64,000 bases of DNA, from NCBI RefSeq assembly GCF_001402915.1, contig NZ_CP012945.1:3697501-3761500 (forward strand), in the 5' to 3' direction. Under the pieces are notes generated by a model, which searched no databases, was not told where the DNA came from, and saw nothing but the letters and a program-made list of their open reading frames with translations. This document shows, one piece after another, positions 1-64,000 of the stretch (its first letter is position 1; every line of letters starts with the position of its first letter). This DNA comes from Devosia sp. A16. GTDB taxonomy: Bacteria; Pseudomonadota; Alphaproteobacteria; Rhizobiales; Devosiaceae. The position numbers and the translations under genes are program-made.

Positions 1-2
1 TG

Positions 3-968
3 GGCTCGTGCGCGGCGTTCCTGATCACCGTGCTGGGTATTCCCCGCATCGCCCGATACCTGCCGCGCGATCGCGGCCGGGCCTTCGCCGTGGATGCGGA
101 CAAGAGCGTCGGCAAGCCGATGGGGGCCGGCCTGTTCTTCGTTGCGGTGTTCGCGCTGGCGGTCGTGCTGTTCCTGCCCTGGCGGCTCGACGTGTTGCTG
201 TTCGTCGGTGTCATGCTGCTCGCCTCCGGCATCGGCCTCGTCGATGACGCGACGGGCGGGCTCTCGGAATACCAGCTGGCGCTGTTCGATTTTCTGGTCG
301 CGGGGCTCTCCGCCTGGTTGCTGGTGAGCGGCGAGGGCACGCTCGCCCTCTGGCTGCCGCTGATCAGTGGCTCGTTCGAGTTGCCCACCTTTGCCGTATT
401 CCTGATCTTCACCGCCGTGATCTGGATCTCGATCAACGCCACCAACTGCAGTGACGGTGTCGACGGGCTGTCGGGCAGCCTGAGCGTTGTGTCGTTGGTG
501 TTCCTTGCCTTCCTGCTCTACGGGGTCGTCGGCGACAAGGCCACGGCGGGCTACCTGCTGATTCCGTTCGATCCGCGGACGGGGTTGTGGGCCAGCCTCG
601 CCATCATCATGGTCGGCGCGGTGGCCGGCTACCTCTGGCACAATGCACCGCCCAGCACCGTGCTGATGGGCGATGCCGGATCGCGGCCTCTCGGCCTGCT
701 GATCGGCGTGCTGGTCTGCGCCAGCCACAACGTCCTGCTCATCGTGGTCGTCGGCTTCGTCATTCTTGCCAATGGCGCCACCGGCATCGCCAAGCTGGCG
801 CTGAAGCGCTTCTTCAACGTGCTGGTGCTGGGGCGCGTGCGCTTTCCGCTGCACGATCATTTCCGCAAGGAAGTCGGCTGGACGGGCTCGCAGGTGCTGG
901 TGCGCTTCGTCATCGCCCACCTGATCGTCTCGGCCCTGCTTTACGCGCTGCTGCTGAAGGTCCGCTGA
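3..968 (+). CDS. MraY/WecA-family phospho-sugar transferase (5' end outside window)
   Basis: This is the 3' part of an inner-membrane transferase of the glycosyltransferase 4 family, which moves a phospho-sugar from a UDP-sugar onto undecaprenyl phosphate. The frame is open to the window edge, so the start lies outside and the GTG at 30 is probably internal. Family marks are the Asp pair in 'GLVDDATGG', then 'NCSDGVDGLSG', the catalytic 'MGDAGSRPLG', and the loop 'PLHDHFRKEVGW', where HDH stands in place of the usual HHH of MraY. About ten hydrophobic segments alternate with short loops. No cell-division cluster genes flank it, so it could be a second MraY-like paralogue rather than the main MraY. 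The family is sure; the exact acceptor and sugar are not. Confidence 0.85.
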   Translation, partial: GSCAAFLITVLGIPRIARYLPRDRGRAFAVDADKSVGKPMGAGLFFVAVFALAVVLFLPWRLDVLLFVGVMLLASGIGLVDDATGGLSEYQLALFDFLVAGLSAWLLVSGEGTLALWLPLISGSFELPTFAVFLIFTAVIWISINATNCSDGVDGLSGSLSVVSLVFLAFLLYGVVGDKATAGYLLIPFDPRTGLWASLAIIMVGAVAGYLWHNAPPSTVLMGDAGSRPLGLLIGVLVCASHNVLLIVVVGFVILANGATGIAKLALKRFFNVLVLGRVRFPLHDHFRKEVGWTGSQVLVRFVIAHLIVSALLYALLLKVR

Positions 969-994
969 CCCCGTCCGCGTGATCCGGCGCGCGC

Positions 995-1735
995 TCAGGC
1001 CCGGGGCAGGGCAACGCGCGGGTCGTTGAGCATCAGGCCGGCAGCGCCTCGTGCAACCAGCGCCCGCGCCTGCTGCGCATCGATGTCGCCGATCGCCCGG
1101 CCGGTCCCTGGGCCGCCGACCATCACCAGGACCGGCACCCCCAGCGCCCGCGCCGCTTCGATCCGTAGGTGGCTGGCATCCTGCTGCCACAGCCGCACCC
1201 AAGCTCCGCCCGAAGCGACGAATTGCGGGATCTGATCGGCCGACGCGAGCAGGCCGAGCTGCACCAGGGCGGGAGCAAGCCGGCCAACAAGGGCCTGCGT
1301 CTCGAGCGATCGCACGCCGATGGCGATGCTGTCGTCCACCTGGCGGGACTCGAGGAGGCGCAGCAGGGCCCGAACGTCTTCGGGATCGTGCAGCTTGAGG
1401 TCGAGGAGCATGTTGCAGCGCCCTCGCGTCCGCTCGAGCACATCTTCGAGCCGTACCGCAGCATCCGGCGCCAGGTGGCGGAGTTGCTGGTAGGTGATCT
1501 CCGACAGCGCCACGTCGAGGCCGGCCGTGTGCTTCAGCGTTTCGTCGTGGTGGCAGAGAAAAACGCCATCCTTCGAGCGCCTGACGTCGGTTTCAACCGC
1601 GTTTGCGCCATCGGCGATGGCTTGCTCGAAGGCTTCCGCCGAGCTGTCGCGATGCCGCGCCGAGGCGCCACGGTGCGCCACGACCCAGGTTCCATGCTCA
1701 GCCTGGCGGAACGATGTCCAGCTTGCGGTGAGCAA
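995..1735 (-). CDS. glycerophosphodiester phosphodiesterase family protein
   Basis: The protein (246 aa) belongs to the GDPD family, which hydrolyses glycerophosphodiesters to glycerol 3-phosphate and an alcohol with a metal-dependent TIM barrel. The first strand carries 'VVAHRGAS' (His21-Arg22), followed by the metal-binding 'ETDV' and the downstream 'CHHDE' histidine; 'LLDLKLH' matches the third strand. No signal peptide is visible, so it is probably cytoplasmic. Length is near the usual 240-250 residues. It converges on the MraY-like gene and lies 32 bp downstream of sufE on the same strand. The substrate cannot be read from the sequence. Confidence 0.85.
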   Translation of the reverse strand: MLTASWTSFRQAEHGTWVVAHRGASARHRDSSAEAFEQAIADGANAVETDVRRSKDGVFLCHHDETLKHTAGLDVALSEITYQQLRHLAPDAAVRLEDVLERTRGRCNMLLDLKLHDPEDVRALLRLLESRQVDDSIAIGVRSLETQALVGRLAPALVQLGLLASADQIPQFVASGGAWVRLWQQDASHLRIEAARALGVPVLVMVGGPGTGRAIGDIDAQQARALVARGAAGLMLNDPRVALPRA

Positions 1736-1767
1736 CGCGATCCCTCCCCAGGTGCGGGGCGGCTGTT

Positions 1768-2184
1768 TCAGGCCGCCAGCGCCTTGGCCTCACTGCGGAT
1801 GCGGTTGACCATGGCGACGAGGCCGTTGGAACGCTGCGTGGTCAGGTGCTCGCGCAGACCCAGTTCGTCGAAGATGGCGATCGCGTCGGTTTCGGCGATC
1901 TCGCGGGCGGGGCGGCCGGAATAAAGCGCGATCAGCACGGCGACGAGCCCACGGACGATCATCGCGTCGGATTCGCCGCGATACTCGAGCTGCGCGCCGT
2001 TGTGGTTGGACACCAGCCAGACCTGCGAAACGCAGCCATGCACCTTGTTCTCGGCATTTTTCTCGCTCTCGGCGAGCGGCGGCAGCGCCTGGCCCAACTC
2101 GATGATGTAGCGGTAGCGGTCTTCCCAGTCGTCAAGGAAGCTGAGGTTTTCGGCGATCTCGGTGAAGGCGGCTGGGTTGGTCAT
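1768..2184 (-). CDS. sufE: SufE family cysteine desulfuration protein
   Basis: SufE accepts persulfide sulfur from the cysteine desulfurase SufS and passes it to the Suf iron-sulfur scaffold. The start is set at the ATG at 2184, giving 138 aa; this places the only conserved cysteine at residue 51, within 'KVHGCVSQVWL', the same number as the active cysteine of Escherichia coli SufE. The upstream in-frame extension is low in family resemblance and was dropped. No other suf genes are in the window, so this copy stands apart from a suf operon, as is common in alphaproteobacteria. It may act with SufS or another desulfurase partner. Confidence 0.88.
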   Translation of the reverse strand: MTNPAAFTEIAENLSFLDDWEDRYRYIIELGQALPPLAESEKNAENKVHGCVSQVWLVSNHNGAQLEYRGESDAMIVRGLVAVLIALYSGRPAREIAETDAIAIFDELGLREHLTTQRSNGLVAMVNRIRSEAKALAA

Positions 2185-2264
2185 GCGGGATAGATAGGGG
2201 AGCGGGCCGCGAATAGCGAGTGGCGAATGGAGGCCCGGCGCCTCCCGCTGTTTCGACAAGAAGA

Positions 2265-2296
2265 GAGCCGCAGTGCGGGGCAGCGCACTGCGGCTC
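2265..2296 (-). terminator. strong hairpin between the DUF5330 gene and sufE, likely terminator
   Basis: A perfect 13-bp stem (GAGCCGCAGTGCG pairing with its complement) closes a 6-base loop. Read on the minus strand it lies after the stop of the DUF5330 gene and is followed by a pyrimidine-rich tail (CTCTTCTTGTC), not a clean T run. That placement suits a terminator between the two same-strand genes. Confidence 0.5.
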
Positions 2297-2347
2297 GGCC
2301 AGGGATCGCGGCTGGAGTAGCGTCGGGGAAGTGACGCAACCCCTGGC

Positions 2348-2644
2348 TCAACCCATCCGATCCGGTCGCGGTCGGGGGAGCGGGACCGGGATGTTCGACG
2401 TCATCTGCATGGGGGTGTCGACGGACGGGAGCTTGCTGCCGGCGAGCACGGTGAGCGCGGCCTTGCCGCCGGCGCATTCGAGCGTGCTGCAATCGCTGGC
2501 CAGAACCTGAGAGACGATCGCCTGCTGGCCGGCCTTGAGCGCCTGCGCCGAAGCATCGCCGGCGGTCTTGCCCAGGTCGAAGTCCTTCGGCGCGATGATG
2601 ACGAACATCACCGTCAGCCAGAATGCAGACCTCAACAAGAACAT
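2348..2644 (-). CDS. DUF5330-like small membrane-anchored protein
   Basis: This small protein (98 aa) starts with 'MFLLRSAFWLTVMFVII', a single hydrophobic segment that should anchor it in or send it across the inner membrane. The following part has two cysteines ('SDCSTLECAGG') and ends in a proline-rich tail. The N-terminal 'MFLLRxAFW' pattern is what I know from the DUF5330 proteins of Hyphomicrobiales. I chose the ATG at 2644 because it puts the hydrophobic stretch at the N-terminus; a longer in-frame start at 2680 exists. Function is unknown. Confidence 0.65.
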   Translation of the reverse strand: MFLLRSAFWLTVMFVIIAPKDFDLGKTAGDASAQALKAGQQAIVSQVLASDCSTLECAGGKAALTVLAGSKLPSVDTPMQMTSNIPVPLPRPRPDRMG

Positions 2645-3008
2645 CGCCGCCTCTTCCCGTACCGGCAGTCCACCTGCCATGTGTTGCGACGGAGGCTAGG
2701 CGAGGCGGCTTAAGTCCGGTTTCGGGATTTCGATAAAATTGTCGACAAATGCCTCCGACCGTCGGCGGCCCGCAAAGGGGTCTGGCGAATCCCTTGGCAA
2801 AGCCCCGGTCAAGCGGCAACTGCCGGCCTGTCGGAAGCCGCCAACCGGTGCAACGAACTGTTTACGCTAACCCCAGAAAGCCCCTGCGCAACGCCCTGGA
2901 TCGCGTGCGCAACCACCCGCCCGGCCCTTCCCCTTAAACCCGCATTAGGCGTTCGGGTGGAAGCTCCTGACAACAAGAAAATGGGCGGCGGGGCGGTTGG
3001 TTAGAGTA
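2645..3008. other. intergenic region upstream of the sensor kinase gene
   Basis: This 364-bp stretch lies between two divergently oriented genes. It contains several AT-rich patches (for example around 2725-2745) that could hold promoters, but I can fix no -35/-10 pair. The short open frame at 2749-2937 has no recognisable features and no credible ribosome site. Confidence 0.5.
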
Positions 3009-4835
3009 ATGCGTAGCCTTTGGACATGGTTGAGCGATGCGGTGCGTCGCGCATGGCGCACCGAGCCGGTGCGGGGCGCCGGAGGGCGTCCTGAAGCCCT
3101 GCGCCGACAGGCCATCGCCACCAATGCCAGGCTGGCCCTGATCCTCAGTTTGATCGGCATGCCGGCGGCGCTCTATGCGCTGACCCAGTCCGTGCTGCTG
3201 CCCTTCGTGCTGGCGACGACTGGCGTCGCGGCGGGCGTGCTCACCATGGCTTGGTGCCAGCGCGGCCAGTACGAGCGCGCGGCCGCCGGGCAGGTCTATG
3301 CGACGCTGCTGTGCGGCGCCCTGCTGACGGTGGCTGACCCGGCGATCGCCGATTTCGGGCTCGCGGTGGCCGTGCTCGCGCCCGTCCACGCCTCGCTGCT
3401 GACCCGCACCCCGGTCAAGAAGCGCGCCTGGGCGATCCTGCTCGCCGTGGTGGCGCTGGGGGTGCTGGCGAGTTTGGGCATCTTTGCCTGGCCGCAGCCG
3501 TTCCATTACAGCACCACGCTGATCGGCGGCCTGGTGTTCGCCGTCACCGCAGCGATCGTCGCGCACTCGGCCAACCGGCTCAACACGGTGTTCGAGGTCT
3601 ACGAGAAGGCGCAGATCAACGCCTACCGCCACCTGATCGAGCATGTGCAGGACGCCGTGATGCGTTTTGCCGGCGACGGCACCGTGCTGTTCACCTCGCG
3701 CTCGGCCGAAAAACTGTTCGGCTGCCGCCGGTTCGAACTCAGCGGCAATGGGCTGGTCGAGCGCATCCACGTGATGGATCGGCCGACCTACCTCACCGCT
3801 TTCGCCGAGGCCAACCAGGACGGCCAGACCCGTCGCGTCGAGATTCGCATGCGCCGCGATGAGCCAGGCCCGTCGGCGGCGGCGCCGCGCTATGTCTGGG
3901 TCGAAGCGTCGCTTTCGCCGGTGGTCGATGCCGACGGGCCCGGCGCCCGCAACGAGGTTGTGGTGCTGCTGCGCGATGTCACCGAGCGGCACGACTACAT
4001 GCACGAGCTGCAGCGGGCTCGCAAACTTGCCGAAGAGGCCTCGAGCGCCAAGTCGCGTTTCCTCGCCACCATCGGACACGAGCTGCGCACGCCGCTCAAC
4101 GCCATTGTGGGTTTCTCGGAGATGATGACCTCGGGCGTCGTCGGCGAACTCAGCCCGCAGCACAAGGAGTATGCGACGCTGATTCAGCAGAGCGGCCATC
4201 ACCTGATCGACGTGGTGAAGATGCTGCTCGACATGAGCCGGCTGGAGGCCGGCAAGTTCGAGCTGACCACCGAGGCGATCGCCCCCGAATCGCTGGTCGA
4301 GCCCTGCCTGAAAATGATCGATGCCATGGCTCGGGATAAATCCGTGCGGCTGATGACCGATATCCCGCGCAGCCTGCCCATGCTGATCGCCGACGAGCGC
4401 GCCTGCCGCCAGATCCTCATCAACCTGCTCTCCAATGCCGTGAAGTTCTCCAACGAGCATTCGGTGGTGACGCTCGCCATGAAGCGCCAGGGTCGGCACC
4501 TCGCCATCTCCGTCGCCGACCACGGCATCGGCATGGGCGAGGAATCGGTGAGCCGAATCGGCGAGCCGTTCTTCCAGGCCCAGGATGGTCTGGCGCGCCG
4601 CTACGAGGGCACCGGGCTGGGTCTGTCGATCGTCAAGGGACTGGTCGAACTGCATGAGGGAACGCTGCATGCCAGCTCGTCGCCGGGGGAGGGGACAGTG
4701 ATGACTGTTCTGCTGCCGATAAACGGTCCGGAAACCAAGCTGGGGGAAACTGCTGACATCACCCCCCTTCACCGGGATCCGGTTCAGCAGCAAATGCCCA
4801 CCACATGGCACGACGAAAGAAAAAGAGCCCTATGA
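3009..4835 (+). CDS. PAS-domain sensor histidine kinase, DivJ/PleC/PdhS-like
   Basis: A membrane sensor kinase of 608 aa. The N-terminal part (about residues 35-200) holds several hydrophobic segments, next a PAS region (about 205-325), then a HisKA domain with 'IGHELRTPLNAIVGFSE' (His357) and an HATPase domain with N box 'ILINLLSNAVKFS', 'VADHGIGMG' and 'GTGLGLSIVKG'. This layout and the H-box resemble the alphaproteobacterial cell-cycle kinases DivJ, PleC and PdhS, which act on DivK. There is no receiver domain and no regulator gene next door, which fits that group. The ATG at 3009 was preferred over TTG at 2997. Its 3' end overlaps the next gene, suggesting co-translation. Confidence 0.85.
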   Translation: MRSLWTWLSDAVRRAWRTEPVRGAGGRPEALRRQAIATNARLALILSLIGMPAALYALTQSVLLPFVLATTGVAAGVLTMAWCQRGQYERAAAGQVYATLLCGALLTVADPAIADFGLAVAVLAPVHASLLTRTPVKKRAWAILLAVVALGVLASLGIFAWPQPFHYSTTLIGGLVFAVTAAIVAHSANRLNTVFEVYEKAQINAYRHLIEHVQDAVMRFAGDGTVLFTSRSAEKLFGCRRFELSGNGLVERIHVMDRPTYLTAFAEANQDGQTRRVEIRMRRDEPGPSAAAPRYVWVEASLSPVVDADGPGARNEVVVLLRDVTERHDYMHELQRARKLAEEASSAKSRFLATIGHELRTPLNAIVGFSEMMTSGVVGELSPQHKEYATLIQQSGHHLIDVVKMLLDMSRLEAGKFELTTEAIAPESLVEPCLKMIDAMARDKSVRLMTDIPRSLPMLIADERACRQILINLLSNAVKFSNEHSVVTLAMKRQGRHLAISVADHGIGMGEESVSRIGEPFFQAQDGLARRYEGTGLGLSIVKGLVELHEGTLHASSSPGEGTVMTVLLPINGPETKLGETADITPLHRDPVQQQMPTTWHDERKRAL

Positions 4836-6196
4836 CGGCAGCAACTCTTGCGCACCTGCCCCTGCAGGTCGGCGGCGTCGCATTGGCCCAGGCGGGCCGT
4901 GCGGCGCTCTGGGTCATTGCGCGCTACATGCGCTCCCCCCTCACCAACTCCGCGATCGCCGCCCTGGTGCTGACCACTGCCATGGCAGGCTCGAACGCCT
5001 TGTTCGGGCAGCGCCTCGAGCATCCTTCGCCGCTGTTCGCGCCGGCCGTCGAATCGTCGGCCGGTGCGGCCGAGATCGAGCCGGTGATTCCCAAGACGCG
5101 GCCAAAGAGCTTCGTGATGACCGCCCCGGCCAAGGTGCAGCGCCAGGTGGCGCTTGCCTCGGAGCCGGTTGGGGCCTCGGGCGGGCCGATCGGCAACAAG
5201 GAAGTGTTCGAGGTGCAGCGCAAGCTCGAGCGCCTGCAGCTCTTCACCGGCACTGTCGACGGCTACTACGGCCCGCAAACCGCGCGCGCGCTCAAAAAGT
5301 TCGAAGAACTGCGCGGGCTGAAGCCCACCGGCGAGTTGACCCGCGAGATCATCGAGATGGTGCTCGCCGCGCCGCTCTCTACCCCGGCTCCACAACCCGC
5401 TCCGGTCACCGCGCCCGTCGAAGCTGAAAAGCCCGCCGCCCAGGTGACGCTACCGCAGGCGCAGTCTGCTCCGGTGGCAACCGAGCAGCCGACCGCCACC
5501 CAGGTGAAACCCAAGTCGCTTGCTGCCATGGAGCAGCCCAAGCCGCTGGTTGCCGACATCGAGACCGGCTCGATCGCGCCGACAAAACGCGCCACCGGCA
5601 ACATTCTGCTCGGCCGGCCGGTGCCGAAATCGCCCGAGGCCGCGCTCGAGATGGCGGCAGAAACCGCCGGCGACGCCATCAGCACCATTGTCGACGGCGT
5701 ACAGTCGATGACCATGACCACGCCACCCAAGGCTTTGCCCAAGCAGCCGGTGGCGCAGCAGTTCGCGGCCCAGTCCAAGGCTCTGAGCACCGCCGAGGCC
5801 GCGCCCGCCGTCGCCCTGGTCCCGGAGTCCACCGCCAAGGTCGCCGCGGTGCGCACCGAGGTCGCGGCTCTGCCGGACAAGCCGCAGGTCGGTGTGCCGC
5901 TGAAGATCGAGGAGCCTGCGCCGCCCAAGCCGGGTGAGGCGATTGCCGTGCTCGACACCGAGGCCACGCCGGAACAGCTGATGGCGCCGTTCTCCGTGAC
6001 CGATCCGGTGATCGTCGCCAAGGTGCAGCGCGGTTTGGCGAGCCTCGGCTTCCTGCACGGTCCGGCGGACGGCGTGGCCGGCGAGGCGACTGCCAAGGCG
6101 ATCCGCAACTTCGAGGTCTACTTCAACTACAAGGTGACGGGCCGCATCTCGCCCGAACTGCTCGACCTGCTCGTCGACAACGGCGCCTCGATCTAG
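4805..6196 (+). CDS. peptidoglycan-binding domain membrane protein
   Basis: The 463-aa protein has a basic N-terminus ('MARRKKKSP'), one hydrophobic segment near residues 45-65, a first peptidoglycan-binding helical domain (about 137-185, 'EVQRKLERLQLFTGTVDGYY'), a long Pro/Ala/Val-rich linker, and a second such domain at the C-terminus ('VQRGLASLGFLHGPADGVAG'). It is likely anchored in the inner membrane with its bulk in the periplasm binding the cell wall. The gene overlaps the kinase by 31 bp if it starts at 4805; an alternative ATG at 4832 would give an ATGA stop-start overlap. Either way translation looks coupled, hinting that the wall-binding protein and the kinase work together. Confidence 0.8.
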   Translation: MARRKKKSPMTAATLAHLPLQVGGVALAQAGRAALWVIARYMRSPLTNSAIAALVLTTAMAGSNALFGQRLEHPSPLFAPAVESSAGAAEIEPVIPKTRPKSFVMTAPAKVQRQVALASEPVGASGGPIGNKEVFEVQRKLERLQLFTGTVDGYYGPQTARALKKFEELRGLKPTGELTREIIEMVLAAPLSTPAPQPAPVTAPVEAEKPAAQVTLPQAQSAPVATEQPTATQVKPKSLAAMEQPKPLVADIETGSIAPTKRATGNILLGRPVPKSPEAALEMAAETAGDAISTIVDGVQSMTMTTPPKALPKQPVAQQFAAQSKALSTAEAAPAVALVPESTAKVAAVRTEVAALPDKPQVGVPLKIEEPAPPKPGEAIAVLDTEATPEQLMAPFSVTDPVIVAKVQRGLASLGFLHGPADGVAGEATAKAIRNFEVYFNYKVTGRISPELLDLLVDNGASI

Positions 6197-6245
6197 AGCG
6201 CTGCGACAGCTGGCGCCGTGGCGGGTTTTCCGGCACAGGTGAGCG

Positions 6246-6581
6246 ATGTTTCGCACCGACCTCTGGGTTTCGGCGTTCGTGCGCCGGCATAACGATATCG
6301 GCCACCTCTGCGTGGTGTCGCGCCGCGGTGACCCGATCGCCGGGCAGATCTTCGTCGAGGTCGATCACCTCAACGGAGAAGTGTCGCTCTATACCCCCGC
6401 GCCGGCGACCAGCCTTGCCGAGGACAGCGAGGATCGGGTGTTCCAGCTGCGCTTCGACCATGTCGCACCGGACAAGGTGCGCGAGCGGATCGCCAGAGAG
6501 CACGATTTCGACCCGGACCTCTGGGTCGTATCGCTGGAACTGCGCAGTGGGGATCTGGGGCTGGAGCTGGCGCGAACCTAG
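6246..6581 (+). CDS. DUF1491 family protein
   Basis: This 111-aa soluble protein matches the DUF1491 family: the N-terminal 'RTDLWVSAFVRRHND' and the C-terminal 'REHDFDPDLWVVSLE' are hallmark stretches. The family is largely alphaproteobacterial and has no assigned function. It follows the peptidoglycan-binding gene by 49 bp on the same strand and could belong to the same transcript. Its stop overlaps the stop of the convergent DUF2336 gene by 4 bp, so no terminator fits between them. Confidence 0.85.
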   Translation: MFRTDLWVSAFVRRHNDIGHLCVVSRRGDPIAGQIFVEVDHLNGEVSLYTPAPATSLAEDSEDRVFQLRFDHVAPDKVRERIAREHDFDPDLWVVSLELRSGDLGLELART

Positions 6582-7720
6582 CTCGCCCGCGCCCCGATCC
6601 GGGCCAGCGCCTCGATCGCCTGGTCGACCACCGGGTTGCGCTCGCGCGTCTGCGGCGCTGGGATGCGGCGGCGCTCGACCTCGAACGGCTTGTATTCCGG
6701 CTTGGTCAGGTCGAGCAGGTTCACTTCGCCGCGCCAGGCGCTCATCAGGAATGCCGTAGCATCGACGCTCACGGTCTCGAAGAGCTTGGAGAACTGTGCC
6801 AGTGCCTTGGAGCGGTCCTCGTCATGCGAGGTGGCATGGATCAGCACCTTGAGCCCGTCCGTGGCGTTGCAGCCGAAGGCCCGCAGCACCACGAACAGTG
6901 CGGCGCCCGAAGTGTCGTGCGCGATCTGCCCGCAGCGCACCTCGTCGAGCCCGGTGATCTGGTGCAGCAGCTTGGTGACTTCCGGCCGCCGGTTCTCGGA
7001 GAACAGCTTCATCAGGGCGCGGGTGAGTTCGCCGGTCGCTACCGACAGCTGTTCCAGCGTGCGTTTGATCGGCGCCGCCGGCGTCTGGCGCTGTGCGAAG
7101 GCGTTGATCACCTTGACCCGGTCGGTCTCGCCGAGGTCGAAAAACGCCGGCGCCAGCAGGCCCGCATCGAAGTCTTCGCGCGCCGCGAGCGACCAGGCCA
7201 CCTGGTGGTCCATCTGCGCCGAGCGGGCGAGGGCGCTGAGATAAGGGCCGCGCGGCACGATCGCCGTATTGGTGGCGATGGCGCGATAGACCTTGCGGCT
7301 GTTCATCTGGAACAGGCGACCGAGCACATTGGTGGAGAGGTCGGCACGCCGGGCCAGCGCGGCGCCGAGGGTCACGTCATTGGACGAGATCACCTTGAGC
7401 ATGGTGCCTTCGGAGAGTTTCGGCGCCGAGACCAGGAAATCCGGCAGGTCGTCCCCGAGGTGCCGCACCACCAGCTGCTCGAGCTCGGGCGACAGGTCTT
7501 CGGAGCGCCCCAGGGTGGCAGCGGCCTTGGCGCGGGCGGCCGGCGCGGCGGCTGGGAACAGGCGCTGGGCGAGCGCCGCAAACTGTTCCATTTCGGCACT
7601 GGTTGGCCGTCCGCGGCGCGCAAACGCGTCGCACGCCGCACAGAGCAGCGTGTTCGTTCGATCGACGCCGCCCGTCTCGATGAGCAGCTGGAACGTCTCG
7701 TAAGGCTGGAAACCGATCAT
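6578..7720 (-). CDS. DUF2336 domain protein
   Basis: A 380-aa, mostly helical, soluble protein of the DUF2336 family found in alphaproteobacteria. The central part repeats short helical units with motifs such as 'DLPDFLVSAPKLSEG' and 'ITQNDVTL'-like turns ('VISSNDVTLGAALARRADLS'), as in the HEAT-like DUF2336 region. Two cysteines near the N-terminus ('LLCAACDAFARRG') could bind metal. There is no signal peptide or membrane segment. It converges with the DUF1491 gene and is divergent from the small gene at 7857. Function is not known. Confidence 0.8.
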   Translation of the reverse strand: MIGFQPYETFQLLIETGGVDRTNTLLCAACDAFARRGRPTSAEMEQFAALAQRLFPAAAPAARAKAAATLGRSEDLSPELEQLVVRHLGDDLPDFLVSAPKLSEGTMLKVISSNDVTLGAALARRADLSTNVLGRLFQMNSRKVYRAIATNTAIVPRGPYLSALARSAQMDHQVAWSLAAREDFDAGLLAPAFFDLGETDRVKVINAFAQRQTPAAPIKRTLEQLSVATGELTRALMKLFSENRRPEVTKLLHQITGLDEVRCGQIAHDTSGAALFVVLRAFGCNATDGLKVLIHATSHDEDRSKALAQFSKLFETVSVDATAFLMSAWRGEVNLLDLTKPEYKPFEVERRRIPAPQTRERNPVVDQAIEALARIGARAS

Positions 7721-7785
7721 AATTCGCCCTGCAAGGCCCCAGGATTCGGGCCTCGACCACCGGTTCGACTATTTCAGGCAAATCG

Positions 7786-7801
7786 TTAGCGAACTGTTAA
7801 C
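7786..7801. promoter_or_regulatory. candidate CtrA-type box
   Basis: The sequence TTAG-N7-TTAAC differs by one base from the CtrA consensus TTAA-N7-TTAAC of alphaproteobacteria, and a further TTAA follows at 7814. It lies in the divergent intergenic region between the DUF2336 gene and the small gene at 7857. Match by eye only. Confidence 0.3.
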
Positions 7802-7856
7802 CTTGACGAACTCTTAATGGCTTTCATCGGGTCCCTGCGTCGCTCCCGATTTGCCG

Positions 7857-8081
7857 ATGGAAATGGGTCCCCGGCAAGCATCGCCCGCCCGCCCGGAGGC
7901 AAGGTTGGGAAAGTTGGTTCAACTACCAAAGCGTGGACGCACGAGAACGCGCTCCCAATCGGCGGGCACGGGTGAAGTGCTGCTGTTCACCGGAGTTCGC
8001 TATGAGCGGAGTGGGGGCTCCTCGCCGCTGCCGGACAAGCCGGTGGGAACGGCTTCGGGCGGCAAGCGCCGCCGTGGCTGA
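7857..8081 (+). CDS. small basic conserved-looking protein
   Basis: This 74-aa protein has a basic middle ('GKLVQLPKRGRTRTRSQ'), a hydrophobic-aromatic core ('GEVLLFTGVRYER') and a basic tail ending 'GGKRRRG'. The core looks like a small family I associate with Hyphomicrobiales genomes, but I cannot name it. ATG codons at 7857 and 7863 are both possible starts. Its TGA overlaps the GTG of the next gene (GTGGCTGA), which implies translational coupling and supports that it is a real gene. It is too small and basic to be an enzyme; nucleic-acid binding or a structural role would be guesses. Confidence 0.55.
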   Translation: MEMGPRQASPARPEARLGKLVQLPKRGRTRTRSQSAGTGEVLLFTGVRYERSGGSSPLPDKPVGTASGGKRRRG

Positions 8082-8880
8082 CGGGCGTCTGGTTCGTGCG
8101 CTGGGGCTGGCGCTGCTGCTTTGCGTCGGGCCTGCGGGCGCGCATGAACTCGGCGATTTCGGCCGGGTGAAACCGGGCGTCCTCAACGACACGATCATCC
8201 CTGAGACCGACCGGGTGATGCGCCGGCTGGGCAACCAGCCAGTGTCGAATTTCAACATCACCGACGAGGAACGCGAGATGCACGACCGGGTGTACCGGTT
8301 TCTCATCGCGCGGCATGCCAGGGACTGGGCCTTCGACTATGAGCAGGTGATCTTCGTCGCCGGGGTGTTCAGCTCACGGCCGGACAAGTTCGACCTCTAT
8401 TATCGCTGGCTCAGCAACGAGCGCTACGCCTCGTCGCGGGTGCGCTACAACACCATTGCCGACGATATCGGCGCAGACCTGCTAACCCTGCCGGCCACTT
8501 TCAAGGCGATCTGTGCCGTGATCGAGATCGACCGGCAGCGCGCGGTGGCAGCGACCGAGCTTACCGATGTCGAAGCGCCGATGCTCAAGCAGGTGCGTCT
8601 GCGCAAGGCGGAGAACGACCTCTATGTCGGCCGCTTCGTCGCCGCGCTCGGTTATCGCTATGGCTCGTACAGCTATGCGCTCGACCATTTCCTCGTCGAA
8701 ACGCCGCACGGCGAGGCGGTCAACGTGGACGAGCGGCTGAGCCGGCTCGCCGGCTGGGTCGATCGCGCCGAGGCCTTCGATTTCTGCGGCGACGGCTGGG
8801 ACGATGGCAGCGGCGGCAGGGGCGCTATCCCCGGCCGTGTGCTGATGGACGCGCCCAGCGAGGGCGAATACCGAAAATAG
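8074..8880 (+). CDS. secreted protein of unknown function
   Basis: The protein (268 aa) begins with a clear signal peptide ('LVRALGLALLLCVGPAGA' followed by 'HELGDF'). The mature part is rich in Arg, Asp, Phe and Tyr and carries motifs such as 'NITDEEREMHDRVYRFLIA' and 'ALGYRYGSYSYALDHFLVE'; I do not recognise a family. The GTG at 8074 was chosen because it directly precedes the signal peptide and overlaps the stop of the small gene upstream; a longer frame from 7933 would run through that gene in another frame and put an unlikely basic leader before the signal. It probably acts in the periplasm or envelope. Confidence 0.7.
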   Translation: MADGRLVRALGLALLLCVGPAGAHELGDFGRVKPGVLNDTIIPETDRVMRRLGNQPVSNFNITDEEREMHDRVYRFLIARHARDWAFDYEQVIFVAGVFSSRPDKFDLYYRWLSNERYASSRVRYNTIADDIGADLLTLPATFKAICAVIEIDRQRAVAATELTDVEAPMLKQVRLRKAENDLYVGRFVAALGYRYGSYSYALDHFLVETPHGEAVNVDERLSRLAGWVDRAEAFDFCGDGWDDGSGGRGAIPGRVLMDAPSEGEYRK

Positions 8881-8911
8881 GCCGCGACGTTTCGGACCGT
8901 CAAAAATGCCG

Positions 8912-9460
8912 CTAGGTCGGGATCGTGCCGCACTTGAGGTTGCCGAGCGCCTTCTCATAGCGCGACCGCATTTCCGGATGCGGCGGGGCGAGGCGGACAA
9001 CGACGAACAGATCGTCTTCCTTGGCCTCGACGATGAGCAGGCCCTCGGCGACCTCGAGCTTCTGCTCGGCGAGCAGGCGCGTCTGGGCCGGGTTGAAGAT
9101 GCCGAGGTCCAGCGCGGTGCCGACGCCGTCGCGATTGGTGGTCGAATAGACCACCGTGCCGGCGCGGCTATAGACCGCCACCGACCAGAAGGCCTGCGGG
9201 AGGGTGCCGCCGACCGATGCGGGTCCATGCCTGAGATCGATCCGGCAGACCGCATAGGCCAGCTCCGGGTCGAGCCGCAGCGGGTTGGGCGTGGCCGGCG
9301 TGACGGCCGGCAGCACCGTTGGCCCGGCTCCGCCGCCGACCGCCGCCACTTGGTCCCAGGCCGAGGTTGCCGACAACACCGGCAGACTGAGGATCACCGC
9401 GATATGGATGATGCCGCCCAACACCGCGCCGGCCAGCAACCAAAGCAGCGTGCGGATCAT
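8912..9460 (-). CDS. DUF1254-like membrane-anchored protein
   Basis: This 182-aa protein has one N-terminal membrane segment ('TLLWLLAGAVLGGIIHIAVI') and a periplasmic domain with 'DPELAYAVCRIDL' and 'FWSVAVYSRAGTVVYSTTNR', which resembles short DUF1254 proteins. It overlaps the upstream DUF1214 gene by 4 bp (ATGA), so the two are translated together. In many bacteria DUF1254 and DUF1214 domains sit in one polypeptide; here they are split and each has its own membrane anchor. No activity is established. Confidence 0.7.
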   Translation of the reverse strand: MIRTLLWLLAGAVLGGIIHIAVILSLPVLSATSAWDQVAAVGGGAGPTVLPAVTPATPNPLRLDPELAYAVCRIDLRHGPASVGGTLPQAFWSVAVYSRAGTVVYSTTNRDGVGTALDLGIFNPAQTRLLAEQKLEVAEGLLIVEAKEDDLFVVVRLAPPHPEMRSRYEKALGNLKCGTIPT

Positions 9461-10035
9461 GCGCAGGTCTCCCGGATGATCGCCGGAAGCGTCGCGACAT
9501 CGGCGCCGACACCCGCCAGACTCGAGGTGTCGTAGAGCGTCAGCACCAGATCGAACGCGCCGTCACCGGTGATTTCGAGCCAGTTCTGCGGCGACAGCGA
9601 TTTGGAGACATAGAGTTCGACCGATCCGTCGCCGGCCCGGCTAAGCCTGGCGCTCTGGAAATCGACGGGGCCGCCTTCGCGGGTGATCGGGCGCCCATCC
9701 TCGGGGGCCACCGGCACCAGCGTCCAGAAGCGGGCTGCCGGGGTGCTGCCGTCGATGCGATAGCGGCAGGCGCGGTCGAGCCGGCGGTTATCGCTGTCCG
9801 TCGTCGCGACGAACTGGATGCCTTCGCTGGCGCCGAGCTCGAGGGCGCCAGCCCGGGCGATGAAGGCGCGGGTATAGGGATCAGGGGCCGGCACGCCGAC
9901 ATCGCGCCATGCCGACCACGGACCGATTTCGATGGCGCCGAACAGCCGGCCATCGCTCAGGGCGTACCAGCTGAGGCCGAAGCCGACCGCTAGTGCGACC
10001 ACCAGCATGGTCCCGAGGTGAACAAGAAAGCGCAA
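9457..10035 (-). CDS. DUF1214 domain membrane-anchored protein
   Basis: A 192-aa protein with an N-terminal membrane segment ('MLVVALAVGFGLSWYAL') and a periplasmic DUF1214 domain, seen in 'GPWSAWRDVGVPAPDPYTRA' at the start and 'LYVSKSLSPQNWLEITGDGA' near the end, where the family places its conserved Asn-Trp pair. It lies 3 bp from the stop of the penicillin-binding protein gene on the same strand and overlaps the DUF1254-like gene by 4 bp, so the three may share a transcript. Function is unknown; the pairing with the DUF1254 partner suggests one complex. Confidence 0.8.
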   Translation of the reverse strand: MRFLVHLGTMLVVALAVGFGLSWYALSDGRLFGAIEIGPWSAWRDVGVPAPDPYTRAFIARAGALELGASEGIQFVATTDSDNRRLDRACRYRIDGSTPAARFWTLVPVAPEDGRPITREGGPVDFQSARLSRAGDGSVELYVSKSLSPQNWLEITGDGAFDLVLTLYDTSSLAGVGADVATLPAIIRETCA

Positions 10036-10038
10036 CGG

Positions 10039-12204
10039 TTACAGCGCCTTGGCTGGAGTGGGGGACGTGACCGTCAGCGCCGCCTGGCTACCGGCGCCGC
10101 CATTGAGCGCATCGCGCAGCCGGTCGGCGACCTCGAGCAGCTTGTCGGCCGCGCCGGGTTTCAACCCGGGGGGACGCTCGACGACAGGGGCGATCGGCTG
10201 GCCCTCCTCGGCATTGGCAATGACGAACGGCGCGGGCTTGAAGTCGACGCCTTCGACCGGTTTGACTTCGATATTGGTGTGGGCGTAGGCCATGAACTTC
10301 TGCCAGGCCACCGTCGGCAGCAGGCCGCCGGTCAGCTTCTTGGTCGGCCGATAGTCGTCATTTCCGAACCAGACGGCCGCTACATAGTTGCCGGTGAAGC
10401 CGCAGAACCAGGCGTCGCGATACGATGACGTGGTGCCGGTCTTGCCTACCGACGGCACACCGTCGATCAGCGCCCGGCGGCCGGTGCCGCTTTCCACCAC
10501 GGCGCGCATCATCCGGTTCATGTATTTCACGGTGCGCTCGCTGACCACGCGTTCCAGATGGGCTTCGGGATCGGCATCGAAGATCGGCTCGCCCGAGAGG
10601 GTGGTGATGCGGGTGATGCCGTAGGCCGGCGTCTTGTAACCGTGGTTGGCGAACACCGCGTAGGACGACGCCATGTCGATGACGCTGACCGAGGCCGCGC
10701 CGAGCGCCAGCGAGCGGGTAACCGGGAAATCGTTGGTGAGGCCGATCTTGTGCGCGAAGTCGGCGATCGGCTGGCGGCCCATCTTGATCGACAGGTTCAC
10801 CGGCACGGTGTTGATCGACTGCTGGAACGCCGAGATCAGGCTGATCCGGCCGACCGAGTTGCGCGAGTAGTTCTGTGGGCACCAGTTGCCGATGCACTGG
10901 GTGGCGCCTGAAACCACGGTGTCGGGGTCGTATTCCGGAATCATCTCGAACGCCGCGCCATAGTCGAACAGCTTGAACGCAGAACCCGGCTGCCGGTTGG
11001 GAACGATCGAGCGGTTGAACTGGCTCTTGCCGTAATCCACCCCGCCCACCATCGCACGGATCGGCCCGGTGGGCTCGAGCACCACCATCGCCGCCTGGCT
11101 GACATTGTAGGCCTCGCCCTGTTCGCGCACCACCGAGGTGACCGAGTCCTCGGCATAGGACTGCAGCACCGGATCGATGGTGGTGCGCACCACGAAGGTG
11201 TTGGAGGTCGTGCTGCTGGTTTCGATGATCTTCTTGGCCTCCTCGAAGGCGTAGTCGAGGAAGTAGTTGGGGGAGTTTGCCTCCGCCGAGCGATCGATCG
11301 GGGTCGCGGGGTTGCGCCGCGCCGCGGTGACCTGCCCCTCGGTGAGAAAGCCGGCGTCGACCAGGTTGGAAAGCACCAGGTTGGCGCGGCCGCGCGCTGC
11401 CGCGAGGTCGACATGCGGCGCATACTTGGTCGGCGCCTTGAACAGTCCGGCGAGCATCGCCGCCTCGGCCAGGTTCACGTCGGTGATCTTCTTGCCGAAA
11501 TAGAACTCGGCTGCCGCCGCGGCGCCGAAATTGCCGCCGCCCATATAGGCACGGTCGAAATAGAGCTTGAGGATCTCGTCCTTGCTGTAGTGCCACTCCA
11601 GCCAGACCGCGAGGAACGCCTCCTTGATCTTGCGCTCGAGGGTGCGCTCGGAGCTCAGGAACAGGTTCTTGGCCAGCTGCTGGGTGATCGAGGAGCCGCC
11701 CTGGGTGGAGTTCTCGCCCTGGGCGTTCGACATCAGCGCCCGGAGCGTACCGATCGGATCGATGCCCCAGTGATCGTAGAAGCGCCGATCCTCGGTGGCG
11801 AGCGCCGCCTTGACGAAATAATCGGGCAGCTTGTCGAGCGGGTAGGAATCGTCGGAGCGGATACCGCGGCGGCCGATCTCGTTGCCGTAGCGATCGAGGA
11901 AGGTGACGGCGAAATCCTCGGCCTTGTTGAACCGGCCGGTCGCCGTGGCATCGAATGCCGGCAGCGCCAGCGCCGTCATCAGCACCATGCCGATGGCGAG
12001 GAAGCTGAAGCCGTCCGAAAGGATTTCGACGAACAGCCGCTTGAAGCCGGAGATGCGGAAACGCGAGAAGAAATCCTCGACCCGGGTGTAGCTGCGTCCC
12101 AACGATTGGCCGAACTCGTACATCGCCGAGTCGAGCCAGGCGTCCGCTGCCAGCATGCGGGTTTTCTTGCGCCGCTTCTCTTTGTGGTAGAACGGATCCT
12201 GCAC
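10039..12204 (-). CDS. class A penicillin-binding protein (transglycosylase/transpeptidase)
   Basis: A 721-aa bifunctional peptidoglycan synthase. A cytoplasmic basic tail leads into one membrane anchor ('FLAIGMVLMTALALPAF', about residues 70-90). The transglycosylase domain shows 'ATEDRRFYDHWGIDP' (catalytic Glu) and 'GGSSITQQLAKNLF'. The transpeptidase domain shows 'RQPGSAFKLFDY' (catalytic Ser in SxxK), 'QQSINTVPV' (SxN) and 'SVGKTGTTSSYRDAWFCG' (KTG). It polymerises and cross-links glycan strands at the outer face of the inner membrane. Length and order match the PBP1A/PBP1 family of alphaproteobacteria. A short linker region between domains and a Pro/Ala tail end the protein. Confidence 0.92.
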   Translation of the reverse strand: MQDPFYHKEKRRKKTRMLAADAWLDSAMYEFGQSLGRSYTRVEDFFSRFRISGFKRLFVEILSDGFSFLAIGMVLMTALALPAFDATATGRFNKAEDFAVTFLDRYGNEIGRRGIRSDDSYPLDKLPDYFVKAALATEDRRFYDHWGIDPIGTLRALMSNAQGENSTQGGSSITQQLAKNLFLSSERTLERKIKEAFLAVWLEWHYSKDEILKLYFDRAYMGGGNFGAAAAAEFYFGKKITDVNLAEAAMLAGLFKAPTKYAPHVDLAAARGRANLVLSNLVDAGFLTEGQVTAARRNPATPIDRSAEANSPNYFLDYAFEEAKKIIETSSTTSNTFVVRTTIDPVLQSYAEDSVTSVVREQGEAYNVSQAAMVVLEPTGPIRAMVGGVDYGKSQFNRSIVPNRQPGSAFKLFDYGAAFEMIPEYDPDTVVSGATQCIGNWCPQNYSRNSVGRISLISAFQQSINTVPVNLSIKMGRQPIADFAHKIGLTNDFPVTRSLALGAASVSVIDMASSYAVFANHGYKTPAYGITRITTLSGEPIFDADPEAHLERVVSERTVKYMNRMMRAVVESGTGRRALIDGVPSVGKTGTTSSYRDAWFCGFTGNYVAAVWFGNDDYRPTKKLTGGLLPTVAWQKFMAYAHTNIEVKPVEGVDFKPAPFVIANAEEGQPIAPVVERPPGLKPGAADKLLEVADRLRDALNGGAGSQAALTVTSPTPAKAL

Positions 12205-12386
12205 CGAAAACTCCGCAGCGTACCAAGGCCTTGAATCTCCCCAATTTGGGGCGCATTGGCAAGGCAGTCGCTCGAATATGATCAGCCGGCGCTTTGCGCA
12301 AGCCGAGGAGCGCCAGGTGTGGCAGGGCAGGGGAAAACCGCTCGGTTTTCCCCAAGGCCGCGCCCGCTCGCATAGAGGACGTTCTG

Positions 12387-12842
12387 ATGGCCTTCTGGGA
12401 AGAAAAGACGCTCGAGGAAATGACGCCGGTGGAGTGGGAATCGCTCTGCGACGGCTGCGGGCGCTGCTGCCTGATGAAGCTCGAGGACGAGGATAGCGGC
12501 GATATCTACGTCTCCGATGTCCGTTGCCAGCTGCTCGACGGTGAAAGCTGCCGCTGCTCGGATTATCCCAACCGGCTCAAGCTGGTTCCCGACTGCATCA
12601 AGCTGACGCCCGAGAATGTTCGCACCATCGAGTGGATTCCGCGCACCTGCGCCTATCGGCGGATCGCCGAAGGCAAGGGGCTCGCCTGGTGGCATCCGCT
12701 GGTCTCGGGCGACCCCGAGACGGTGATGGCCGTCGGCGTCTCGGTGCGCGGCCGCACCGTGCCGGAACAGTCGGTGAGGCCGGGCGAGTGGGAAGACCAT
12801 GTCGCCGACTGGCCCAACTGGGAACCGCCCGAGGAGATCTAG
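12387..12842 (+). CDS. YcgN family cysteine cluster protein
   Basis: The 151-aa protein carries the YcgN/UPF0153 cysteine cluster: '[15 protein letters not shown]' (Cys21, 24, 27, 28) followed by '[17 protein letters not shown]' and later 'DCIKL' and 'RTCAYR'. The cysteines probably bind zinc or an iron-sulfur centre. ATG at 12387 was chosen because the family starts close to '[20 protein letters not shown]'; the upstream extension is unlike the family. It is divergent from the penicillin-binding protein gene and convergent with the dehydrogenase gene. Function has not been established for the family. Confidence 0.85.
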
Positions 12843-12857
12843 GCCGCGCGGCGTCGA

Positions 12858-13643
12858 TCAGGGCTCGCGATGCGCGATCCAGGGCATCTGGGTGGCGAAC
12901 TTGCCGCCCGATACGTCGACCATGGTGCCGGTGATGTAGGATGCGAGGTCCGACGCCAGAAAGCAGATGAGATTGGCGACATCCTTGGGGCTGCCCCAGC
13001 GGCGCAGCGTCAGGGTGTCGAGCAGCCGGTTCTTTTCCGCGTCGGTCCGCTCGGCAAAGCGGTTCATGCCGGTGGGAATCATGCCGGGCGCGTAGCAGTT
13101 GACCGTGATCTCGTGTGCGCCCAGCTCGCCGGCGAGCACCCGGGTGAGGCCTTCGACCCCTGACTTCGAGGCCGCATAGGCCGCGCCGCCGATCGAGGGG
13201 ACGATCGCCGCAAACGATGCGGCGTTGAGGATGCGGCCGGAGCGCTGCCGCTTCATCACCGGGATCACCGCCTGGCACATCAGGAATGTGCCCTTGAGGT
13301 TGACGTCCATATTGAGGTCCCAGGTGTCCTCGGCCAGCTCTTCGACCCGCGCCCCGCCGGCGACGCCCGCATTGTTGACGAGGATGTCGATGCGGCCGAA
13401 GGCCTTGTCGACCGCTTCGACGACCGCCTTGTTGTCCTTGGCCTCGCGCACGTCACAGCGCAGCTGCAGCCCGCTCCAGCCGTTGCGCTGCCACTCGGCG
13501 GCCGCCTCGTCGAGCAGATCCTGGCGAATGTCGGTAATGACGACGATGGCGCCTTCGGCTGCGAGGGTTCTGGCGATCTCGTTGCCGATCCCGCGGCCGG
13601 CACCGGTAACGATGGAAACCTTGTTTCTGAGGTCGATGAGCAT
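12858..13643 (-). CDS. short-chain dehydrogenase/reductase
   Basis: A 261-aa classical SDR enzyme that oxidises or reduces a hydroxyl/keto group with NAD(P). The nucleotide-binding 'TGAGRGIG' lies near residue 14, 'NNAG' in the middle strand, the catalytic Tyr-Lys in 'YAASKSG', and a Ser precedes it in 'AASFAAIV'. An Asp at the end of the second strand ('ITDIRQ') favours NAD over NADP. It is the last gene of the operon with the family 2 glycosidase and LplABC-like importer, so it probably acts on a sugar or sugar acid released there. The specific substrate cannot be told. Confidence 0.88.
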   Translation of the reverse strand: MLIDLRNKVSIVTGAGRGIGNEIARTLAAEGAIVVITDIRQDLLDEAAAEWQRNGWSGLQLRCDVREAKDNKAVVEAVDKAFGRIDILVNNAGVAGGARVEELAEDTWDLNMDVNLKGTFLMCQAVIPVMKRQRSGRILNAASFAAIVPSIGGAAYAASKSGVEGLTRVLAGELGAHEITVNCYAPGMIPTGMNRFAERTDAEKNRLLDTLTLRRWGSPKDVANLICFLASDLASYITGTMVDVSGGKFATQMPWIAHREP

Positions 13644-13734
13644 GTTCAGAGCACCTTGCAGATGAAAACCGATAGGGAGGTCCGGCGCGTACCGCCGGGC
13701 TCGAAGCGTCGGCGAGGAAACAGATCCGGGCGCG

Positions 13735-16104
13735 TCACAGCGGGATCTCGAGCTCCGGTAGACCGGCGGCTCTGAGGCGAAGCGCCGCCGGGCCGTCGGC
13801 CCGCACGAAGACGATCAGCCGGCCCTCGAAGCTCCGGCGCTCGCGCACCGCATAAGGCGTGTTGTCGCCGAGGTCGCCGCTTTCGAGAAACAGCAACTGG
13901 GCTCCGGTCGCCTCGGCGGCGACGATCAGCTCGTTGCGGGCGATCTCCCCACCGGCGTCCCGCAAGGTGCACTCGACCTGGATGACGCCGTCGTCGGCAA
14001 GTCCGGCTGCCGTGTAGCGGCGCGTCGCTTCGTCCGGGGCGCGCCAGACCGTCGCTTCGATCCGCACCGCATCACCGCGGGGGCCGAGCGCATCATGCGC
14101 CACCACGTCGCCGCCACGGCGAGTCTCGAGCAGTAACGGGGCGGCAGCCGGCAGAGGCCCCGCGACCCAGTAGCCATGCGCCGCGTCGTGGATCAGCGGC
14201 ACCTCGGCGCCGCCGCAGCTCAGTCGCGGCTCACCGTTCGAGAAACAGATGACGTCCACCGTCCCGCCGGCGATATCGTCCCAGGCCCGCGCGATCGGGT
14301 GCGACCACAGGTTCTTGGCCTCGTCGCCGCGCTTGCGGGTGGCGATATAGGCGACGGGCTCGTCGGACCACCAGCTGCGGCGCAGTTGCGCGCTGTGTTT
14401 GGGGAAACCGGCAAGGGTCAACAGGCCTGCCCGCGAGCCGTGGTAGGGCCAGCGGTCGGTCTCGCCCAGGTAGTCGATCCCCGTCCACAGGTACTGGCCG
14501 CTGATATAGGCATTGTCGACCACCGCCCGCCATTCCGGATAGCCATGGCCGTTCTCGCTGCCGACGATCGGCTGGCCCGGGAACTTCCGGTGATCGGCCG
14601 GGTAGAGATGTTCCTTGTAGTTGTAGCCGACGAGATCGAGCGGCTCGAGGAAGCCGGTATAGCGGGAGAGCTCCGGGAAGGCGGCGCCCACCGTCACCGG
14701 GCGGGTTGGGTCCTTGCCTTTGACGATGGCGGCGAGGCGCCGAGAAATGGTGGCGAGCCGGCGCGCATCGGGGCGGTTCGGATCATAGGCGCGCTGCTTG
14801 GCCGATTTGTTGGCGTCGTTATTGCCGGTCATCGCCTCGAACATGGCGCTGGCATAGGGATCGTTGGGATAGTCGATCTCGTTGCCGATGCTCCAGGCGA
14901 TGATCGAGGCGTGGTTGCGGTGCGCGTCGACCATGTTGAGGAGGTCGCGTTCGCCCCACTCGTGAAAGTCGCGCGCATAACCCTGGTGCCGCGGCGGATA
15001 GACATTGTGTCCCTGCCACCACTTGTTCTTGGCGTTCTCCCACTCGTCGAACGCTTCGTCGATGACGAACAAGCCGAGCGCATCGCAAAGGCGATAGAGC
15101 TCGGGCGCGTGCGGGTTGTGCGCCATGCGCACCCCGTTGCAGCCCAGTTGCTTGAGTGCGAGCAGCCGGCGCAGCCAGACCTCGGATGGCACGGCGGTGC
15201 CGAACGGGCCGGCATCCTCATGCAGGCACACGCCCTTGAGCGTGCGCGGCTCGCCGTTGATGAAGAAGCCGTGCTCGGCATCGAAGCGGAACGTCCGGAT
15301 GCCGACGGTCTCCTCGTAGGCGGCGCTTTGGCCGCTCCCCCAGCTCAGTATGCTGGTAAGGCGGTAAAGGTTCGGACTGGTATCTGACCAGAGTTCCGGC
15401 TGCAGCACGGTGGCAATGGCAACGCTGTCCGCCGTTGCACCTGCGGGCAGATCAAGCGCCGTCTCGAAGGTTATGCTGCGCCCCGACGACAGCGCGCGCA
15501 GCTCGTGGCGGACTGCCACCTTCACTGCCGTTGCGGTGCCGTTGACCAGCGTCCGTGTAACGCGGACCGTCGCCTCGGCCGGATCCGCCGACAAGGTTTC
15601 GAAGCGGGTGCCATACTCGGCGATCCGCACCGGCTGGTGCAGCTCGAGCACCACGCGCCGGTTGATGCCCGAGCCATTGTACCAGCGGCTGTCGGAGATG
15701 TCGGTGTGTTCGACCCTGACGCTGATCACCAGGTCGTCGCTGTTGGCGTAGGAGAGAATCTCGGTGAGATCGAACGAAAACTCGGCATAACCCGACGGGC
15801 GCCCGCCGACGTGATAGCCGTTCACCCACACCCGGGCGTTCTTGTAGACGCCATGGAACTTGAGCCGCACATGTTTGCCGGCGATGTCGCCAATCGATGC
15901 CAGCGAAACGTGGGCGCGATACCAGCCGATACCGCCGGGGAGGTACCCGGTGCCGCTCGAGTAGTGCTCGCCGAACGGCTGCTCGATGCTCCAGTCATGC
16001 GGCACGCTGACGGCCCGCCACCCGGAGTCGTCATAGCCCTTGGCCCAGGCGTCGGGCTCGTCCGCGAGGGTGAACTGCCACTGGCGGATCTCGAGTTGGT
16101 GCAT
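13735..16104 (-). CDS. glycoside hydrolase family 2 protein (beta-galactosidase-like)
   Basis: A 789-aa enzyme with the family 2 layout: a jelly-roll sugar-binding domain at the N-terminus ('WRAVSVPHDWSIEQPFGEHY'), an Ig-like domain, and the TIM barrel with 'KGVCLHEDAGPFG', 'CNGVRMAHNPHAPELYRLCD' and the acid/base motif 'SIGNEIDYP'. The likely nucleophile Glu is in 'VGSENGHG', followed by 'QYLWTGIDYLGE'. C-terminal beta domains follow. There is no signal peptide, so it acts on imported oligosaccharide in the cytoplasm. ATG at 16104 starts the recognisable domain; an upstream extension overlaps the DUF624 gene and was rejected. It may be a beta-galactosidase, beta-glucuronidase or related; the linkage is uncertain. 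Confidence 0.85.
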   Translation of the reverse strand: MHQLEIRQWQFTLADEPDAWAKGYDDSGWRAVSVPHDWSIEQPFGEHYSSGTGYLPGGIGWYRAHVSLASIGDIAGKHVRLKFHGVYKNARVWVNGYHVGGRPSGYAEFSFDLTEILSYANSDDLVISVRVEHTDISDSRWYNGSGINRRVVLELHQPVRIAEYGTRFETLSADPAEATVRVTRTLVNGTATAVKVAVRHELRALSSGRSITFETALDLPAGATADSVAIATVLQPELWSDTSPNLYRLTSILSWGSGQSAAYEETVGIRTFRFDAEHGFFINGEPRTLKGVCLHEDAGPFGTAVPSEVWLRRLLALKQLGCNGVRMAHNPHAPELYRLCDALGLFVIDEAFDEWENAKNKWWQGHNVYPPRHQGYARDFHEWGERDLLNMVDAHRNHASIIAWSIGNEIDYPNDPYASAMFEAMTGNNDANKSAKQRAYDPNRPDARRLATISRRLAAIVKGKDPTRPVTVGAAFPELSRYTGFLEPLDLVGYNYKEHLYPADHRKFPGQPIVGSENGHGYPEWRAVVDNAYISGQYLWTGIDYLGETDRWPYHGSRAGLLTLAGFPKHSAQLRRSWWSDEPVAYIATRKRGDEAKNLWSHPIARAWDDIAGGTVDVICFSNGEPRLSCGGAEVPLIHDAAHGYWVAGPLPAAAPLLLETRRGGDVVAHDALGPRGDAVRIEATVWRAPDEATRRYTAAGLADDGVIQVECTLRDAGGEIARNELIVAAEATGAQLLFLESGDLGDNTPYAVRERRSFEGRLIVFVRADGPAALRLRAAGLPELEIPL

Positions 16105-16117
16105 GAAATTGAGGCCC

Positions 16118-16765
16118 TTATGCCTGCTCGACCGGCGACGCGGCGATGTATTTGCTGAAGACGCGGCTGAAGAGGTGGCCGTTGGCGACGGCGATGCCGG
16201 CAAAGCCGATGCAGAACCAGAACAGCCCGTAGCCCGTCGCCTGCGGGAAGAAGACGGTGACGGTGATCGAGAGCGCGATCAGCGCCAGCGCGGCGAGGGC
16301 GGTGAACGGGTGCTTCCAGGATAATAGTCGGGCGTTGCGGAACACCTCGCGGGTCTGGCCCTCGAAGCTCGCGAGGTAGGGAAAAGCGAACAGTGCCATC
16401 ACTGCGAGGTTGAAGGCGAGCACATACCAGGCGGCGAGCAGCAGCAGCTCGGCCAGCGGGCCGAAGGTGAGGTTGGTGACGACGACGTACCAGGCGGCCA
16501 GCACTGCGGTGAGCCCGACGAGCACCAGGCCGACCAGCGTCGCCTGCCGGAAGTTGCGGCGGAAGGAACGGAAATAGTCGGAACTCACCGAGTTGCATGC
16601 GCCGCTCGCGATCCGCATGGCGGTGAAGTTGAGCGCCGTAAGCGAAGCGCCCAGCGTGAACAGCGGCAGCGCAGTGGCGATGAAGATGAAGTTGAGGATC
16701 ATCACATCGGCGAGCCGGGTCAGGGCGCGCATCAAAGTCGAATCTGCCGAAAACAGCGTTGCCAT
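16118..16765 (-). CDS. DUF624 (YesL-like) membrane protein
   Basis: A 215-aa protein with about five membrane segments. The start ('RALTRLADVMILNFIFIATALPLFTLG') and the early loop are characteristic of the DUF624/YesL family, often found inside LplABC-type polysaccharide utilisation operons in Firmicutes and some Proteobacteria. It sits 13 bp upstream of the family 2 glycosidase and downstream of the solute-binding protein gene. The ATG at 16765 starts the family-like region. YesL-type proteins have no settled role; they are thought to assist transport or regulation. Its presence supports that the whole operon moved as an lpl-type module. Confidence 0.82.
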   Translation of the reverse strand: MATLFSADSTLMRALTRLADVMILNFIFIATALPLFTLGASLTALNFTAMRIASGACNSVSSDYFRSFRRNFRQATLVGLVLVGLTAVLAAWYVVVTNLTFGPLAELLLLAAWYVLAFNLAVMALFAFPYLASFEGQTREVFRNARLLSWKHPFTALAALALIALSITVTVFFPQATGYGLFWFCIGFAGIAVANGHLFSRVFSKYIAASPVEQA

Positions 16766-16883
16766 GCGCGATCCTCCGCCGGAGCGAGATCCCGAGAGGT
16801 GCAGACCCTCCCGGTTCGATCCCGCGACAAACAAGGGGCTTGGGCTGGGCGGGCATGAGACCCGCCCAGCTCGAGGTCGCGGA

Positions 16884-18431
16884 TCAGAGGCCGCGGGCCG
16901 CCTTCCAGGCGTCCATGTCCGCCTGGATCGAGGCGCGGGCGTCCTCATAGCCGACGTCTTTCAGCTTCTGGCGCATCTCGGCGACCGCCGCCGCCGGGTC
17001 GTCGAACTTGCCGTATTGCAGTTGCGGGATGTACTCGGACAGCACGCCCGCCATCGCCGCCAGCGTCGGATCGATGTTCTGCTTGTTGATGATCAGCGTG
17101 GAATAGGGGTAGTCCTTCGCCGTCGCATCGAGCTTGGCGATGATCTCCGCCCGGTTCGGCGCCTGTGTGGTGCGCGGCAGTTCGAACTCGTCCATGCGGC
17201 CCCACCAGTAGTCGGTGCCCAGGCTGTCGGTCGAGGAGTCGTAGCCCTCCGGATAGCCCAGCTTGCCGTCGGCGGTGATCACGTAGTCGACATCCTTGAT
17301 GCCGAAGTTGAACAGGTCGTAGATTTCCTTGTCGTTGCGGATCAGGTCATAGACCTGCAAGGCCTTCTCCGGGTGCTTCGAGTAGGCGCTCACCGCCATG
17401 GCGCCGTGAGTGAAGATGTCCTTGAAGAAGTTGCCGTTTTCCTGGCCCCAGTAGAAGAACTTGGGATCGGAGCCCGGCTGCTTGGTGCTGAGGTTGTTGA
17501 CGATGTCGTTGACGAAGGTCTGCGTGTGGTGCTGGTCGGTGCCGGACAGGCCCGCATACAGCTCCTCGCGCGTGTCGCCGTCATAGTTCAGCGCATCCTC
17601 GCGCCACACCCCGATATCGTTCCACTGCTTGGCGAGCTTGGCCGCTTCGATCAGCGCATCGCCCTCCATATACCAGGAGGTGACCGTGTAGGGATTGGCG
17701 GCGGTGGTGTGGAACGGTGTGTAGTTGCCGGCGCTGATCCCCTGGATGGTCTGGAAGTCGGTGTGGCCCTGGATGTATCCGGTGAGCGCCGCTTCGTTGG
17801 CGCCTGCCACGTCCCACGGATAGGCGTCGGGCTTGTTGGCCTTCACCCATTCGAAATACTTGGTGAAGTCCTCGAACTTGGTGATCTCGCCGTTTTCGAA
17901 ACCGGCCTCCTTGGCCCAGTCGCCGCGGTAGAAGAAGCCGTGGTTGGTGTACTGGGTGTAGTTGTCCTCGGGCATGAAATAGATCTTGCCGTCGGCCAGC
18001 TTGGTGAGGTCCCAGTGCCCGTCGGCCTCGACCTGCGCCCAGGTCTTGGGGGCGTTGGCCTGCAGCATTTCCGGCGAGAGCGGCAGGAAGGCGCCCTTTT
18101 CGGCGTTCTCCCAGGCATAGAGCCAGTCGGTGGCGGTGGCGACGAGGTCGACATTGTCATCGCCCGACAGCAGTTGCACGTTGTACTGCGTCTGCCAGTC
18201 GGCCCACTCGATGTAGAACAGGTCGAGCTTGGCATTGGCCTTTTGCACCAGCAGCTCGTTGAGCTTTTCGAGCATCGCCTCGAGCCGGCCATTGGTGGGC
18301 TTGTTGCCCATGGTGAGCATGGTGATCTCGGTGGGCGCATCCTGCGCCAGCGCAGCGGCGGTCAGCGCCGGCATGCTGATGCCGATGGCCAGCAGCGCGG
18401 CCCCGACCCGAACGACATTCCTTCTTTTCAT
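16884..18431 (-). CDS. LplA-like extracellular solute-binding protein
   Basis: A 515-aa periplasmic sugar-binding protein with a signal peptide ('VGAALLAIGISMPALTAAAL' then 'AQDAPTE'). The large size and the C-terminal region with 'LFNFGIKDVDYVITADGK' and 'DYWWGRMDEFELP' match the LplA/DUF3502-type binding proteins that serve oligosaccharide importers with LplB and LplC permeases. There is no lipobox cysteine, so it is free in the periplasm. It is encoded just after both permeases. The ligand is probably the glycoside cut by the neighbouring family 2 hydrolase. Confidence 0.9.
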   Translation of the reverse strand: MKRRNVVRVGAALLAIGISMPALTAAALAQDAPTEITMLTMGNKPTNGRLEAMLEKLNELLVQKANAKLDLFYIEWADWQTQYNVQLLSGDDNVDLVATATDWLYAWENAEKGAFLPLSPEMLQANAPKTWAQVEADGHWDLTKLADGKIYFMPEDNYTQYTNHGFFYRGDWAKEAGFENGEITKFEDFTKYFEWVKANKPDAYPWDVAGANEAALTGYIQGHTDFQTIQGISAGNYTPFHTTAANPYTVTSWYMEGDALIEAAKLAKQWNDIGVWREDALNYDGDTREELYAGLSGTDQHHTQTFVNDIVNNLSTKQPGSDPKFFYWGQENGNFFKDIFTHGAMAVSAYSKHPEKALQVYDLIRNDKEIYDLFNFGIKDVDYVITADGKLGYPEGYDSSTDSLGTDYWWGRMDEFELPRTTQAPNRAEIIAKLDATAKDYPYSTLIINKQNIDPTLAAMAGVLSEYIPQLQYGKFDDPAAAVAEMRQKLKDVGYEDARASIQADMDAWKAARGL

Positions 18432-18541
18432 CTCAGTCTCCTCCTCTGATCTGTTTGACTTTGCTGCCGAGATTTCCCTCAACTCGAATGGCTTCGAGGG
18501 TGCGGCCGATCATCGGCGCCGGCCGCGTAGTTGCTGTCGCG

Positions 18542-19498
18542 CTAGCCTTTCACCGCGCCGATGGTGATGCCGCTGACGAAGTATTTCTGCACGAACGGGT
18601 AGAGCAGCAGGATCGGTCCGGTCGCGACGATGGCGCTCGCCATCTTCAGCGTGTTGCTCGGCAGGGCCGTCACGCTGACATTGGAGCCGGCCACCGAGTT
18701 GCGCAGCGCGTTGGCGGTGTTGATGATGTTGTAGAGGTGGTATTGCAGCGGTTTGAACTCGACCGTGCTGCCCAGGTAGAGCGAGCTCAGATACCACTCG
18801 TTCCAGTAGCCCAGCGCCAGGAACAGCCCGATCGTCGCCAGCGCCGGCTTCATCATTGGCAGGCAGAGCTGGGCGAAGATGCGGAAATCCCCGGCGCCGT
18901 CGACCTTGCCGGATTCGATGATCTCGTAGGGCACCGTGCGCATGAAGTTCTTCATCAGGATGATGAGCCATGGGGTCATCAACAGCTGCAGGAACACCGC
19001 GAGGTAGTTGCCCCTGAGCCCCAGGTCGCGCGCCACCCACAGGAAGGTCGGGGCGAGGCCGGCCGAGAACAGCGTGGTGAAATAGATGAAGAACGAAATG
19101 TGGTTGCGGAACGGAAAGTCTTTCCGGTGCAGCGCATAGCCGGTCATCGAGATGATGAAGAGCCCGATCGCCGTGCCGAACACCGTCATCACGATGGTGA
19201 CGACGTAGGAGCCGATGATCTGCCTGGGCGCCTTGAAGATCCACTCATAGGCGGCGAGCGAAAAATCCTTGGGCAGGATGCCGAAGCCGGATTTCATGAT
19301 CGCGGCTTCGCTCGACAGCGAAGCCGACAGCATCAGCACGAACGGCAGCAGGCAGAACAGCGCGAACAGCGTGATGGTGAGATAGGAAATCGAGCGGATC
19401 ACCATGTCGCTGCCATCGAGCTTGATGGCGCGCGGTTTGGCCGGCCCGAGGCCGACGCCTTCCGTCTCGATCGGGCCGGCGAGTTCAGAAGAGGGCAT
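18542..19498 (-). CDS. carbohydrate ABC transporter permease, LplC/YtcP-like
   Basis: A 318-aa inner-membrane permease with six predicted segments after a cytoplasmic leader of about 30 residues. The EAA loop that docks the ATPase reads 'EIIESGKVDGAGDFRIFAQL', and the C-terminus 'YFVSGITIGAVKG' is typical of the MalG side of LplBC pairs. Its first 14 bases overlap the end of the partner permease gene, implying coupled translation. No ATPase gene is present in the operon; a shared MsmK/UgpC-type subunit from elsewhere must energise it. Confidence 0.92.
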   Translation of the reverse strand: MPSSELAGPIETEGVGLGPAKPRAIKLDGSDMVIRSISYLTITLFALFCLLPFVLMLSASLSSEAAIMKSGFGILPKDFSLAAYEWIFKAPRQIIGSYVVTIVMTVFGTAIGLFIISMTGYALHRKDFPFRNHISFFIYFTTLFSAGLAPTFLWVARDLGLRGNYLAVFLQLLMTPWLIILMKNFMRTVPYEIIESGKVDGAGDFRIFAQLCLPMMKPALATIGLFLALGYWNEWYLSSLYLGSTVEFKPLQYHLYNIINTANALRNSVAGSNVSVTALPSNTLKMASAIVATGPILLLYPFVQKYFVSGITIGAVKG

Positions 19499-20426
19499 AG
19501 TCTTTGTTGATCCTGCGCACGATCCAGTTCGCCGTCATCACCAGGGCGAAGCCGAACAGGGACTGGTAGAGGCCGACGGCGGTGGAGGTGGTGAAGTTGT
19601 TCTGCGCCAGCACCATCCGGTAGACCGAGGTCTCGATGATGTCGGTGGTCTGGAACAGCGCGGCATTGTTGCCCACGAGGTTCCAGAACAGCCCGAAATT
19701 GCCGTGCATGATGCCGCCCAGCGAGAACAGCACCAGGATGATGAAGGTCGGCTTTAGGCTCGGCAGCGTCACATAGCGGATGCGCTGCCAGGCGCTTGCG
19801 CCGTCGACCGTCGCCGCCTCGTAGAGGCTGCGGTCGATGCCCATGATCGCGGCGAAGTAGACGATCGAGCCATAGCCGGTGGATTGCCACAGATGCACCA
19901 GGATGATGATCAGCGGCCAGGCGCCGGCGGTGGAGTAAATTTTTATCGGGTCGCCGCCGGTTTGCCTGATCAGCGCGTTGAGCGCGCCGGTGTCGTAGTT
20001 CAGCAGGTTGAAGGCGATGACGCCGACCAGCACCGACGAGATGAAGAACGGCAGGAACATCGCCGCCTGGCTGACCTTCTTGAACCAGGCCAGCCGCACC
20101 TCGTTGAGCATCACCGCAATCGCGATCTGCAGGAGGTTGCCGAGCACGATGAACGCCAGGTTGTAGAGGATGGTGTTCCGCGTCAGCATCCACAGCTGCC
20201 CGGACTTGATCAGGAATTCGAAATTCTTGAAGCCGACGAACGGGCTGCCGAAAATTCCGTCGCGATAGTTGAAATTGGTGAAGGCGATCCAGGCGCCCGG
20301 CAGCGGCATGTAGTTGAAGACGACAAAGAAGATGATCGCCGGCACGCACATCAGCAGCAGCACTTTGCTGTCCGCCAGCTGGCGCCAAATGGACTTGCGT
20401 CCTCGGGCCGTATCCGGTCCTGACAT
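19485..20426 (-). CDS. carbohydrate ABC transporter permease, LplB-like
   Basis: A 313-aa MalF-side permease. It opens with a basic leader and 'LLLMCVPAIIFFVVFNYMPL', then 'GSPFVGFKNFEFL' in the first periplasmic loop, both usual for LplB. The EAA loop is 'SLYEAATVDGASAWQRIRYV'. Start at ATG 20426 is backed by a good ribosome site (GGAGGAAG, 5-12 bases upstream). It is the first structural gene of the operon and lies about 200 bp after the LacI-type regulator gene on the same strand. Confidence 0.92.
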   Translation of the reverse strand: MSGPDTARGRKSIWRQLADSKVLLLMCVPAIIFFVVFNYMPLPGAWIAFTNFNYRDGIFGSPFVGFKNFEFLIKSGQLWMLTRNTILYNLAFIVLGNLLQIAIAVMLNEVRLAWFKKVSQAAMFLPFFISSVLVGVIAFNLLNYDTGALNALIRQTGGDPIKIYSTAGAWPLIIILVHLWQSTGYGSIVYFAAIMGIDRSLYEAATVDGASAWQRIRYVTLPSLKPTFIILVLFSLGGIMHGNFGLFWNLVGNNAALFQTTDIIETSVYRMVLAQNNFTTSTAVGLYQSLFGFALVMTANWIVRRINKDYALF

Positions 20427-20621
20427 CTTCCTCCTCTCTGCCGTCGGCCGCGGCGTCCCTCCAGACGCTGCCACCCGGACCGACGGATCGGTTCCAAGCT
20501 GGCCTGCAGCCGACTGCGCCCCAGGCTTTTTCGCCCATGGTCGGCTCAGTCAAGTCGAGCGGGTCTCCCTCCCGCCGGCCTTAGTGTTAGCCGTGGGACG
20601 CGTCGCGCGCAAGATTTTCAG

Positions 20622-20631
20622 TAAATATTTA
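20622..20631. promoter_or_regulatory. AT-rich palindrome upstream of the LplB gene, possible operator
   Basis: TAAATATTTA is a perfect 10-base palindrome in an otherwise GC-rich region, at the stop codon of the LacI-type regulator gene and about 200 bases upstream of the importer operon it may control. LacI-family sites are usually longer and CG-centred, so this could equally be promoter AT-richness. Confidence 0.25.
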
Positions 20632-21654
20632 GCTCGCTGTCTGAGCGGCCGGAACTCTGGTGCTGCCACGCCAGCGGATGGAGGTCGCCAGCGTCACCCG
20701 CTTGGGCAGATCGCGTCCGCCCATGCGCTCGAGCAACAGCTCGACGGCGCCTTCGCCGATCTCCTCGGCGGGCAGATGCACCGTGGTGAGCGGTGGGTTG
20801 AGGAATTGCGCCACCGAGATGTCGTTGAAGCTCGCCACCGCGATGTCGTCAGGGATGCTCAGGCCCATTTCGTGAATGGCGCGGTAGGCGCCGACCGCCA
20901 TGTTGTCGTTGGCGGTGATCAGCGCATCAGGCCGATCGCGCTGCGAAAGGATCTGGCGGGTCAGCATGTAGCCGCTCTCTTCGGTCTTGCCGCCGGTGAG
21001 GCAGATGCGTTCGTCGAACACGCCGGCTTGCTTCGCCCATTCGATATAGGCACGGCAGCGCCGCTCGACCTGGGCGGGGGCCACGCCGTCATAGACGTCG
21101 ACCCAGCCGGCGAAGGCGATCCGCCGATAGCCCGCCTGCGACAGTTGCTGCAGGAGCTTCCGCGTCGCCAGCATCAGGTCGGACTCGACACAGTCGAGCT
21201 CGTCGGTGGGCGGGCTGAAATCGGCGAACACCAGGTTGCGGTTGTGCCGCTTGAGCCAGGCGATCTCGTTCTCGTCGTGTCGGCCGATGGCGATGATCCC
21301 CGAAGCGGCACGCAGCAGCGAGGCCTCGGGCAGGCTGTCGGTATGATAGACCTTGATGGTCTCGATCTTCAGCGCCTGGCAGCGGCTCTCGATCCCCAGC
21401 CGGAGCCCGACGTAGTAGGGATCGACGAATTCCTGGTCGGGTCGCAGGTAATGCACCAGCGCCACCTTGCCCAGCCCCTGCTGATAGGCCCGGTTTCGCG
21501 CCCTGGGCGTCTCGTATTTCAGCGCCTCGGCGGTTTCGATGATGGCCTGCCGGGTCTTCGCCGTTACAGACAGGGTCTGGTCGAAATTGAGCACCCGCGA
21601 CACCGTCGCCGACGACACCCCTACAGCTTTGGCGATTTCCTTGATCGTGACCAC
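20629..21654 (-). CDS. LacI family transcriptional regulator
   Basis: A 341-aa regulator. The N-terminal helix-turn-helix and hinge are clear ('TIKEIAKAVGVSSATVSRVL'), followed by a periplasmic-binding-protein-like sensor domain ending in 'PLTTVHLPAEEIGEGAVELL'. The GTG at 21654 is preceded by a strong ribosome site (GGGGGAAGG, 4 bases away). It is co-directional with and just upstream of the LplBCA-glycosidase operon, so it most likely represses that operon until the imported sugar binds. A tail with 'ATSIRWRGSTR' is normal for the group. Confidence 0.92.
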   Translation of the reverse strand: MVTIKEIAKAVGVSSATVSRVLNFDQTLSVTAKTRQAIIETAEALKYETPRARNRAYQQGLGKVALVHYLRPDQEFVDPYYVGLRLGIESRCQALKIETIKVYHTDSLPEASLLRAASGIIAIGRHDENEIAWLKRHNRNLVFADFSPPTDELDCVESDLMLATRKLLQQLSQAGYRRIAFAGWVDVYDGVAPAQVERRCRAYIEWAKQAGVFDERICLTGGKTEESGYMLTRQILSQRDRPDALITANDNMAVGAYRAIHEMGLSIPDDIAVASFNDISVAQFLNPPLTTVHLPAEEIGEGAVELLLERMGGRDLPKRVTLATSIRWRGSTRVPAAQTAS

Positions 21655-21748
21655 GACGCCTTCCCCCGCAACCGGGGAACCTGCTTAGGCAAAAAGCGCT
21701 GCCCTAGGCAAGCGCCAAGCTCGGGCGGGCGGCTGGGCTCGCCTGCCG

Positions 21749-22909
21749 TCAAAGCGGCAAGCCCTGTTCCACAATCCCCCGGAAATAGCCGATGCCGAAC
21801 GGGATGGCCGCATCGTTGAAGTCGAAGCGCGCCTCGTGCAGGCCGGCGCTGTCGCCGTTGCCGATCTGCATGATGTTGCCGGGCCGCGCCTCGAGCATGA
21901 AGGCGAAATCCTCAGAGCCCATCAGCGGTTTCAGCGCGTCGTTGACGTTGCCCTCGCCGACCAGCGCGCGCGCCACGCGCACGGCGAAGGCGGTTGCTTG
22001 CACATGGTTCACCACCGGCGGGAACATGCGCCGGTAGCTGACGGTGGCTGTCGCGCCATAGGCTTGGGCCACACTCTGTGCGATGGCGCTGACTCGGGCC
22101 TCGATCAGGTCCCGAACCTCGGGGTCGAAGGTTCGGGCAGTGCCGCCCATCTCGGCCACGTCGGGGATGACGTTGCCGGCCTTGCCGCCATTCAGCCAGC
22201 CGACGGTGACGACAGCGCTCTGCTGTGGATTCACGTTGCGCGACACGATGGTCTGCAGCGCCAGGATGATGTTGGCGCCGACCACCAGCGGGTCGACGCT
22301 GAGGTGCGGGTCGGCGCCGTGCGCCCCCTTGCCCTCGATCCTGATCCTGAAGCCATCGGCCGATGCCCCCAGCGGGCCCGCTGCGGTGGCGAACCGACCG
22401 ATCGGCAGGCCCGGCTCGGTATGCATGGCATAAATCTCCGAGATGCCGAACCGACCCATCAGGTCGTCGTCGACCATCGCCTTGCCGCCGCCGCCGCCCT
22501 CTTCGGCCGGCTGGAACACCACAACGGCGGTACCATCGAAGGCGCGTGTCCGCGCCAGTTCGCGCGCCGCGCCGAGCAGCATTGCGGTATGGCCGTCATG
22601 ACCGCAGGCATGCATCACGCCCTGGTTGGTCGAGATCCACGGTGCCGTGCTTTCTTCCTCGATCGGCAGGGCGTCCATGTCGGCCCTGAGGCCGATGGCC
22701 CGGCCGCTGGTCTGTCGCTGGCCGTGAATGACGCCGACGACCCCGGTTCGTCCTATCCCGGTTACCACCTGGTCGCAGCCGAATTCCGTGAGCCGCGATG
22801 CGACCAGCCCCGCCGTTCGACGGACCTCGAACTGCAGCTCGGGGTGCGCGTGCAGGTCGCGACGCCACTCGACCACATCGGCATAATCGGAACCCTCGGC
22901 CTCCGGCAT
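21749..22909 (-). CDS. M20 family amidohydrolase (hippurate hydrolase-like)
   Basis: A 386-aa zinc or manganese dependent amidohydrolase. It shows 'WRRDLHAHPEL', the metal ligands in 'RADMDALP' and 'HACGHDGHTAML', the catalytic 'QPAEEGGGGG', then 'MHTEPGLP' and the last ligand in 'MGSEDFAFML'. Such enzymes remove an acyl group from N-acyl amino acids or related amides. ATG at 22909 was chosen because the family begins about 10 residues before the DLHAHPE motif. No signal peptide. It lies about 95 bp upstream of the LacI-type gene on the same strand. Whether it belongs to that operon is unclear. Confidence 0.88.
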   Translation of the reverse strand: MPEAEGSDYADVVEWRRDLHAHPELQFEVRRTAGLVASRLTEFGCDQVVTGIGRTGVVGVIHGQRQTSGRAIGLRADMDALPIEEESTAPWISTNQGVMHACGHDGHTAMLLGAARELARTRAFDGTAVVVFQPAEEGGGGGKAMVDDDLMGRFGISEIYAMHTEPGLPIGRFATAAGPLGASADGFRIRIEGKGAHGADPHLSVDPLVVGANIILALQTIVSRNVNPQQSAVVTVGWLNGGKAGNVIPDVAEMGGTARTFDPEVRDLIEARVSAIAQSVAQAYGATATVSYRRMFPPVVNHVQATAFAVRVARALVGEGNVNDALKPLMGSEDFAFMLEARPGNIMQIGNGDSAGLHEARFDFNDAAIPFGIGYFRGIVEQGLPL

Positions 22910-23076
22910 CTCGCTCGCCCCCCTTGGAGCGAGCGATGATATGGGATTTCGGCACCCCGACAACCGTGGGCGGCTCGGCTCGCGGAGAAAGTCGCATCGC
23001 CAATGTCCTTTTCGCCAAACTCGTTCGTCGCTTCATGCATAGGCCGCATCGGCCACCACACGGAAGGAAGACGAAA

Positions 23077-23691
23077 ATGAGAGAACTGATCCTCAAGATG
23101 TCGATGTCGCTCGACGGCTTTGTGAGCGACCTCTCGGGCACCAACACCTGGATGTACGGGTCCGACCCGGAGGCGGTTGCCTTCGCGGTGGAGACCACCT
23201 GGAACGCGGGCCTCCACATCATGGGCAGCCACAGCTTTGAGATCATGGCGTCGTTCTATCCGACGGTCGACATGCCATTCGCGCCACCGATGAACCAGAT
23301 CCCGAAAGCGGTGTTCTCCAGCCGGGGCAGGGCGGTCCTCCCGGCGGCGACGGGCAAGGGGAGGGCCGGCGCCGAAAGCTGGGCCGAAGCCTATGTTGCA
23401 GGCGGCACGCTGGCCGGCGAGGTCGCGAGGCTGAAGGCCGAGGACGGCAAGCCGATCCTCGCCCATGGCGGTGTCGCCTTCGCCCGCAGCCTGATCGCCG
23501 AGGGCCTGGTCGACGAGTATATCCTCGCCGTGCACCCGATTGCTCTGGGCGAGGGCCTGTCACTGTTCTCCGCGCTCGCTGCCCCGGCGCCGCTGCGGCT
23601 GGTCGGTTCCAGGGCATTCCCCGGCGGCATGGTGGCGCAGGTCTACCGGCCGGCCCAGCCCGGCCGTGCCGTACCGACTGCCGCCGGCTGA
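23077..23691 (+). CDS. dihydrofolate reductase family protein (RibD C-terminal-like)
   Basis: A 204-aa protein of the DHFR/RibD-C fold, which binds NADPH and reduces small heterocycles. It begins with the usual 'LKMSMSLDGFVSD', has 'TTWNAGLHIMGSHSFE', the dinucleotide stretch 'ILAHGGVAFARSLIAEGLVD' and 'YILAVHPIALGEG'. ATG at 23077 follows a purine-rich site (GGAAGGAAG). Proteins of this type next to no biosynthetic genes are usually of unknown substrate; true folate metabolism is unlikely. It is divergent from the amidohydrolase gene, 167 bp away. Confidence 0.85.
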   Translation: MRELILKMSMSLDGFVSDLSGTNTWMYGSDPEAVAFAVETTWNAGLHIMGSHSFEIMASFYPTVDMPFAPPMNQIPKAVFSSRGRAVLPAATGKGRAGAESWAEAYVAGGTLAGEVARLKAEDGKPILAHGGVAFARSLIAEGLVDEYILAVHPIALGEGLSLFSALAAPAPLRLVGSRAFPGGMVAQVYRPAQPGRAVPTAAG

Positions 23692-23703
23692 GCGGGCGCC
23701 GGT

Positions 23704-23829
23704 TCAGCCATGCGCCTCTTCCCGGCATATCGTCTCGAAGCGCGCCGCGGCTGCCGACAGGCGGCGCTCGCGGTGCCGGAGGATCGTGAACTGGCGAGGC
23801 GGCAGCTCGATCAGCAGGACCTGCAGCTC
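23704..23829 (-). pseudogene. LysR regulator remnant (C-terminal end only)
   Basis: The minus-strand frame ending at 23704 reads 'ELQVLLIELPPRQFTILRHR' and then 'ERRLSAAAARFETICREEAHG', which looks like the last 40 residues of a LysR-type regulator. Upstream of 23829 the frame turns into a low-complexity Arg/Pro/Ala run unlike any LysR domain, because it is antisense to another coding remnant. The helix-turn-helix and most of the effector domain are gone. Confidence 0.6.
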
Positions 23830-23984
23830 CGTCGCTGCTGACCCTCGTCTCGATGGCGGCGCTCGGACTGTCGGTCGATCTGCGCGGCGTCCTGTCGTCG
23901 GGCGTCCTGGCCGCCGGCATTCTGTCGATCGCGGCGCTGGTGCTGCTGGCCGTCGGCACCGCCTTGCTCCGCGGCGGAGGCCGA
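23829..23984 (+). pseudogene. YeiH-family transporter remnant (C-terminal end only)
   Basis: From 23829 the plus strand reads 'PSLLTLVSMAALGLSVDLRG' followed by 'VLSSGVLAAGILSIAALVLL', matching the last two membrane segments of the YeiH putative sulfate exporter family. No start lies upstream in frame with the rest of such a protein, and the frame runs on past the natural end into antisense of the next gene, so both ends are lost. LysR genes are commonly divergent from yeiH, so these two remnants are what a deletion of the middle of such a pair would leave. Confidence 0.55.
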
Positions 23985-24809
23985 TCAGCGGGCCGGCGCT
24001 TCGATCGGGCGGGCCGGGGGCTGGTGGCGAGGCATGCGGCCCATCAGGGCCTTGAGCTCGACCAGCTCCGCGCTCTGTCGGCTGTCGTCGGCAAGGGTGC
24101 GCACCCACAGGCTGTCCGGTTGATGCTGGTGTAGCGGCACCAGCCAGCGGCGGCGCCGGCGGATGGCGATGCGGCTGATGCCGCTGCGTTCCGCTTCGAT
24201 GGCCAGCATCAGGTCATCCATGTCGCCATGCGGCCAGCGACGCGGGTCGATGTTCAGCAATTCCGACGGAAACGCCACTGTCCCGCAGCCGAGTTCGTCG
24301 ATCACGCGATCCAGCCGCAGCCGGCGGGCGAAGTGGCGGCTCTTGCGGTCCCGGGCGTAGCTTTCACCGGGGCCGGGATAGTCGGTGCCATGCACGCCGA
24401 CAAAGGCCTGTCCGCCATAGCGCAGGATGGCTGCGGTCATTCGCGCCACGTAGTCGGGGGGATAGAGGATGTCGTCATCGAAGCAGAAATAGAGGCAGGG
24501 GCCGGCCTGTTGCAGCAGCCCGTAGAACTTGCCCGAGGCCCGGAACGCGCTGGCGGCTGGAGCCAGCACCGGCACGACGCGGGAGTGATGCGCCACCGCG
24601 GGGATGGCATCGTAGCCATGCAGGAACAGATAAAGCCGCTCCACCTGCGGCACGATGCTGTCCAGCACCTGTCCGAGGTCGCCGGCGCGGGTGGGAATGC
24701 TGGCCATGCCGCCGATGCGGGGCAGGGTGCCGAGGCGCAGTTGCTGACGCCGTCCGGAGCGGATGGATGCGGCGAGGCGCATCGTTATTGCGGCAAGTGT
24801 GGGGTTCAT
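23985..24809 (-). CDS. glycosyltransferase-like protein
   Basis: A 274-aa soluble protein. The first strand region 'GGMASIPTRAGDLGQVLDSI' and the acidic 'FCFDDDILYPPDYVARM' are like a GT-A fold nucleotide-sugar transferase with a DxD-type metal motif; later 'GCGTVAFPSELLNIDP' and 'GDMDDLMLAIEAERSGI' resemble the acceptor region of such enzymes. The tail is basic. It is divergent, 68 bp away, from a PIG-L deacetylase gene, a pairing that suggests both modify the same glycan. No signal peptide. Family assignment is moderate. Confidence 0.6.
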   Translation of the reverse strand: MNPTLAAITMRLAASIRSGRRQQLRLGTLPRIGGMASIPTRAGDLGQVLDSIVPQVERLYLFLHGYDAIPAVAHHSRVVPVLAPAASAFRASGKFYGLLQQAGPCLYFCFDDDILYPPDYVARMTAAILRYGGQAFVGVHGTDYPGPGESYARDRKSRHFARRLRLDRVIDELGCGTVAFPSELLNIDPRRWPHGDMDDLMLAIEAERSGISRIAIRRRRRWLVPLHQHQPDSLWVRTLADDSRQSAELVELKALMGRMPRHQPPARPIEAPAR

Positions 24810-24877
24810 GTACCGGCAGGAGTTGAGTGCTGTTGGTGTCAGCCCGACACCCGAAATCGTCTCCTAAGGGCCTGGAT

Positions 24878-25609
24878 ATGTTACCGGTTAGCGGGGCTGA
24901 CAACAATATATACCTTTCCCCGCATTACGACGACATTGCGTTCTCCCTGGGCGCCAGGGTCGCCGCGCTGCCGGGCGGCCGGCTGGTGAACCTGTTCACC
25001 CGCAGCGGCTATGTCGCCGGCACCTCCACCGAGCACTGGCCCGATGCAGAGACCATCGCCCGGGTGATGGTGCTGCGCCGCAAGGAAGACACGGCGTTTT
25101 CCGAGCGCTACCGAATGGAGCGCCTCGATCTCGGTCTCGATGAGCCGCCGGTGCGGCGGCGCTCGCCGTGGGATCTCGGTGGGCTCGCCGACGATATCGC
25201 GCAGGCCCGCGCCCCGCTGACCGAATTGCTCGCAGCGCTGCCCTCGGGCGTGCGGATCTTCTGCCCCGCCGGAATCGGCGGGCATGTAAACCACCTGGCC
25301 GTGCGGGCTCTGGTCATCGAACTGCTCTCCGAACTGGCCGGGCGTGCCGAGGTGCTGTTCTACGAGGATCTGCCCTACGCCGCATCGAGCCGGGCGCGGC
25401 GGCGCGGCATCCGCGATCTGCGTGCCGCGCTGCAGGGGTGGCAGTTGCGTCGGCAGACCTGGGCGTCGGGCGCCGCCAAGCTCGAGGCGGTGAACTGCTA
25501 CCCTTCGCAACTGGCGGGTCCGCCCGCATCGCTGCGCCGCTTTTCGCCCCGCACGCTCTGGCCGATCGGTTGGCACGAGGCGGTCTGGCGGCTTGTCACG
25601 ACGTCGTGA
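24878..25609 (+). CDS. PIG-L/LmbE family deacetylase
   Basis: A 243-aa protein of the PIG-L family, zinc-dependent N-deacetylases of N-acetylglucosamine-type sugars. The first metal motif is 'LSPHYDDIAFSLG' (PHYDD in place of the usual PHPDD) and the distal ligand is in 'GIGGHVNHLAVR'. ATG at 24878 was chosen over GTG at 24827 because it sits just before the core and has 'AAGGG' upstream. It is divergent from the glycosyltransferase-like gene. A role in surface or secreted glycan modification is inferred from that partner. Confidence 0.78.
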   Translation: MLPVSGADNNIYLSPHYDDIAFSLGARVAALPGGRLVNLFTRSGYVAGTSTEHWPDAETIARVMVLRRKEDTAFSERYRMERLDLGLDEPPVRRRSPWDLGGLADDIAQARAPLTELLAALPSGVRIFCPAGIGGHVNHLAVRALVIELLSELAGRAEVLFYEDLPYAASSRARRRGIRDLRAALQGWQLRRQTWASGAAKLEAVNCYPSQLAGPPASLRRFSPRTLWPIGWHEAVWRLVTTS

Positions 25610-25611
25610 TC

Positions 25612-25637
25612 GGAACTTTATCCGGCTGCGTCCGTTC
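25612..25637 (+). promoter_or_regulatory. candidate EcfG-type general stress promoter
   Basis: GGAAC, a 16-base spacer, then CGTTC match the consensus of the alphaproteobacterial general-stress sigma factor EcfG (GGAAC-N16/17-CGTT). It lies directly after the deacetylase stop and about 200 bases upstream of the DUF2147-like gene. Match by eye only; the long leader is a caution. Confidence 0.4.
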
Positions 25638-25835
25638 GCTCGACGAAGATTGTGGCAGCCCGGATTGCCCATAGACTCCTGACACGCAAAGCAAGTCAGC
25701 ATCGCTGCCATTTCAGTGCCGTACTTTGCCGCAAAGGTGAACGACAGATGAATGGCCTCTTTATTCAAGATTCAGCCAAACTTGGCATTTATCCGGCAAC
25801 CAACCAAACCGACCCGAACCTGTAGGAGCGTGCCA

Positions 25836-26213
25836 ATGCGCCTCGCGACCAAACTTGCCGCCGCTGTACTGGCCACCATCTGTGCCGTGGCCCCCGTCTA
25901 TGCCTTCGCTGCCGATCCGACCGGGACTTGGCAGGCCGATGACGGCAAGAGCCGTTACAAGATCACCCAATGCGGCTCCGGCGCGCTCTGCGCCCGCCTG
26001 ATCTGGCTCCGCGACAAGGATGACGTGAACCGGCAATACCTGAACCAGGTGATCGTGCAGGGCACCCAGTCCGCCGCCAACAAGTGGACCGGCACGGTCA
26101 AGCATGCCGGCGACATCTACTCTGGCACCATGACCATGACCGGCGATGACAGCCTGAAGGTCAACGGTTGCCAGGGCATTTTCTGCCAGACCGTCAAACT
26201 GAGCCGCGTTTGA
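25836..26213 (+). CDS. DUF2147-like secreted small protein
   Basis: A 125-aa protein with a signal peptide ('LAAAVLATICAVAPVYAFA' then 'ADPTGTW'). The mature part has the DUF2147 pattern: 'GTWQADDGKSRYKITQCGSG' followed by 'LCARLIWLRDKDD', and a C-terminal 'NGCQGIFCQTVKLSRV'. The paired cysteines suggest disulfides, so a periplasmic beta-barrel of the lipocalin type is likely. ATG at 25836 has GGAG nine bases upstream. It is monocistronic, with a candidate stress promoter upstream and a strong terminator downstream. Role unknown. Confidence 0.8.
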   Translation: MRLATKLAAAVLATICAVAPVYAFAADPTGTWQADDGKSRYKITQCGSGALCARLIWLRDKDDVNRQYLNQVIVQGTQSAANKWTGTVKHAGDIYSGTMTMTGDDSLKVNGCQGIFCQTVKLSRV

Positions 26214-26254
26214 GGCTGCACGAGATAGGCAGCCCCCAAGAACTGCCGCACTTG

Positions 26255-26285
26255 AAACCCGCGCCTCCGCCGGCGCGGGTTTTTT
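26255..26285 (+). terminator. rho-independent terminator
   Basis: An 11-bp stem (AAACCCGCGCC pairing with GGCGCGGGTTT) around a 6-base loop runs into a T tract on the plus strand. It is placed 40 bases after the DUF2147-like gene; the A run on the other side also lets it work for the convergent arabinofuranosidase operon. Confidence 0.88.
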
Positions 26286-26304
26286 AGTGCCTGCTGCCTG
26301 GCGG

Positions 26305-27762
26305 CTAGAGATCGATCTCGTAGGCCGTCACGGAGGCCTTGGGGACGCGCAGCGGCCCGGCTGTCGCCTCGGTGCTCGTCGTTACCGCGAAGACCTCGAG
26401 AGCCGTGCTGTCAATCGCCGTATCGAGCGCCGGATTTATCCGGTGCGCCCGCACCGCCTTCGGCGTTGCGCCGCCCAGATCCAGGCTTACCGCCGCTGCG
26501 CTATCGAGGCTGGTATTGACCACGTGCAGGTAGAGGCGGTCGCCGGTCCGGCTGGCCGATACTTCGATCGTGCTGTCGTCGGACGAGATCGCGACGCCGT
26601 GTGTGCCCGAATGGCGCCGGAACAGCCGCATGACGTGACCGACCGGCAGCAGGTACGGCTGCTCGCGCGGCGAGCCCAGCAGCACGGCGTTCACCGTCCA
26701 ACTGGTGCCGGCAAAATCGGCGAGGGTCGAGATATCGATGATGTCCGCGTGCCGCTCGAACAGTGCCATGCAGCGGGCGTGGTAGAGTCCCGAGATCCAC
26801 TCGCGCAGCATTTCGGACTTGTTGTGCGGCTGGATCGACAGGTGCCCCTCGGTGATCGCCAGCCTGGCGGGCGTGCCGAGCTCCCGGAGCGTCGCACGGG
26901 CGCCCAGCAGCTTGTCCTCGACCTTGCGGTACATGCCGTCGAGCGCCTCCCAGGTGGCGCCATAATCCTTGCGATACTCGCGGCCGTGGAGCACCGACGG
27001 CTGATCTCCCGGGTTCTGGTGCATCATATGGATGGCCACCATGTCGACGAGGTCTCCGGCCTCCTCCACCAGCTCATTGGCCCACCATTTTCCGGTGTCG
27101 CGCTCCATGTCGCCCCAGCCGATCAGCTGGATCGAGGGATCGCGCGCCTTCATTGCCTTGGCGAACTCGACATAGTGCCGGGCGTTCTCGGCGCTGGTGA
27201 AGCGCTCGCCGGCCTTCGGATAGGACGTCTCGTTGCCGATCTGCCAGGTATGGATGGCCCACGGCGCCCGGCGGCCATTGGCAATGCGCTCGGCATTGTC
27301 GGGGTCGTTGCAGTAGCTGACGAGGTCGGCCGCTTCGGTCGCGTCGCCCGAACGGTGTTCGCCCAGTGCCGTGTTGATGTACTCGGGCCGACCGTCGGCG
27401 GCGAAGTTGATCGCCATGATCGGCTCGGCTGCCACGGCCTCGCAGAAGGCCAGGAATTCGTCGACGCCGACGACGTTCTTTTCCCACCCGCCCCACAGGT
27501 AGTTGACCATGTCCTTGCGGGAAGCGCGCGGGCCGACGCTCTCGCGCCACTTCCAGAAGCTGGTGAGGATGCCGCCCCAGCGGATCGAGCTGGGCGCCAG
27601 GTCCCGCACCACCTCGATGAAATCCGGGCGCCAGCGGTCGCTCAACGCATCCCAGCAGGCCTCGACCGACGAGTCGGTGGTGCCGAGCGGCTCCATGAAC
27701 TGCATGTAGAGGCGGGGCGAAATGGCGTGCAGCGGCCGCGGGTCGACCTTGATCGTCGGCAT
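26305..27762 (-). CDS. alpha-L-arabinofuranosidase-like glycosidase (family 51)
   Basis: A 485-aa family 51 glycosidase, which removes arabinofuranosyl residues with retention. The acid/base Glu is in 'HTWQIGNETSYP', the nucleophile Glu in 'RLAITEGHLS', and 'SIRWGGILTSFWKW' is the early barrel strand. The C-terminal beta domain follows ('LYLHVVNTSLDSAAAVSLDL'). No signal peptide, so it acts on imported oligosaccharide. It is the last gene of the operon, 16 bp after the second permease. A family 51 enzyme with an importer points to arabinose-containing plant oligosaccharides. Confidence 0.85.
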   Translation of the reverse strand: MPTIKVDPRPLHAISPRLYMQFMEPLGTTDSSVEACWDALSDRWRPDFIEVVRDLAPSSIRWGGILTSFWKWRESVGPRASRKDMVNYLWGGWEKNVVGVDEFLAFCEAVAAEPIMAINFAADGRPEYINTALGEHRSGDATEAADLVSYCNDPDNAERIANGRRAPWAIHTWQIGNETSYPKAGERFTSAENARHYVEFAKAMKARDPSIQLIGWGDMERDTGKWWANELVEEAGDLVDMVAIHMMHQNPGDQPSVLHGREYRKDYGATWEALDGMYRKVEDKLLGARATLRELGTPARLAITEGHLSIQPHNKSEMLREWISGLYHARCMALFERHADIIDISTLADFAGTSWTVNAVLLGSPREQPYLLPVGHVMRLFRRHSGTHGVAISSDDSTIEVSASRTGDRLYLHVVNTSLDSAAAVSLDLGGATPKAVRAHRINPALDTAIDSTALEVFAVTTSTEATAGPLRVPKASVTAYEIDL

Positions 27763-27778
27763 GAAGAGCTCCTGAGAT

Positions 27779-28615
27779 TTACTTGATGCCCGAAGTCGGG
27801 CGCATTCCGCTGACGATCCAGCGCTGCCCGATAAGGAACAGCAGGATCATCGGCAATGAGGTGACGAAGGCAGCGGCGAGGATGACCGTGTAGTTGAGTA
27901 CGGCGCTGGTGTCGGCGCTGAGATAGGCGATGACCACCGGCACAGGCATGGCCTGGGGCGTATTGGTGACGATCAAGGGCCAGAGGAAATTGTTCCAGCT
28001 GTAGAGCGCCGTGATCACCGTCACGGTGAGGATCGAGGGCATGGCCAGCGGCACCATGATCTTCAGGAACACCTGGAAATCGGTAGCGCCATCGATGCGG
28101 GCCGCCTCGTCGAGCTCGCGCGGCACCTGCATGAAGAACTGCCTGAGGATGAAGATGCCGATGACGCGCGGTAGCCCCGGCAGGATCACCCCCCACAAGG
28201 TGTTGACCAGCCCGATATTGGCCATCAGGTCATAGAGCGAGATTACCTCGAGGATGCCCGGCATCATCATCGAGACCAGCACCAGGGCGAACAGCACGTT
28301 GCGTCCGATGAACCTGGTGCGCGCGAACGCATAGGCGGCGGGGACGTCCAGCAGCAGGATACCGGCCACCTGCAGCACCATGATCACCGTGCTGTTCCAG
28401 ATGCCGGTGGGGACACTGACCCCGCGCTGCGTTTCGGTGAGCACCTTCCAGTAGTTGTCGAGCGTCCACTGGGTGGGGATGAACACCCCCTTCAGCACAT
28501 CGCTCGCCGGCGCGAACGAGAACAGCACCAGCGAAACCAGCGGCAGGAACCACAGCGCCGCGAGCACGGCGAGGATGATCCAGCGGGTGACCTGTGACCC
28601 CTTGCGTTGCTGCAT
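27779..28615 (-). CDS. carbohydrate ABC transporter permease (MalG side)
   Basis: A 278-aa permease with six membrane segments. The EAA loop reads 'ELDEAARIDGATDFQVFLKI' and the C-terminus 'IVSGMRPTSGIK' is typical of the group. It starts 3 bp after the partner permease stop. With the binding protein at 29550 and partner at 28619 it forms a CUT1-type importer. No ATPase gene is in the operon. Confidence 0.92.
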   Translation of the reverse strand: MQQRKGSQVTRWIILAVLAALWFLPLVSLVLFSFAPASDVLKGVFIPTQWTLDNYWKVLTETQRGVSVPTGIWNSTVIMVLQVAGILLLDVPAAYAFARTRFIGRNVLFALVLVSMMMPGILEVISLYDLMANIGLVNTLWGVILPGLPRVIGIFILRQFFMQVPRELDEAARIDGATDFQVFLKIMVPLAMPSILTVTVITALYSWNNFLWPLIVTNTPQAMPVPVVIAYLSADTSAVLNYTVILAAAFVTSLPMILLFLIGQRWIVSGMRPTSGIK

Positions 28616-28618
28616 GGC

Positions 28619-29482
28619 TCAGGCCTCCCGACGGAAGAAGCGGAACTGGATGAAGCTCAGCGTCGCAATGACGATGGTGATGACGACGCCGATGGCCGCG
28701 GCGCGGCCGAGCGCGAAGCGTTGGAAGCCTTCCTCATAGAGCAGCATGGTGAGAACGGTGGTCGAGCCGAACGGCCCGCCCTGGGTCATGATCAGCACTT
28801 CGCCGAAGATCTGGAAGGCCTGGACGATCGAGAGGACGACGACGATCAGCAGGATCGGCCTCAGCAGTGGCACGGTGATCAGCACCAGATCCTGCAGGGC
28901 CGTCGAGCCATCGAGCCGCGCTGCCTCGTAGAGTTCGTCGGGGATGTTCTCGAGCCCGGCGAGCAGGATGATCACCATGAACCCGACATTGATCCACAGC
29001 GTCACCAGGCTGACGACGAACAGCGACCAGCCTGGTGTCTGCAGCAGGTTCTGGCCCGGCAGGCCAAAAAAGCTCAGCACCTTGTCGATGGTGCCGATAT
29101 TGGGTTCGAACAGCCAGTTGAAGGCGATCGCGGCGACCGCGACGTTGATCACGATGGGCAGGAAGAACGCGGTGCGGAAGATGCCGATACCGGGCAGCTT
29201 GCGGTGCAGCATCACCGCCAGCACCAGCGAGATCACCGTGATCATCGGCACGTACATCGCAGCAAAGCCGCTGGTGACCCAGAACGATTTCCAGAAGCGG
29301 CTGTCTCCGAGGAGCGAGGCGTAGTTGCCGAGCCCGACAAAGGCGTTGGGACCGAAAATGCCCCAGTCGAACAGGCTCATGTAGAGCGCCCGGCCGACCG
29401 GGTAGGCGACGAATACCGCGAACAGGGCGACATAGGGTCCCGCGAGCAGGTACGGGAACAGGGTCGAGCGGAGGCGGGACAT
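28619..29482 (-). CDS. carbohydrate ABC transporter permease (MalF side)
   Basis: A 287-aa permease starting with 'LFPYLLAGPYVALFAVFVAY' and the family loop 'PNAFVGLGNYASLL'. The EAA loop is 'ELYEAARLDGSTALQDLVLI', and 'GEVLIMTQGGPFGSTTVLTM' is the standard segment near the C-terminus of MalF-like sugar permeases. It is the second gene of the operon, 67 bp after the binding protein gene. It pairs with the permease at 27779. Confidence 0.92.
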   Translation of the reverse strand: MSRLRSTLFPYLLAGPYVALFAVFVAYPVGRALYMSLFDWGIFGPNAFVGLGNYASLLGDSRFWKSFWVTSGFAAMYVPMITVISLVLAVMLHRKLPGIGIFRTAFFLPIVINVAVAAIAFNWLFEPNIGTIDKVLSFFGLPGQNLLQTPGWSLFVVSLVTLWINVGFMVIILLAGLENIPDELYEAARLDGSTALQDLVLITVPLLRPILLIVVVLSIVQAFQIFGEVLIMTQGGPFGSTTVLTMLLYEEGFQRFALGRAAAIGVVITIVIATLSFIQFRFFRREA

Positions 29483-29549
29483 CGCGGGCCTTCAGGTCGG
29501 TCGGGAAAACGGCGGCCGGCATGCCGGCCGCCCAGGCGAGGGAGGGGCG

Positions 29550-30806
29550 TTACTTCTTGGCCAGTTCCTGGCGGATGCCGTCGACCAGCATCTGCACCGC
29601 CTGGTCGATATCGACCTGGCCGGCGTAGAATGCCTCGGCCGTGGTTTGCACCACGCGATCGACCTGCGGCTGCACCGACAGCGCCGGCGGGAAGTGGACG
29701 TAGTCGAGCGAGGTGGCGACGATGCTCTGTTCGGGCAGCGCCTTGAACTCGTCGCTGTGCAGCGTCGTCAGCTTGGCCGGCATCTTGCCGGTTTTGGCCC
29801 AGGCGATGGAGTTGTCGCCGATCCACTTGATGAAGACCAGCGCATCGGCGCGCGCTTCCGGCGGGGTGCCCCGGGGAATGACGAAGTTGTGCCCCAGCGC
29901 GAAGGTCGCCGGACGCTCGCCGAAGGTGGGCAACGGCGCGACGCCGAAGTTCAGCCCCTGATCAGCGGCGGCAGCCTGGTAAACCGGCAGGTCGGTGATC
30001 TGGTTGATGACGATGCCATACTTGTTCTGGGCGAACTGTGCCGGAACGTCCGAGATGATCTCCTTGGGCACGAGCCCGGCATCCATGTACGCCTTCAGGG
30101 TTTCGAGCGACTTCTTGGCGGCATCGGCAAAGCCTTCGGCAACGTCGGTCTGGTCGGCGTTGTAGAGTTCGTCCTGGTACTGCCAGTAGATCGAGTAGAA
30201 GTTGCGGAAGGCGCCCGAGCCGTTGAGCTGGAAATGCAGCCCGTGCACGCCATTGCCGAGCGCCTGGATCTTGGTCGCGGCATCGAGCAGTTCGGCGCCA
30301 GTCCTGGGCGGATTGTCCGGGTCGAGCCCGGCCTCGGTGAACAGCGTCTTGTTGAAGTAGATGTGGCGCGGGAACGCGTCGATCGGCACTCCGTAGCGCT
30401 TGTCGGCGACGACGCCGGCCGACCACAGCTGCGGGATATAGTCGGCCTCGGCCAGGCCGGCCGCGGCGATTTCCTCCGGCGTGTAGGCCTCGAGCGCGCC
30501 CTGCTTCACGAAGCCGGCGATCTGGTGCGAGTGCATCACCGCGAGGTCCGGGGCGGTGCGCGAGGCCATCGAGACCGAAAGCTTGGTGTAATAGTCGTCC
30601 CACGGAATGATCAGGAGGTTCACGCTGACCCCCGCTGCAGCTCCGGCTCCGGCATTGAACTCCTTGACCAGCGCATCGATGGCGGTCCCGTCGGGACCCG
30701 TGAACGGGCTCCAGAACTCCACCTCACCGGCGAGTGCCGCCAGCGGTACGAGTGTCGCGCTGACCAGCGCCATGGCCGACACGGCCATCCGGTTCATTGC
30801 CTTCAT
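29550..30806 (-). CDS. ABC transporter sugar-binding protein
   Basis: A 418-aa periplasmic binding protein of the CUT1 type. A signal peptide ('AVSAMALVSATLVPLAALAG') precedes 'EVEFWSPFTGPDG', then 'DLAVMHSHQIAGFVKQGALE' and 'GVPIDAFPRHIYFNKTLFTE', where such proteins line the sugar site. ATG at 30806 has a clear AGGAGGAGAA ribosome site. It heads the operon with both permeases and the arabinofuranosidase, so an arabino-oligosaccharide is the inferred ligand. The promoter region is shared with the divergent GntR gene. Confidence 0.9.
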   Translation of the reverse strand: MKAMNRMAVSAMALVSATLVPLAALAGEVEFWSPFTGPDGTAIDALVKEFNAGAGAAAGVSVNLLIIPWDDYYTKLSVSMASRTAPDLAVMHSHQIAGFVKQGALEAYTPEEIAAAGLAEADYIPQLWSAGVVADKRYGVPIDAFPRHIYFNKTLFTEAGLDPDNPPRTGAELLDAATKIQALGNGVHGLHFQLNGSGAFRNFYSIYWQYQDELYNADQTDVAEGFADAAKKSLETLKAYMDAGLVPKEIISDVPAQFAQNKYGIVINQITDLPVYQAAAADQGLNFGVAPLPTFGERPATFALGHNFVIPRGTPPEARADALVFIKWIGDNSIAWAKTGKMPAKLTTLHSDEFKALPEQSIVATSLDYVHFPPALSVQPQVDRVVQTTAEAFYAGQVDIDQAVQMLVDGIRQELAKK

Positions 30807-30856
30807 GATCTTCTCCTCCTCGTCGGGCTTCGGCCACAACCTTCTTGCACACGCTA

Positions 30857-30869
30857 CTGATATATTAGT
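30857..30869. promoter_or_regulatory. candidate GntR operator, copy 1
   Basis: CTGATATATTAGT lies in the promoter region of the arabinoside importer operon. A near copy (one base different, opposite strand) is at 31055. ACTGATATATTAGT is itself an imperfect inverted repeat around ATATAT. An AT-rich word repeated in such GC-rich DNA beside a divergent GntR gene is a good operator candidate. Confidence 0.45.
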
Positions 30870-30968
30870 ATCTAAGTCAACGGCCCTCGCACCTCGCTTT
30901 AGCGGGTGAGCGCGTGCTAAGGTTCAGATCGTGGCTCTCAAACGCCCGGAAATTAGCGGTTCTGCTAT

Positions 30969-31682
30969 ATGGAATTGCCCAAGGAATCGGCCCGGCAACG
31001 GCGGCGCACCAGCCCCTCACGCGTCGCGGGGAGCGGCTCTGCCTCTGCTTGGCGACTAGTATATCAGAACCTCAGGGAGGACATTGTGTCGCTGCGGGCA
31101 AAGCCCGGCGATCCGATCAGCGAGAAGGAAGTGGCGGCCCGCTACGGCGTCAGCCGAACGCCGGTCAGGGAAGCGATCCAGCGGCTCGCCGACGAGCGGC
31201 TGGTCGAGATCTATCCCCAGTCCGGGACCTTCGTCGCCCGCATTCCCTACGACGACCTTCCCGAGGCGATGATCATCCGCAAGGCGCTGGAAACCGCCTC
31301 GGTCCGCTTGGCCGCCCAGAAGGCGAGCAAAAGCCAGCTGCTGGCATTGGCGACCATTGTCGAACAGCAGCGCGAAGCAGCCGAAGCCAATGACCGCGGC
31401 GCCTTCCATCGCGCCGACGAGGCCTTCCACGCCAAGATTGCCGAGATCAGTGGCTTTCCCGGCATCTGGCGCCAAGTGCTGCAGGTCAAGGTGCAGGTCG
31501 ACCGCTATCGCCGGCTGACCCTGTCGCAGCAGGGCCGCATGGAGCAGGTCATTGGCGACCACGAGCGCATTCTCGCCGGCATCGCTGCCGGCAGTGCCGA
31601 CGATGCCGAGCAGGGGATGGCGCACCACCTCGATGCCGTTTTGCCCGATGTTCCTGAGGAGCAAACGCCCGTCGGCGAGTGA
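30969..31682 (+). CDS. GntR family regulator (FCD/FadR type)
   Basis: A 237-aa regulator with a winged helix ('DPISEKEVAARYGVSRTPVR') and a helical FCD effector domain whose metal-binding residues are visible as 'FHRADEAFHAKIAEISG', 'GDHERIL' and 'MAHHLDAVL'. It is divergent from the arabinoside importer operon and probably controls it. The ATG at 30969 gives about 28 residues before the DNA-binding domain; no better start was found. A copy of the operator-like word lies inside the first part of the gene, which would allow self-control. Confidence 0.88.
   Translation: MELPKESARQRRRTSPSRVAGSGSASAWRLVYQNLREDIVSLRAKPGDPISEKEVAARYGVSRTPVREAIQRLADERLVEIYPQSGTFVARIPYDDLPEAMIIRKALETASVRLAAQKASKSQLLALATIVEQQREAAEANDRGAFHRADEAFHAKIAEISGFPGIWRQVLQVKVQVDRYRRLTLSQQGRMEQVIGDHERILAGIAAGSADDAEQGMAHHLDAVLPDVPEEQTPVGE
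31055..31067. promoter_or_regulatory. candidate GntR operator, copy 2 (inside the regulator gene)
   Basis: ACTAGTATATCAG is the reverse complement of CTGATATACTAGT, one base different from the site at 30857. It falls around codons 29-33 of the GntR gene. Confidence 0.35.
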
Positions 31683-31745
31683 CCGCCGTGATGGAACGGC
31701 AATGCAAGGACGAAGTTGCTCCTCGGCCAACCGAGGAGACAGAAC

Positions 31746-32045
31746 ATGAAAACCACTCTCGCCGCAGCTTTGCTGTTCGTCGCGGCTTCATTCGGGGCGT
31801 CGGCTCAGGATCGGACGATCAATGGTCAGACGGTGCCCGAGAGCCAGGTGGCAGCCGTCGACAAGCTCTGCGCCGAGCTGCAGCTTCAGCAGGGCACGAC
31901 CGGCACGCAGGAGCCCGAAACCAGCATGGACAAGAACACCCAGGAGCAACTCGCACCCGCCTCCGGTGCTGCGGGCGAGCTGGATCTGTCCTCGATCACG
32001 CTGGAGCAGTGCATAGCCGGTGGTTTCGTCGCCAAGGCCAAATAG
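31746..32045 (+). CDS. small secreted protein of unknown function
   Basis: A 99-aa protein with a signal peptide ('TLAAALLFVAASFGASA' then 'QDRTING'). The mature part has two cysteines ('DKLCAELQ' and 'LEQCIAGGF') that could pair, and is rich in Gln, Glu and Thr. ATG at 31746 follows GAGGAGA. It lies 63 bp after the GntR gene and could be read from the same promoter or its own. I know no family for it. A hairpin follows the gene. Confidence 0.65.
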   Translation: MKTTLAAALLFVAASFGASAQDRTINGQTVPESQVAAVDKLCAELQLQQGTTGTQEPETSMDKNTQEQLAPASGAAGELDLSSITLEQCIAGGFVAKAK

Positions 32046-32055
32046 GCCGCCGTTC

Positions 32056-32088
32056 CGAAGCCCCGTTCCGTTCGAGACCGGGGCTTCG
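32056..32088 (+). terminator. hairpin between convergent genes, possible terminator
   Basis: CGAAGCCCCG pairs with CGGGGCTTCG (10 bp) around a 13-base loop, directly after the small secreted protein gene. There is no real T tract, so it may act with Rho or simply protect the transcript end. Confidence 0.4.
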
Positions 32089-32099
32089 CGTTCCTGTTG

Positions 32100-34463
32100 C
32101 TAAAGTTTTCCCCGAACCCCGGCGGTAATGCTGAGGCTGTAGCTGTCGCCCACGTGGCTGAGGCTGGTGCCGACATTGGCCTCGCCATAGAGCGAGAGGG
32201 CGTCGCCGGCCCAGTTCACCGAGCCGCCGAGGCCGACGGTGCCCCAGAGCGGGTCGCTCTTGCTGGTCAGCGTGTCGCCGCCGATGCTGGTCGCCGTGCC
32301 ATCGAGGAACTCGTAACTGAGGGTGGCAATGCTGTAGAGCCGGCTCCGCCCGGTGTCGCCGGCAGCATCCTGCCACTCGATCTCGTAGTCGGCCGAGATC
32401 CCGAGGCGGCCGATGAGGCTGTCGCCACTCTGCAGCGCCACTGTCGCGCCGTAGGTTTCGAACTCGTCGAATTCGACCGACGAATAGCTGAGCTGCGCCT
32501 GCGGGGTGACCGACCAGTTGTCGCCGAAGTCGATCTCCTGGCCCGCCTCGAGGCTGAGCGCATAGCCGAAGCCGGCATTGCCCGAAACGATGGTGGTGTC
32601 GAGCGTTTCGGAATTCAGCGTGCTGTCAAACCAGGTGAACCGGCCTTGGGCATCGAGATAGAAGCCCCCCTTGCCGTACCAGGTCAGCGTGGCGCCAAGG
32701 CCGTAGCCGTTGCTGTCGACGCTGCCGATGCCGGAGGCGGCGCTGATATCGGCCGAGATGGCGCCGTAGTAGGCATTGACCCCGGCCACCAGCGTGTCGG
32801 CGTCGTTCGCCGTGAGTACGCCATCGAGCCCGGCCTGCAGCTTCCACGTGGTCACGTCGTAGCCGGCGCCGGTCGACGAATCCGGCGCGATAGAAACGCG
32901 CCCGCCCTCGATGCGACCCCACAACCCGCTGCCGTCGGACAACGTGCGGTTACCGATGCGCTGAGCAAGGCTCTCGGTCGTGTTGAAGGTCTGCAGGGCT
33001 GCCCCGACATAGGCTTCGATGACTGGAGCGCCCGGCTGGAACACCGGCTCGTCGTCGATAATGTTGCGCAGGTACCAGTCGCCGTCGCCGTTATTCTGGT
33101 AGAGCCCATAAAGATAGGCACCGCCGATCACCGCCTGCTCGCCGTTGAAGGTGGTATCGCCCAGGAGGCTGAAGATGCCGTCGGAGGTACCGCCGATATC
33201 GACGATCTTGATGCCGGTAGTGGTTACTCCGCCGACGCCGCCCATGTTGGTGACGGCGACATTGGTAGTGCCGGAGGTATTGCCGGTGACGACGAGCCGA
33301 TCGGTGAGCGACGAGTCGTCGCCCAGCACCGTGTCGATCAGCAGCGTGTTGCCCGAGCCGGCGTAGTCGCCGTTCAGTGTCAGTGTGCCGATGGCGTTGT
33401 CGCCTCCGGGCGAGATCACATCGGCGGTAAGCACCTTGCTGCCGAGGACGACCGTGCCGCTGCCGGCGAGGCGCGGGGCCGTGATGCCGCCGGCGGTGAT
33501 GCCTGAGATATCGAAGGTGCCGTCGGCGACAATGCCGCTGGTCCCGGCAAGGGAGCCGGAACCGGTCAGCGCCAATGTGCTGCCGCTGCTGATGCGGGTC
33601 TGGCCGGCGTATGTGCTGGCCTCGCTGAGGGTGAGCGCGCCTGCGCCGGTGACGGCCAAGCCGCCAGCGCCGCTAAAGCCCACCGCGCCGATGGCGAAGC
33701 CGTTGGTGTCCACGGTCAGCCCGCCGGCCGCGATGGTCAGCTGGTTGACGGCAAACCCATTGGTGAAGTTGGCATTGTCGGCGAGCGCACGAAGCGTGCC
33801 ATTGTCGAAGGTTGCCTCCGCGGTCCCGGCCAGCTTGCTCAGACCGGTCGTCGCCAGCACGCCGCCGCTCCTTACGTTGAGCGCACCGGAGACCGCAGCA
33901 TTGAATGCCATGCGTACGCCGCTCTGCGCCGTGACCAGCGCCCCATTCTCGATGTTCAGAGTTCCGGAACCGGTGCCGCCGACCGTCAGGTTGCCAGTGG
34001 TCGTCCAGCGCGATCCCGCGCCGGTGACGGTGACGGTGCCGTTGCTTCCCACCGCCGACCCGATGCTGGCGACGCTACTCGACAGTGCGCTGCCATTCTG
34101 GACAGTCAGGCTCGCCGTCGTGCCGGCCGAGCCGATCAGGAGGCCTGCCGTACCGACCGTCTGGGCGCCGCTCACCCCCAGCACCGTCGGATTCGCCGCC
34201 GAAGTCCCGATCGTGATGCCGACCACGCCCGGCACCACCCCGCCGCTCCAGTTCGACCCGACCGTCCAGTCGTTGCTGGTGCTGCCGGTCCAGACCTGCG
34301 CCATGGCCGGGCCGGCGAGCAGGATCGCAAGGGTGGTCACTGCCGCGCCGGCGAGTCGCCGCGTGAGAGCGGCGCGCGCTGGTGCACCTGAGCCGCCCTC
34401 GTGATCGCACAGGAAACCAGCTGTTCGCTCGCCCGGTGCGCTCATCACAATGATCATCTTCAT
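32100..34463 (-). CDS. autotransporter, passenger plus beta-barrel (paralogue 2)
   Basis: A 787-aa type V secreted protein. A long leader with hydrophobic core ('AAVTTLAILLAGPAMAQ') precedes a passenger made of Gly/Thr/Ser-rich beta-strand repeats ('GSGTLNIENGALVTA', 'TYAGQTRISSGSTLALTGSG'), as in autotransporter-associated repeat proteins. The last 270 residues form the outer-membrane barrel ('GLWGRIEGGRVSIAP' to 'GDSYSLSITAGVRGKL'). ATG at 34463 follows GCGAGAG; GTG/ATG codons up to 10 codons later are also possible. It is a paralogue of the next gene upstream; the last 136 bp are almost identical in both. Probable surface adhesin or cover protein. Confidence 0.85.
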   Translation of the reverse strand: MKMIIVMSAPGERTAGFLCDHEGGSGAPARAALTRRLAGAAVTTLAILLAGPAMAQVWTGSTSNDWTVGSNWSGGVVPGVVGITIGTSAANPTVLGVSGAQTVGTAGLLIGSAGTTASLTVQNGSALSSSVASIGSAVGSNGTVTVTGAGSRWTTTGNLTVGGTGSGTLNIENGALVTAQSGVRMAFNAAVSGALNVRSGGVLATTGLSKLAGTAEATFDNGTLRALADNANFTNGFAVNQLTIAAGGLTVDTNGFAIGAVGFSGAGGLAVTGAGALTLSEASTYAGQTRISSGSTLALTGSGSLAGTSGIVADGTFDISGITAGGITAPRLAGSGTVVLGSKVLTADVISPGGDNAIGTLTLNGDYAGSGNTLLIDTVLGDDSSLTDRLVVTGNTSGTTNVAVTNMGGVGGVTTTGIKIVDIGGTSDGIFSLLGDTTFNGEQAVIGGAYLYGLYQNNGDGDWYLRNIIDDEPVFQPGAPVIEAYVGAALQTFNTTESLAQRIGNRTLSDGSGLWGRIEGGRVSIAPDSSTGAGYDVTTWKLQAGLDGVLTANDADTLVAGVNAYYGAISADISAASGIGSVDSNGYGLGATLTWYGKGGFYLDAQGRFTWFDSTLNSETLDTTIVSGNAGFGYALSLEAGQEIDFGDNWSVTPQAQLSYSSVEFDEFETYGATVALQSGDSLIGRLGISADYEIEWQDAAGDTGRSRLYSIATLSYEFLDGTATSIGGDTLTSKSDPLWGTVGLGGSVNWAGDALSLYGEANVGTSLSHVGDSYSLSITAGVRGKL
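32121..32256. repeat. 136-bp near-identical segment, copy 1 (pairs with 34735-34870)
   Basis: This segment at the 3' end of the autotransporter gene differs from 34735-34870 by a single base with no gaps, while the sequence just beyond 32256 drops sharply in identity to the other copy. It codes the last barrel strands. Confidence 0.9.
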
Positions 34464-34480
34464 CTCTCGCTTTGGCGAGT

Positions 34481-34636
34481 GGCCTCGCCGGTGGTCCGCC
34501 GGTCGCATCGACAAGATGCGACTATTCATTCAGTCCAGACAGTGAGTTATTCGAAACGTGGGACACGCTAGTGATGCGCTGCCTCGACTTGAAAACTAAC
34601 CGTCAAGCACAGTTTTGGTCGACCTTCGACTAAGCT
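34481..34636 (-). repeat. shared autotransporter leader, copy 1
   Basis: The leader of this autotransporter gene shares two blocks with the leader of its paralogue: GGCCTCGCCGGTGGTCCGCC at 34481-34500, and at 34614-34636 a 23-base block reading AGCTTAGTCGAA...CCAAA on the minus strand (two differences). The distal block is about 151 bases before the start codon, consistent with a promoter or operator. Confidence 0.7.
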
Positions 34637-34713
34637 TGGGGAAGCGCAAGGGAGGGCCGCCAGATGCGGCATCTACTCCGCCGAGCGGCGACCCAACCCG
34701 CACCAGCCGCCGA

Positions 34714-37611
34714 TCAGAGCTTCCCCCTGATGCCGGCGGTAATGCCGAGGCTGTAGCTGTCGCCCACGTGGCTGAGGCTGGTGCCGACATTGGCCTCGCC
34801 ATAGAGCGAGAGGGCGTCGCCGGCCCAGTTCACCGAGCCGCCGAGGCCGACGGTGCCCCAGAGCGGGTCGGCCTCGTTGACGAGGGTATCGGCGCCGACG
34901 CTGGTAGCGAGCCCGTCCAGGAACTCGTAGCTGAGGTTGGCGATGCCGTAGAGGTGGGTGCGGCCGGCTTCGCCGGAAGTGTCCTGCCACTCGGTTTCAT
35001 AGTCGGCGGAGAGGCCGAGACGGCCGATCAGGCTGTCGCCGCTCTGCAGCGAGACGGTCGAGCCGTAGGAGTCGAAGTTCTCGAAATCGACTGAGGAGTA
35101 GGCGAGCTGCGCCTGCGGGGTGACCGACCAGCCATCTCCCAGCGCCAGTTGTTGGCCGGCCTCGAGGCTGAGGGCGTAGCCGAAGCCGGCATTGCCGGAG
35201 ACCACAGGACCATCGAGCAGGTCGGCGCTGAGGGTGCTGTCGAACCAGTTCAGCTTGCCCTGCGCGTCGAGATAGAATCCCTCGCTGCCGTACCAGGTGA
35301 GCGTGGCGCCCAGGCCGAAGGCGGTGCCTTCGATGGCGCCATCGCCGGAGGCCGAGCTGATGGCGGCCGAGATGGTGCCGACCTGGAGGTTGACGCCGGC
35401 GACGACCGAGCCGTCCTCTGTCTCGCTGAGCACGCCATCGGCACCGGCCTGCAGCCGCCAGGTGTCGACGTCATAGCTGGCGCCGGTTGTCGAGTTGTCG
35501 GGGGCGAGCGAGGTGCGGCGGGCATCGATCCGGCCCCAGATGCCGTTGCCCTCGGCGCCGCCGGACCACGAGCGGTTGCCGATCCGTTGCTGCAGGCTTT
35601 CGCTGGTGTTGAACGACTGGAGCGCGGCGGCGGCATAGGTCTCGATGACCGGCGCGGCCGGCTGGAACACCGGAGTGTCGTCATCGGGGTTGAGGATCGA
35701 GCGCAGGTACCAGTCGCCATCGGCGTCAGTGAGGGTGCCCTGGTAGAGGCCGTAGAGATAGGCGCCGCCGATCACCGCCTGCTGGCCGTCATGGACGGTG
35801 TCGCCGAGGAGGCTGAACGTGCCGGTGGACGTGCCGACCACGTCGATGATCTTGATGCCGTCGGTGGTCTGCCCGCCGCCACCCCCGAGGTTGGTGACGC
35901 GCAGGTTGGTGGTGCCGGTGCTGTTGCCGGTGATCGTCAGCAGGTCGGTGAGGGAGCCGTCGCCGCCCAGAACGGTCTGGGTCTGCAGCAGCCCGCCAGC
36001 GCCGGTGTAGTCGCCGTCGATGGTCAGCATACCGATACCGTTGCTGCCGGGGGCGATGGCGCCACCCACGGCGAGGCTGGTGCTGCCGACGATGCCGGTG
36101 CCGGCAAGCGTGCCGCCCGTGACGTTCACCGTGCCGCCGAGCTCGCCGTTCACCTCGAGCATGCCGCCGCTGATCGTGGTGAGGCCGGAAAAGCCGAGCT
36201 GGTCGGCACCGAAGATGGTACGCCCGGCGATCTGGTTGATAGCGCCGGTGCCGTTGATCGGCAGGTCGAAGACGTAGCCGGTTTCGGTGTGGTTGAAGTT
36301 GACCTCGGCGCTTGCGGCGAGGGTGATGGCCAGAGCCTCCAGCGTGCCGGCTGCGGTGGCCGCTTCGCCCACCGCGCCGCCGATGTTGAGGGTGGCGTTG
36401 CTGTTGACGTTGGTGCCGCCGAGGATGAGCGCGGACGCGCCGCCGTTCACGACGACCTTGCCGTCATTGGCGATGGTAAGCGTGCCCGTGCCGGTGGTGC
36501 CGACGGTGATCGTGCCGGCACGGAGCTCGGACCCGGCTCCGGAAACGAGGGCCGCAAAGTTCGGCACGGCACCCCGGTTGCCGTTGGCGATGAAGGCGGA
36601 GGTCGCCGTGACGAGGCCGCCATCGGTCACCTGCAGCGTGCCCTGCTGCATGTAGAGCGTCTCAGCCTCGAGCTTCGATCCGGAGCCCGTGACGGTAGCG
36701 TGAAGAACTGCGCCGGCCGTTACTGTCGTCCCGGACGCTCCGAAATTGACGTGGGTCGCGGAGTCGAACAGGCCGCCATTCCGGATGTTGAGGAACGACT
36801 CGCCGCTCAGCGTGGCGTTGAGGCTACCGGTGAGGATCGCCGACCCGGCCCCGTCGACGGTGATGGTGCCGTTGCGGATGCGAATGCCCGCCGCACCCGT
36901 ATCCAGGCGACCCTGGTTTTCCACCAGCAGGGTGCCCTGGGACGTCCCGCCGCCGATATCGAGCGGATCGCTTCCGGTGGCGACAAGCTTCGTCCCTGCG
37001 CCCGAGATCGTGAGGCTCGCGACTTCGCCGGGATTGGTGCCGAGGCCCAGTTGCGTGATCGTCCCGCCCTGCGAGGTTCCGAACGTGATGACGCTGCCGC
37101 CGTTGACGAGCGTGTTGCCCCCGCCAAGGCCGAGCCGGGAGATGCCGGACGCGGTCACGCCGTTGATGATGAGCTGCCCGGCACCAAGCTTGCCGAACGC
37201 CTGCGGATTGAGGCCGCCGGTGCCCACGATGTTGCCGGTGAGGGTGAGCGTTGCGCCGCTTGCGACATTGAAGCTGGCGGCAGAACTGTAGGTGAGCGTG
37301 TTGGCGCCGGTGGCGATGGTGATGGCCTTGCCCGCGATCGCGGGGGGCGGGCTGGTTATGGAGAAGCTGCCGGTGAGCGTGATGGTCGAGGACGGATCGC
37401 CGCTCGCCTGGGCATCGCTGATCGCCTGGTACAGCTCCGTCTGGTTCGCCGCGGTGAATGCCGCCGCGCTCACCGGGGTCACCAGTGAAACGATCGCCAG
37501 CGTCAGCAACGAGACACCCGAGAAGAGGGGGGCAGCGCGCCCGGCCCCGCAGACGCGCGCGGCACGGCGCACGGTGCCTGCGGCACCGGCATTCGAACTC
37601 AGTCCTGTCAT
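34714..37611 (-). CDS. autotransporter, passenger plus beta-barrel (paralogue 1)
   Basis: A 965-aa autotransporter. A long basic leader and hydrophobic core ('GVSLLTLAIVSLVTPVSAAA') are followed by a passenger of Thr/Gly/Ala-rich beta-helix repeats ('ITGSGSKLEAETLYMQ'-like units, 'GTLTIANDGKVVVNGGASAL') and an outer-membrane barrel of about 280 residues ending 'DSYSLGITAGIRGKL'. The barrel starts near 'GNGIWGRIDARRTSLAPDNS'. Length and style fit surface-exposed passenger proteins. It lies downstream of the MurQ-importer-kinase operon on the same strand and upstream of its paralogue; its own leader repeat suggests separate control. Confidence 0.86.
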   Translation of the reverse strand: MTGLSSNAGAAGTVRRAARVCGAGRAAPLFSGVSLLTLAIVSLVTPVSAAAFTAANQTELYQAISDAQASGDPSSTITLTGSFSITSPPPAIAGKAITIATGANTLTYSSAASFNVASGATLTLTGNIVGTGGLNPQAFGKLGAGQLIINGVTASGISRLGLGGGNTLVNGGSVITFGTSQGGTITQLGLGTNPGEVASLTISGAGTKLVATGSDPLDIGGGTSQGTLLVENQGRLDTGAAGIRIRNGTITVDGAGSAILTGSLNATLSGESFLNIRNGGLFDSATHVNFGASGTTVTAGAVLHATVTGSGSKLEAETLYMQQGTLQVTDGGLVTATSAFIANGNRGAVPNFAALVSGAGSELRAGTITVGTTGTGTLTIANDGKVVVNGGASALILGGTNVNSNATLNIGGAVGEAATAAGTLEALAITLAASAEVNFNHTETGYVFDLPINGTGAINQIAGRTIFGADQLGFSGLTTISGGMLEVNGELGGTVNVTGGTLAGTGIVGSTSLAVGGAIAPGSNGIGMLTIDGDYTGAGGLLQTQTVLGGDGSLTDLLTITGNSTGTTNLRVTNLGGGGGQTTDGIKIIDVVGTSTGTFSLLGDTVHDGQQAVIGGAYLYGLYQGTLTDADGDWYLRSILNPDDDTPVFQPAAPVIETYAAAALQSFNTSESLQQRIGNRSWSGGAEGNGIWGRIDARRTSLAPDNSTTGASYDVDTWRLQAGADGVLSETEDGSVVAGVNLQVGTISAAISSASGDGAIEGTAFGLGATLTWYGSEGFYLDAQGKLNWFDSTLSADLLDGPVVSGNAGFGYALSLEAGQQLALGDGWSVTPQAQLAYSSVDFENFDSYGSTVSLQSGDSLIGRLGLSADYETEWQDTSGEAGRTHLYGIANLSYEFLDGLATSVGADTLVNEADPLWGTVGLGGSVNWAGDALSLYGEANVGTSLSHVGDSYSLGITAGIRGKL
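34735..34870. repeat. 136-bp near-identical segment, copy 2
   Basis: This is the partner of 32121-32256, offset by exactly 2614 bases, with one mismatch. It encodes the same C-terminal barrel strands of the upstream paralogue. Confidence 0.9.
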
Positions 37612-37635
37612 CTCAACTCTCGTTAGTTGGCGAAT

Positions 37636-37795
37636 GGCCTCGCCGGTGGTCCGCCCTATGCATTGTCAAGCTTTGATGCGACCAAATCGCTCAATCCGGA
37701 CAATGATTTATTCGCAATGATGACAACGTTAGCTCATGCTGGCCACCTTGGAAATGACACTATTGATCACAATTTGGCCGACTTTCGACTAAGCT
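37636..37795 (-). repeat. shared autotransporter leader, copy 2
   Basis: Blocks matching the leader of the downstream paralogue are GGCCTCGCCGGTGGTCCGCC at 37636-37655 and the AGCTTAGTCGAA...CCAAA block at 37773-37795 on the minus strand, about 162 bases before the start codon. The distal block overlaps the last codons of the kinase gene. Confidence 0.7.
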
Positions 37796-38709
37796 CGCAG
37801 GGCGAGGTCCAGTGTGCTGGTTTGCATCAGCGCTGCAGCCAATGCGGCGTCGGAGCGGCGGACGTGAACTGTCTCCGCGGCCAGCATCCGGCCGACCTGC
37901 TCTCTCACCACCAGGTGCAGGTCGAGCACCCGGCCAACCAGCACAACCGGAAGGCTGCGCGTGCGCCCGATCAGTGCTGTGGCGAGGCGGGCCAGCTCGG
38001 TGCCCGCGGTGCGCAGGATCGCTGCCGCGGCCGCATCGCCGCGGGTGGCGGCGCGAGCCACGGCAACGGAGAGCACGCCAATGCGACCGCGGTCGCCGCC
38101 ATAGACGTATTGGCGCACGTCATCCCAGGTGCTGCCGCCGATGGCGCCCAGCAACTCTTCGGCCAACACCGGGTCGCCGTCGAATGAAGCGTGGCGATCG
38201 AAGCCACGGTAGATGTGATCGATGGCCCGCAGCGCGATCCACGCGCCCGAGCCGGCATCGTCGATCAGCATGCCTCGACCACCGACGCGGATTCTCGATC
38301 CATCCGCGCCGATATGCAGGCCATACGAGCCGGTGCCGGCCGAAACCAGGTGCCCTTCACCCGGCGAGAACTGCTCGAGATAGGCGAGCGTCATATCGTC
38401 GACGGCAACGACGTTCGCAGGCGGAATGCCCAGCGGCTGGGCCAGCAACGCCCTGACGTCAGCCGCGGTGGAGGCGCCAAAGCCGGTCAGGCCTGCGGTG
38501 ACCCGCTCGACGCTGAGGCCCTGTTCAGCCAGAATGCGCGCGACATGCTGGACGGCGCCGGACAGCCGGTGCCTTTCCACGGGCTCGAACACGCGGCCCG
38601 ATGCCCCACCTGCCTCGCCGCGCGCAACCACAGCGCCCGAGGCGTCACATGCGACCCATCGGCTGGCGGTTCCGCCGATATCGAAGCCAAGCCGGACCGG
38701 GATACTCAT
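37789..38709 (-). CDS. BadF/BcrA-type sugar kinase (MurK/GlcNAc kinase-like)
   Basis: A 306-aa ASKHA-fold kinase. It has the phosphate 1 loop 'GFDIGGTASRWVACD', 'GLTGFGAST', 'GHLVSAGTGSYGLHIG' and 'GGRGMLIDDAGSGAWIALRA', the pattern of BadF/BadG/BcrA/BcrD-family GlcNAc and MurNAc kinases such as clostridial MurK. It probably phosphorylates the imported amino sugar at C6 in the cytoplasm. It ends the operon that also holds MurQ, which needs a 6-phosphate substrate, so MurNAc or a close relative is the inferred substrate. It starts 6 bp after the second permease stop. Confidence 0.82.
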   Translation of the reverse strand: MSIPVRLGFDIGGTASRWVACDASGAVVARGEAGGASGRVFEPVERHRLSGAVQHVARILAEQGLSVERVTAGLTGFGASTAADVRALLAQPLGIPPANVVAVDDMTLAYLEQFSPGEGHLVSAGTGSYGLHIGADGSRIRVGGRGMLIDDAGSGAWIALRAIDHIYRGFDRHASFDGDPVLAEELLGAIGGSTWDDVRQYVYGGDRGRIGVLSVAVARAATRGDAAAAAILRTAGTELARLATALIGRTRSLPVVLVGRVLDLHLVVREQVGRMLAAETVHVRRSDAALAAALMQTSTLDLALRA

Positions 38710-38715
38710 GACGGT

Positions 38716-39552
38716 CTAGCCCTTCACGGCGCCAGCCGACAGCCCGGCCACCAGGTAGCGCTGCACCACGAGGAAGAAGGCCAGTGCGGGCAGGGCGAAG
38801 ATCACTGCAGCCGCCATCATCTGACTCCAGTCGAGCGTGTACTCGCCGCGGAACGAGGTGAGGCCCACCGACAGCACCCATTGGTCCTGCGAGGCGATCA
38901 GCGTGCGGGCGAGGAAGAACTCGTCCCAGCCCGAGATGAACGACATCGCGACCACCACGACCAGGCCGGGCAGGGATAGCGGCAGGATCACCCGATAGAA
39001 GGCGCCCAACTGCGAGCAGCCGTCGATCATCGCCTGCTGCTCGATTTCGACCGGGATCTGGTCGAAGAAGCCTTTCAGCAGCCAGATGGCCAGCGGGAGG
39101 ATGAAGGCGGTGTCGGCGATCGCCAGACCAACAAGGCTGTTGTAGAGCCCGATCTGCTGGAAGATGACGAATAGCGGCACGACGATCAGCGCCGCGGGCA
39201 GCAGCTGCGAGAACAGGATGATGACGGTGAAGACCGAAGTGGTCCTGGTCTTGAAGCGCGACAGCGCATAGGCCGCATTGATGGCGATGATGGTCGAGAA
39301 CAGCGAGGTGCTGCCGGCAACGATCAGGGTGTTCAAGAGCCAACGGCCGATGTCGCGCTCCTCGAAGATGGTCCAGTAGGACTCGAGGCTGAACCCGCTC
39401 GGGATCAGGTGCGGCGGCCAGGTGAAGATGCTGTCGGTTTCGACCGAGGAGACGAACATCCAGTAGTAGGGGAAGAACACGATGGCTGCGCAGACCAGCG
39501 TCAGCACAAACCAGAACGCGTTGAGGATCGACTTCTTGCGCGTCGGGGTCAT
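38716..39552 (-). CDS. carbohydrate ABC transporter permease (MalG side)
   Basis: A 278-aa permease with six membrane segments. The EAA loop reads 'EIEQQAMIDGCSQLGAFYRV' and the C-terminus 'YLVAGLSAGAVKG' is the usual CUT1 ending. Its ATG overlaps the stop of the partner permease by 4 bp (ATGA). With the partner at 39549 and binding protein at 40521 it makes the importer of the MurQ operon. No ATPase gene is in the operon. Confidence 0.92.
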   Translation of the reverse strand: MTPTRKKSILNAFWFVLTLVCAAIVFFPYYWMFVSSVETDSIFTWPPHLIPSGFSLESYWTIFEERDIGRWLLNTLIVAGSTSLFSTIIAINAAYALSRFKTRTTSVFTVIILFSQLLPAALIVVPLFVIFQQIGLYNSLVGLAIADTAFILPLAIWLLKGFFDQIPVEIEQQAMIDGCSQLGAFYRVILPLSLPGLVVVVAMSFISGWDEFFLARTLIASQDQWVLSVGLTSFRGEYTLDWSQMMAAAVIFALPALAFFLVVQRYLVAGLSAGAVKG

Positions 39553-40442
39553 TTGGCCTGGTTGCTCCGCATGATGCTCCAGAAATAGACGAGGCTGAAC
39601 GCCAACAGGATCAGCAGCAGCACGGTGCCGACAGCAGCCGCGTAGCCGACGCGCTGGTACTCGAAGGCGGTATTGTAGGTCAGGACGGACAGCGTCTCGG
39701 TCGAGCGGGCAGGGCCGCCGCGGGTCATCGCATAGATCATGGTGACGCGCCGGAACGAGTTGAGGATCAGCAGCAGGATCAGGATGACGTTCACTGACCT
39801 GAGGCCGGGAAGCGTCACATGCACGAAGCGCGTCCACGCCCCGGCGCCGTCCATCTTCGCGGCTTCGTACTGTTCCTCGGGAATGGTCTGCAGGCCGGCG
39901 AGCAGGATCAGCATGGCCAGGGGGAACTGCTGCCAGGCGGTCAGCACGACAAGCGCCGGCAGCGCCAGATGCGATTGCGACAGCCATGCCTGCGGCTGCT
40001 CGATGACCCCGATCAGCACCAGCAGATAGTTGCCGACGCCGAATTGCGGATCGAGCATCCAGGCAAAGATCAGGACCGCGACGACTTCCGGGATCGCCCA
40101 GGGCAGGATGAAGATCGTCCGGATGAAGCCGCGGCCTTTGAAATCCCGGTTCAGCAGCAGGGCGAAGCCCAGGCCGAGAACATAGGTGCAGATCACCGAG
40201 GCGGCGCCGTAGATGGCGGTCACCTTGAGCGAGTTCCAGAAATACTCGTCCTGGAACAAGGCGTTAAAGTTGGCGAGCCCGATGAACTTGCCGGCCGAGT
40301 AGTTGAGGATCCTGGTGTTGAAGAAGCTCAGGGCGACGCCCTGCACGATGGGCCAGATCAGGATCACGGCAAGCAGGACCGCAACCGGACCAAGCAGCCA
40401 GATCGGCAGCCAGTTGATGCGTTGCGTGGTGGCTCGTGGCAT
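39549..40442 (-). CDS. carbohydrate ABC transporter permease (MalF side)
   Basis: A 297-aa permease with an N-terminal segment 'LLGPVAVLLAVILIWPIVQG', family loop 'GKFIGLANFNALFQDEYFW', EAA loop 'EQYEAAKMDGAGAWTRFVHV' and 'AMTRGGPARSTETLSVLTYN'. ATG at 40442 was chosen over GTG at 40454. It follows the binding protein gene by 78 bp and overlaps the second permease by 4 bp. Membrane partner for uptake of the amino-sugar-type ligand inferred from MurQ and the kinase. Confidence 0.92.
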   Translation of the reverse strand: MPRATTQRINWLPIWLLGPVAVLLAVILIWPIVQGVALSFFNTRILNYSAGKFIGLANFNALFQDEYFWNSLKVTAIYGAASVICTYVLGLGFALLLNRDFKGRGFIRTIFILPWAIPEVVAVLIFAWMLDPQFGVGNYLLVLIGVIEQPQAWLSQSHLALPALVVLTAWQQFPLAMLILLAGLQTIPEEQYEAAKMDGAGAWTRFVHVTLPGLRSVNVILILLLILNSFRRVTMIYAMTRGGPARSTETLSVLTYNTAFEYQRVGYAAAVGTVLLLILLAFSLVYFWSIMRSNQAK

Positions 40443-40520
40443 TGGCGTTCTCACATTGGAGCGCAGGAACGTCCCGGGGGCGGCGGGAGCCGTCCCTCGA
40501 AACGGGGAGTGGGGAGGCTG

Positions 40521-41765
40521 CTAGAGCGTTGCCTTCCAGTTTTCCAGCTTGGTCTGGAGGCTGTTCAGCCCGTCTTCGACCGACGCCTTGCCCGAATAGA
40601 TCTCCGACAGAGCGTCGACCACCATCTGACGGAACTCGGCGGCCTGGATCAGGTAGCCCGGAGGAGCGTAGCCGATGCCGCCCGGATACTGCGCTGCGAT
40701 ATCGGCCATCTTGCCGACCCAGGCATTCTTGGCGAGGAATTCGGGACTCGCCTGCACCTTGGTGCCGGGGATCTGCAGCAGATCCTCGAGCCAATGGCGC
40801 TGCGCATCCTCGCTGAGATAGGCGGTGAGCAGCTTGCAGGCGGCATCGGGGTTCGGCGACTTGGCCGGGATCACGTAGAATGCACCGCCGGTGATCGCGG
40901 CATGGGTCGGGGTCGGCACCACCTCGAAGTCGATGTCGGCCATCATTTCGGGCTTCTGGCTCTGCACCTGCGTCATCAGCCAGGGGCCCTCGAACATGAT
41001 GGCGACCTTGCCGTCGAGGAACAGGTCGCGCGCCTGGATCACACCGAGACCGACCGGGGCGAGTTGCTCGTCCATGAATCGCTTGATCCAGCCGATCGCC
41101 TCGATGTTCCTGGGGTCGTTGGCGGTGATGGTGCCATCGGGCTGCGACCAGTCAGAGCCGTAACCGAGCACCCACTGCATCGAGTTGATATAGACGTGCA
41201 GCGGTGCGGCCATGTCGTTGCCGAAGGCGTAGCCATAGGCGCCGGTCTTCTCCTTGACCGCCTTGGCGGCGGCGTAGAGTTCCTCGACCGTCTTGGGCAT
41301 CTCGGCGATGCCGGCATCGGCCAGTAGCTTCTTGTTTACCACCACCGACCAGGGGCTCATGGTGAGCGGCACGCCATAAGTCTTGCCGTCCACCTGGGCA
41401 AAGCTCACCGAAGGCAGCAGGCGGTCGCCGAAGCCGCCATCGGCGATGCACTGGTCGAGCGGAGCCAACGTGCCAGCGTCGATCATCGGCGGCAGCATGG
41501 AGGTGAAGGCGGTCATCAGGTCGGGCACCGCGCCACCGGCGATCTGCGTGGTGACGACCTTTTCGAAGTCGGCGGACGGAATCTGGGTCGGCGTGACCTT
41601 GATGCCTTCGGCCGCCTCGAACTGAGCGGTGTTCGTCTTGAACCAGACGCCCACATTGCCCTCTTCCCACATCCAGCTTGGAACGCTGAGGCTCTGTGCC
41701 TGGGCGCTCCCGATTGCGAGGCTCAGCGTCGCAGCTGCGGCAGCGGATAACAGAAGGTGTTTCAT
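40521..41765 (-). CDS. ABC transporter sugar-binding protein of the MurQ operon
   Basis: A 414-aa periplasmic binding protein. The signal peptide ('LLLSAAAAATLSLAIGSAQA') is followed by 'QSLSVPSWMWEEGNVGVWF' and 'GGAVPDLMTAFTSMLPPMID', then 'GKTYGVPLTMSPWSVVVNKK' and 'FEGPWLMTQVQSQKPEMM', all usual for CUT1 proteins. Its start overlaps the MurQ stop by 4 bp, so the two are translated together. This tight link ties the transported ligand to MurQ chemistry, that is MurNAc, an anhydro form or a small muropeptide sugar. The ligand has not been shown. Confidence 0.9.
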   Translation of the reverse strand: MKHLLLSAAAAATLSLAIGSAQAQSLSVPSWMWEEGNVGVWFKTNTAQFEAAEGIKVTPTQIPSADFEKVVTTQIAGGAVPDLMTAFTSMLPPMIDAGTLAPLDQCIADGGFGDRLLPSVSFAQVDGKTYGVPLTMSPWSVVVNKKLLADAGIAEMPKTVEELYAAAKAVKEKTGAYGYAFGNDMAAPLHVYINSMQWVLGYGSDWSQPDGTITANDPRNIEAIGWIKRFMDEQLAPVGLGVIQARDLFLDGKVAIMFEGPWLMTQVQSQKPEMMADIDFEVVPTPTHAAITGGAFYVIPAKSPNPDAACKLLTAYLSEDAQRHWLEDLLQIPGTKVQASPEFLAKNAWVGKMADIAAQYPGGIGYAPPGYLIQAAEFRQMVVDALSEIYSGKASVEDGLNSLQTKLENWKATL

Positions 41766-42721
41766 CTACTAGTCTCCCTTGCTTGTACGAATTCGGAGCC
41801 CCCGCCCCGTATCTGCGCCGCGTCCAAAGCGGCGCGGAGAATGCCTCGAGCTTCCGCCAGTCGCGCTGCCGCCTGCGGGGTGTCGAGTCCCGAGAGCAAC
41901 ACAAAAACGGCGAGCTTGGTGTTGTGGTTGGCGCCTGCCAGAGCTTCGCGGGCTTGCTCGGTGGAGCAGCCCGTCGCCTGCACGACAATGCGGACAGCGC
42001 GGGCCCGCAGCTTTTCGTTTGTCGCCCTCAGGTCGACCATCAGGTTGCCGAAGACCTTGCCCATTCGCACCATGCTGGCCGTTGTCAGCATGTTGAGGAT
42101 CAGTTTCTGTGCCGTCCCCGACTTCAGCCGGGTCGACCCGGCCAGAACTTCCGGCCCGACCTCTGCGGCAATCGAAATGTCCGCATCGCGCGTGATTGGG
42201 GAGCCGGGGTTGCAGGTAACGGCAATCGCCCTGGCCCCAAGGCTGCGAGCATAACGCAGCGCCGAGCCGGCATAGGGCGTTCTGCCCGATGCTGCGAGTC
42301 CCACCAGCACGTCGGTGGCGGCGAAGCCGATCCGTTGCAGGTCGGCTATCGCCGCTGCCTCGTCATCTTCCGCGCCTTCCACCGCATGTCGAAGGGCATG
42401 GTCGCCGCCGGCGATAAGGCCCACCACCATCGACTCGTCGACGCCGAAGGTGGGCGGGCATTCGGAGGCATCGAGAACGCCGAGGCGACCGCTGGTGCCG
42501 GCGCCGACATAGACCAGTCTGCCGCCGACGCTGAAAGCTGCAACGATGCAGCCGACCGCTTCCGCGACCTCGGGGAGGACTCTCGCGACAGCTGCCGCTA
42601 CTGCGTGATCCTCGCCATTCATTGCCCGAACGAGCTCGATCGCGCTCATGCGATCGAGCTGATCTGTCCGGGGGTTGCGCGCCTCCGACACCAGTCCTTC
42701 CAGTTCCGACAGCAGTTCCAC
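41762..42721 (-). CDS. murQ: N-acetylmuramic acid 6-phosphate etherase
   Basis: A 319-aa SIS-fold lyase that splits MurNAc 6-phosphate into GlcNAc 6-phosphate and D-lactate. It begins with the family signature 'SEARNPRTDQLDRMSAIEL' and shows 'GAGTSGRLGVLDASECPPTF' (catalytic Glu), the second acidic motif 'EGAEDDEAA', 'GLAASGRTPYAGSALRYAR' and 'AGSTRLKSGTAQKLILNML'. Length is slightly over the usual 300. It follows the oxidoreductase gene by 21 bp and overlaps the binding protein gene by 4 bp. No PTS transporter (MurP) is near; a kinase and ABC importer take its place. Confidence 0.93.
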   Translation of the reverse strand: MELLSELEGLVSEARNPRTDQLDRMSAIELVRAMNGEDHAVAAAVARVLPEVAEAVGCIVAAFSVGGRLVYVGAGTSGRLGVLDASECPPTFGVDESMVVGLIAGGDHALRHAVEGAEDDEAAAIADLQRIGFAATDVLVGLAASGRTPYAGSALRYARSLGARAIAVTCNPGSPITRDADISIAAEVGPEVLAGSTRLKSGTAQKLILNMLTTASMVRMGKVFGNLMVDLRATNEKLRARAVRIVVQATGCSTEQAREALAGANHNTKLAVFVLLSGLDTPQAAARLAEARGILRAALDAAQIRGGGSEFVQARETSR

Positions 42722-42742
42722 CTCGCTCTCCTCCCCGACAGC

Positions 42743-43762
42743 CTAGACGGCGAGCTGTACGGGCTGGCCGAGGCGAGCCGCATCGATCAGGGCGCTGATG
42801 ATCCTGGTGTTGGCGAGCCCATCCTCGCCGGTGGCCAGCACCGGTTTGTCATGCAGCACCGCCTCGACGAAATGCACCACCGCATCGAGCACGAAACCGG
42901 TCAGGTGCGGGCCGAACGGCGGCACCAGCATATCGGGGAACGTGCCCTTTTCGCTGGTATAGAGTTCCATCGTGCGGTTGTGCGACCCGTCGATGTTGAT
43001 GGCGCCCTTGCTGCCCAGGAACTCGAGCTTGAGGTCCTTCACCGTGTTGTAGGTGCGCGGCAGGATCCAGGCGTGCTCGAACACGGCCACGGTCCCCTTG
43101 GCATATTCGACGGTCGCGACGTGGAAATCCGGCGCGTCGACGCCCAGGTCCTTCAGCACTCCGTCGCGCGACACCACGTAGGCGCGCACCGGCTTGTCGT
43201 CGAGAATCCAGCCGACGACATCGATCATGTGGCTGCCCAGGAACCACAGTGCCGACGAGTTGCTCGACCATTTCAGCATGTCCTGGGGCACGGCAACGGT
43301 GTTGCTCAGTCGGGCATAGACGTAGGACGGCCTGCCGATATCGCCACGCGCCACGGCGTCGCGCGCCGCCACCATTGGCGGATTGGCCCGATTGTGGAAA
43401 TCCACCATCAGCTTGACGCCGGCCTTGCGAGCGGCGTCGATCATCGCCTCGGCATCCTCGACGGTCGTCGCCAGCGGCTTTTCGACCAGGATGTGCTTGC
43501 CGGCTGCAATGGCGGCAAGAGTCGCGGCACGGTGGGCATGGTCGGGCGTCGCGATCGACACCGCCACCACGTCCGGGTCGGCGAGCACTTCGTTCAGATC
43601 GGTGGTGTATTTGCCCGCACCATAGGTCTCTGAGATGCGCTTGGCGCGTGCCTCGTCGAGGTCGCAGACATACTTGAAATCCACCAGCGGATGGCGGCTA
43701 TACGCCTGAGCGTGCCTTTCGCCGAACAAACCGGCACCAACCAGGGCAAAACCGTTCTTCAT
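42743..43762 (-). CDS. Gfo/Idh/MocA family oxidoreductase
   Basis: A 339-aa NAD(P)-dependent sugar dehydrogenase. The Rossmann start is 'FALVGAGLFGERHAQAYSR', then 'VSIATPDHAHRAATLAAIAA', the catalytic lysine in 'ILVEKPLATT', and 'WFLGSHMIDVVGWILDD' with the conserved Gly-x-His. ATG at 43762 puts the Rossmann motif at the N-terminus. It is the first gene of the MurQ-importer-kinase operon and divergent from the hybrid regulator gene. It may oxidise the imported sugar or an anhydro form before or instead of MurQ action; this is inference. Confidence 0.9.
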   Translation of the reverse strand: MKNGFALVGAGLFGERHAQAYSRHPLVDFKYVCDLDEARAKRISETYGAGKYTTDLNEVLADPDVVAVSIATPDHAHRAATLAAIAAGKHILVEKPLATTVEDAEAMIDAARKAGVKLMVDFHNRANPPMVAARDAVARGDIGRPSYVYARLSNTVAVPQDMLKWSSNSSALWFLGSHMIDVVGWILDDKPVRAYVVSRDGVLKDLGVDAPDFHVATVEYAKGTVAVFEHAWILPRTYNTVKDLKLEFLGSKGAINIDGSHNRTMELYTSEKGTFPDMLVPPFGPHLTGFVLDAVVHFVEAVLHDKPVLATGEDGLANTRIISALIDAARLGQPVQLAV

Positions 43763-43825
43763 AACTTCCTCGTTCCGAGAGCCCGGCGTGGGCTTTTGCC
43801 GGCCCTTCACTTTCGCTGCTCTTTA

Positions 43826-43852
43826 TGATACCGGTATTATATTGCGGTATCA
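43826..43852. promoter_or_regulatory. inverted repeat, candidate operator of the GntR-LacI hybrid regulator
   Basis: TGATACC and GGTATCA are perfect 7-base inverted arms with a 13-base centre, 64 bases upstream of the oxidoreductase start codon. The placement suits repression of the MurQ operon by the divergent regulator. Confidence 0.5.
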
Positions 43853-44060
43853 GGATATGGACGCACAATCGTGCAGCCAGACGTCAATCGCGGAGTCCAA
43901 CCATTGGGGCAGGGCATCCCGGACTGCATACCGCCGACATCGAACGTGCCGCGGTTCTTTGGGAAGTGCCATTTATCTCGCCTCGCACCACGAATGACGT
44001 GCTATCCGCCCAAAGACCGGCTACATGGTTGTGAGCCGGTATCTTAACGGTCTGATAGTG

Positions 44061-44069
44061 GTATGATAC
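44061..44069. promoter_or_regulatory. GTATnATAC palindrome upstream of the hybrid regulator gene
   Basis: GTATGATAC is a 9-base palindrome of the GT-N-AC sort bound by GntR/HutC-type winged helices, 30 bases before the regulator start. It shares the GGTAT core with the inverted repeat at 43826-43852, so it may be an autoregulatory site. Confidence 0.4.
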
Positions 44070-44099
44070 ATGTCCTACAAAACTCGTCAATAGAGCGTC

Positions 44100-45182
44100 A
44101 TGGATAAGACCGGTACCCTTGTAACCCTCCTGTTGGAGAGGATTGAAAACGGCCAGTACCCCGCCGGAGAAGCGGTGCCCTCCGAGCGTCAACTGGGCGA
44201 GGAACTCGGGCTGTCGCGCACCACGGTACGGCGGGCCATCGACGACCTGGTGCAGCGCGGCCGCCTGCAGCGCCAGCCCGGTCGCGGCACCTATGTCGCC
44301 AGCGAGGTGGTGGCGAACGACGCAGCGGCCAGGGCGCAACGCATCGTCTCGGTGATCATACCGAGCTTCTCGAACCCCTATTACGGCGAGATGGTCAACG
44401 GCATCGAGAAGGAGGCTCGCCGCTACGACCTGCGTGTGATGGTCGGACAATCGGACTATTCGACCGCAAGCGAGAGCGCCCAGCTCAGCCAGTCTGCGCT
44501 CGATCCTGCGATCTGCGGTGCCTTGGTGGTTCCTGACTCGGTCGGGCAGCCATCCGGCGGCGTGCAGCAGTTTCGCTCAGCCGGTAAGCCGCTGGTCTAC
44601 ATTGGACGCTGGCCCAAGGGTGTGGCCTGCGACGGCGTGTGTGTCGACTACCGGATGGCCGCTCTGCAGGCAGTGGAGCATCTTATCGGGCTGGGGCACG
44701 AGCGCATCGCCTACGTTGCGGGCTTGCCGCATCTGCCAGGCTTTTCACCCTATGACGGCTACGCTGAGGCCGTGCGTGACCACAGGATGTCGATCGGGCC
44801 GGAACTGGTTCGCACCTACGAGCTGCCCTCGGAGGCTGCAGGACGGCAGGCCGTTGCCGACCTCGTGTCGAGCGGAGTCAAGTTTACCGCCATCTTTGCC
44901 CGCAACGACGTGACGGCAATGGGCGTCATTCAGGGATTGCGCGAGGCCGGTCTGCTTGTGCCACGGGACGTCTCAGTGGTCTCCATCGCCAATAGCCTGT
45001 GGTCGCGTTCCCTCGATCCGCCGCTGACCAGCGTGAACCCTCACCCCGGCCCGGTCGGCCAGTTGGCAATGCGGATGCTGAACGATCGACTGGAGGGGAC
45101 CTACACCGGCCCGCCTATCAAGACGATAGTTGCTCCCGACCTCATCATCCGGGCATCGACAGCCCAGCTGCTGACCCCCTGA
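44100..45182 (+). CDS. GntR-LacI hybrid transcriptional regulator
   Basis: A 360-aa regulator that joins a GntR winged helix at the N-terminus ('[20 protein letters not shown]', '[15 protein letters not shown]') to a LacI-type periplasmic-binding sensor domain ('[20 protein letters not shown]', '[20 protein letters not shown]', ending '[10 protein letters not shown]'). This AraR-like architecture senses a free sugar. It is divergent from the MurQ operon and is its likely repressor; the co-oriented acetyltransferase gene begins 17 bases after its stop. Confidence 0.9.
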
Positions 45183-45199
45183 GGGAACCGGAGGTTCGC

Positions 45200-45757
45200 A
45201 TGGAAGCGATCGGCATCGTGTCATTCACGAAACTCACGGCGGCGCAGCGCGAGTCCGCCGCGGAGATACTCGTCGCCGCGCTCGCACATGCCCCGGGCGC
45301 CTGGAAAACCATGGATGCGGCGCGCAACGTTGTCGCCAGGCTCACGGCTGACCCGAAATGGAGCGGCCTTGCGGCGGTGGCCGACGACGCCGTGTTAGGT
45401 TGGGTCGGGGTGGTCGAGCGCTATTCGCAGGCCTGGGAACTGCATCCGCTCGCCGTCGCTCCGGCTGCTCAGGGGCGGGGCATCGGCCGGCAACTGTTGA
45501 CGGCGCTCGAGGACAAGGTCCGCGCGGCCGGCGTCCTGACGCTGTATCTGGGCAGCGATGACGATTTCGGCGGCACGACGGCGTTTGGCGCCGACCTCTA
45601 TGCCGATATGGCATCAGCGTTGCGCGATCTGGCCGCGGTACCCGGTAGCAAGCACCCGCTCGAATTCTACCGCAAATGCGGGTTTCAGGTCATCGGCTTC
45701 ATCCCCGACGCCAACGGGACGGGTAAGCCGGACATCTGGCTGGGCAAACGTCTGTAG
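45200..45757 (+). CDS. AAC(6')-like GNAT N-acetyltransferase
   Basis: A 185-aa acetyl-CoA dependent transferase. It has the acetyl-CoA loop '[20 protein letters not shown]' and, further on, '[12 protein letters not shown]', '[11 protein letters not shown]' and '[18 protein letters not shown]', a set I associate with aminoglycoside 6'-N-acetyltransferases. The gene lies 17 bases after the hybrid regulator gene with GGAGG before the ATG, so they are probably co-transcribed. An amino-sugar acetylation role in the neighbouring pathway is as plausible as drug resistance. Substrate not known. Confidence 0.75.
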
Positions 45758-45792
45758 GGGGTAAGCGGCCGGTTGCCCGGCCGCCTGATGGC

Positions 45793-46089
45793 TCAGTCGT
45801 GATGCTCGGGCATCGCCTTGAGCGAGTCCTTGGTCCAGCTGGTGACGGCATGGACATCGCCACTCTCGTCACGCATGAACTCGAGCGCGCTGGCCGGGAC
45901 GGCCACCGGCTTGGCGCCGATCCCGAGGAAGCCGCCGACATCGACGATGATCTCGCTGCTCAGCCCGGCACCGTGGACGTGCGATACGGTTCCGACCTTC
46001 TCGTCATCGGCGCCGTAGACGGTCGCGCCTTCGAGCGCGGCCGGGGTGAGCTCGGCATTGCCGAGGCGGATATGCGTGGAATGATCCAT
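45793..46089 (-). CDS. PRC-barrel domain protein
   Basis: A 98-aa soluble protein with a PRC-barrel-like fold: 'LEGATVYGADDEKVGTVSHV' and 'SEIIVDVGGFLGIGAKPVAV' are the usual strands. Such small proteins (often DUF2171-like) are frequent in general-stress regulons of alphaproteobacteria. ATG at 46089 follows AGGAGA. It is monocistronic, with a candidate EcfG-type promoter 33 bases upstream. Molecular role unknown. Confidence 0.8.
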   Translation of the reverse strand: MDHSTHIRLGNAELTPAALEGATVYGADDEKVGTVSHVHGAGLSSEIIVDVGGFLGIGAKPVAVPASALEFMRDESGDVHAVTSWTKDSLKAMPEHHD

Positions 46090-46121
46090 TGCAGGTCTCC
46101 TCTGTTTGGGGGTGTAGGGGT

Positions 46122-46146
46122 AACCCCCGGGGGCGCCGACCGTTCC
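46122..46146 (-). promoter_or_regulatory. candidate EcfG-type promoter of the PRC-barrel gene
   Basis: On the minus strand GGAAC (46146-46142) is followed after 16 bases by GGTT (46125-46122), close to the EcfG consensus GGAAC-N16/17-CGTT. The start codon is 33 bases downstream. The context, a PRC-barrel stress-type gene, raises its likelihood. Confidence 0.45.
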
Positions 46147-46231
46147 GTCTTTTCCGGCGCTTTCCGCGGGCTCCGGCCGGCGACCATTCGCGGTGCCAGT
46201 AATCTCCAGCCGGTGATCACTGCGCTTGGAT

Positions 46232-46259
46232 CGCCCCCTCCATCCGCGAGGAGGGGGCG
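46232..46259 (-). terminator. GC-rich hairpin after the MFS gene
   Basis: CGCCCCCTCC pairs with GGAGGGGGCG (10 bp) around an 8-base loop, 6 bases after the MFS stop codon on the minus strand. There is no T tract, so it is a weak terminator candidate. Confidence 0.4.
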
Positions 46260-46265
46260 GCCAGC

Positions 46266-47669
46266 TTACTCCGCTGCCTGCGGCATTGCGTTCGGCACCG
46301 GCGTACCCGACCGTGGCCCGACCGCGGCGATCAGGGTCGTCACTATGGCAAGTGCTGCGACAAAGGCGCCACCGGCAACATAGGGCTCCCAGTTGAAGCC
46401 CGGCGCGGCGGTGAAGATGGCCGAGACTGCCGCCAGCACGATGCCGCCGCCGATCTGGAACGCGGCGAACAGCAGCCCCGAGGCGAGGCCCGACTTGTCG
46501 TCTTCGACGTCGGCGAGCGCCGCGACCTGCACCGAGGGGTAGGTGGCGGCATAGCCGAGGCCAAGGAAGAGTTGAGTGACGATCACCAGCGTGATCGGCT
46601 CGATGCGGCCGATGGCCAGCACCCACAAGACATAGCCGATGGCCTGCAGCAGGACGCCGATGGCCATCACCCTGGTCGTGCCGTTGCGCTGGGCTACGCC
46701 GGCGAGTCGCGGGGCGAGGAACATCACGCAGGCGCCGCCGAGCGCGAAACTGAAGCCGGTGGCGAAGGCCGACCAGCCATAGACATGCTGGTAGTAGAGC
46801 GTCGCGAGGAACTGAAAGCCGACATAGACGCCCTGGAACAGCGCGGCGACGATGTTGGCGTGGCTGAGCTTCTTCCGCCGGAAGATCGACAGCGGCACCA
46901 TCGGATCGTGATGGCGGGCCTCGACCACGAGAAAGATGACGATCAGCGCCAGGGCGGCGGTGAGCGGTCCCCAGGTGAGCGGGGCGGCAAAGCCCGAACC
47001 CGAGGCGTTGGTGACGCCGAATACGAACAGCAGCAGGCCAGGCGTGATGGTGATGGCGCCGGCCCAGTCGAACGAGGCGCGGGTCTGGCGGCTGTCCCTG
47101 TCGGGTGGCAGCACGAACGGCGCGATCAGGAGGACGAGGATCGCCACTGGCGCCGCCATTACCAGCGTGGCGCGCCAGGTGAAGACGGTGACCGCCCCGC
47201 CCAGCACCATGCCCAGCACGAACCCGGCAGCCCCGGTCGAAGCGAACAGCCCCAGCGCCTTGGCGCGGGCTTGGCCCTCACCGAACACGTTGAGCAGCAG
47301 CGCCAGCGCTGCCGGTGCGGTGAAGGCGGCGGCGATGCCCTTGATCAGCCGCGCGGCGATCAGCGTCGGGCCCGAGTCGACGAAGGCGCCGGCGATCGAG
47401 GCGGCGGCAAAGATGCCGAGGGCCCAGAGGAACACGCGGCGGTGGCCGAAGATGTCGGCGACGCGGCCGCCCAGCAGCAGGAAGCCGCCATAGCCGAGCA
47501 CGTATGCACTCACCGCCCATTGCAGCACATTGGGCTCGAGCCCGAGTTCGGCCTGGATGGCCGGGAGGGCGACGCCGATGGTGGAAACGTCCATGGCGTC
47601 GAGGAAGTTGGCGGCGCAGAGCAGGAACAGGGCCAGCCCGGCGACGCCTCCGATCTTGGTGGAGGTCAT
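46266..47669 (-). CDS. MFS transporter (DHA2/EmrB-like efflux)
   Basis: A 467-aa membrane protein with 12 to 14 predicted segments. 'LDAMDVSTIGVALPAIQAEL' in the first segment, 'GGRVADIFGHRRVFLWAL' in the first cytoplasmic loop and 'RLIKGIAAAFTAPAALALLL' are hallmarks of drug:proton antiporters of the DHA2 group. ATG at 47669 has GGAG-like purines upstream of the start. It is divergent from a LysR gene, which likely controls it. The exported compound cannot be told. Confidence 0.88.
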   Translation of the reverse strand: MTSTKIGGVAGLALFLLCAANFLDAMDVSTIGVALPAIQAELGLEPNVLQWAVSAYVLGYGGFLLLGGRVADIFGHRRVFLWALGIFAAASIAGAFVDSGPTLIAARLIKGIAAAFTAPAALALLLNVFGEGQARAKALGLFASTGAAGFVLGMVLGGAVTVFTWRATLVMAAPVAILVLLIAPFVLPPDRDSRQTRASFDWAGAITITPGLLLFVFGVTNASGSGFAAPLTWGPLTAALALIVIFLVVEARHHDPMVPLSIFRRKKLSHANIVAALFQGVYVGFQFLATLYYQHVYGWSAFATGFSFALGGACVMFLAPRLAGVAQRNGTTRVMAIGVLLQAIGYVLWVLAIGRIEPITLVIVTQLFLGLGYAATYPSVQVAALADVEDDKSGLASGLLFAAFQIGGGIVLAAVSAIFTAAPGFNWEPYVAGGAFVAALAIVTTLIAAVGPRSGTPVPNAMPQAAE

Positions 47670-47798
47670 CGAAATTATCCCTTTCGCAATGCCGCCGTCG
47701 CGCCAGGGAGGGGTGCGCCGGCCGGCAGAGGGAGCGGAAGCTGACGACCTCTCATCCATATTGCAAATCGATAGTCGGCATGCGAGGTATCACTGGCA

Positions 47799-48758
47799 AT
47801 GATGAATGACGCCGCCCTCCGCAAGATCGACCTGAACCTGCTGCTGGCCTTTTCGGTGCTGATGCAGGAGCGCAATGTGAGCCGTGCCGCCGAACGGCTG
47901 CTGCTGGGCCAGCCCGGCCTGTCGGCGGCGTTGAAGCGGCTGCGCGAGGCGCTCGACGACGAGCTGTTCGTGCGCGTCGGGCGTGGCCTGCAGCCGACGC
48001 CGCGCGCCCTCGACATCGCCCCGGCGATCGAGGATGCACTGGGCTCGATCGAGCGGGCCATCCGCACGCCGGATGCCTTCGATCCGCTCAGCTACGAGGG
48101 CACCTTCCGCATCGGCATGTGCGACAACCTCGAGACCGCGTTTTTCGGACCGCTGGCGGCGCGGATTCGCCGCGAGGCGCCCGGGGCCAGGCTGGTTTCC
48201 GTCGCCTCCCACACCCATCATCCCGGCCAGCAGCTCGACGATGGCGATTTCGATCTCTCGGTTTCGGTGCATCCGGAACCGGCCTCGTGGCACGTACGTC
48301 AGCCGTTGTTCGAGCAGATCTCGATTTCCATCTACGACCCCGACCAGCTCAAGCTGGCGGCGCCGCTGAGCCTCGAGGATTTTGTTCGCGAAGCCCATAT
48401 TGCGGTCTCGTTCGAGGGCGACATGACGGGCGATGTCGACGCGGCGCTGGAAAAGGTCGGGCGCAGCCGCTCGGTGGTCGCCACCGTGCCGCGCTTCTCG
48501 GCATTGCCGACGGCGCTGAGCGCCATGCCGGCGATTGCCACGATCCCGGAGTCGATTGCCCGCTGCATGGCGTCGCTGCATGGCCTCGCCATCTCCAAGC
48601 CGCCGGTGGATCTCGAGGCGGCGCCAGTCTCGCTATTGTACCGCCGTGTCGATCGGGCGGACGGACGGGCGCAGTGGTTCCGCCGGATCTTCGTTGAAGT
48701 GGCGCGCGAAGCACTGAAGACCAGCGGCTGCAGCTGCGATGTGGCGGCCGCGGCTTGA
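47799..48758 (+). CDS. LysR family regulator (NodD-like group)
   Basis: A 319-aa regulator with the LysR helix-turn-helix ('RKIDLNLLLAFSVLMQERNV', 'SRAAERLLLGQPGLSAALKR') and a periplasmic-binding-like effector domain. The 'RKIDLNLL' start and 'DDELFVRVGRGLQPTPRA' place it in the group around NodD and related regulators. It is divergent from the MFS efflux gene, 129 bp away, and likely activates it in response to the exported compound. The VOC and acetyltransferase genes follow in the same direction. Confidence 0.9.
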   Translation: MMNDAALRKIDLNLLLAFSVLMQERNVSRAAERLLLGQPGLSAALKRLREALDDELFVRVGRGLQPTPRALDIAPAIEDALGSIERAIRTPDAFDPLSYEGTFRIGMCDNLETAFFGPLAARIRREAPGARLVSVASHTHHPGQQLDDGDFDLSVSVHPEPASWHVRQPLFEQISISIYDPDQLKLAAPLSLEDFVREAHIAVSFEGDMTGDVDAALEKVGRSRSVVATVPRFSALPTALSAMPAIATIPESIARCMASLHGLAISKPPVDLEAAPVSLLYRRVDRADGRAQWFRRIFVEVAREALKTSGCSCDVAAAA

Positions 48759-48815
48759 ACGCGAACACCAGAGCGTGAGGCGCCCCACGCTCGGGACTGA
48801 CTGGAGGCAACGAGA

Positions 48816-49208
48816 ATGACCAACACCGTCCACGAACTGCGCCTTGTCATCACCGTCGACGACTTCGACAAGGCAGTGGCATTCTGGCGCGATACCATCG
48901 GGCTGAAAGAGCAGATTTCGGTCGGCGACGACGACGGCCACGTGGCGATCCTCGGAGCGGGGGTTGCAACCCTCGAGATCACCGACGGCAAGCATGCCGA
49001 GTTCATCGACAGGATCGAAGTGGGGCGCCCGGTGGGCGGACAGTTCCGCGTCGCCCTGCGCTTCGACGACGTGCCGGAGGCCACTGATCGGCTCGCCGCA
49101 GCCGGGGCGAAGGTGCTGGGGACGCCGCGGCCGACGCCGTTTCGCTCCACCAATTCGCGGCTCGAGGCGCCCGATGGTTTGCAACTGACCTTGTTCGATG
49201 CGGAGTGA
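48816..49208 (+). CDS. VOC (glyoxalase/bleomycin resistance) family protein
   Basis: A 130-aa protein of the vicinal oxygen chelate fold, two beta-alpha-beta-beta-beta units: 'LRLVITVDDFDKAVAFWRDT' opens the first and 'FRVALRFDDVPEATDRLAAA' the second, with 'RLEAPDGLQLTLFDAE' at the end giving the acidic ligand position. Members bind a metal or sequester small molecules. It sits between a LysR gene and a GNAT gene, 3 bases from the latter, suggesting a small detoxification operon. Substrate unknown. Confidence 0.85.
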   Translation: MTNTVHELRLVITVDDFDKAVAFWRDTIGLKEQISVGDDDGHVAILGAGVATLEITDGKHAEFIDRIEVGRPVGGQFRVALRFDDVPEATDRLAAAGAKVLGTPRPTPFRSTNSRLEAPDGLQLTLFDAE

Positions 49209-49211
49209 AGC

Positions 49212-49622
49212 GTGAGCGACTACCAGCTGATAGAGCGAATCCCGACGGTCGAGGAGTTCTGCGACCTACGCCGGCTGAGCGGCCTGACACCGAAATCTCC
49301 CGAGGCCGCGGCGCTCGGTTTACCCAACACCATCCACGCCGTGGTGATCGAGCACGCGGGCGAGACCATCGGCATGGGCCGGGTGATCGGCGATGGCGGC
49401 ACGGTCTACCAGTTGACCGACATCGCCGTGCTTGCGGCGCATCGCGGCAAGGGGCTGGGCAAGCGCATCGTCGCGGCGCTGGTCGACTGGCTGCAGGCAA
49501 ACGCCCCCAAGGGCGCCTATGTGAGCCTCATCGCCGATGGCCCCGCCAAGGATCTCTACGCCCAGTTTGGTTTCGAGGAGACCGCGCCGGCCTCGGTCGG
49601 CATGTCCATGTGGGTGCGATAG
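49212..49622 (+). CDS. GNAT family N-acetyltransferase
   Basis: A 136-aa acetyltransferase. The core shows 'GETIGMGRVIGDGGTVYQLT', the acetyl-CoA loop 'AHRGKGLGKRIVAALVDWLQ', and a C-terminal 'LYAQFGFEETAP' helix-strand. It starts with GTG at 49212, 3 bases after the VOC gene stop, so it is co-translated with it. Length is typical of small GNATs with unknown substrates. Confidence 0.87.
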   Translation: MSDYQLIERIPTVEEFCDLRRLSGLTPKSPEAAALGLPNTIHAVVIEHAGETIGMGRVIGDGGTVYQLTDIAVLAAHRGKGLGKRIVAALVDWLQANAPKGAYVSLIADGPAKDLYAQFGFEETAPASVGMSMWVR

Positions 49623-49659
49623 CTCGGCTCGCACGGCTCAACGAGCGCGAGCCGGCTGC

Positions 49660-49905
49660 TCATGGCAGGCGGTTGCCAGGCTGCAGGGGCGCCCGCGGCT
49701 CGTCTCGATCCGACTGGGTGAAGGGATAGCTGTCACGGATGTGGGCATTGAAATAGCGCCCCTTCGACGGCGAATGCCGCAACGCGTCATACTCGACGGC
49801 CGGAACCTCGAGGTAGTCATAGCGGCGGCCCGACGGTCGGAACCACACAGACAGCGTCTGGGTGTCCTCGTCATAGACCATATCGGCAATCACGGCAGAC
49901 GGCAT
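49660..49905 (-). CDS. KTSC domain protein
   Basis: An 81-aa protein with the KTSC domain pattern, 'DEDTQTLSVWFRPSGRRYDY' and 'VPAVEYDALRHSPSKGRYFN', a small fold often seen near lysyl-tRNA-related or phage genes but of unknown role. The usual K-T-S-C start is altered to 'PSAVIADMVYDE'. It is convergent with the GNAT gene and 57 bases downstream of the DUF2442 gene on the same strand. Confidence 0.78.
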   Translation of the reverse strand: MPSAVIADMVYDEDTQTLSVWFRPSGRRYDYLEVPAVEYDALRHSPSKGRYFNAHIRDSYPFTQSDRDEPRAPLQPGNRLP

Positions 49906-49962
49906 CTGGGATACCTCCGAGCCGTCAACGTTTCGAGCGGAGGTCGGTTGCGCGCGAGGGGG

Positions 49963-50193
49963 TTACTCGAGCTCGGTCACCGAGATCTCGACATCGAGGT
50001 CGGGCCAGCGCAGCCCCGTCCCGCCCCCGGTGAACCGCCAGTTGAGGCGGGCCGCCGGCGAACCGTCGCGCAGGCGGGGATAACGGCTGAGCGGGGTGAT
50101 CAGCTCGCGTCCGTCCTCGAGTTTGACTTCGAGCGTTGCGGTCCCGAACCGAACGTCGATGGCCCGCGAGCCGGTATTGGTCGTCGTGCTCAT
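49963..50193 (-). CDS. DUF2442 family protein
   Basis: A 76-aa protein with the DUF2442 pattern: 'IDVRFGTATLEVKLEDGREL' followed by 'TPLSRYPRL', then 'WRFTGGGTGLRWPDLDVEIS'. In other genomes this fold forms part of toxin-antitoxin-like pairs with DUF4160 proteins; no such partner is present here. ATG at 50193 follows GAGAAGGAGG. It may share a transcript with the KTSC gene. Function unknown. Confidence 0.85.
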   Translation of the reverse strand: MSTTTNTGSRAIDVRFGTATLEVKLEDGRELITPLSRYPRLRDGSPAARLNWRFTGGGTGLRWPDLDVEISVTELE

Positions 50194-50352
50194 TGGTCCT
50201 CCTTCTCAGAGCAAACGAGATGAGCCTAGCCGCGTTCCGTCGCAGCGAGAAGGTGGGAAGCGGCTGACCGCACCGACCGTTACCCGGCCGGCGGGCTCCC
50301 TGGGCGAGGCTCGTTCATCCCACATTCAGCCATTGCGCCGCATAACGTTCCG

Positions 50353-50643
50353 ATGACACAGAAACTGACATTGGTGGCGGCCGGCGTGTTGACGCTGGCG
50401 CTGGCGTTCGGTGTTGCGGCACCGGTCGTGGCGCAGGAGTGCCTGTCCAAGCGCGAGATTCAGCAGATGATCGACAATGGCGAGCTGGTGCAGCTGTCGC
50501 AGGCGATCGCGCAGTCCGGGGTCGACGGCAAGATCATCAGCTCGCAGGCCCGCGTCTGCCAGGTCGGCGGCCGCTGGGAGTGGCAGGTCAACGTCATGGA
50601 CGAAACCGGCGAAAGCAAACCAGTGAGCTTGCCGGCTCAGTGA
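50353..50643 (+). CDS. FeuN-like small periplasmic protein (PepSY-like)
   Basis: A 96-aa secreted protein. A signal peptide ('LVAAGVLTLALAFGVAAPVV' then 'AQECLSKRE') precedes a small domain with two cysteines ('QECLSKREIQQMIDNGELVQ' and 'ARVCQVGGRWEWQVNVMD'), resembling PepSY-type inhibitors. It lies 95 bp upstream of the FeuP-like regulator gene, as does feuN in Sinorhizobium, whose product restrains the FeuQ sensor in the periplasm. The link rests on position and size; direct similarity was not tested. Confidence 0.65.
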   Translation: MTQKLTLVAAGVLTLALAFGVAAPVVAQECLSKREIQQMIDNGELVQLSQAIAQSGVDGKIISSQARVCQVGGRWEWQVNVMDETGESKPVSLPAQ

Positions 50644-50738
50644 AGCCTCACATAGAATCAAGACCGGGCATGTTTCGCGCGTAGGGCCGGCGTTTGCCGG
50701 GCGCGGGAGGTGCCGTTGCGGCAATAGGGGACGTTTCG

Positions 50739-51398
50739 ATGCGCATTCTCGTCGTGGAAGACGACACCAATCTCAACCGGCAGTTGAAGGACGCGCTGAC
50801 CGAAGGCGGCTACGTCGTCGACGTGGCGTTCGACGGCGAGGAGGGCCACTTCCTCGGCGATACCGAACCCTACGATGCCGTGGTCCTCGATATCGGCCTG
50901 CCGCAGATGGATGGCCTCTCGGTGCTCGAGGAATGGCGCCGCGCCGGCAAGAAGATGCCGGTGCTGCTGCTCACGGCGCGCGACCGCTGGAGCGACAAGG
51001 TGCAGGGCATCGACGCCGGCGCCGATGACTATGTCGCCAAGCCGTTCCACATGGAAGAAGTGCTGGCCCGCGTCCGGGCGCTGGTGCGCCGGGCGGCCGG
51101 GCAGGCCTCCAACGAGATCAGCGCCGGTACGGTGCGGCTCGACGTCAAGGCCGGCAAGGTCACCGTCGATGGGCACTCGGTGAAGCTGACCAGCCACGAA
51201 TTGCGGCTGCTGAGCTACCTGATGCACCACAAGGGCAAGGTGATCTCGCGCACCGAGCTGACCGAACACCTGTACGATCAGGATTTTGACCGCGATTCCA
51301 ACACCATCGAAGTGTTCGTCGGCCGGCTCCGCAAGAAGCTGCCGGAGGATTGCATCCAGACGGTGCGCGGGCTGGGTTACCAGATCGCAGAGGACTGA
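50739..51398 (+). CDS. feuP: OmpR/PhoP-family response regulator, FeuP-like
   Basis: A 219-aa regulator. The receiver domain has the acidic pair 'VVEDDTNLNRQLKDAL', the phospho-acceptor Asp in 'DAVVLDIGLPQMDG' and Lys in 'DDYVAKPFHMEE'. The winged-helix domain ends with 'SNTIEVFVGRLRKKL' and 'IQTVRGLGYQI'. Together with the PhoQ-like kinase 47 bases downstream and the small periplasmic protein upstream it matches the FeuPQ system of rhizobia, which governs envelope and osmoadaptation genes. ATG at 50739 gives the standard length. Confidence 0.87.
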   Translation: MRILVVEDDTNLNRQLKDALTEGGYVVDVAFDGEEGHFLGDTEPYDAVVLDIGLPQMDGLSVLEEWRRAGKKMPVLLLTARDRWSDKVQGIDAGADDYVAKPFHMEEVLARVRALVRRAAGQASNEISAGTVRLDVKAGKVTVDGHSVKLTSHELRLLSYLMHHKGKVISRTELTEHLYDQDFDRDSNTIEVFVGRLRKKLPEDCIQTVRGLGYQIAED

Positions 51399-51445
51399 CA
51401 ACATTCCTTGTCGGCTAGCAGCGCGGACAGGGCAGGGGGACGGCC

Positions 51446-52864
51446 GTGACTGAAGCGCCTGGACATCCGGTGTCGCAGCGCAAGGGCTCGATCGCCGCCT
51501 CGCTGTTCCTGCTGTCGGCCGGCTGGCTGATCGTGGCGCTGGTGGCGACCGCGTTCCTGCTCACCGAGCTCTACTCGCGGGCGCTGGACAACAGCCTCGT
51601 CGAGACCCTGGAATTCCATGTCGAAACCCTGACCGATCTCAGCCTGCTGTCCGACACGCCGAAATCGGATCAGATCAAGGTCGCCGACCCGCGCTTCGAT
51701 CGCACCGGTTCGGGTTGGTACTGGGCCATCCGCGACGACAAGGGCGAACTGCTCAACTTCTCCAACTCCTATGTCGGCATGGTGCTGGGGCCGCTGCCGG
51801 GACCGTTCGACGCCACCAACTCCAAGTCGGCGGTGCTGACCGATCCGTTCAACATCAAGATCCGGGTGATCGAGCGCGCCGTGACCGTCAACGGCATGCC
51901 GCTGCACATCATGGTGACCGGTTCGCTCGACGAGATCCTGTCACTGGTCGACGAGTTCCGCGGCCAGACGCTGATCGTTCTCGGCGCGGTGGCGATCATG
52001 CTGGCGGTGATGTCGACCATCGTGGCGCGCCTGGCGCTGCGACCGGTGGGACGGTTGCGGCGCGAGGTGGAGCAGGTGCGCGAAGGCGATGCGGCGATGC
52101 TCACCGGCGCCTATCCGGCCGAGCTGGCGCCGCTGTCGGAGGAAATCAACGAGTTGCTGCGCTCCAACGCGCAGATCGTCGAGCGGGCCCGCAACCAGGT
52201 GGGCAACCTGGCGCACGGGCTGAAGACGCCGATCGCCGTGCTGCGCAACGAGGCCAACGCCGACAAGAAGAACAGCCTCGCCAAGGTGGTGGCCACCGAA
52301 ACCGAGAAGATGAGCCAACTGGTCAGCACCTATCTCGACCGCGCCCGGCTGGCGGCGCGCTCCTCGGTGGTGGGCAAGAAGGCCGATGCGACGCATGTGA
52401 TGCTGCGGCTGACCCGGGTGATGCAGAAGCTTAACCCGCGGGTCACCATCGCCATGGTGCGGCCCGACGCATCGTTGCCGTGGTTCCGGGGCGACGAGGG
52501 CGATCTCGAGGAGATGGCGGGCAACCTGCTCGACAATGCCTGCAAATGGGCCAAATCCTCGATCGGGGTGACCGTGGTGGCCGAGCGTAGCGGCGGGACC
52601 GCCAATCTGCTCATCAAGATCGACGACGACGGGCCAGGATTGACCGAGGAGGAAGCGACCAAAGTGTTGCGCCGCGGTGTCAGACTCGACGAGAAGACCC
52701 CCGGCTCCGGGCTGGGCCTGGATATCGTCAAGGAACTGGTTGACGTCTATGGCGGGTCCCTGCAATTGAAGCGCTCAGTGCTGGGGGGGCTCCTGGCAGA
52801 ATTGCGGCTGCCGGCCGCAAAAGTGGCGGGTTTCCGCACTTTCGCCTCAATACGTAAGGAATAA
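51446..52864 (+). CDS. feuQ: PhoQ-like sensor histidine kinase, FeuQ-like
   Basis: A 472-aa kinase. Two membrane segments (about residues 15-40 and 170-195) flank a periplasmic sensor domain with 'YWAIRDDKGELLNFSNSY'. A HAMP-like linker follows ('LRPVGRLRREVEQVREGDAA'), then the PhoQ-type H-box 'VGNLAHGLKTPIAVLRNEAN' and an ATPase domain with 'MAGNLLDNACKWA', 'IDDDGPGLTEEE' and 'GSGLGLDIVKEL'. It is the partner of the FeuP-like regulator. A lipoprotein gene follows after 26 bases and could share the transcript. Confidence 0.88.
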   Translation: MTEAPGHPVSQRKGSIAASLFLLSAGWLIVALVATAFLLTELYSRALDNSLVETLEFHVETLTDLSLLSDTPKSDQIKVADPRFDRTGSGWYWAIRDDKGELLNFSNSYVGMVLGPLPGPFDATNSKSAVLTDPFNIKIRVIERAVTVNGMPLHIMVTGSLDEILSLVDEFRGQTLIVLGAVAIMLAVMSTIVARLALRPVGRLRREVEQVREGDAAMLTGAYPAELAPLSEEINELLRSNAQIVERARNQVGNLAHGLKTPIAVLRNEANADKKNSLAKVVATETEKMSQLVSTYLDRARLAARSSVVGKKADATHVMLRLTRVMQKLNPRVTIAMVRPDASLPWFRGDEGDLEEMAGNLLDNACKWAKSSIGVTVVAERSGGTANLLIKIDDDGPGLTEEEATKVLRRGVRLDEKTPGSGLGLDIVKELVDVYGGSLQLKRSVLGGLLAELRLPAAKVAGFRTFASIRKE

Positions 52865-52890
52865 GGGCCCGGCCACCCTTAGAGACCCAG

Positions 52891-53388
52891 ATGCAGCAGA
52901 TCGTCCGCGCCCTTCCTGTCTTTGCCATGCTCCTGCTTGCCGGTTGCAGCATGGGTCCCTCCACCTCCGACGTCGCCCTCGGGCCGACGCTGCCGCAGCC
53001 GAACTCGACGCTCGGCACACTCGGCACCCAGCCGACGGTGACGCCCGCATCGCTTCCCGCGCCTGGCGCCGTCCAGTCCGCCAACACCACGATGAACGAC
53101 GTGACGGCCTTCCTCGATGCTTCGGTCGTCGGCCAGCTTTCGGCCAAGGACAAGTCGGAAGCGGCGAGCGCCCAGTTCAACGCGCTGACCTTCGGCCGCC
53201 CTGGCGCGCCGCGCGCCTGGAACGGCGACAAGGGGACGTCGGGCAGCGTGACCGTCGGCCCCTATGTCCGCGTCAACAATATCGACTGCCGCGATTTCAC
53301 CCATACCGTGACCATTGCCGGCGCCCCGCATGCCCGCAAGGGCACCGCCTGCCGCGAGGCCGACGGTACCTGGAGCGTCGCCGGCTGA
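52891..53388 (+). CDS. surface lipoprotein (RT0821/Lpp0805-like)
   Basis: A 165-aa lipoprotein with lipobox 'LLLAGCS' (Cys19). After a Pro/Thr/Ser-rich spacer comes a domain with 'SAKDKSEAASAQFNALTFGR' and the paired-cysteine end 'RVNNIDCRDFTHTVTI' and 'GTACREADGTWSVAG', the pattern of the RT0821/Lpp0805 (17 kDa antigen-like) surface proteins. It follows feuQ by 26 bases, and a lipoprotein at this place is also found in rhizobial feuPQ regions. It is probably outer-membrane anchored. Confidence 0.82.
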   Translation: MQQIVRALPVFAMLLLAGCSMGPSTSDVALGPTLPQPNSTLGTLGTQPTVTPASLPAPGAVQSANTTMNDVTAFLDASVVGQLSAKDKSEAASAQFNALTFGRPGAPRAWNGDKGTSGSVTVGPYVRVNNIDCRDFTHTVTIAGAPHARKGTACREADGTWSVAG

Positions 53389-53699
53389 GGCGCACGGGCG
53401 CCAGGCTTTTCCAGCAGAACCCACCCCGAGCTCGGTGTCGTCTTCGCGAATGCGGCGACCTTCGTTTGAGGGCGCGTGAGGCCCAGGAACGGGTTTCCGC
53501 TGCGCGGGGATGATCCTCGTTGTCGGGAACGGTCATAGCTGGTGCCTGTCGGCTGAGGGCGGCCGATCGTTTCGGAAACCCCGTTTTCGCCCGTACTGAC
53601 CGCGAAGTGATCGCCCGGTCGGCCCCTGGATAGTCTTTTGTTTACCGTCGAGGGCTAGGTTCGAAGACAATCCTCGGACTCCGACGCCTGCCGGTCTTC
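53389..53699. other. intergenic region after the lipoprotein gene
   Basis: This 311-bp stretch holds no tRNA-like fold or recognised motif that I can see. Minus-strand frames here (52879-53424 and 53297-53536) are low-complexity Arg/Ala runs and not convincing. The T-rich patch near 53635-53645 could be promoter DNA for the next gene. Confidence 0.5.
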
Positions 53700-54896
53700 A
53701 TGCCAGATACTGCTACTCGTCTTCAGTCAGCTGAAACTGCCGCAGCGCGCCGGTCTGCCGCCGTGCGGCCGTTTTTCGGTCTGATCGATGCAGTAACCGT
53801 TCCCGGGCCGGCCGGTTTCGATTTCGATGGCGGCATAGCCGAGCCGCACGCCAACGCCGCATGGATCTGGATGGTGCGCGACGTGGCGCCGGATCTGATC
53901 GACGCAAATGCCGGCGACGAGCCGGCCGCTCGTCAGGCGCTCGACCTGCTTATGCCCGAGCTGCTGCAGCGCGCCCGCGCCGCGATCGCCGCGATCGCCA
54001 CACCCGAGGCCGAGCGCCGCATGCAGATCCAGTTCGGCAGCGAGGACGGTTATCGCCGCTTGCCGGTGGTGCTCAATGCCCTGAAATGCCGGAGCCTGCT
54101 CGACAAGGCACAGGCCTTTGGCCGTGCCGCCAACGCCATGACCGACGAGACGGCGCTTGGCGTGGCGCTGCAGTCAATGCCGCTCAACGATCACGCGGTT
54201 TCCGCATTGCTGTTCCAGGCGGCGATGGGGCAGGTGAGCCACCCGGGCCGGCTGATGGCCGCCGCCATCCGTCTCGCCGGATCGGCCAGCGAAGCATCGC
54301 TGCAGCGCGCCGGCTTTGCGCCGCTGATCGAAGCGATCCTGTCGCATGCACAGGCCCAGATCCCGGCCCTCGACCAGCATGGCGCCTTCGCCGATATCGA
54401 TCTGACCTGCCGTGCCATCGACCGTTTCCATCGCCTGATGCGTGCGGTGACCGGCTATGTCGAGCTTGGCCGGCTCACCCGCTGGTCGACCGCCGTCGCG
54501 GCGCTGACCAAGACGGCATCCGAAATGGTAGAGCCGAAGCTCCGGGACGTGGCGCCGAACGTGAACCTGGCTTTGCGCCGCCACTCCGGCACCGATCGGC
54601 TCGACAGTGACCAGGTGCTGGCCGCGCTCAACGGTTGTTACGTGCTGGCGACGATCCGCGCTTGCCGCGACTCGCTGGCGCTCAACGCCATGTTCGACCA
54701 GACCTGGGCCCAGGTGGGACAGGGTCTGGAAATGCACGTCCAGCGCAACCTCGAACTGTTCCGGCAGAACCCGAGCGACCGGGTTGTCGCCGCACGGCTC
54801 GATGCCGCCATCAAGATGGCCGAGCTGCGCTTCAACCCGGACTATGCCGACGTGCTGCGCCGGGCGCGCGAAACTGCCGAGAAGCGGGCGAGCTGA
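53700..54896 (+). CDS. conserved-looking helical protein of unknown function
   Basis: A 398-aa soluble, almost wholly helical, Ala- and Leu-rich protein. There is no signal peptide or membrane segment. Motif-like stretches are 'HANAAWIWMVRDVAPDLID', 'GAFADIDLTCRAIDRFHRLM' and 'RRHSGTDRLDSDQVLAALNG', the last of which resembles a helix-turn-helix only superficially. I recognise no family. It starts at ATG 53700 and stands between the FeuQ-lipoprotein unit and the Sox-like pair that is read from the other strand; the two stops face each other 40 bp apart. Confidence 0.7.
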   Translation: MPDTATRLQSAETAAARRSAAVRPFFGLIDAVTVPGPAGFDFDGGIAEPHANAAWIWMVRDVAPDLIDANAGDEPAARQALDLLMPELLQRARAAIAAIATPEAERRMQIQFGSEDGYRRLPVVLNALKCRSLLDKAQAFGRAANAMTDETALGVALQSMPLNDHAVSALLFQAAMGQVSHPGRLMAAAIRLAGSASEASLQRAGFAPLIEAILSHAQAQIPALDQHGAFADIDLTCRAIDRFHRLMRAVTGYVELGRLTRWSTAVAALTKTASEMVEPKLRDVAPNVNLALRRHSGTDRLDSDQVLAALNGCYVLATIRACRDSLALNAMFDQTWAQVGQGLEMHVQRNLELFRQNPSDRVVAARLDAAIKMAELRFNPDYADVLRRARETAEKRAS

Positions 54897-54936
54897 GGCC
54901 GAGCGGAAGCTTGCGCAGCCGGTGCTTGCTCAGGCC

Positions 54937-56943
54937 TCAGGAACGCAGCTTCAACCTCTCCACCAGCCGCGCCGCAACCGCTGTCCCGGCATCCCGCACA
55001 TAGAGCTCGGTCCCCGCAGCGTCCGGCCCGCTGCGCAGTAGTGCGATGCCGCCATTGGCGCCGGCCCGATGCGGCGCAAACGTGACGCCGATCGCCTTGA
55101 GCGGATCGCTGGTCTCGGAATTCTCGAACACCAGGCAGCCCGGCTCGAACGAGCGGGCGTCCGCGGCAGTGATCGTCCAGATCTGCGCCTTGTCGCCGAA
55201 GCGGCCGGCAAGATAGGCAGGCGGCAGCGGCACCTCCTGGTCCGGCGCCGGCTGCGCCGGCACGCGCCAGCCGACATCGCGGATCTCTCCCGACAGCGCG
55301 CAGCGTTCGGCCGCCACCGAGCCGGCATCGCGCGCCGTTATGGCGCCGATATCTACGGCGGCGGCGATGTCGGCGAGCCCCAGTTGCACGGCGCGCGTGG
55401 CGAGGCCGGATATGCCGTATCTGCTGGCCGCGGCCGCGCGCCGGGTGATCAGAGACGATCCGCGATCGAGATAGGTGCCGCTCCGCGCCGAGCTGCGGAA
55501 CGGTGCAATCGGGGTGCGCGCGTCGGGCGTCTCGAAGGCTTCCTCGATAATCGCATCGACCACCGGCGGCGCCATCTTGCCGAGCAGGCCGAGTACGGCC
55601 GCCTTGCCGCTGCTCAATGCGGCAGCCGTGGTGTGGTAGCCGGCGGCAGCGCCGGCCAGCGCCACCGCAGGCAGTGTGCCCTGCGGACCGAGCCAGCCAT
55701 TGGCCTGATCCCAGGCCGCCCTCCCGCCGGCGCGAAGCCAGAGCAGGATGTCCGGCTGCCAGGCCCCGGCGGCGACCAGTTGGTCGGTCTCCATGGCGCT
55801 CGAGTCCTGGGCGATCCCGTCGATTGCGACGGCAAAGCCGACCCGCAGCCCGGGCTGGTTGCGCTGCAGCGGCTCGGCATGGCTCGGGGCCAGCGCCGAG
55901 GCGAGGGTGATGCCGGTTGCCTTGGCGAAATCGACAAAGCGTGAGGTGGTGCTGAGCCGGCTGTCGACGATACGTTGCACCTCGATCCCGGCATCGGCGA
56001 CATGCAGCGCCAGCCGGTAGGCGAAGCTGTTGGGTGTGGTGAATAGCGCCCGCCGTCCTGGCCAGACCCCGAAGCGCTCGGCCCGCAGGAACGCCGTGAG
56101 CGCCCCGACGACCCCGGGCGTCCGATTGCCCGGGAACAGCGGCAGCCGCTCGCTCGCACCGGTGGCGAGAACGATGTGCCTCGCAGCGATGGCGAGCACC
56201 CGCGACACCGGCTTGCCGTTGTCCACCACCACCTGGTGCACCCGAAGGGTCGTGCCGGCGATGGCGAAGGCCTCGGCGCGCGTGAGGATGCTCACCGAGC
56301 TCTTGCCGGCGAGGCCGGTGACCAGCCGCTCTACGGTCACTTCGGGCGTAGCTTCGGCATCGATCGCCCCGAAATAGCGGATGGTGCCGCCAAGGCTCTG
56401 GTGGCGCTCGATCAGCACACAGTTCTTGCCGGCGCCTGCAGCAGCGACCGCGGCGCTGAGGCCAGCGACCCCGCCGCCGACGATGGCGATGTCGGTCTCT
56501 ATGGTTTCGTCGAGCGCGGCGCTGTGCCAGGGCGGACTCGCCATCGGCTCGTTGCCGTAGCGATGGTTGAGCGTGCGCGCCGGGCCGAGCAGCCTATTGC
56601 GCAGTGCCCCGAGCAACCCGCTCGAGACGATCGGGTCGCGCCGGCTGCCGATGGTCACCAGCTCGAGGCCGGGCAGGGCCGGCGTGCGCTCCATCGGCAG
56701 CGCGATGCCTTTGCCGGTGCTGACCAGCGGCGCGAAGCTCTCATCGAGCGCCAGCGCTTCGTCGCGGTGCCGGCCGGCGATCTGGATGCCGTTGGCGAGG
56801 GTGGCCGAGAGCACCGTGTCGCCGGCAAAGCCCGTAATCACCCGCCCGTTGAGCCGGAACTGCAGCGGCTTGTCCCGGTCGAGTTCGGCGCCGCCGAGGC
56901 CGTGCGGGGCGTCGGCAGGAAAACGGTTGGAGAGGGCGCTCAC
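54937..56943 (-). CDS. SoxA-like FAD-dependent oxidoreductase (shortened)
   Basis: A 668-aa protein resembling the alpha subunit of heterotetrameric sarcosine oxidase. The N-terminal ferredoxin-like fold shows 'FRLNGRVITGFAGDTVLSAT' with no cysteine ligands, as in true SoxA. An FAD/NAD domain follows ('IAIVGGGVAGLSAAVAAAGA', 'HIVLATGASERLPLFPGNRT'). The usual C-terminal folate (GcvT) domain is mostly missing; the last 90 residues ('SDPLKAIGVTFAPHRAGANG') look like its final beta barrel. Typical SoxA is near 1000 aa. GTG at 56943 overlaps the stop of the upstream partner gene. Activity may differ from sarcosine oxidation. Confidence 0.72.
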   Translation of the reverse strand: MSALSNRFPADAPHGLGGAELDRDKPLQFRLNGRVITGFAGDTVLSATLANGIQIAGRHRDEALALDESFAPLVSTGKGIALPMERTPALPGLELVTIGSRRDPIVSSGLLGALRNRLLGPARTLNHRYGNEPMASPPWHSAALDETIETDIAIVGGGVAGLSAAVAAAGAGKNCVLIERHQSLGGTIRYFGAIDAEATPEVTVERLVTGLAGKSSVSILTRAEAFAIAGTTLRVHQVVVDNGKPVSRVLAIAARHIVLATGASERLPLFPGNRTPGVVGALTAFLRAERFGVWPGRRALFTTPNSFAYRLALHVADAGIEVQRIVDSRLSTTSRFVDFAKATGITLASALAPSHAEPLQRNQPGLRVGFAVAIDGIAQDSSAMETDQLVAAGAWQPDILLWLRAGGRAAWDQANGWLGPQGTLPAVALAGAAAGYHTTAAALSSGKAAVLGLLGKMAPPVVDAIIEEAFETPDARTPIAPFRSSARSGTYLDRGSSLITRRAAAASRYGISGLATRAVQLGLADIAAAVDIGAITARDAGSVAAERCALSGEIRDVGWRVPAQPAPDQEVPLPPAYLAGRFGDKAQIWTITAADARSFEPGCLVFENSETSDPLKAIGVTFAPHRAGANGGIALLRSGPDAAGTELYVRDAGTAVAARLVERLKLRS

Positions 56944-58004
56944 GCCGGCACCGTGGGATAGTCGCCGACGAGGAGCCTGTGGTTGCCGCGGCTCGGGCCG
57001 CGGGCAGCGAACCACCTGGCCTCATCGGTCGCCGCGACGCCGGCGAAGTGGCGCGCCAGCGCCGGCGCGAGAAACGCCGCCGCCGGGCCGAGGGCGGCGA
57101 CGACCTGCGCCTTGTGGCCGCGCGCCGGGCCGATAAAGGGCGCGCCATCGGTAGTGCCGAGGCTGCCGACCACCGTCTCGCCCGCAAGGCGCAGCGCGCC
57201 GGCTCTGGCGGCGGCGCTGCCGAGCCGTGCTCGCGCCGTGCTCGACTCTCCGCTCAAGAGCGCCGCGGCGCTGGCCTTGCCGTCCTGCACCAGCACGACG
57301 CCGCGATCGAGGAATGACAGATAGGGCGCCGGCAACGGCTTGAGGGTATCGAGCAGCATGGCAGCGCCGGCGATCGGCGCGAGGCTGCGATCGCGCGCCT
57401 CCTCGGGCAGATAGTCAAGCACGGCATCGTCGCCGGCGAGGATCACCTGCGCGGCCTCGGCGCCATGGTCGCCGGAAACGAGGTGCGCCGTGCCGTCCTT
57501 GCGCAGCGTCAGTACGGTCTCGGCGCGATCGAGGTGGCGTACGTCATGACAGCCGAGCCAGGCTTCGAGCGCCGGCTCGAACCGCCCATGGCCCAGCAAC
57601 TGCACATCGCGCACCCGCAACATCAGACCCTCGGCGATGCTGCGGTCGGCCACCGGCTCCACGGCATAGCCGAGTGCAATGGCGAGATGCCGGAAATGGC
57701 CGAGCACCGCGATGCTCGCGGGCGTCTCGGCGACGAACAGCGGATCGACCCGGCCGACGAGGCCCTTGCCCCAGCCGGCCACCAGCCTTGTCGTTTCTGC
57801 AGCGCTGCGCTTCAGCAGCAGCAGCGTCTCCGGCCGGGTGATCGGCGCCAAAGAAATGTCGATGCTGCGCTGCAGCCGGAACGGCGAGAACGGCTCGCCG
57901 ACGAGGCAGACGCGACGCCGGTGCTCCGTTGCCAGCAGGCCGGCGATGAGGCCTGCCAGCGGAGTGGAGCCGAGCACCAGGTAGTCGTAGCTGCCATCGG
58001 CCAT
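56940..58004 (-). CDS. DAO-like FAD oxidoreductase, partner of the SoxA-like gene
   Basis: A 354-aa protein with a Rossmann-like start, 'YDYLVLGSTPLAGLIAGLLA', where the usual FAD motif GxGxxG reads GSTPLAG, and a C-terminal stretch ('TDGAPFIGPARGHKAQVVAA') like the closing FAD segment of the glycine oxidase/sarcosine oxidase beta group. ATG at 58004 directly precedes the Rossmann motif. It overlaps the SoxA-like gene by 4 bp, so they act as a pair. FAD binding is in doubt because of the altered motif. No soxD or soxG gene is nearby. Confidence 0.6.
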   Translation of the reverse strand: MADGSYDYLVLGSTPLAGLIAGLLATEHRRRVCLVGEPFSPFRLQRSIDISLAPITRPETLLLLKRSAAETTRLVAGWGKGLVGRVDPLFVAETPASIAVLGHFRHLAIALGYAVEPVADRSIAEGLMLRVRDVQLLGHGRFEPALEAWLGCHDVRHLDRAETVLTLRKDGTAHLVSGDHGAEAAQVILAGDDAVLDYLPEEARDRSLAPIAGAAMLLDTLKPLPAPYLSFLDRGVVLVQDGKASAAALLSGESSTARARLGSAAARAGALRLAGETVVGSLGTTDGAPFIGPARGHKAQVVAALGPAAAFLAPALARHFAGVAATDEARWFAARGPSRGNHRLLVGDYPTVPA

Positions 58005-58138
58005 CAGATCAGCACGCCACCTTGTGGGCTGCGGCAATGCGCCTCCCACACATCGATGTGTCCGGGTGCATAATTTGCCCGAATGCCTTTATAGATCGGC
58101 CGCGTATCCGCACCGTCGCATGAGGCAGAGCCCTGCAC

Positions 58139-59209
58139 ATGATATTTTGGTCGCTCGCTTTTGTGGTCACAGCCGTCGCCTGCGCCGCGCTCTATTATGC
58201 GGGGGCCGGACGAAGGGTCAACGCGGCTGCCGCTGTTGTAGACAGCCCCGAGGTGGCGCACCTGAAACTGCAGCTCAAAGAAATCGAATCGGACCTGGCG
58301 CTCGGCCGCCTCGGCGCCGCCGAGGCGACGGCGGCGAAAGGCGAGCTGGCGCGCGAGCTGATGCGGTTGAAGGCAACGGCGAAACCGGCGACCGATGCGG
58401 GCGCGCGGCGCGGCCTCGTAGCGGCAGCGGCGGTGGTGACTGCCGTGCTGGCCTTCGGCGTCTATGGCGCGCTGGGGCGCCCTGACCTGCCGGCGCAGCC
58501 GCTGGCCGAGCGCCAGGACATGCCGCCGCCGGAGATGACGCTCGACGACGCGATTGCCCGTATCGAGGCCCAGCTCAGGGCCAAACCCGACGATCTGCGC
58601 GGCTGGACGGTGATCGCACCCGCCTACATGCAGATGGGCCGCTTCGTCGACGCGGCGACCGCGCTGCGCAAGGCGATCGAACTCGACGGTCCGACCGCCG
58701 ACCGCGAGACCGATCTGGGCGAAGCGCTGATGATGGCCAAGGACGGCGACGCCTCGGGCGAACCGCTGGCGCTGTTCCGCAGCGCCGCCAATCGCGATGT
58801 GACCCATGTGCGCTCGCGCTACTATCTCGCCAGCGAGGCGATGCGGGAGGGCGATTTCAAGACGGCCAAGGCCGAGTGGCAGGGCCTCTTGCAGCTGAGC
58901 AAGGGCGGCGAGAGCTGGCTTGCCAATGCCGAGGCTGGCCTCGCCGCCGCCGAAGCGGGCCTCAACGGCGGCGAGGTGCCGGACAATTCCGCTATTGCCG
59001 GCATGGTCGAGGGGCTGTCGAGCCGGCTCCACCAGGATGGCGGCACGATCGACGAATGGACGCGCCTAGTGCGCTCCCGGCTCGTTCTCGGGCAGACGGA
59101 GCTCGCTCAAACGGCGTATGATGCAGCTCGCAAAGCCTATCCCAATGCCGGAGATCGCACCGAGCTCGATGTTCTCGCCGCGGATAATGGACTGGTGGCA
59201 AGCAATTGA
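58139..59209 (+). CDS. ccmI: cytochrome c maturation protein CcmI
   Basis: A 356-aa inner-membrane protein that holds apocytochrome c for haem ligation. The first membrane segment 'FWSLAFVVTAVACAALYYAG', a coiled helical stretch ('DSPEVAHLKLQLKEIESDL'), a second membrane segment ('GLVAAAAVVTAVLAFGVYGA') and then a periplasmic TPR-like domain ('GWTVIAPAYMQMGRFVDAAT', 'RYYLASEAMREGDFKTAKAE') are as expected. It starts the ccm operon and overlaps ccmE by 4 bases. Confidence 0.9.
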   Translation: MIFWSLAFVVTAVACAALYYAGAGRRVNAAAAVVDSPEVAHLKLQLKEIESDLALGRLGAAEATAAKGELARELMRLKATAKPATDAGARRGLVAAAAVVTAVLAFGVYGALGRPDLPAQPLAERQDMPPPEMTLDDAIARIEAQLRAKPDDLRGWTVIAPAYMQMGRFVDAATALRKAIELDGPTADRETDLGEALMMAKDGDASGEPLALFRSAANRDVTHVRSRYYLASEAMREGDFKTAKAEWQGLLQLSKGGESWLANAEAGLAAAEAGLNGGEVPDNSAIAGMVEGLSSRLHQDGGTIDEWTRLVRSRLVLGQTELAQTAYDAARKAYPNAGDRTELDVLAADNGLVASN

Positions 59210-59670
59210 CGCAAAAGCAGAAACGCCTGACTCGCAAACAGAAGCGCCTGGCGGTGATCGCTGGCCTTGGCGTGATCCTTATCGCGGCGGGAGGCTTTCT
59301 GGCCTGGGCCTTGCGCGGACAAGTGGTGTTCTTTTACTCGCCGAGCGAAATCCATGAGCGGGCGGTCGCCGCTGGAACACCGATCCGGCTGGGCGGACTG
59401 GTCAAGGAAGGCACCTGGAAGCGTGTCGGGGAAACCTCGGATTTCGTAGTGACCGACGGCCAGACTGAAATGGCGACGCACTACGTCGGGCTGTTGCCCG
59501 ACCTGTTCCGCGAGGGGCAGGGCGTGGTGGTCGAGGGCAGCGTCACGCCGCAGGGAACCTTCGCGGCAACCAACGTGCTGGCCAAGCACGATGAGAACTA
59601 CATGCCCAAGCAACTGGTCGACGAGCTGAAGAAGCGCGGCGAATGGCAGCGTGATGGAGCTCCGCTGTGA
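59206..59670 (+). CDS. ccmE: haem chaperone CcmE
   Basis: A 154-aa haem carrier. A basic leader with one membrane anchor ('LAVIAGLGVILIAAGGFLAW') precedes the beta-barrel domain ('IRLGGLVKEGTWKRVGETSD', 'VGLLPDLFREGQGVVVEG'); the covalent haem site is the His in 'LAKHDENYMPK'. It starts with TTG at 59206, which overlaps the ccmI stop (TTGA). It binds haem in the periplasm and hands it to the CcmF/H complex. Confidence 0.93.
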   Translation: MTQKQKRLTRKQKRLAVIAGLGVILIAAGGFLAWALRGQVVFFYSPSEIHERAVAAGTPIRLGGLVKEGTWKRVGETSDFVVTDGQTEMATHYVGLLPDLFREGQGVVVEGSVTPQGTFAATNVLAKHDENYMPKQLVDELKKRGEWQRDGAPL

Positions 59671-59685
59671 TGGGTATTGCACCGG

Positions 59686-59821
59686 AAGGCCCCCTCACCC
59701 GGATCGCTTCGCGATCCGACCTCTCCCCCAAGGGAGAGGTGAACGGCGGCACGATCGCGCCACGTTACACCTCTCCCTTTGGGGGAGAGGTCGACGCGGT
59801 AGCGTCGGGTGAGGGGGCCTT
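59686..59821. repeat. palindromic intergenic element inside the ccm operon
   Basis: Outer arms AAGGCCCCCTCACCC (59686-59700) and GGGTGAGGGGGCCTT (59807-59821) are perfect complements. Inside, the blocks at 59718-59740 and 59768-59792, each built on CCTCTCCC and GGGAGAGG, are also inverted copies with one extra T in the second, and each contains its own hairpin. Small hairpins flank them (GGATCGCTTCGCGATCC at 59701). The 136-bp element sits between ccmE and ccmF, where a pure operon would be tight, and looks like a mobile palindromic repeat of the kind found in many copies in alphaproteobacterial genomes. Confidence 0.85.
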
Positions 59822-59848
59822 TACGGCGCACCTCGGAGGAGCATCCGC

Positions 59849-61816
59849 ATGAGCATCGAACTCGGCCATTTCGCCCTGGTTCTGGCTTTCGCCATTTCGG
59901 CCATTTCGGCCATTGTCGGGCTGATGTTCTGGAAGCGCGAGGCGCTGGCCGGCTACCTGCAGCAGGGCGCGGTGCTGCAGTTCGTCCTGGTCGCCGCCGC
60001 CTTCGCGGCGCTGATCCAGGCTTTCGTGGTTTCCGATTTCTCGCTGAAGCTCGCCTATGAGCATGCCAACTCGGCGCAGCCGCTGATCTTCAAGATCACC
60101 GCCGTGTGGGGCAACCACGAGGGCTCGATGCTGCTCTGGGTACTGATCCTCGTCATAATGGGCGCCGGGGTCGCGGCTTTCGGGCGCAGCCTGCCCAAGG
60201 ACCTGCTGACCCTGGTGCTGGCGGTGCAGAGCCTGATCGCTGCGGCCTTCACCGGCTTTACGCTGTTTACTTCCAATCCGTTTCTGCGGCTCTCCCCGGC
60301 CCCGTTCGAGGGCAAGGATCTCAACCCGATCCTGCAGGATATCGGCCTCGCCATCCATCCGCCGCTGCTCTATCTCGGCTATGTCGGCTTTTCGGTGTGC
60401 TTCAGCTTCGCCATGGCCGCCCTGATTTCGGGCCGCATCGATGCGGCCTGGGCGCGCTGGGTGCGGCCGTGGACGCTGCTCAGCTGGTGCTTTCTGACCC
60501 TCGGCATCGCCATGGGCTCGTACTGGGCCTATTACGAGCTCGGCTGGGGTGGCTGGTGGTTCTGGGATCCGGTGGAGAATGCCAGCTTCATGCCCTGGCT
60601 CGCCGGCACGGCGCTGCTCCACTCCGCCCTGGTCATGGAAAAGCGCAACGCACTGAAGGTCTGGACGATCTTTCTCGCCATCATCACCTTCTCGCTGAGC
60701 CTGCTCGGCACCTTCATGGTGCGCTCGGGCATCCTCACCTCGGTGCACACCTTCGCCTCCGATCCGACCCGCGGCATGGTGATCCTGGCGCTGCTCGCGG
60801 CGTTCATCGGCGGGGCCTTCTCGCTGTTCGCCTTCCGCGCCTCGACCCTCAGGGTGGGCGGGCTGTTCGCGCCGATCAGCCGCGAAGGGGCGCTGATCCT
60901 CAACAACCTGTTCCTCGCCACGGCCACAGTGGCCGTGCTGGTGGGAACGCTCTATCCGCTGCTGCTCGACGCATTGGTCGGCGAGACCATTTCAGTGGGC
61001 GAACCCTTCTTCAACCTCACCTTCGGGGTGATCATGGCGCCGCTGTTGATCATCCTGCCGTTCGGGCCGTTCCTCGCCTGGAAGCGCGGCGACCTGATCG
61101 CGGTGACGCAGCGGCTGGCCGGCGCCGCCGGGCTCGCCCTGTTCGCCGCAGTGCTGTGCTTCGCGCTGACCGGGGGCGAGGTGTCGCTGGCGCCGCTCGG
61201 TCTGCTGCTCGGCTTCTGGGTCGCTTTCGGCGCGTTGGCCGAACTGGTCGACCGGGCGAAATTCTTCCGCACTGACGTCGTCACCTCGTTCCGGCGGTTG
61301 TTCGGGCTGCCGCGCACCGCATGGTCGACGGCGATCGCGCATTTCGGCATCGGCGTCACGGTGATCGGCATCGTCGCGGCCAGCGCCTGGCAGCAGGAAC
61401 TGGTGACGACCATGGTGCCGGGGCAGGGCGTGGTGATCGCCGAGCACCAGGTGACGTTCGAGGGCATGGAGCATGTCGAGGGTCCGAACTTCGTCTCCGA
61501 TACCGGCCGTTTCGCCGTTCGTGCTCCCGGTGGTGGCGTGCGCACGGCGCTGGCCGAGCGGCGCATCTACAATGCCAGCGGCCAGCCGACCACCGAGGCG
61601 GCGATCGAGACCTACGGCTTCAGCCAGCTTTACGTGCAGCTGGGCGAACCGCAGCCTGACGGCAAATCCGTCGTACGGCTCTGGTACAAGCCTTACGTGA
61701 CGCTCATCTGGCTCGGCTGCCTGCTGATGGCTGGCGCCGGTTTCCTATCGCTGAGCTACCGCCGGCTGCGCATTGGCGCGCCCAAGCCGGCATCCGCCCG
61801 GGCGGCCGCCGAATGA
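59849..61816 (+). CDS. ccmF: haem lyase subunit CcmF
   Basis: A 655-aa protein with about 14 membrane segments. It carries the WWD haem-handling motif in '[20 protein letters not shown]' and conserved histidines in '[15 protein letters not shown]' and '[16 protein letters not shown]'. A periplasmic domain follows near the C-terminus ('[20 protein letters not shown]'). With CcmH it forms the haem ligation complex. ATG at 59849 follows CTCGGAGGA; ccmH overlaps the stop by 4 bp. Confidence 0.95.
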
Positions 61817-62259
61817 GGGCCCTGCTGGCGCTTGTCATGCTGGTGCTGTTGAGCGTGCCGGCGCTGGCGGTGCGGCCCGACGAGATGCTGGCCGACCCGG
61901 TGCTCGAGACGCGGGCGCGGGCCATCTCAGAGGGCCTGCGCTGCCTCGTCTGCCAGAACCAGTCGATCGACGATTCCGACGCGGACCTGGCGCACGACCT
62001 GCGCGTGCTGGTGCGTGAACGCCTGACCGCCGGCGACAGCGACCAGCAGGTGCGCGACTACCTCGTGGCGCGCTATGGCGAATATGTGCTGCTCAATCCG
62101 GTGATGGCGCCGCATACCCTGCTGCTGTGGATCGCCGCACCGGCGGTGCTGCTGATCGGCGGCATCGTGGTGTTCGCCGGGGCGCGGCGGAAGCGCGCCG
62201 CCGGGCAGACTGCGCTGACCGAAGACGAGGTCAGGGCACTCGAGGAGTTGGAGCGCTAG
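61813..62259 (+). CDS. ccmH: thiol-redox protein CcmH (CycL)
   Basis: A 148-aa membrane-anchored periplasmic protein that reduces apocytochrome c cysteines. A signal peptide ('[13 protein letters not shown]') precedes the active motif '[18 protein letters not shown]' (Cys-Leu-Val-Cys), with the helical bundle after it and one C-terminal membrane segment ('[20 protein letters not shown]'). Length is right for the short CcmH. It overlaps ccmF by 4 bp. Confidence 0.95.
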
Positions 62260-62325
62260 CCCCGATCTCACCGCCTTGTTTCGTCTGGCTGGTCCGACTC
62301 GACAACCGGCGCTACCGCTCTCCTC

Positions 62326-63075
62326 GTGTCCCCTATCGACCTCCTCCCCGCCGATCTTGACCTCACAGCGGCCCTCGCGCTGGTCCTGCTGAGTCTCGTC
62401 ACCTCACTGATCACCGCCACTTTCTCACTCGGGGGCGGCACGCTGATGGTGGCCGTGCTGGCGCTGGTGTTCCCGCCTATCGTGGTGGTGCCGCTGCACG
62501 GCGCCATCCAGCTCGGCTCCAATAGCGGGCGGGCCCTGGTGCAGCGTGCGCATATCCAGTGGTCGCTGGTGCTGTGGCTGTCGCTCGGCGGGGCGATCGG
62601 CACGGTGATCGGCGGTCAGTTCGCCAGCCTGCTGCCCGCCAGCGCATTGCAGGTCGCCATCGGCGCCTTCGTGCTGCTGACCACCTGGCTGCCGCAGCCG
62701 AAGCTCGTCGGGCGGTCGCGGCTGGCGCAGGTCGTCGGCGGCGCGGTGATCGCCGCGGTATCGATGGTGGTGGGCGCCACCGGACCGCTGGTGGCGGTGT
62801 TCATCAAGGGCCTGGACGACCGACGGCAACTGGTCGCCACCCACGCCATGCTGATGACGCTGCAGAACAGCTTCAAGCTGGGGATGTTCGTGCTGCTCGG
62901 CTTCGCCTTTGCCGCCTACCTGCCGCTGATCGCCGCGATGATCCTCTCGGGGTTCGTCGGCACGGCGATCGGCAGCCGGTTGCTGGTGCGGGTGCCCGAG
63001 GCCGCATTCCGCTGGGGCTTCAAGCTGGTGCTGACGCTGGTGGCGCTCGACCTGCTGCGCACCGCCCTTTTCTAG
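62326..63075 (+). CDS. TauE/SafE family sulfite exporter-like transporter
   Basis: A 249-aa membrane protein with about eight segments in two similar halves. 'LVTSLITATFSLGGGTLMVA' and 'VVVPLHGAIQLGSNSGRALV' in the first half and 'VSMVVGATGPLVAVFIKGLD' in the second match the TauE/SafE (formerly DUF81) pattern. It starts with GTG at 62326, 66 bases after ccmH. Its place between ccmH and degP breaks the usual rhizobial order. Substrate is not certain; sulfur-containing anions are typical. Confidence 0.88.
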   Translation: MSPIDLLPADLDLTAALALVLLSLVTSLITATFSLGGGTLMVAVLALVFPPIVVVPLHGAIQLGSNSGRALVQRAHIQWSLVLWLSLGGAIGTVIGGQFASLLPASALQVAIGAFVLLTTWLPQPKLVGRSRLAQVVGGAVIAAVSMVVGATGPLVAVFIKGLDDRRQLVATHAMLMTLQNSFKLGMFVLLGFAFAAYLPLIAAMILSGFVGTAIGSRLLVRVPEAAFRWGFKLVLTLVALDLLRTALF

Positions 63076-63197
63076 CCGCCCGGCGGCGCCGATAGGTTCG
63101 CAACATTACCGATAATTAACACCCGGGTCACCGTGCAGAAAGGCGTCGGGCTCCATATCTCACTGCCATCAAGAGTGCCTGAGTGAAGGAGATCATC

Positions 63198-64000
63198 ATG
63201 CCCTCGACTAAGTTCAACGCTCGCCGCTGGCTCGGGGCTTCGGCCCTGGCGATCCTCGCCGGCATCGGTGGTGGCACCGCCTTCGTCGCGGCCACTGCCC
63301 CGTCGACCGCTCAGACTGCAACCCTGCTGCCGGCTGCCCAGATTACCCCGCCCGCCGTGACCAACGCCCCGAACTTCGCCGACCTCGTCGAGGCGGTGAA
63401 GCCCGCCGTGGTGTCGATCATCGTCGAAGGTGGCGAAAAGGACAATCCGCGCCAGCTGCAGCGTGGCGGCCCGCAGTTCCGGTTCAACTTCCCCGACCTG
63501 CCCGACGACCATCCGTTCAAGGACTTCATGGACCAGTTCGGCCAGCAGTTCGGTCAGGGCGGCGGTCAGGGTGGCGGCCAGGGCGGACAGCAACAGCCGC
63601 CGCGCAAGTTCATGGCGGCCGGCTCTGGTTTCGCCATCTCGGCTGACGGCTACATCGTCACCAACAACCACGTCGTCGAGAACGCCGACAAGGTGACCGT
63701 GGTGTTCGACGACGGCAAGGAAATGACCGCCAAGGTGGTCGGCACCGATGCCAAGACGGACCTCGCCGTGGTCAAGGTCGAAGGCGTCACCGATCTGCCC
63801 TTCGTCAAGCTGGCCGAGAACGAGATCCGGGTCGGCGAATGGGTGGTGGCCGTCGGCAACCCATTCGGCCTTGGCGGCACCGTGACCGCCGGTATCGTCT
63901 CGGCGCGCGGCCGTGACATCGCCGGCTCGGCCTACGGCGATTTCCTGCAGATCGACGCCGCGGTGAACACCGGCAACTCCGGTGGCCCCGACTTCAACAT
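63198..64000 (+). CDS. degP: Do family serine endopeptidase DegP (3' end outside window)
   Basis: The first 267 codons of a periplasmic trypsin-like protease-chaperone. A signal peptide ('LGASALAILAGIGGGTAFVA') precedes the protease domain: catalytic His in 'TNNHVVENADKVTV', Asp in 'TDLAVVKVEGV' and Ser in 'NTGNSGGPDFN'. A loop rich in Gly and Gln ('QFGQQFGQGGGQGGGQGGQQ') replaces the usual linker. ATG at 63198 follows GAAGGAG. PDZ domains should follow beyond the window. A DegP gene after ccmH is the order known in rhizobia. Confidence 0.92.
   Translation, partial: MPSTKFNARRWLGASALAILAGIGGGTAFVAATAPSTAQTATLLPAAQITPPAVTNAPNFADLVEAVKPAVVSIIVEGGEKDNPRQLQRGGPQFRFNFPDLPDDHPFKDFMDQFGQQFGQGGGQGGGQGGQQQPPRKFMAAGSGFAISADGYIVTNNHVVENADKVTVVFDDGKEMTAKVVGTDAKTDLAVVKVEGVTDLPFVKLAENEIRVGEWVVAVGNPFGLGGTVTAGIVSARGRDIAGSAYGDFLQIDAAVNTGNSGGPDFN

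Follow-up and report, generated by a model that had tools for sequence, protein, structure and literature searches.

Operon layout and proposed pathway

Can an ABC importer supply N-acetylmuramic acid (MurNAc) to the etherase MurQ? The question is worth asking of Devosia sp. A16, a soil bacterium, because its genome encodes MurQ and, as a single contig, yielded no match (0) to the PTS EIIC domain (PF02378); as a control, the same profile found matches in 7 of 14 genomes. A PTS route through MurP is thus ruled out. In the window analysed here, a stretch of 64,000 nucleotides, ORF and family searches confirmed a single minus-strand operon (region 37789-45757; Table 1) that codes for a Gfo/Idh oxidoreductase, MurQ, a CUT1 sugar-binding protein (SBP), two permeases, and a BadF-type kinase. 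The 4-bp overlap of murQ and the SBP gene (41762-41765) was found as described, and so was the GntR-LacI regulator, which is encoded divergently on the plus strand opposite the operon, with Gfo/Idh first. For the latter enzyme, the start codon ATG at 43762 was preferred over GTG at 43810. The GNAT gene is probably optional to the operon; it also adjoins the operon in Devosia insulae (74%) and is without a match at the other seven loci compared.

Table 1. Features of the operon region in the window (Devosia sp. A16)
Feature	Position	Strand	Basis
BadF/NagK-type sugar kinase, MurK-like candidate	37789..38709	-	PF01869 74 bits, cut-off 31.5
CUT1 permease 2, MalG-like	38716..39552	-	PF00528; 4-bp overlap with permease 1
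CUT1 permease 1, MalF/UgpA-like	39549..40454	-	PF00528
Extracellular sugar-binding protein (SBP), ABC importer	40521..41765	-	SBP_bac_1 130 bits
MurQ, N-acetylmuramic acid 6-phosphate etherase (by family)	41762..42721	-	TIGR00274 411 bits, cut-off 302
Gfo/Idh/MocA oxidoreductase	42743..43762	-	PF01408 107 bits
Candidate operator A, TGATACCGGTATTA	43826..43839		8-mer ATACCGGT conserved in 8/8 intergenic regions
Candidate operator B, degenerate in window, 3 mismatches	44064..44077		perfect in relatives
Divergent regulator, GntR DNA-binding and LacI-type sugar-sensing domain	44100..45182	+	PF00392 65.5 bits, PF13377 104 bits
GNAT acetyltransferase 3' of regulator	45200..45757	+	PF00583

The layout does not reflect chance, since the same gene order recurs in D. 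insulae DS-56 (G376) and in the genomes G346, G317, and G363. Gene calls in the relatives were mechanical, and some genes were merged or missed, such as the kinase of G317, which is visible by tblastn. Orthologues of the SBP occur in 9 of 136 genomes of the family, Devosia sp. A16 counted. A search of plasmids found no importer at E 1e-40 and, for the kinase, distant matches only, all in Deinococcus.

By family, the MurQ of the window is a MurNAc 6-phosphate etherase. Its TIGR00274 score lies well above the curated equivalog cut-off, and the motifs SECPPT and EGAED are conserved with Glu87 and Glu115, which we take to be catalytic. Elsewhere, the genome carries another murQ, part of a recycling locus that also encodes AnmK, a NagZ-like protein, and an Opp-type ABC transporter. 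Recent duplication of this recycling murQ can be dismissed as the source of the operon copy, as the two are 64% identical and occupy different places in the tree. There, five operon MurQs separate from the recycling MurQ with support of 91/79, slightly below the level that the tool marks with a star, and the operon murQ of Devosia ih3 may or may not share its origin with the other five (two label changes).

With a probability of about 0.55, the locus is a substrate-induced operon for the catabolism of MurNAc or of a MurNAc-releasing saccharide. The SBP and the two permeases would take up the sugar with the help of an ATPase encoded at another locus, and the BadF kinase would phosphorylate MurNAc at C6. 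MurQ would then convert MurNAc 6-phosphate to GlcNAc 6-phosphate and D-lactate, and NagA, for which the A16 genome has two genes over the cut-off, would continue the pathway. The Gfo/Idh enzyme may act on the imported sugar in some step, and the GntR-LacI protein would repress the operon by acting at two palindromes in the divergent intergenic region. The gene families, their layout and recurrence, the kinase-murQ linkage, the joint loss, the conserved palindromes, and the lack of an EIIC match are observations; the kinase substrate, the importer ligand, the role of the Gfo/Idh enzyme, the shared ATPase, and repression are inferred.

Importer, oxidoreductase, and the murQ-kinase pair

The combination of an SBP_bac_1 binding protein with two PF00528 permeases places the importer in the CUT1 class. 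The operon contains no gene for a MalK/UgpC-type ATPase, and the ATPase of the relatives found no match at E 1e-20 in the whole window. The ATP-binding subunit is also absent from the operon loci L066 and L067, and its gene follows permease 2 in G346, G317, G363, G341, Devosia ih3 (G394), and an Alsobacter MAG (loci L068-L072 and L110). The ligand of the importer is most likely MurNAc or a MurNAc-containing sugar. The nearest solved relatives of the SBP are mostly di- and oligosaccharide binders; those nearest in a fold search bind acarbose, maltose, or glucan oligosaccharides, and a chitin-oligosaccharide binder ranks ninth. The predicted structures used for such searches were poor (pLDDT 57 for the SBP and 59 for a second model), and the searches confirm the fold class only.

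In Devosia sp. ZB163 and Devosia sp. Root685, murQ and the kinase gene were jointly deleted, leaving scars, and the oxidoreductase and importer remained intact. Five window-type loci, the window included, retain both genes. Importer, regulator, and Gfo/Idh enzyme also occur without the pair in the Alsobacter MAG, where no deletion scars were seen. Around the distant importer orthologues of G202 and Chelatococcus, no match to the Gfo/Idh enzyme, MurQ, or the kinase was found within about 9 kb, and both loci retain a regulator homologue. Purifying selection acts several-fold more strongly on the importer-Gfo/Idh core than on murQ and the kinase gene: dN/dS is 0.01-0.06 for the Gfo/Idh, SBP, and permease genes, 0.10-0.16 for murQ, and 0.15-0.24 for the kinase gene; that of the regulator, 0.095-0.097, is near murQ (dS exceeds 1 in several pairs). 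The linkage of the kinase clade to murQ (see below), the joint deletion, and the intact core thus characterize murQ and the kinase gene as an accessory cassette added to an importer-oxidoreductase core that is itself conserved. The pair behaves as a removable add-on, so that MurNAc is a candidate cargo of the importer only. The predicted function in MurNAc uptake and catabolism stands in part: the lack of an EIIC match, the genuine MurQ, the murQ-linked MurK-like kinase, and the joint loss speak for it, and the persistence of the core without murQ and kinase speaks against it.

It is less likely that importer and oxidoreductase serve another sugar, which the oxidoreductase would process, be it a polyol, an anhydro sugar, or a di- or oligosaccharide, and that MurQ and the kinase are a hitchhiking MurNAc-salvage cassette fed by a different importer, for example of the Opp type. 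This would fit the three cassette-less loci, the far stronger conservation of the core, and the affinity of the SBP to oligosaccharide binders. A plasmid-borne relative of the Gfo/Idh enzyme in Phyllobacterium (46%) points the same way, as it lies within another ABC operon; the surroundings of the second plasmid relative examined, in R. leguminosarum CB782, are annotated mostly as hypothetical. However, murQ lies immediately before the SBP gene, overlapping it by 4 bp in three of six murQ-bearing loci (gaps of 12-30 bp in the rest). The overlap is shared by the window, D. insulae, and the divergent locus of Devosia ih3, where murQ adjoins a BadF kinase different from the window type. The association of importer and murQ also survives at a locus of 62-64% identity where the gene order differs. 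Furthermore, kinase and murQ homologues exist at other places in the cassette-less genomes, so that the function may be kept in trans. The two genomes in which the pair was lost carry another such kinase and murQ (the murQ copies in G389 and G341 share 60% and 59% identity with the window MurQ); the homologues in Alsobacter and Chelatococcus score below the TIGR00274 cut-off. Where the operon holds the only such kinase of a genome (E 1e-50), as in three genomes, it has been retained. This redundancy argument is suggestive only, since the pair was lost in two of four genomes with a second kinase (G389 and G341, but not G346 and G317).

We regard it as unlikely that the Gfo/Idh-importer core admits a muramyl-type sugar, such as an anhydro or disaccharide form, by an oxidative route not described before, in which the Gfo/Idh enzyme would act first and MurK-MurQ would be an optional phosphorylative branch, dropped when a second copy exists. 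The oxidoreductase has nine NCBIfam matches, none of them over its own cut-off.

Kinase and regulator

The kinase is a MurK-like candidate, as proposed. Its PDB matches include an archaeal hexokinase, which is the closest (2e2n, 1.2e-12), and MurK of Clostridium acetobutylicum (8zo3, 7.4e-11). Within the family, 65 of 72 places of the kinase clade (70 genomes) lie at most 10 kb from a murQ homologue, a murQ homologue at E 1e-40 is present in 69 of the 70, and the kinase was lost together with murQ twice. The kinase occurs in 8 of 9 genomes with the importer versus 62 of 127 without it (Fisher p 0.02), a weak association by a test that ignores kinship. In a sequence alignment, the residues G143-G144-R145, V103, and G78 include none of the MurNAc-blocking residues reported for other kinases; where the lactyl group would lie, they are permissive rather than diagnostic, as two of the three positions are occupied by Asn and Asp in C. 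acetobutylicum MurK itself. Human NAGK accepts MurNAc and GlcNAc as substrates to a similar degree (PMC9477735). The linkage to murQ and the joint loss indicate that kinase and MurQ work as a pair, following MurK-MurQ logic. That the kinase instead acts on GlcNAc or ManNAc in a general amino-sugar importer operon, with MurQ handling AnmK-made MurNAc 6-phosphate from recycling, is distinctly unlikely. In favour of this reading, relatives of the kinase adjoin NanE and a CUT1 importer, a NanE gene exists elsewhere in the A16 genome and NanE in seven of nine importer genomes (A16 counted), the best PDB match is a hexokinase, and the sole NCBIfam match is NagK_SO3507, although it scores 63 bits where the cut-off is 370. 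Against it, a second murQ already resides in the AnmK locus, kinase and murQ were lost jointly, and G363 keeps the pair without a NanE match, which weakens an identity as ManNAc kinase in particular.

Repression from the two candidate operators would agree with their conservation. The 8-mer of operator A recurs, on either strand, in every regulator-Gfo/Idh intergenic region compared, and a perfect operator B, TGATACATGTATCA, is present in G317, G341, G346, and G363. A search of seven genomes for the operator pattern with at most one mismatch found 2-4 sites per genome versus 0-2 for the reversed pattern used as control. All sites lie at the operon in G346 (2/2) and G341 (2/2), and some do in G317 (2/3), G363 (2/4), G000 (1/3), and G389 (1/4); D. 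insulae has none there (0/3), although a less well matching site can be seen. The two further sites of G000 belong to a stretch in which matches to the window operon proteins are limited to a GntR domain, an ATPase, and a weak match of LacI type. This distribution does not support a single regulon with the recycling locus. With up to three mismatches, the pattern is no commoner than chance in the window alone (4 found versus 6.6 expected), and three of the four sites fall in the intergenic region. The candidate operators thus rest on conservation over eight loci.

Relation to known MurNAc systems

The original prediction had suggested a new route. PTS-independent use of MurNAc has, however, already been described for MurT-MurK-MurQ of Tannerella forsythia (PMC10465942), which resembles the proposed pathway in PTS-independent import followed by a cytoplasmic MurNAc kinase and MurQ. 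The transporter there is MurT rather than a candidate ABC importer, the specificity loop of MurK reads S-P-L in place of G-G-R, and the accessible text of PMC10465942 does not mention a Gfo/Idh enzyme, which is present in the window operon. According to the same text, C. acetobutylicum MurK is a BadF/NagK-type kinase that acts on MurNAc and GlcNAc (PMC10465942). The window kinase shares this family and is 18% identical to it in a Foldseek alignment based on a poor model.

The binding protein YepA of Agrobacterium is of the oligopeptide type (SBP_bac_5), whereas the window SBP belongs to SBP_bac_1, and the SBP_bac_5 genes of the genome are found at the separate recycling locus. YejBEF-YepA, an ABC importer of muropeptides, offers a parallel within the Rhizobiales for ABC import of wall fragments; it differs in being a muropeptide/peptide transporter, and MurNAc is likely rescued there by AnmK-MupP-AmgK-MurU, not MurQ (PMC9790009).

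A different CUT1 importer, SBP41, adjoins murQ in 11 of 32 loci compared. It resembles the window operon in combining CUT1 ABC genes with murQ, and its kinase is 47-56% identical to that of the window (eight loci of the window's family). However, its binding protein is only about 26-28% identical to the window SBP, the regulator is of the RpiR type where examined rather than GntR-LacI, and, in the window's family, NanE is present at 8/8 loci and a Gfo/Idh match (29%) at 1/8. The Escherichia coli regulator MurR is of the RpiR type. E. coli MurP-MurQ-MurR shares with the window the MurQ etherase and a regulator divergent from the operon (PMC5061867), and differs in that the PTS imports the sugar with phosphorylation, whereas the A16 genome has no EIIC match.

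No ABC importer for free MurNAc was found in the literature searched, with many subscription papers beyond reach. The window operon and the SBP41 importer beside murQ are two concrete candidates for such import, and the natural strains that lack only murQ and the kinase gene make the question of MurNAc use testable by growth and by gene removals.

Structure and recurrence of the operon

The predicted gene layout was borne out, with a leading Gfo/Idh oxidoreductase, a CUT1 sugar-binding protein (SBP) gene beside murQ, two permeases, a BadF-type kinase, and a divergent GntR-LacI regulator. Overlaps of 4 bp join murQ to the SBP gene and the two permease genes to each other. The encoded N-acetylmuramic acid (MurNAc) 6-phosphate etherase, MurQ, has both Glu motifs. 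No MalK-type ATPase gene resembling those of the relatives was found within the 64-kb window.

Table. Genes of the operon and its surroundings in the window
Feature	Coordinates	Strand	Remark
Gfo/Idh oxidoreductase	42743-43762	minus	first in transcription order
MurQ	41762-42721	minus	second; 411 bits, cut-off 302
CUT1 sugar-binding protein	40521-41765	minus	third
Permease	39549-40454	minus	fourth
Permease	38716-39552	minus	fifth
BadF-type kinase	37789-38709	minus	last
GntR-LacI regulator	44100-45182	plus	opposite to operon
GNAT	45200-45757	plus	opposite to operon
Two autotransporters	32100-37611		directly downstream of operon

The GNAT gene adjoins the operon only in the window and in Devosia insulae DS-56 among the importer loci compared. 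Its product resembles aminoglycoside 6'-acetyltransferases (138 bits, far under the family cut-off of 265) and might acetylate an amino sugar. An autotransporter gene also comes after the operon in Devosia sp. ZB163.

Counting the window's own genome, SBP matches occur in 9 of 136 family genomes (E <= 1e-60) and in 2 of 397 genomes sampled from the order (E 1e-100). The order regulator / Gfo/Idh-MurQ-SBP-permease-permease-(ATPase)-kinase was found again in D. insulae and in three further family relatives (G346, G317, and G363), the latter three with the ATPase gene. The locus of G394, apparently the MAG Devosia ih3, is arranged as BadF kinase (34%)-MurQ-SBP-permeases-ATPase-Gfo/Idh, and murQ and the SBP gene again overlap by 4 bp. 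An Alsobacter MAG has the regulator, Gfo/Idh, importer, and ATPase together without murQ or the kinase. A regulator homologue (51-54%) is retained in genome G202, Chelatococcus, and a Rhodospirillales MAG; the surroundings of their importer orthologues gave no match to Gfo/Idh, murQ, or the kinase, the search in the Rhodospirillales MAG being limited by a contig end just past the gene. Amidohydrolases are encoded near distant importer orthologues at loci L073 (9056-16871) and L113; one of those at L073, where a threonine-synthase-like enzyme is also encoded, is a PRK09237 relative under that model's cut-off. In this setting the same importer family may serve a different pathway.

Paired loss of murQ and the kinase gene

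In Devosia sp. ZB163, murQ survives in the 213-bp gap between the Gfo/Idh and SBP genes as a short 5' fragment and its final ~180 bp (blastn 6e-36), and only residues 1-63 and 239-300 of the kinase are left. In Devosia Root685, the corresponding gap still contains the final ~100 bp of murQ (1e-25), and of the kinase gene a broken 5' stretch of ~255 bp is left (2.6e-32). The remaining operon genes are 85-99% (ZB163) and 70-88% (Root685) identical to those of the window. The two strains fall in separate genera of the scan, and each of them has sister loci retaining both genes, so the losses appear to be independent. If the kinase produces the substrate of MurQ, joint loss would be expected. Both strains encode a further murQ and a further such kinase elsewhere. 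At E 1e-50, the window's genome, D. insulae, and G363 have the kinase solely in this operon and have kept it; G346 and G317 carry a second copy and retain both. That kinase and MurQ form a unit is well supported.

Window-type kinases occupy 72 places in 70 of the 136 family genomes. A murQ homologue lies within 10 kb in 65 of these places, the other seven being on contigs without murQ in the murQ list used. The best solved relatives by sequence are a Sulfolobus hexokinase (1.2e-12) and Clostridium acetobutylicum MurK (7.4e-11). A study of Tannerella MurK names positions that give room for the lactyl group (PMC10465942). Mapped by alignment, the window kinase has there a G-G-R loop, Val preceding the catalytic Asp, and Gly replacing the Sulfolobus Asp. 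All 10 clade members aligned share this Gly and this loop, and before the catalytic Asp they have V, F, M, T, or S, never Asn or His. Judged from the alignment, these residues would permit MurNAc as substrate but are not diagnostic of it; even C. acetobutylicum MurK carries Asn and Asp in two of the three. NanE has a match in seven of the nine importer genomes, the window's included, and none in G363, which retains the kinase-murQ pair. In 15 family places, a MurQ homologue of a second class (40-45% identical to the window's) is encoded no more than 1.2 kb from the kinase; the members of this class at L049 and L051, where NanE is upstream of the kinase, retain both Glu motifs and score under the cut-off of the MurQ model TIGR00274.

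Other murQ loci

The window's genome, a single 5.03-Mb contig, has no PTS EIIC match, which upholds the predicted PTS independence as far as the genome shows. It contains two NagA genes above cut-off and, at a separate locus, a second murQ above cut-off, together with an RpiR regulator, two SBP_bac_5 binding proteins, a permease, ATPases, a beta-lactamase-family protein, AnmK, and a NagZ-like GH3. The gene content is that of a wall-recycling locus, separate from the operon described above.

A CUT1 binding protein of another kind, 26-28% identical to that of the window and recognized by at least 44% identity to the query copy, is present in 11 of 32 loci, which were chosen for murQ or the window's importer and give no frequency within the order. 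Eight are of the window's family, all with the kinase (47-56%) and NanE; one is from elsewhere and two are on Rhizobium plasmids (58-59%). On one of these plasmids the binding protein is followed by a MurA homologue, a NagK-like kinase, and murQ. Plasmid p5 of Rhizobium oryzihabitans (L107, 5700-8876) has the latter three in one row, the MurA homologue scoring 528 bits (murA cut-off 393), and locus L045 of an order member has an EPSP-synthase-family gene, kinase, and murQ likewise.

Regulation, selection, and the importer ligand

In all eight intergenic regions compared between the regulator and Gfo/Idh genes, ATACCGGT (either strand) recurs close to Gfo/Idh and ACATGTATC close to the regulator, with TGATACNNGTATCA as candidate operator consensus. 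Scans of seven genomes gave 2-4 sites per genome versus 0-2 for the control. All or most sites are at the window-type operon in G346, Root685, and G317, half in G363, and a smaller share in the window's own genus. The regulator looks local, less certainly so in the window's genus.

Between the window and D. insulae, dN/dS is 0.03 for Gfo/Idh and the permeases, 0.055 for the SBP, 0.095 for the regulator, 0.16 for MurQ, and 0.24 for the kinase; between G346 and G363 it is 0.03 for Gfo/Idh and the SBP, 0.11 for MurQ, and 0.15 for the kinase, with dS above 1 in several of the pairs. The importer and the oxidoreductase are therefore the most constrained part of the operon, which speaks against a simple MurNAc importer. 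The importer ligand could be MurNAc, with kinase and MurQ replaceable in trans, or another sugar. Among the papers found, the portions available describe no ABC importer of free MurNAc (PMC10465942, PMC9790009, PMC13209645, PMC12617635, PMC5061867, PMC9477735, PMC13041923). Of the proposed MurNAc route, the kinase-MurQ unit stands, through paired loss and linkage to murQ; import of MurNAc by this ABC system is likely rather than established. The operon itself is real and conserved, an uncommon combination of ordinary parts.
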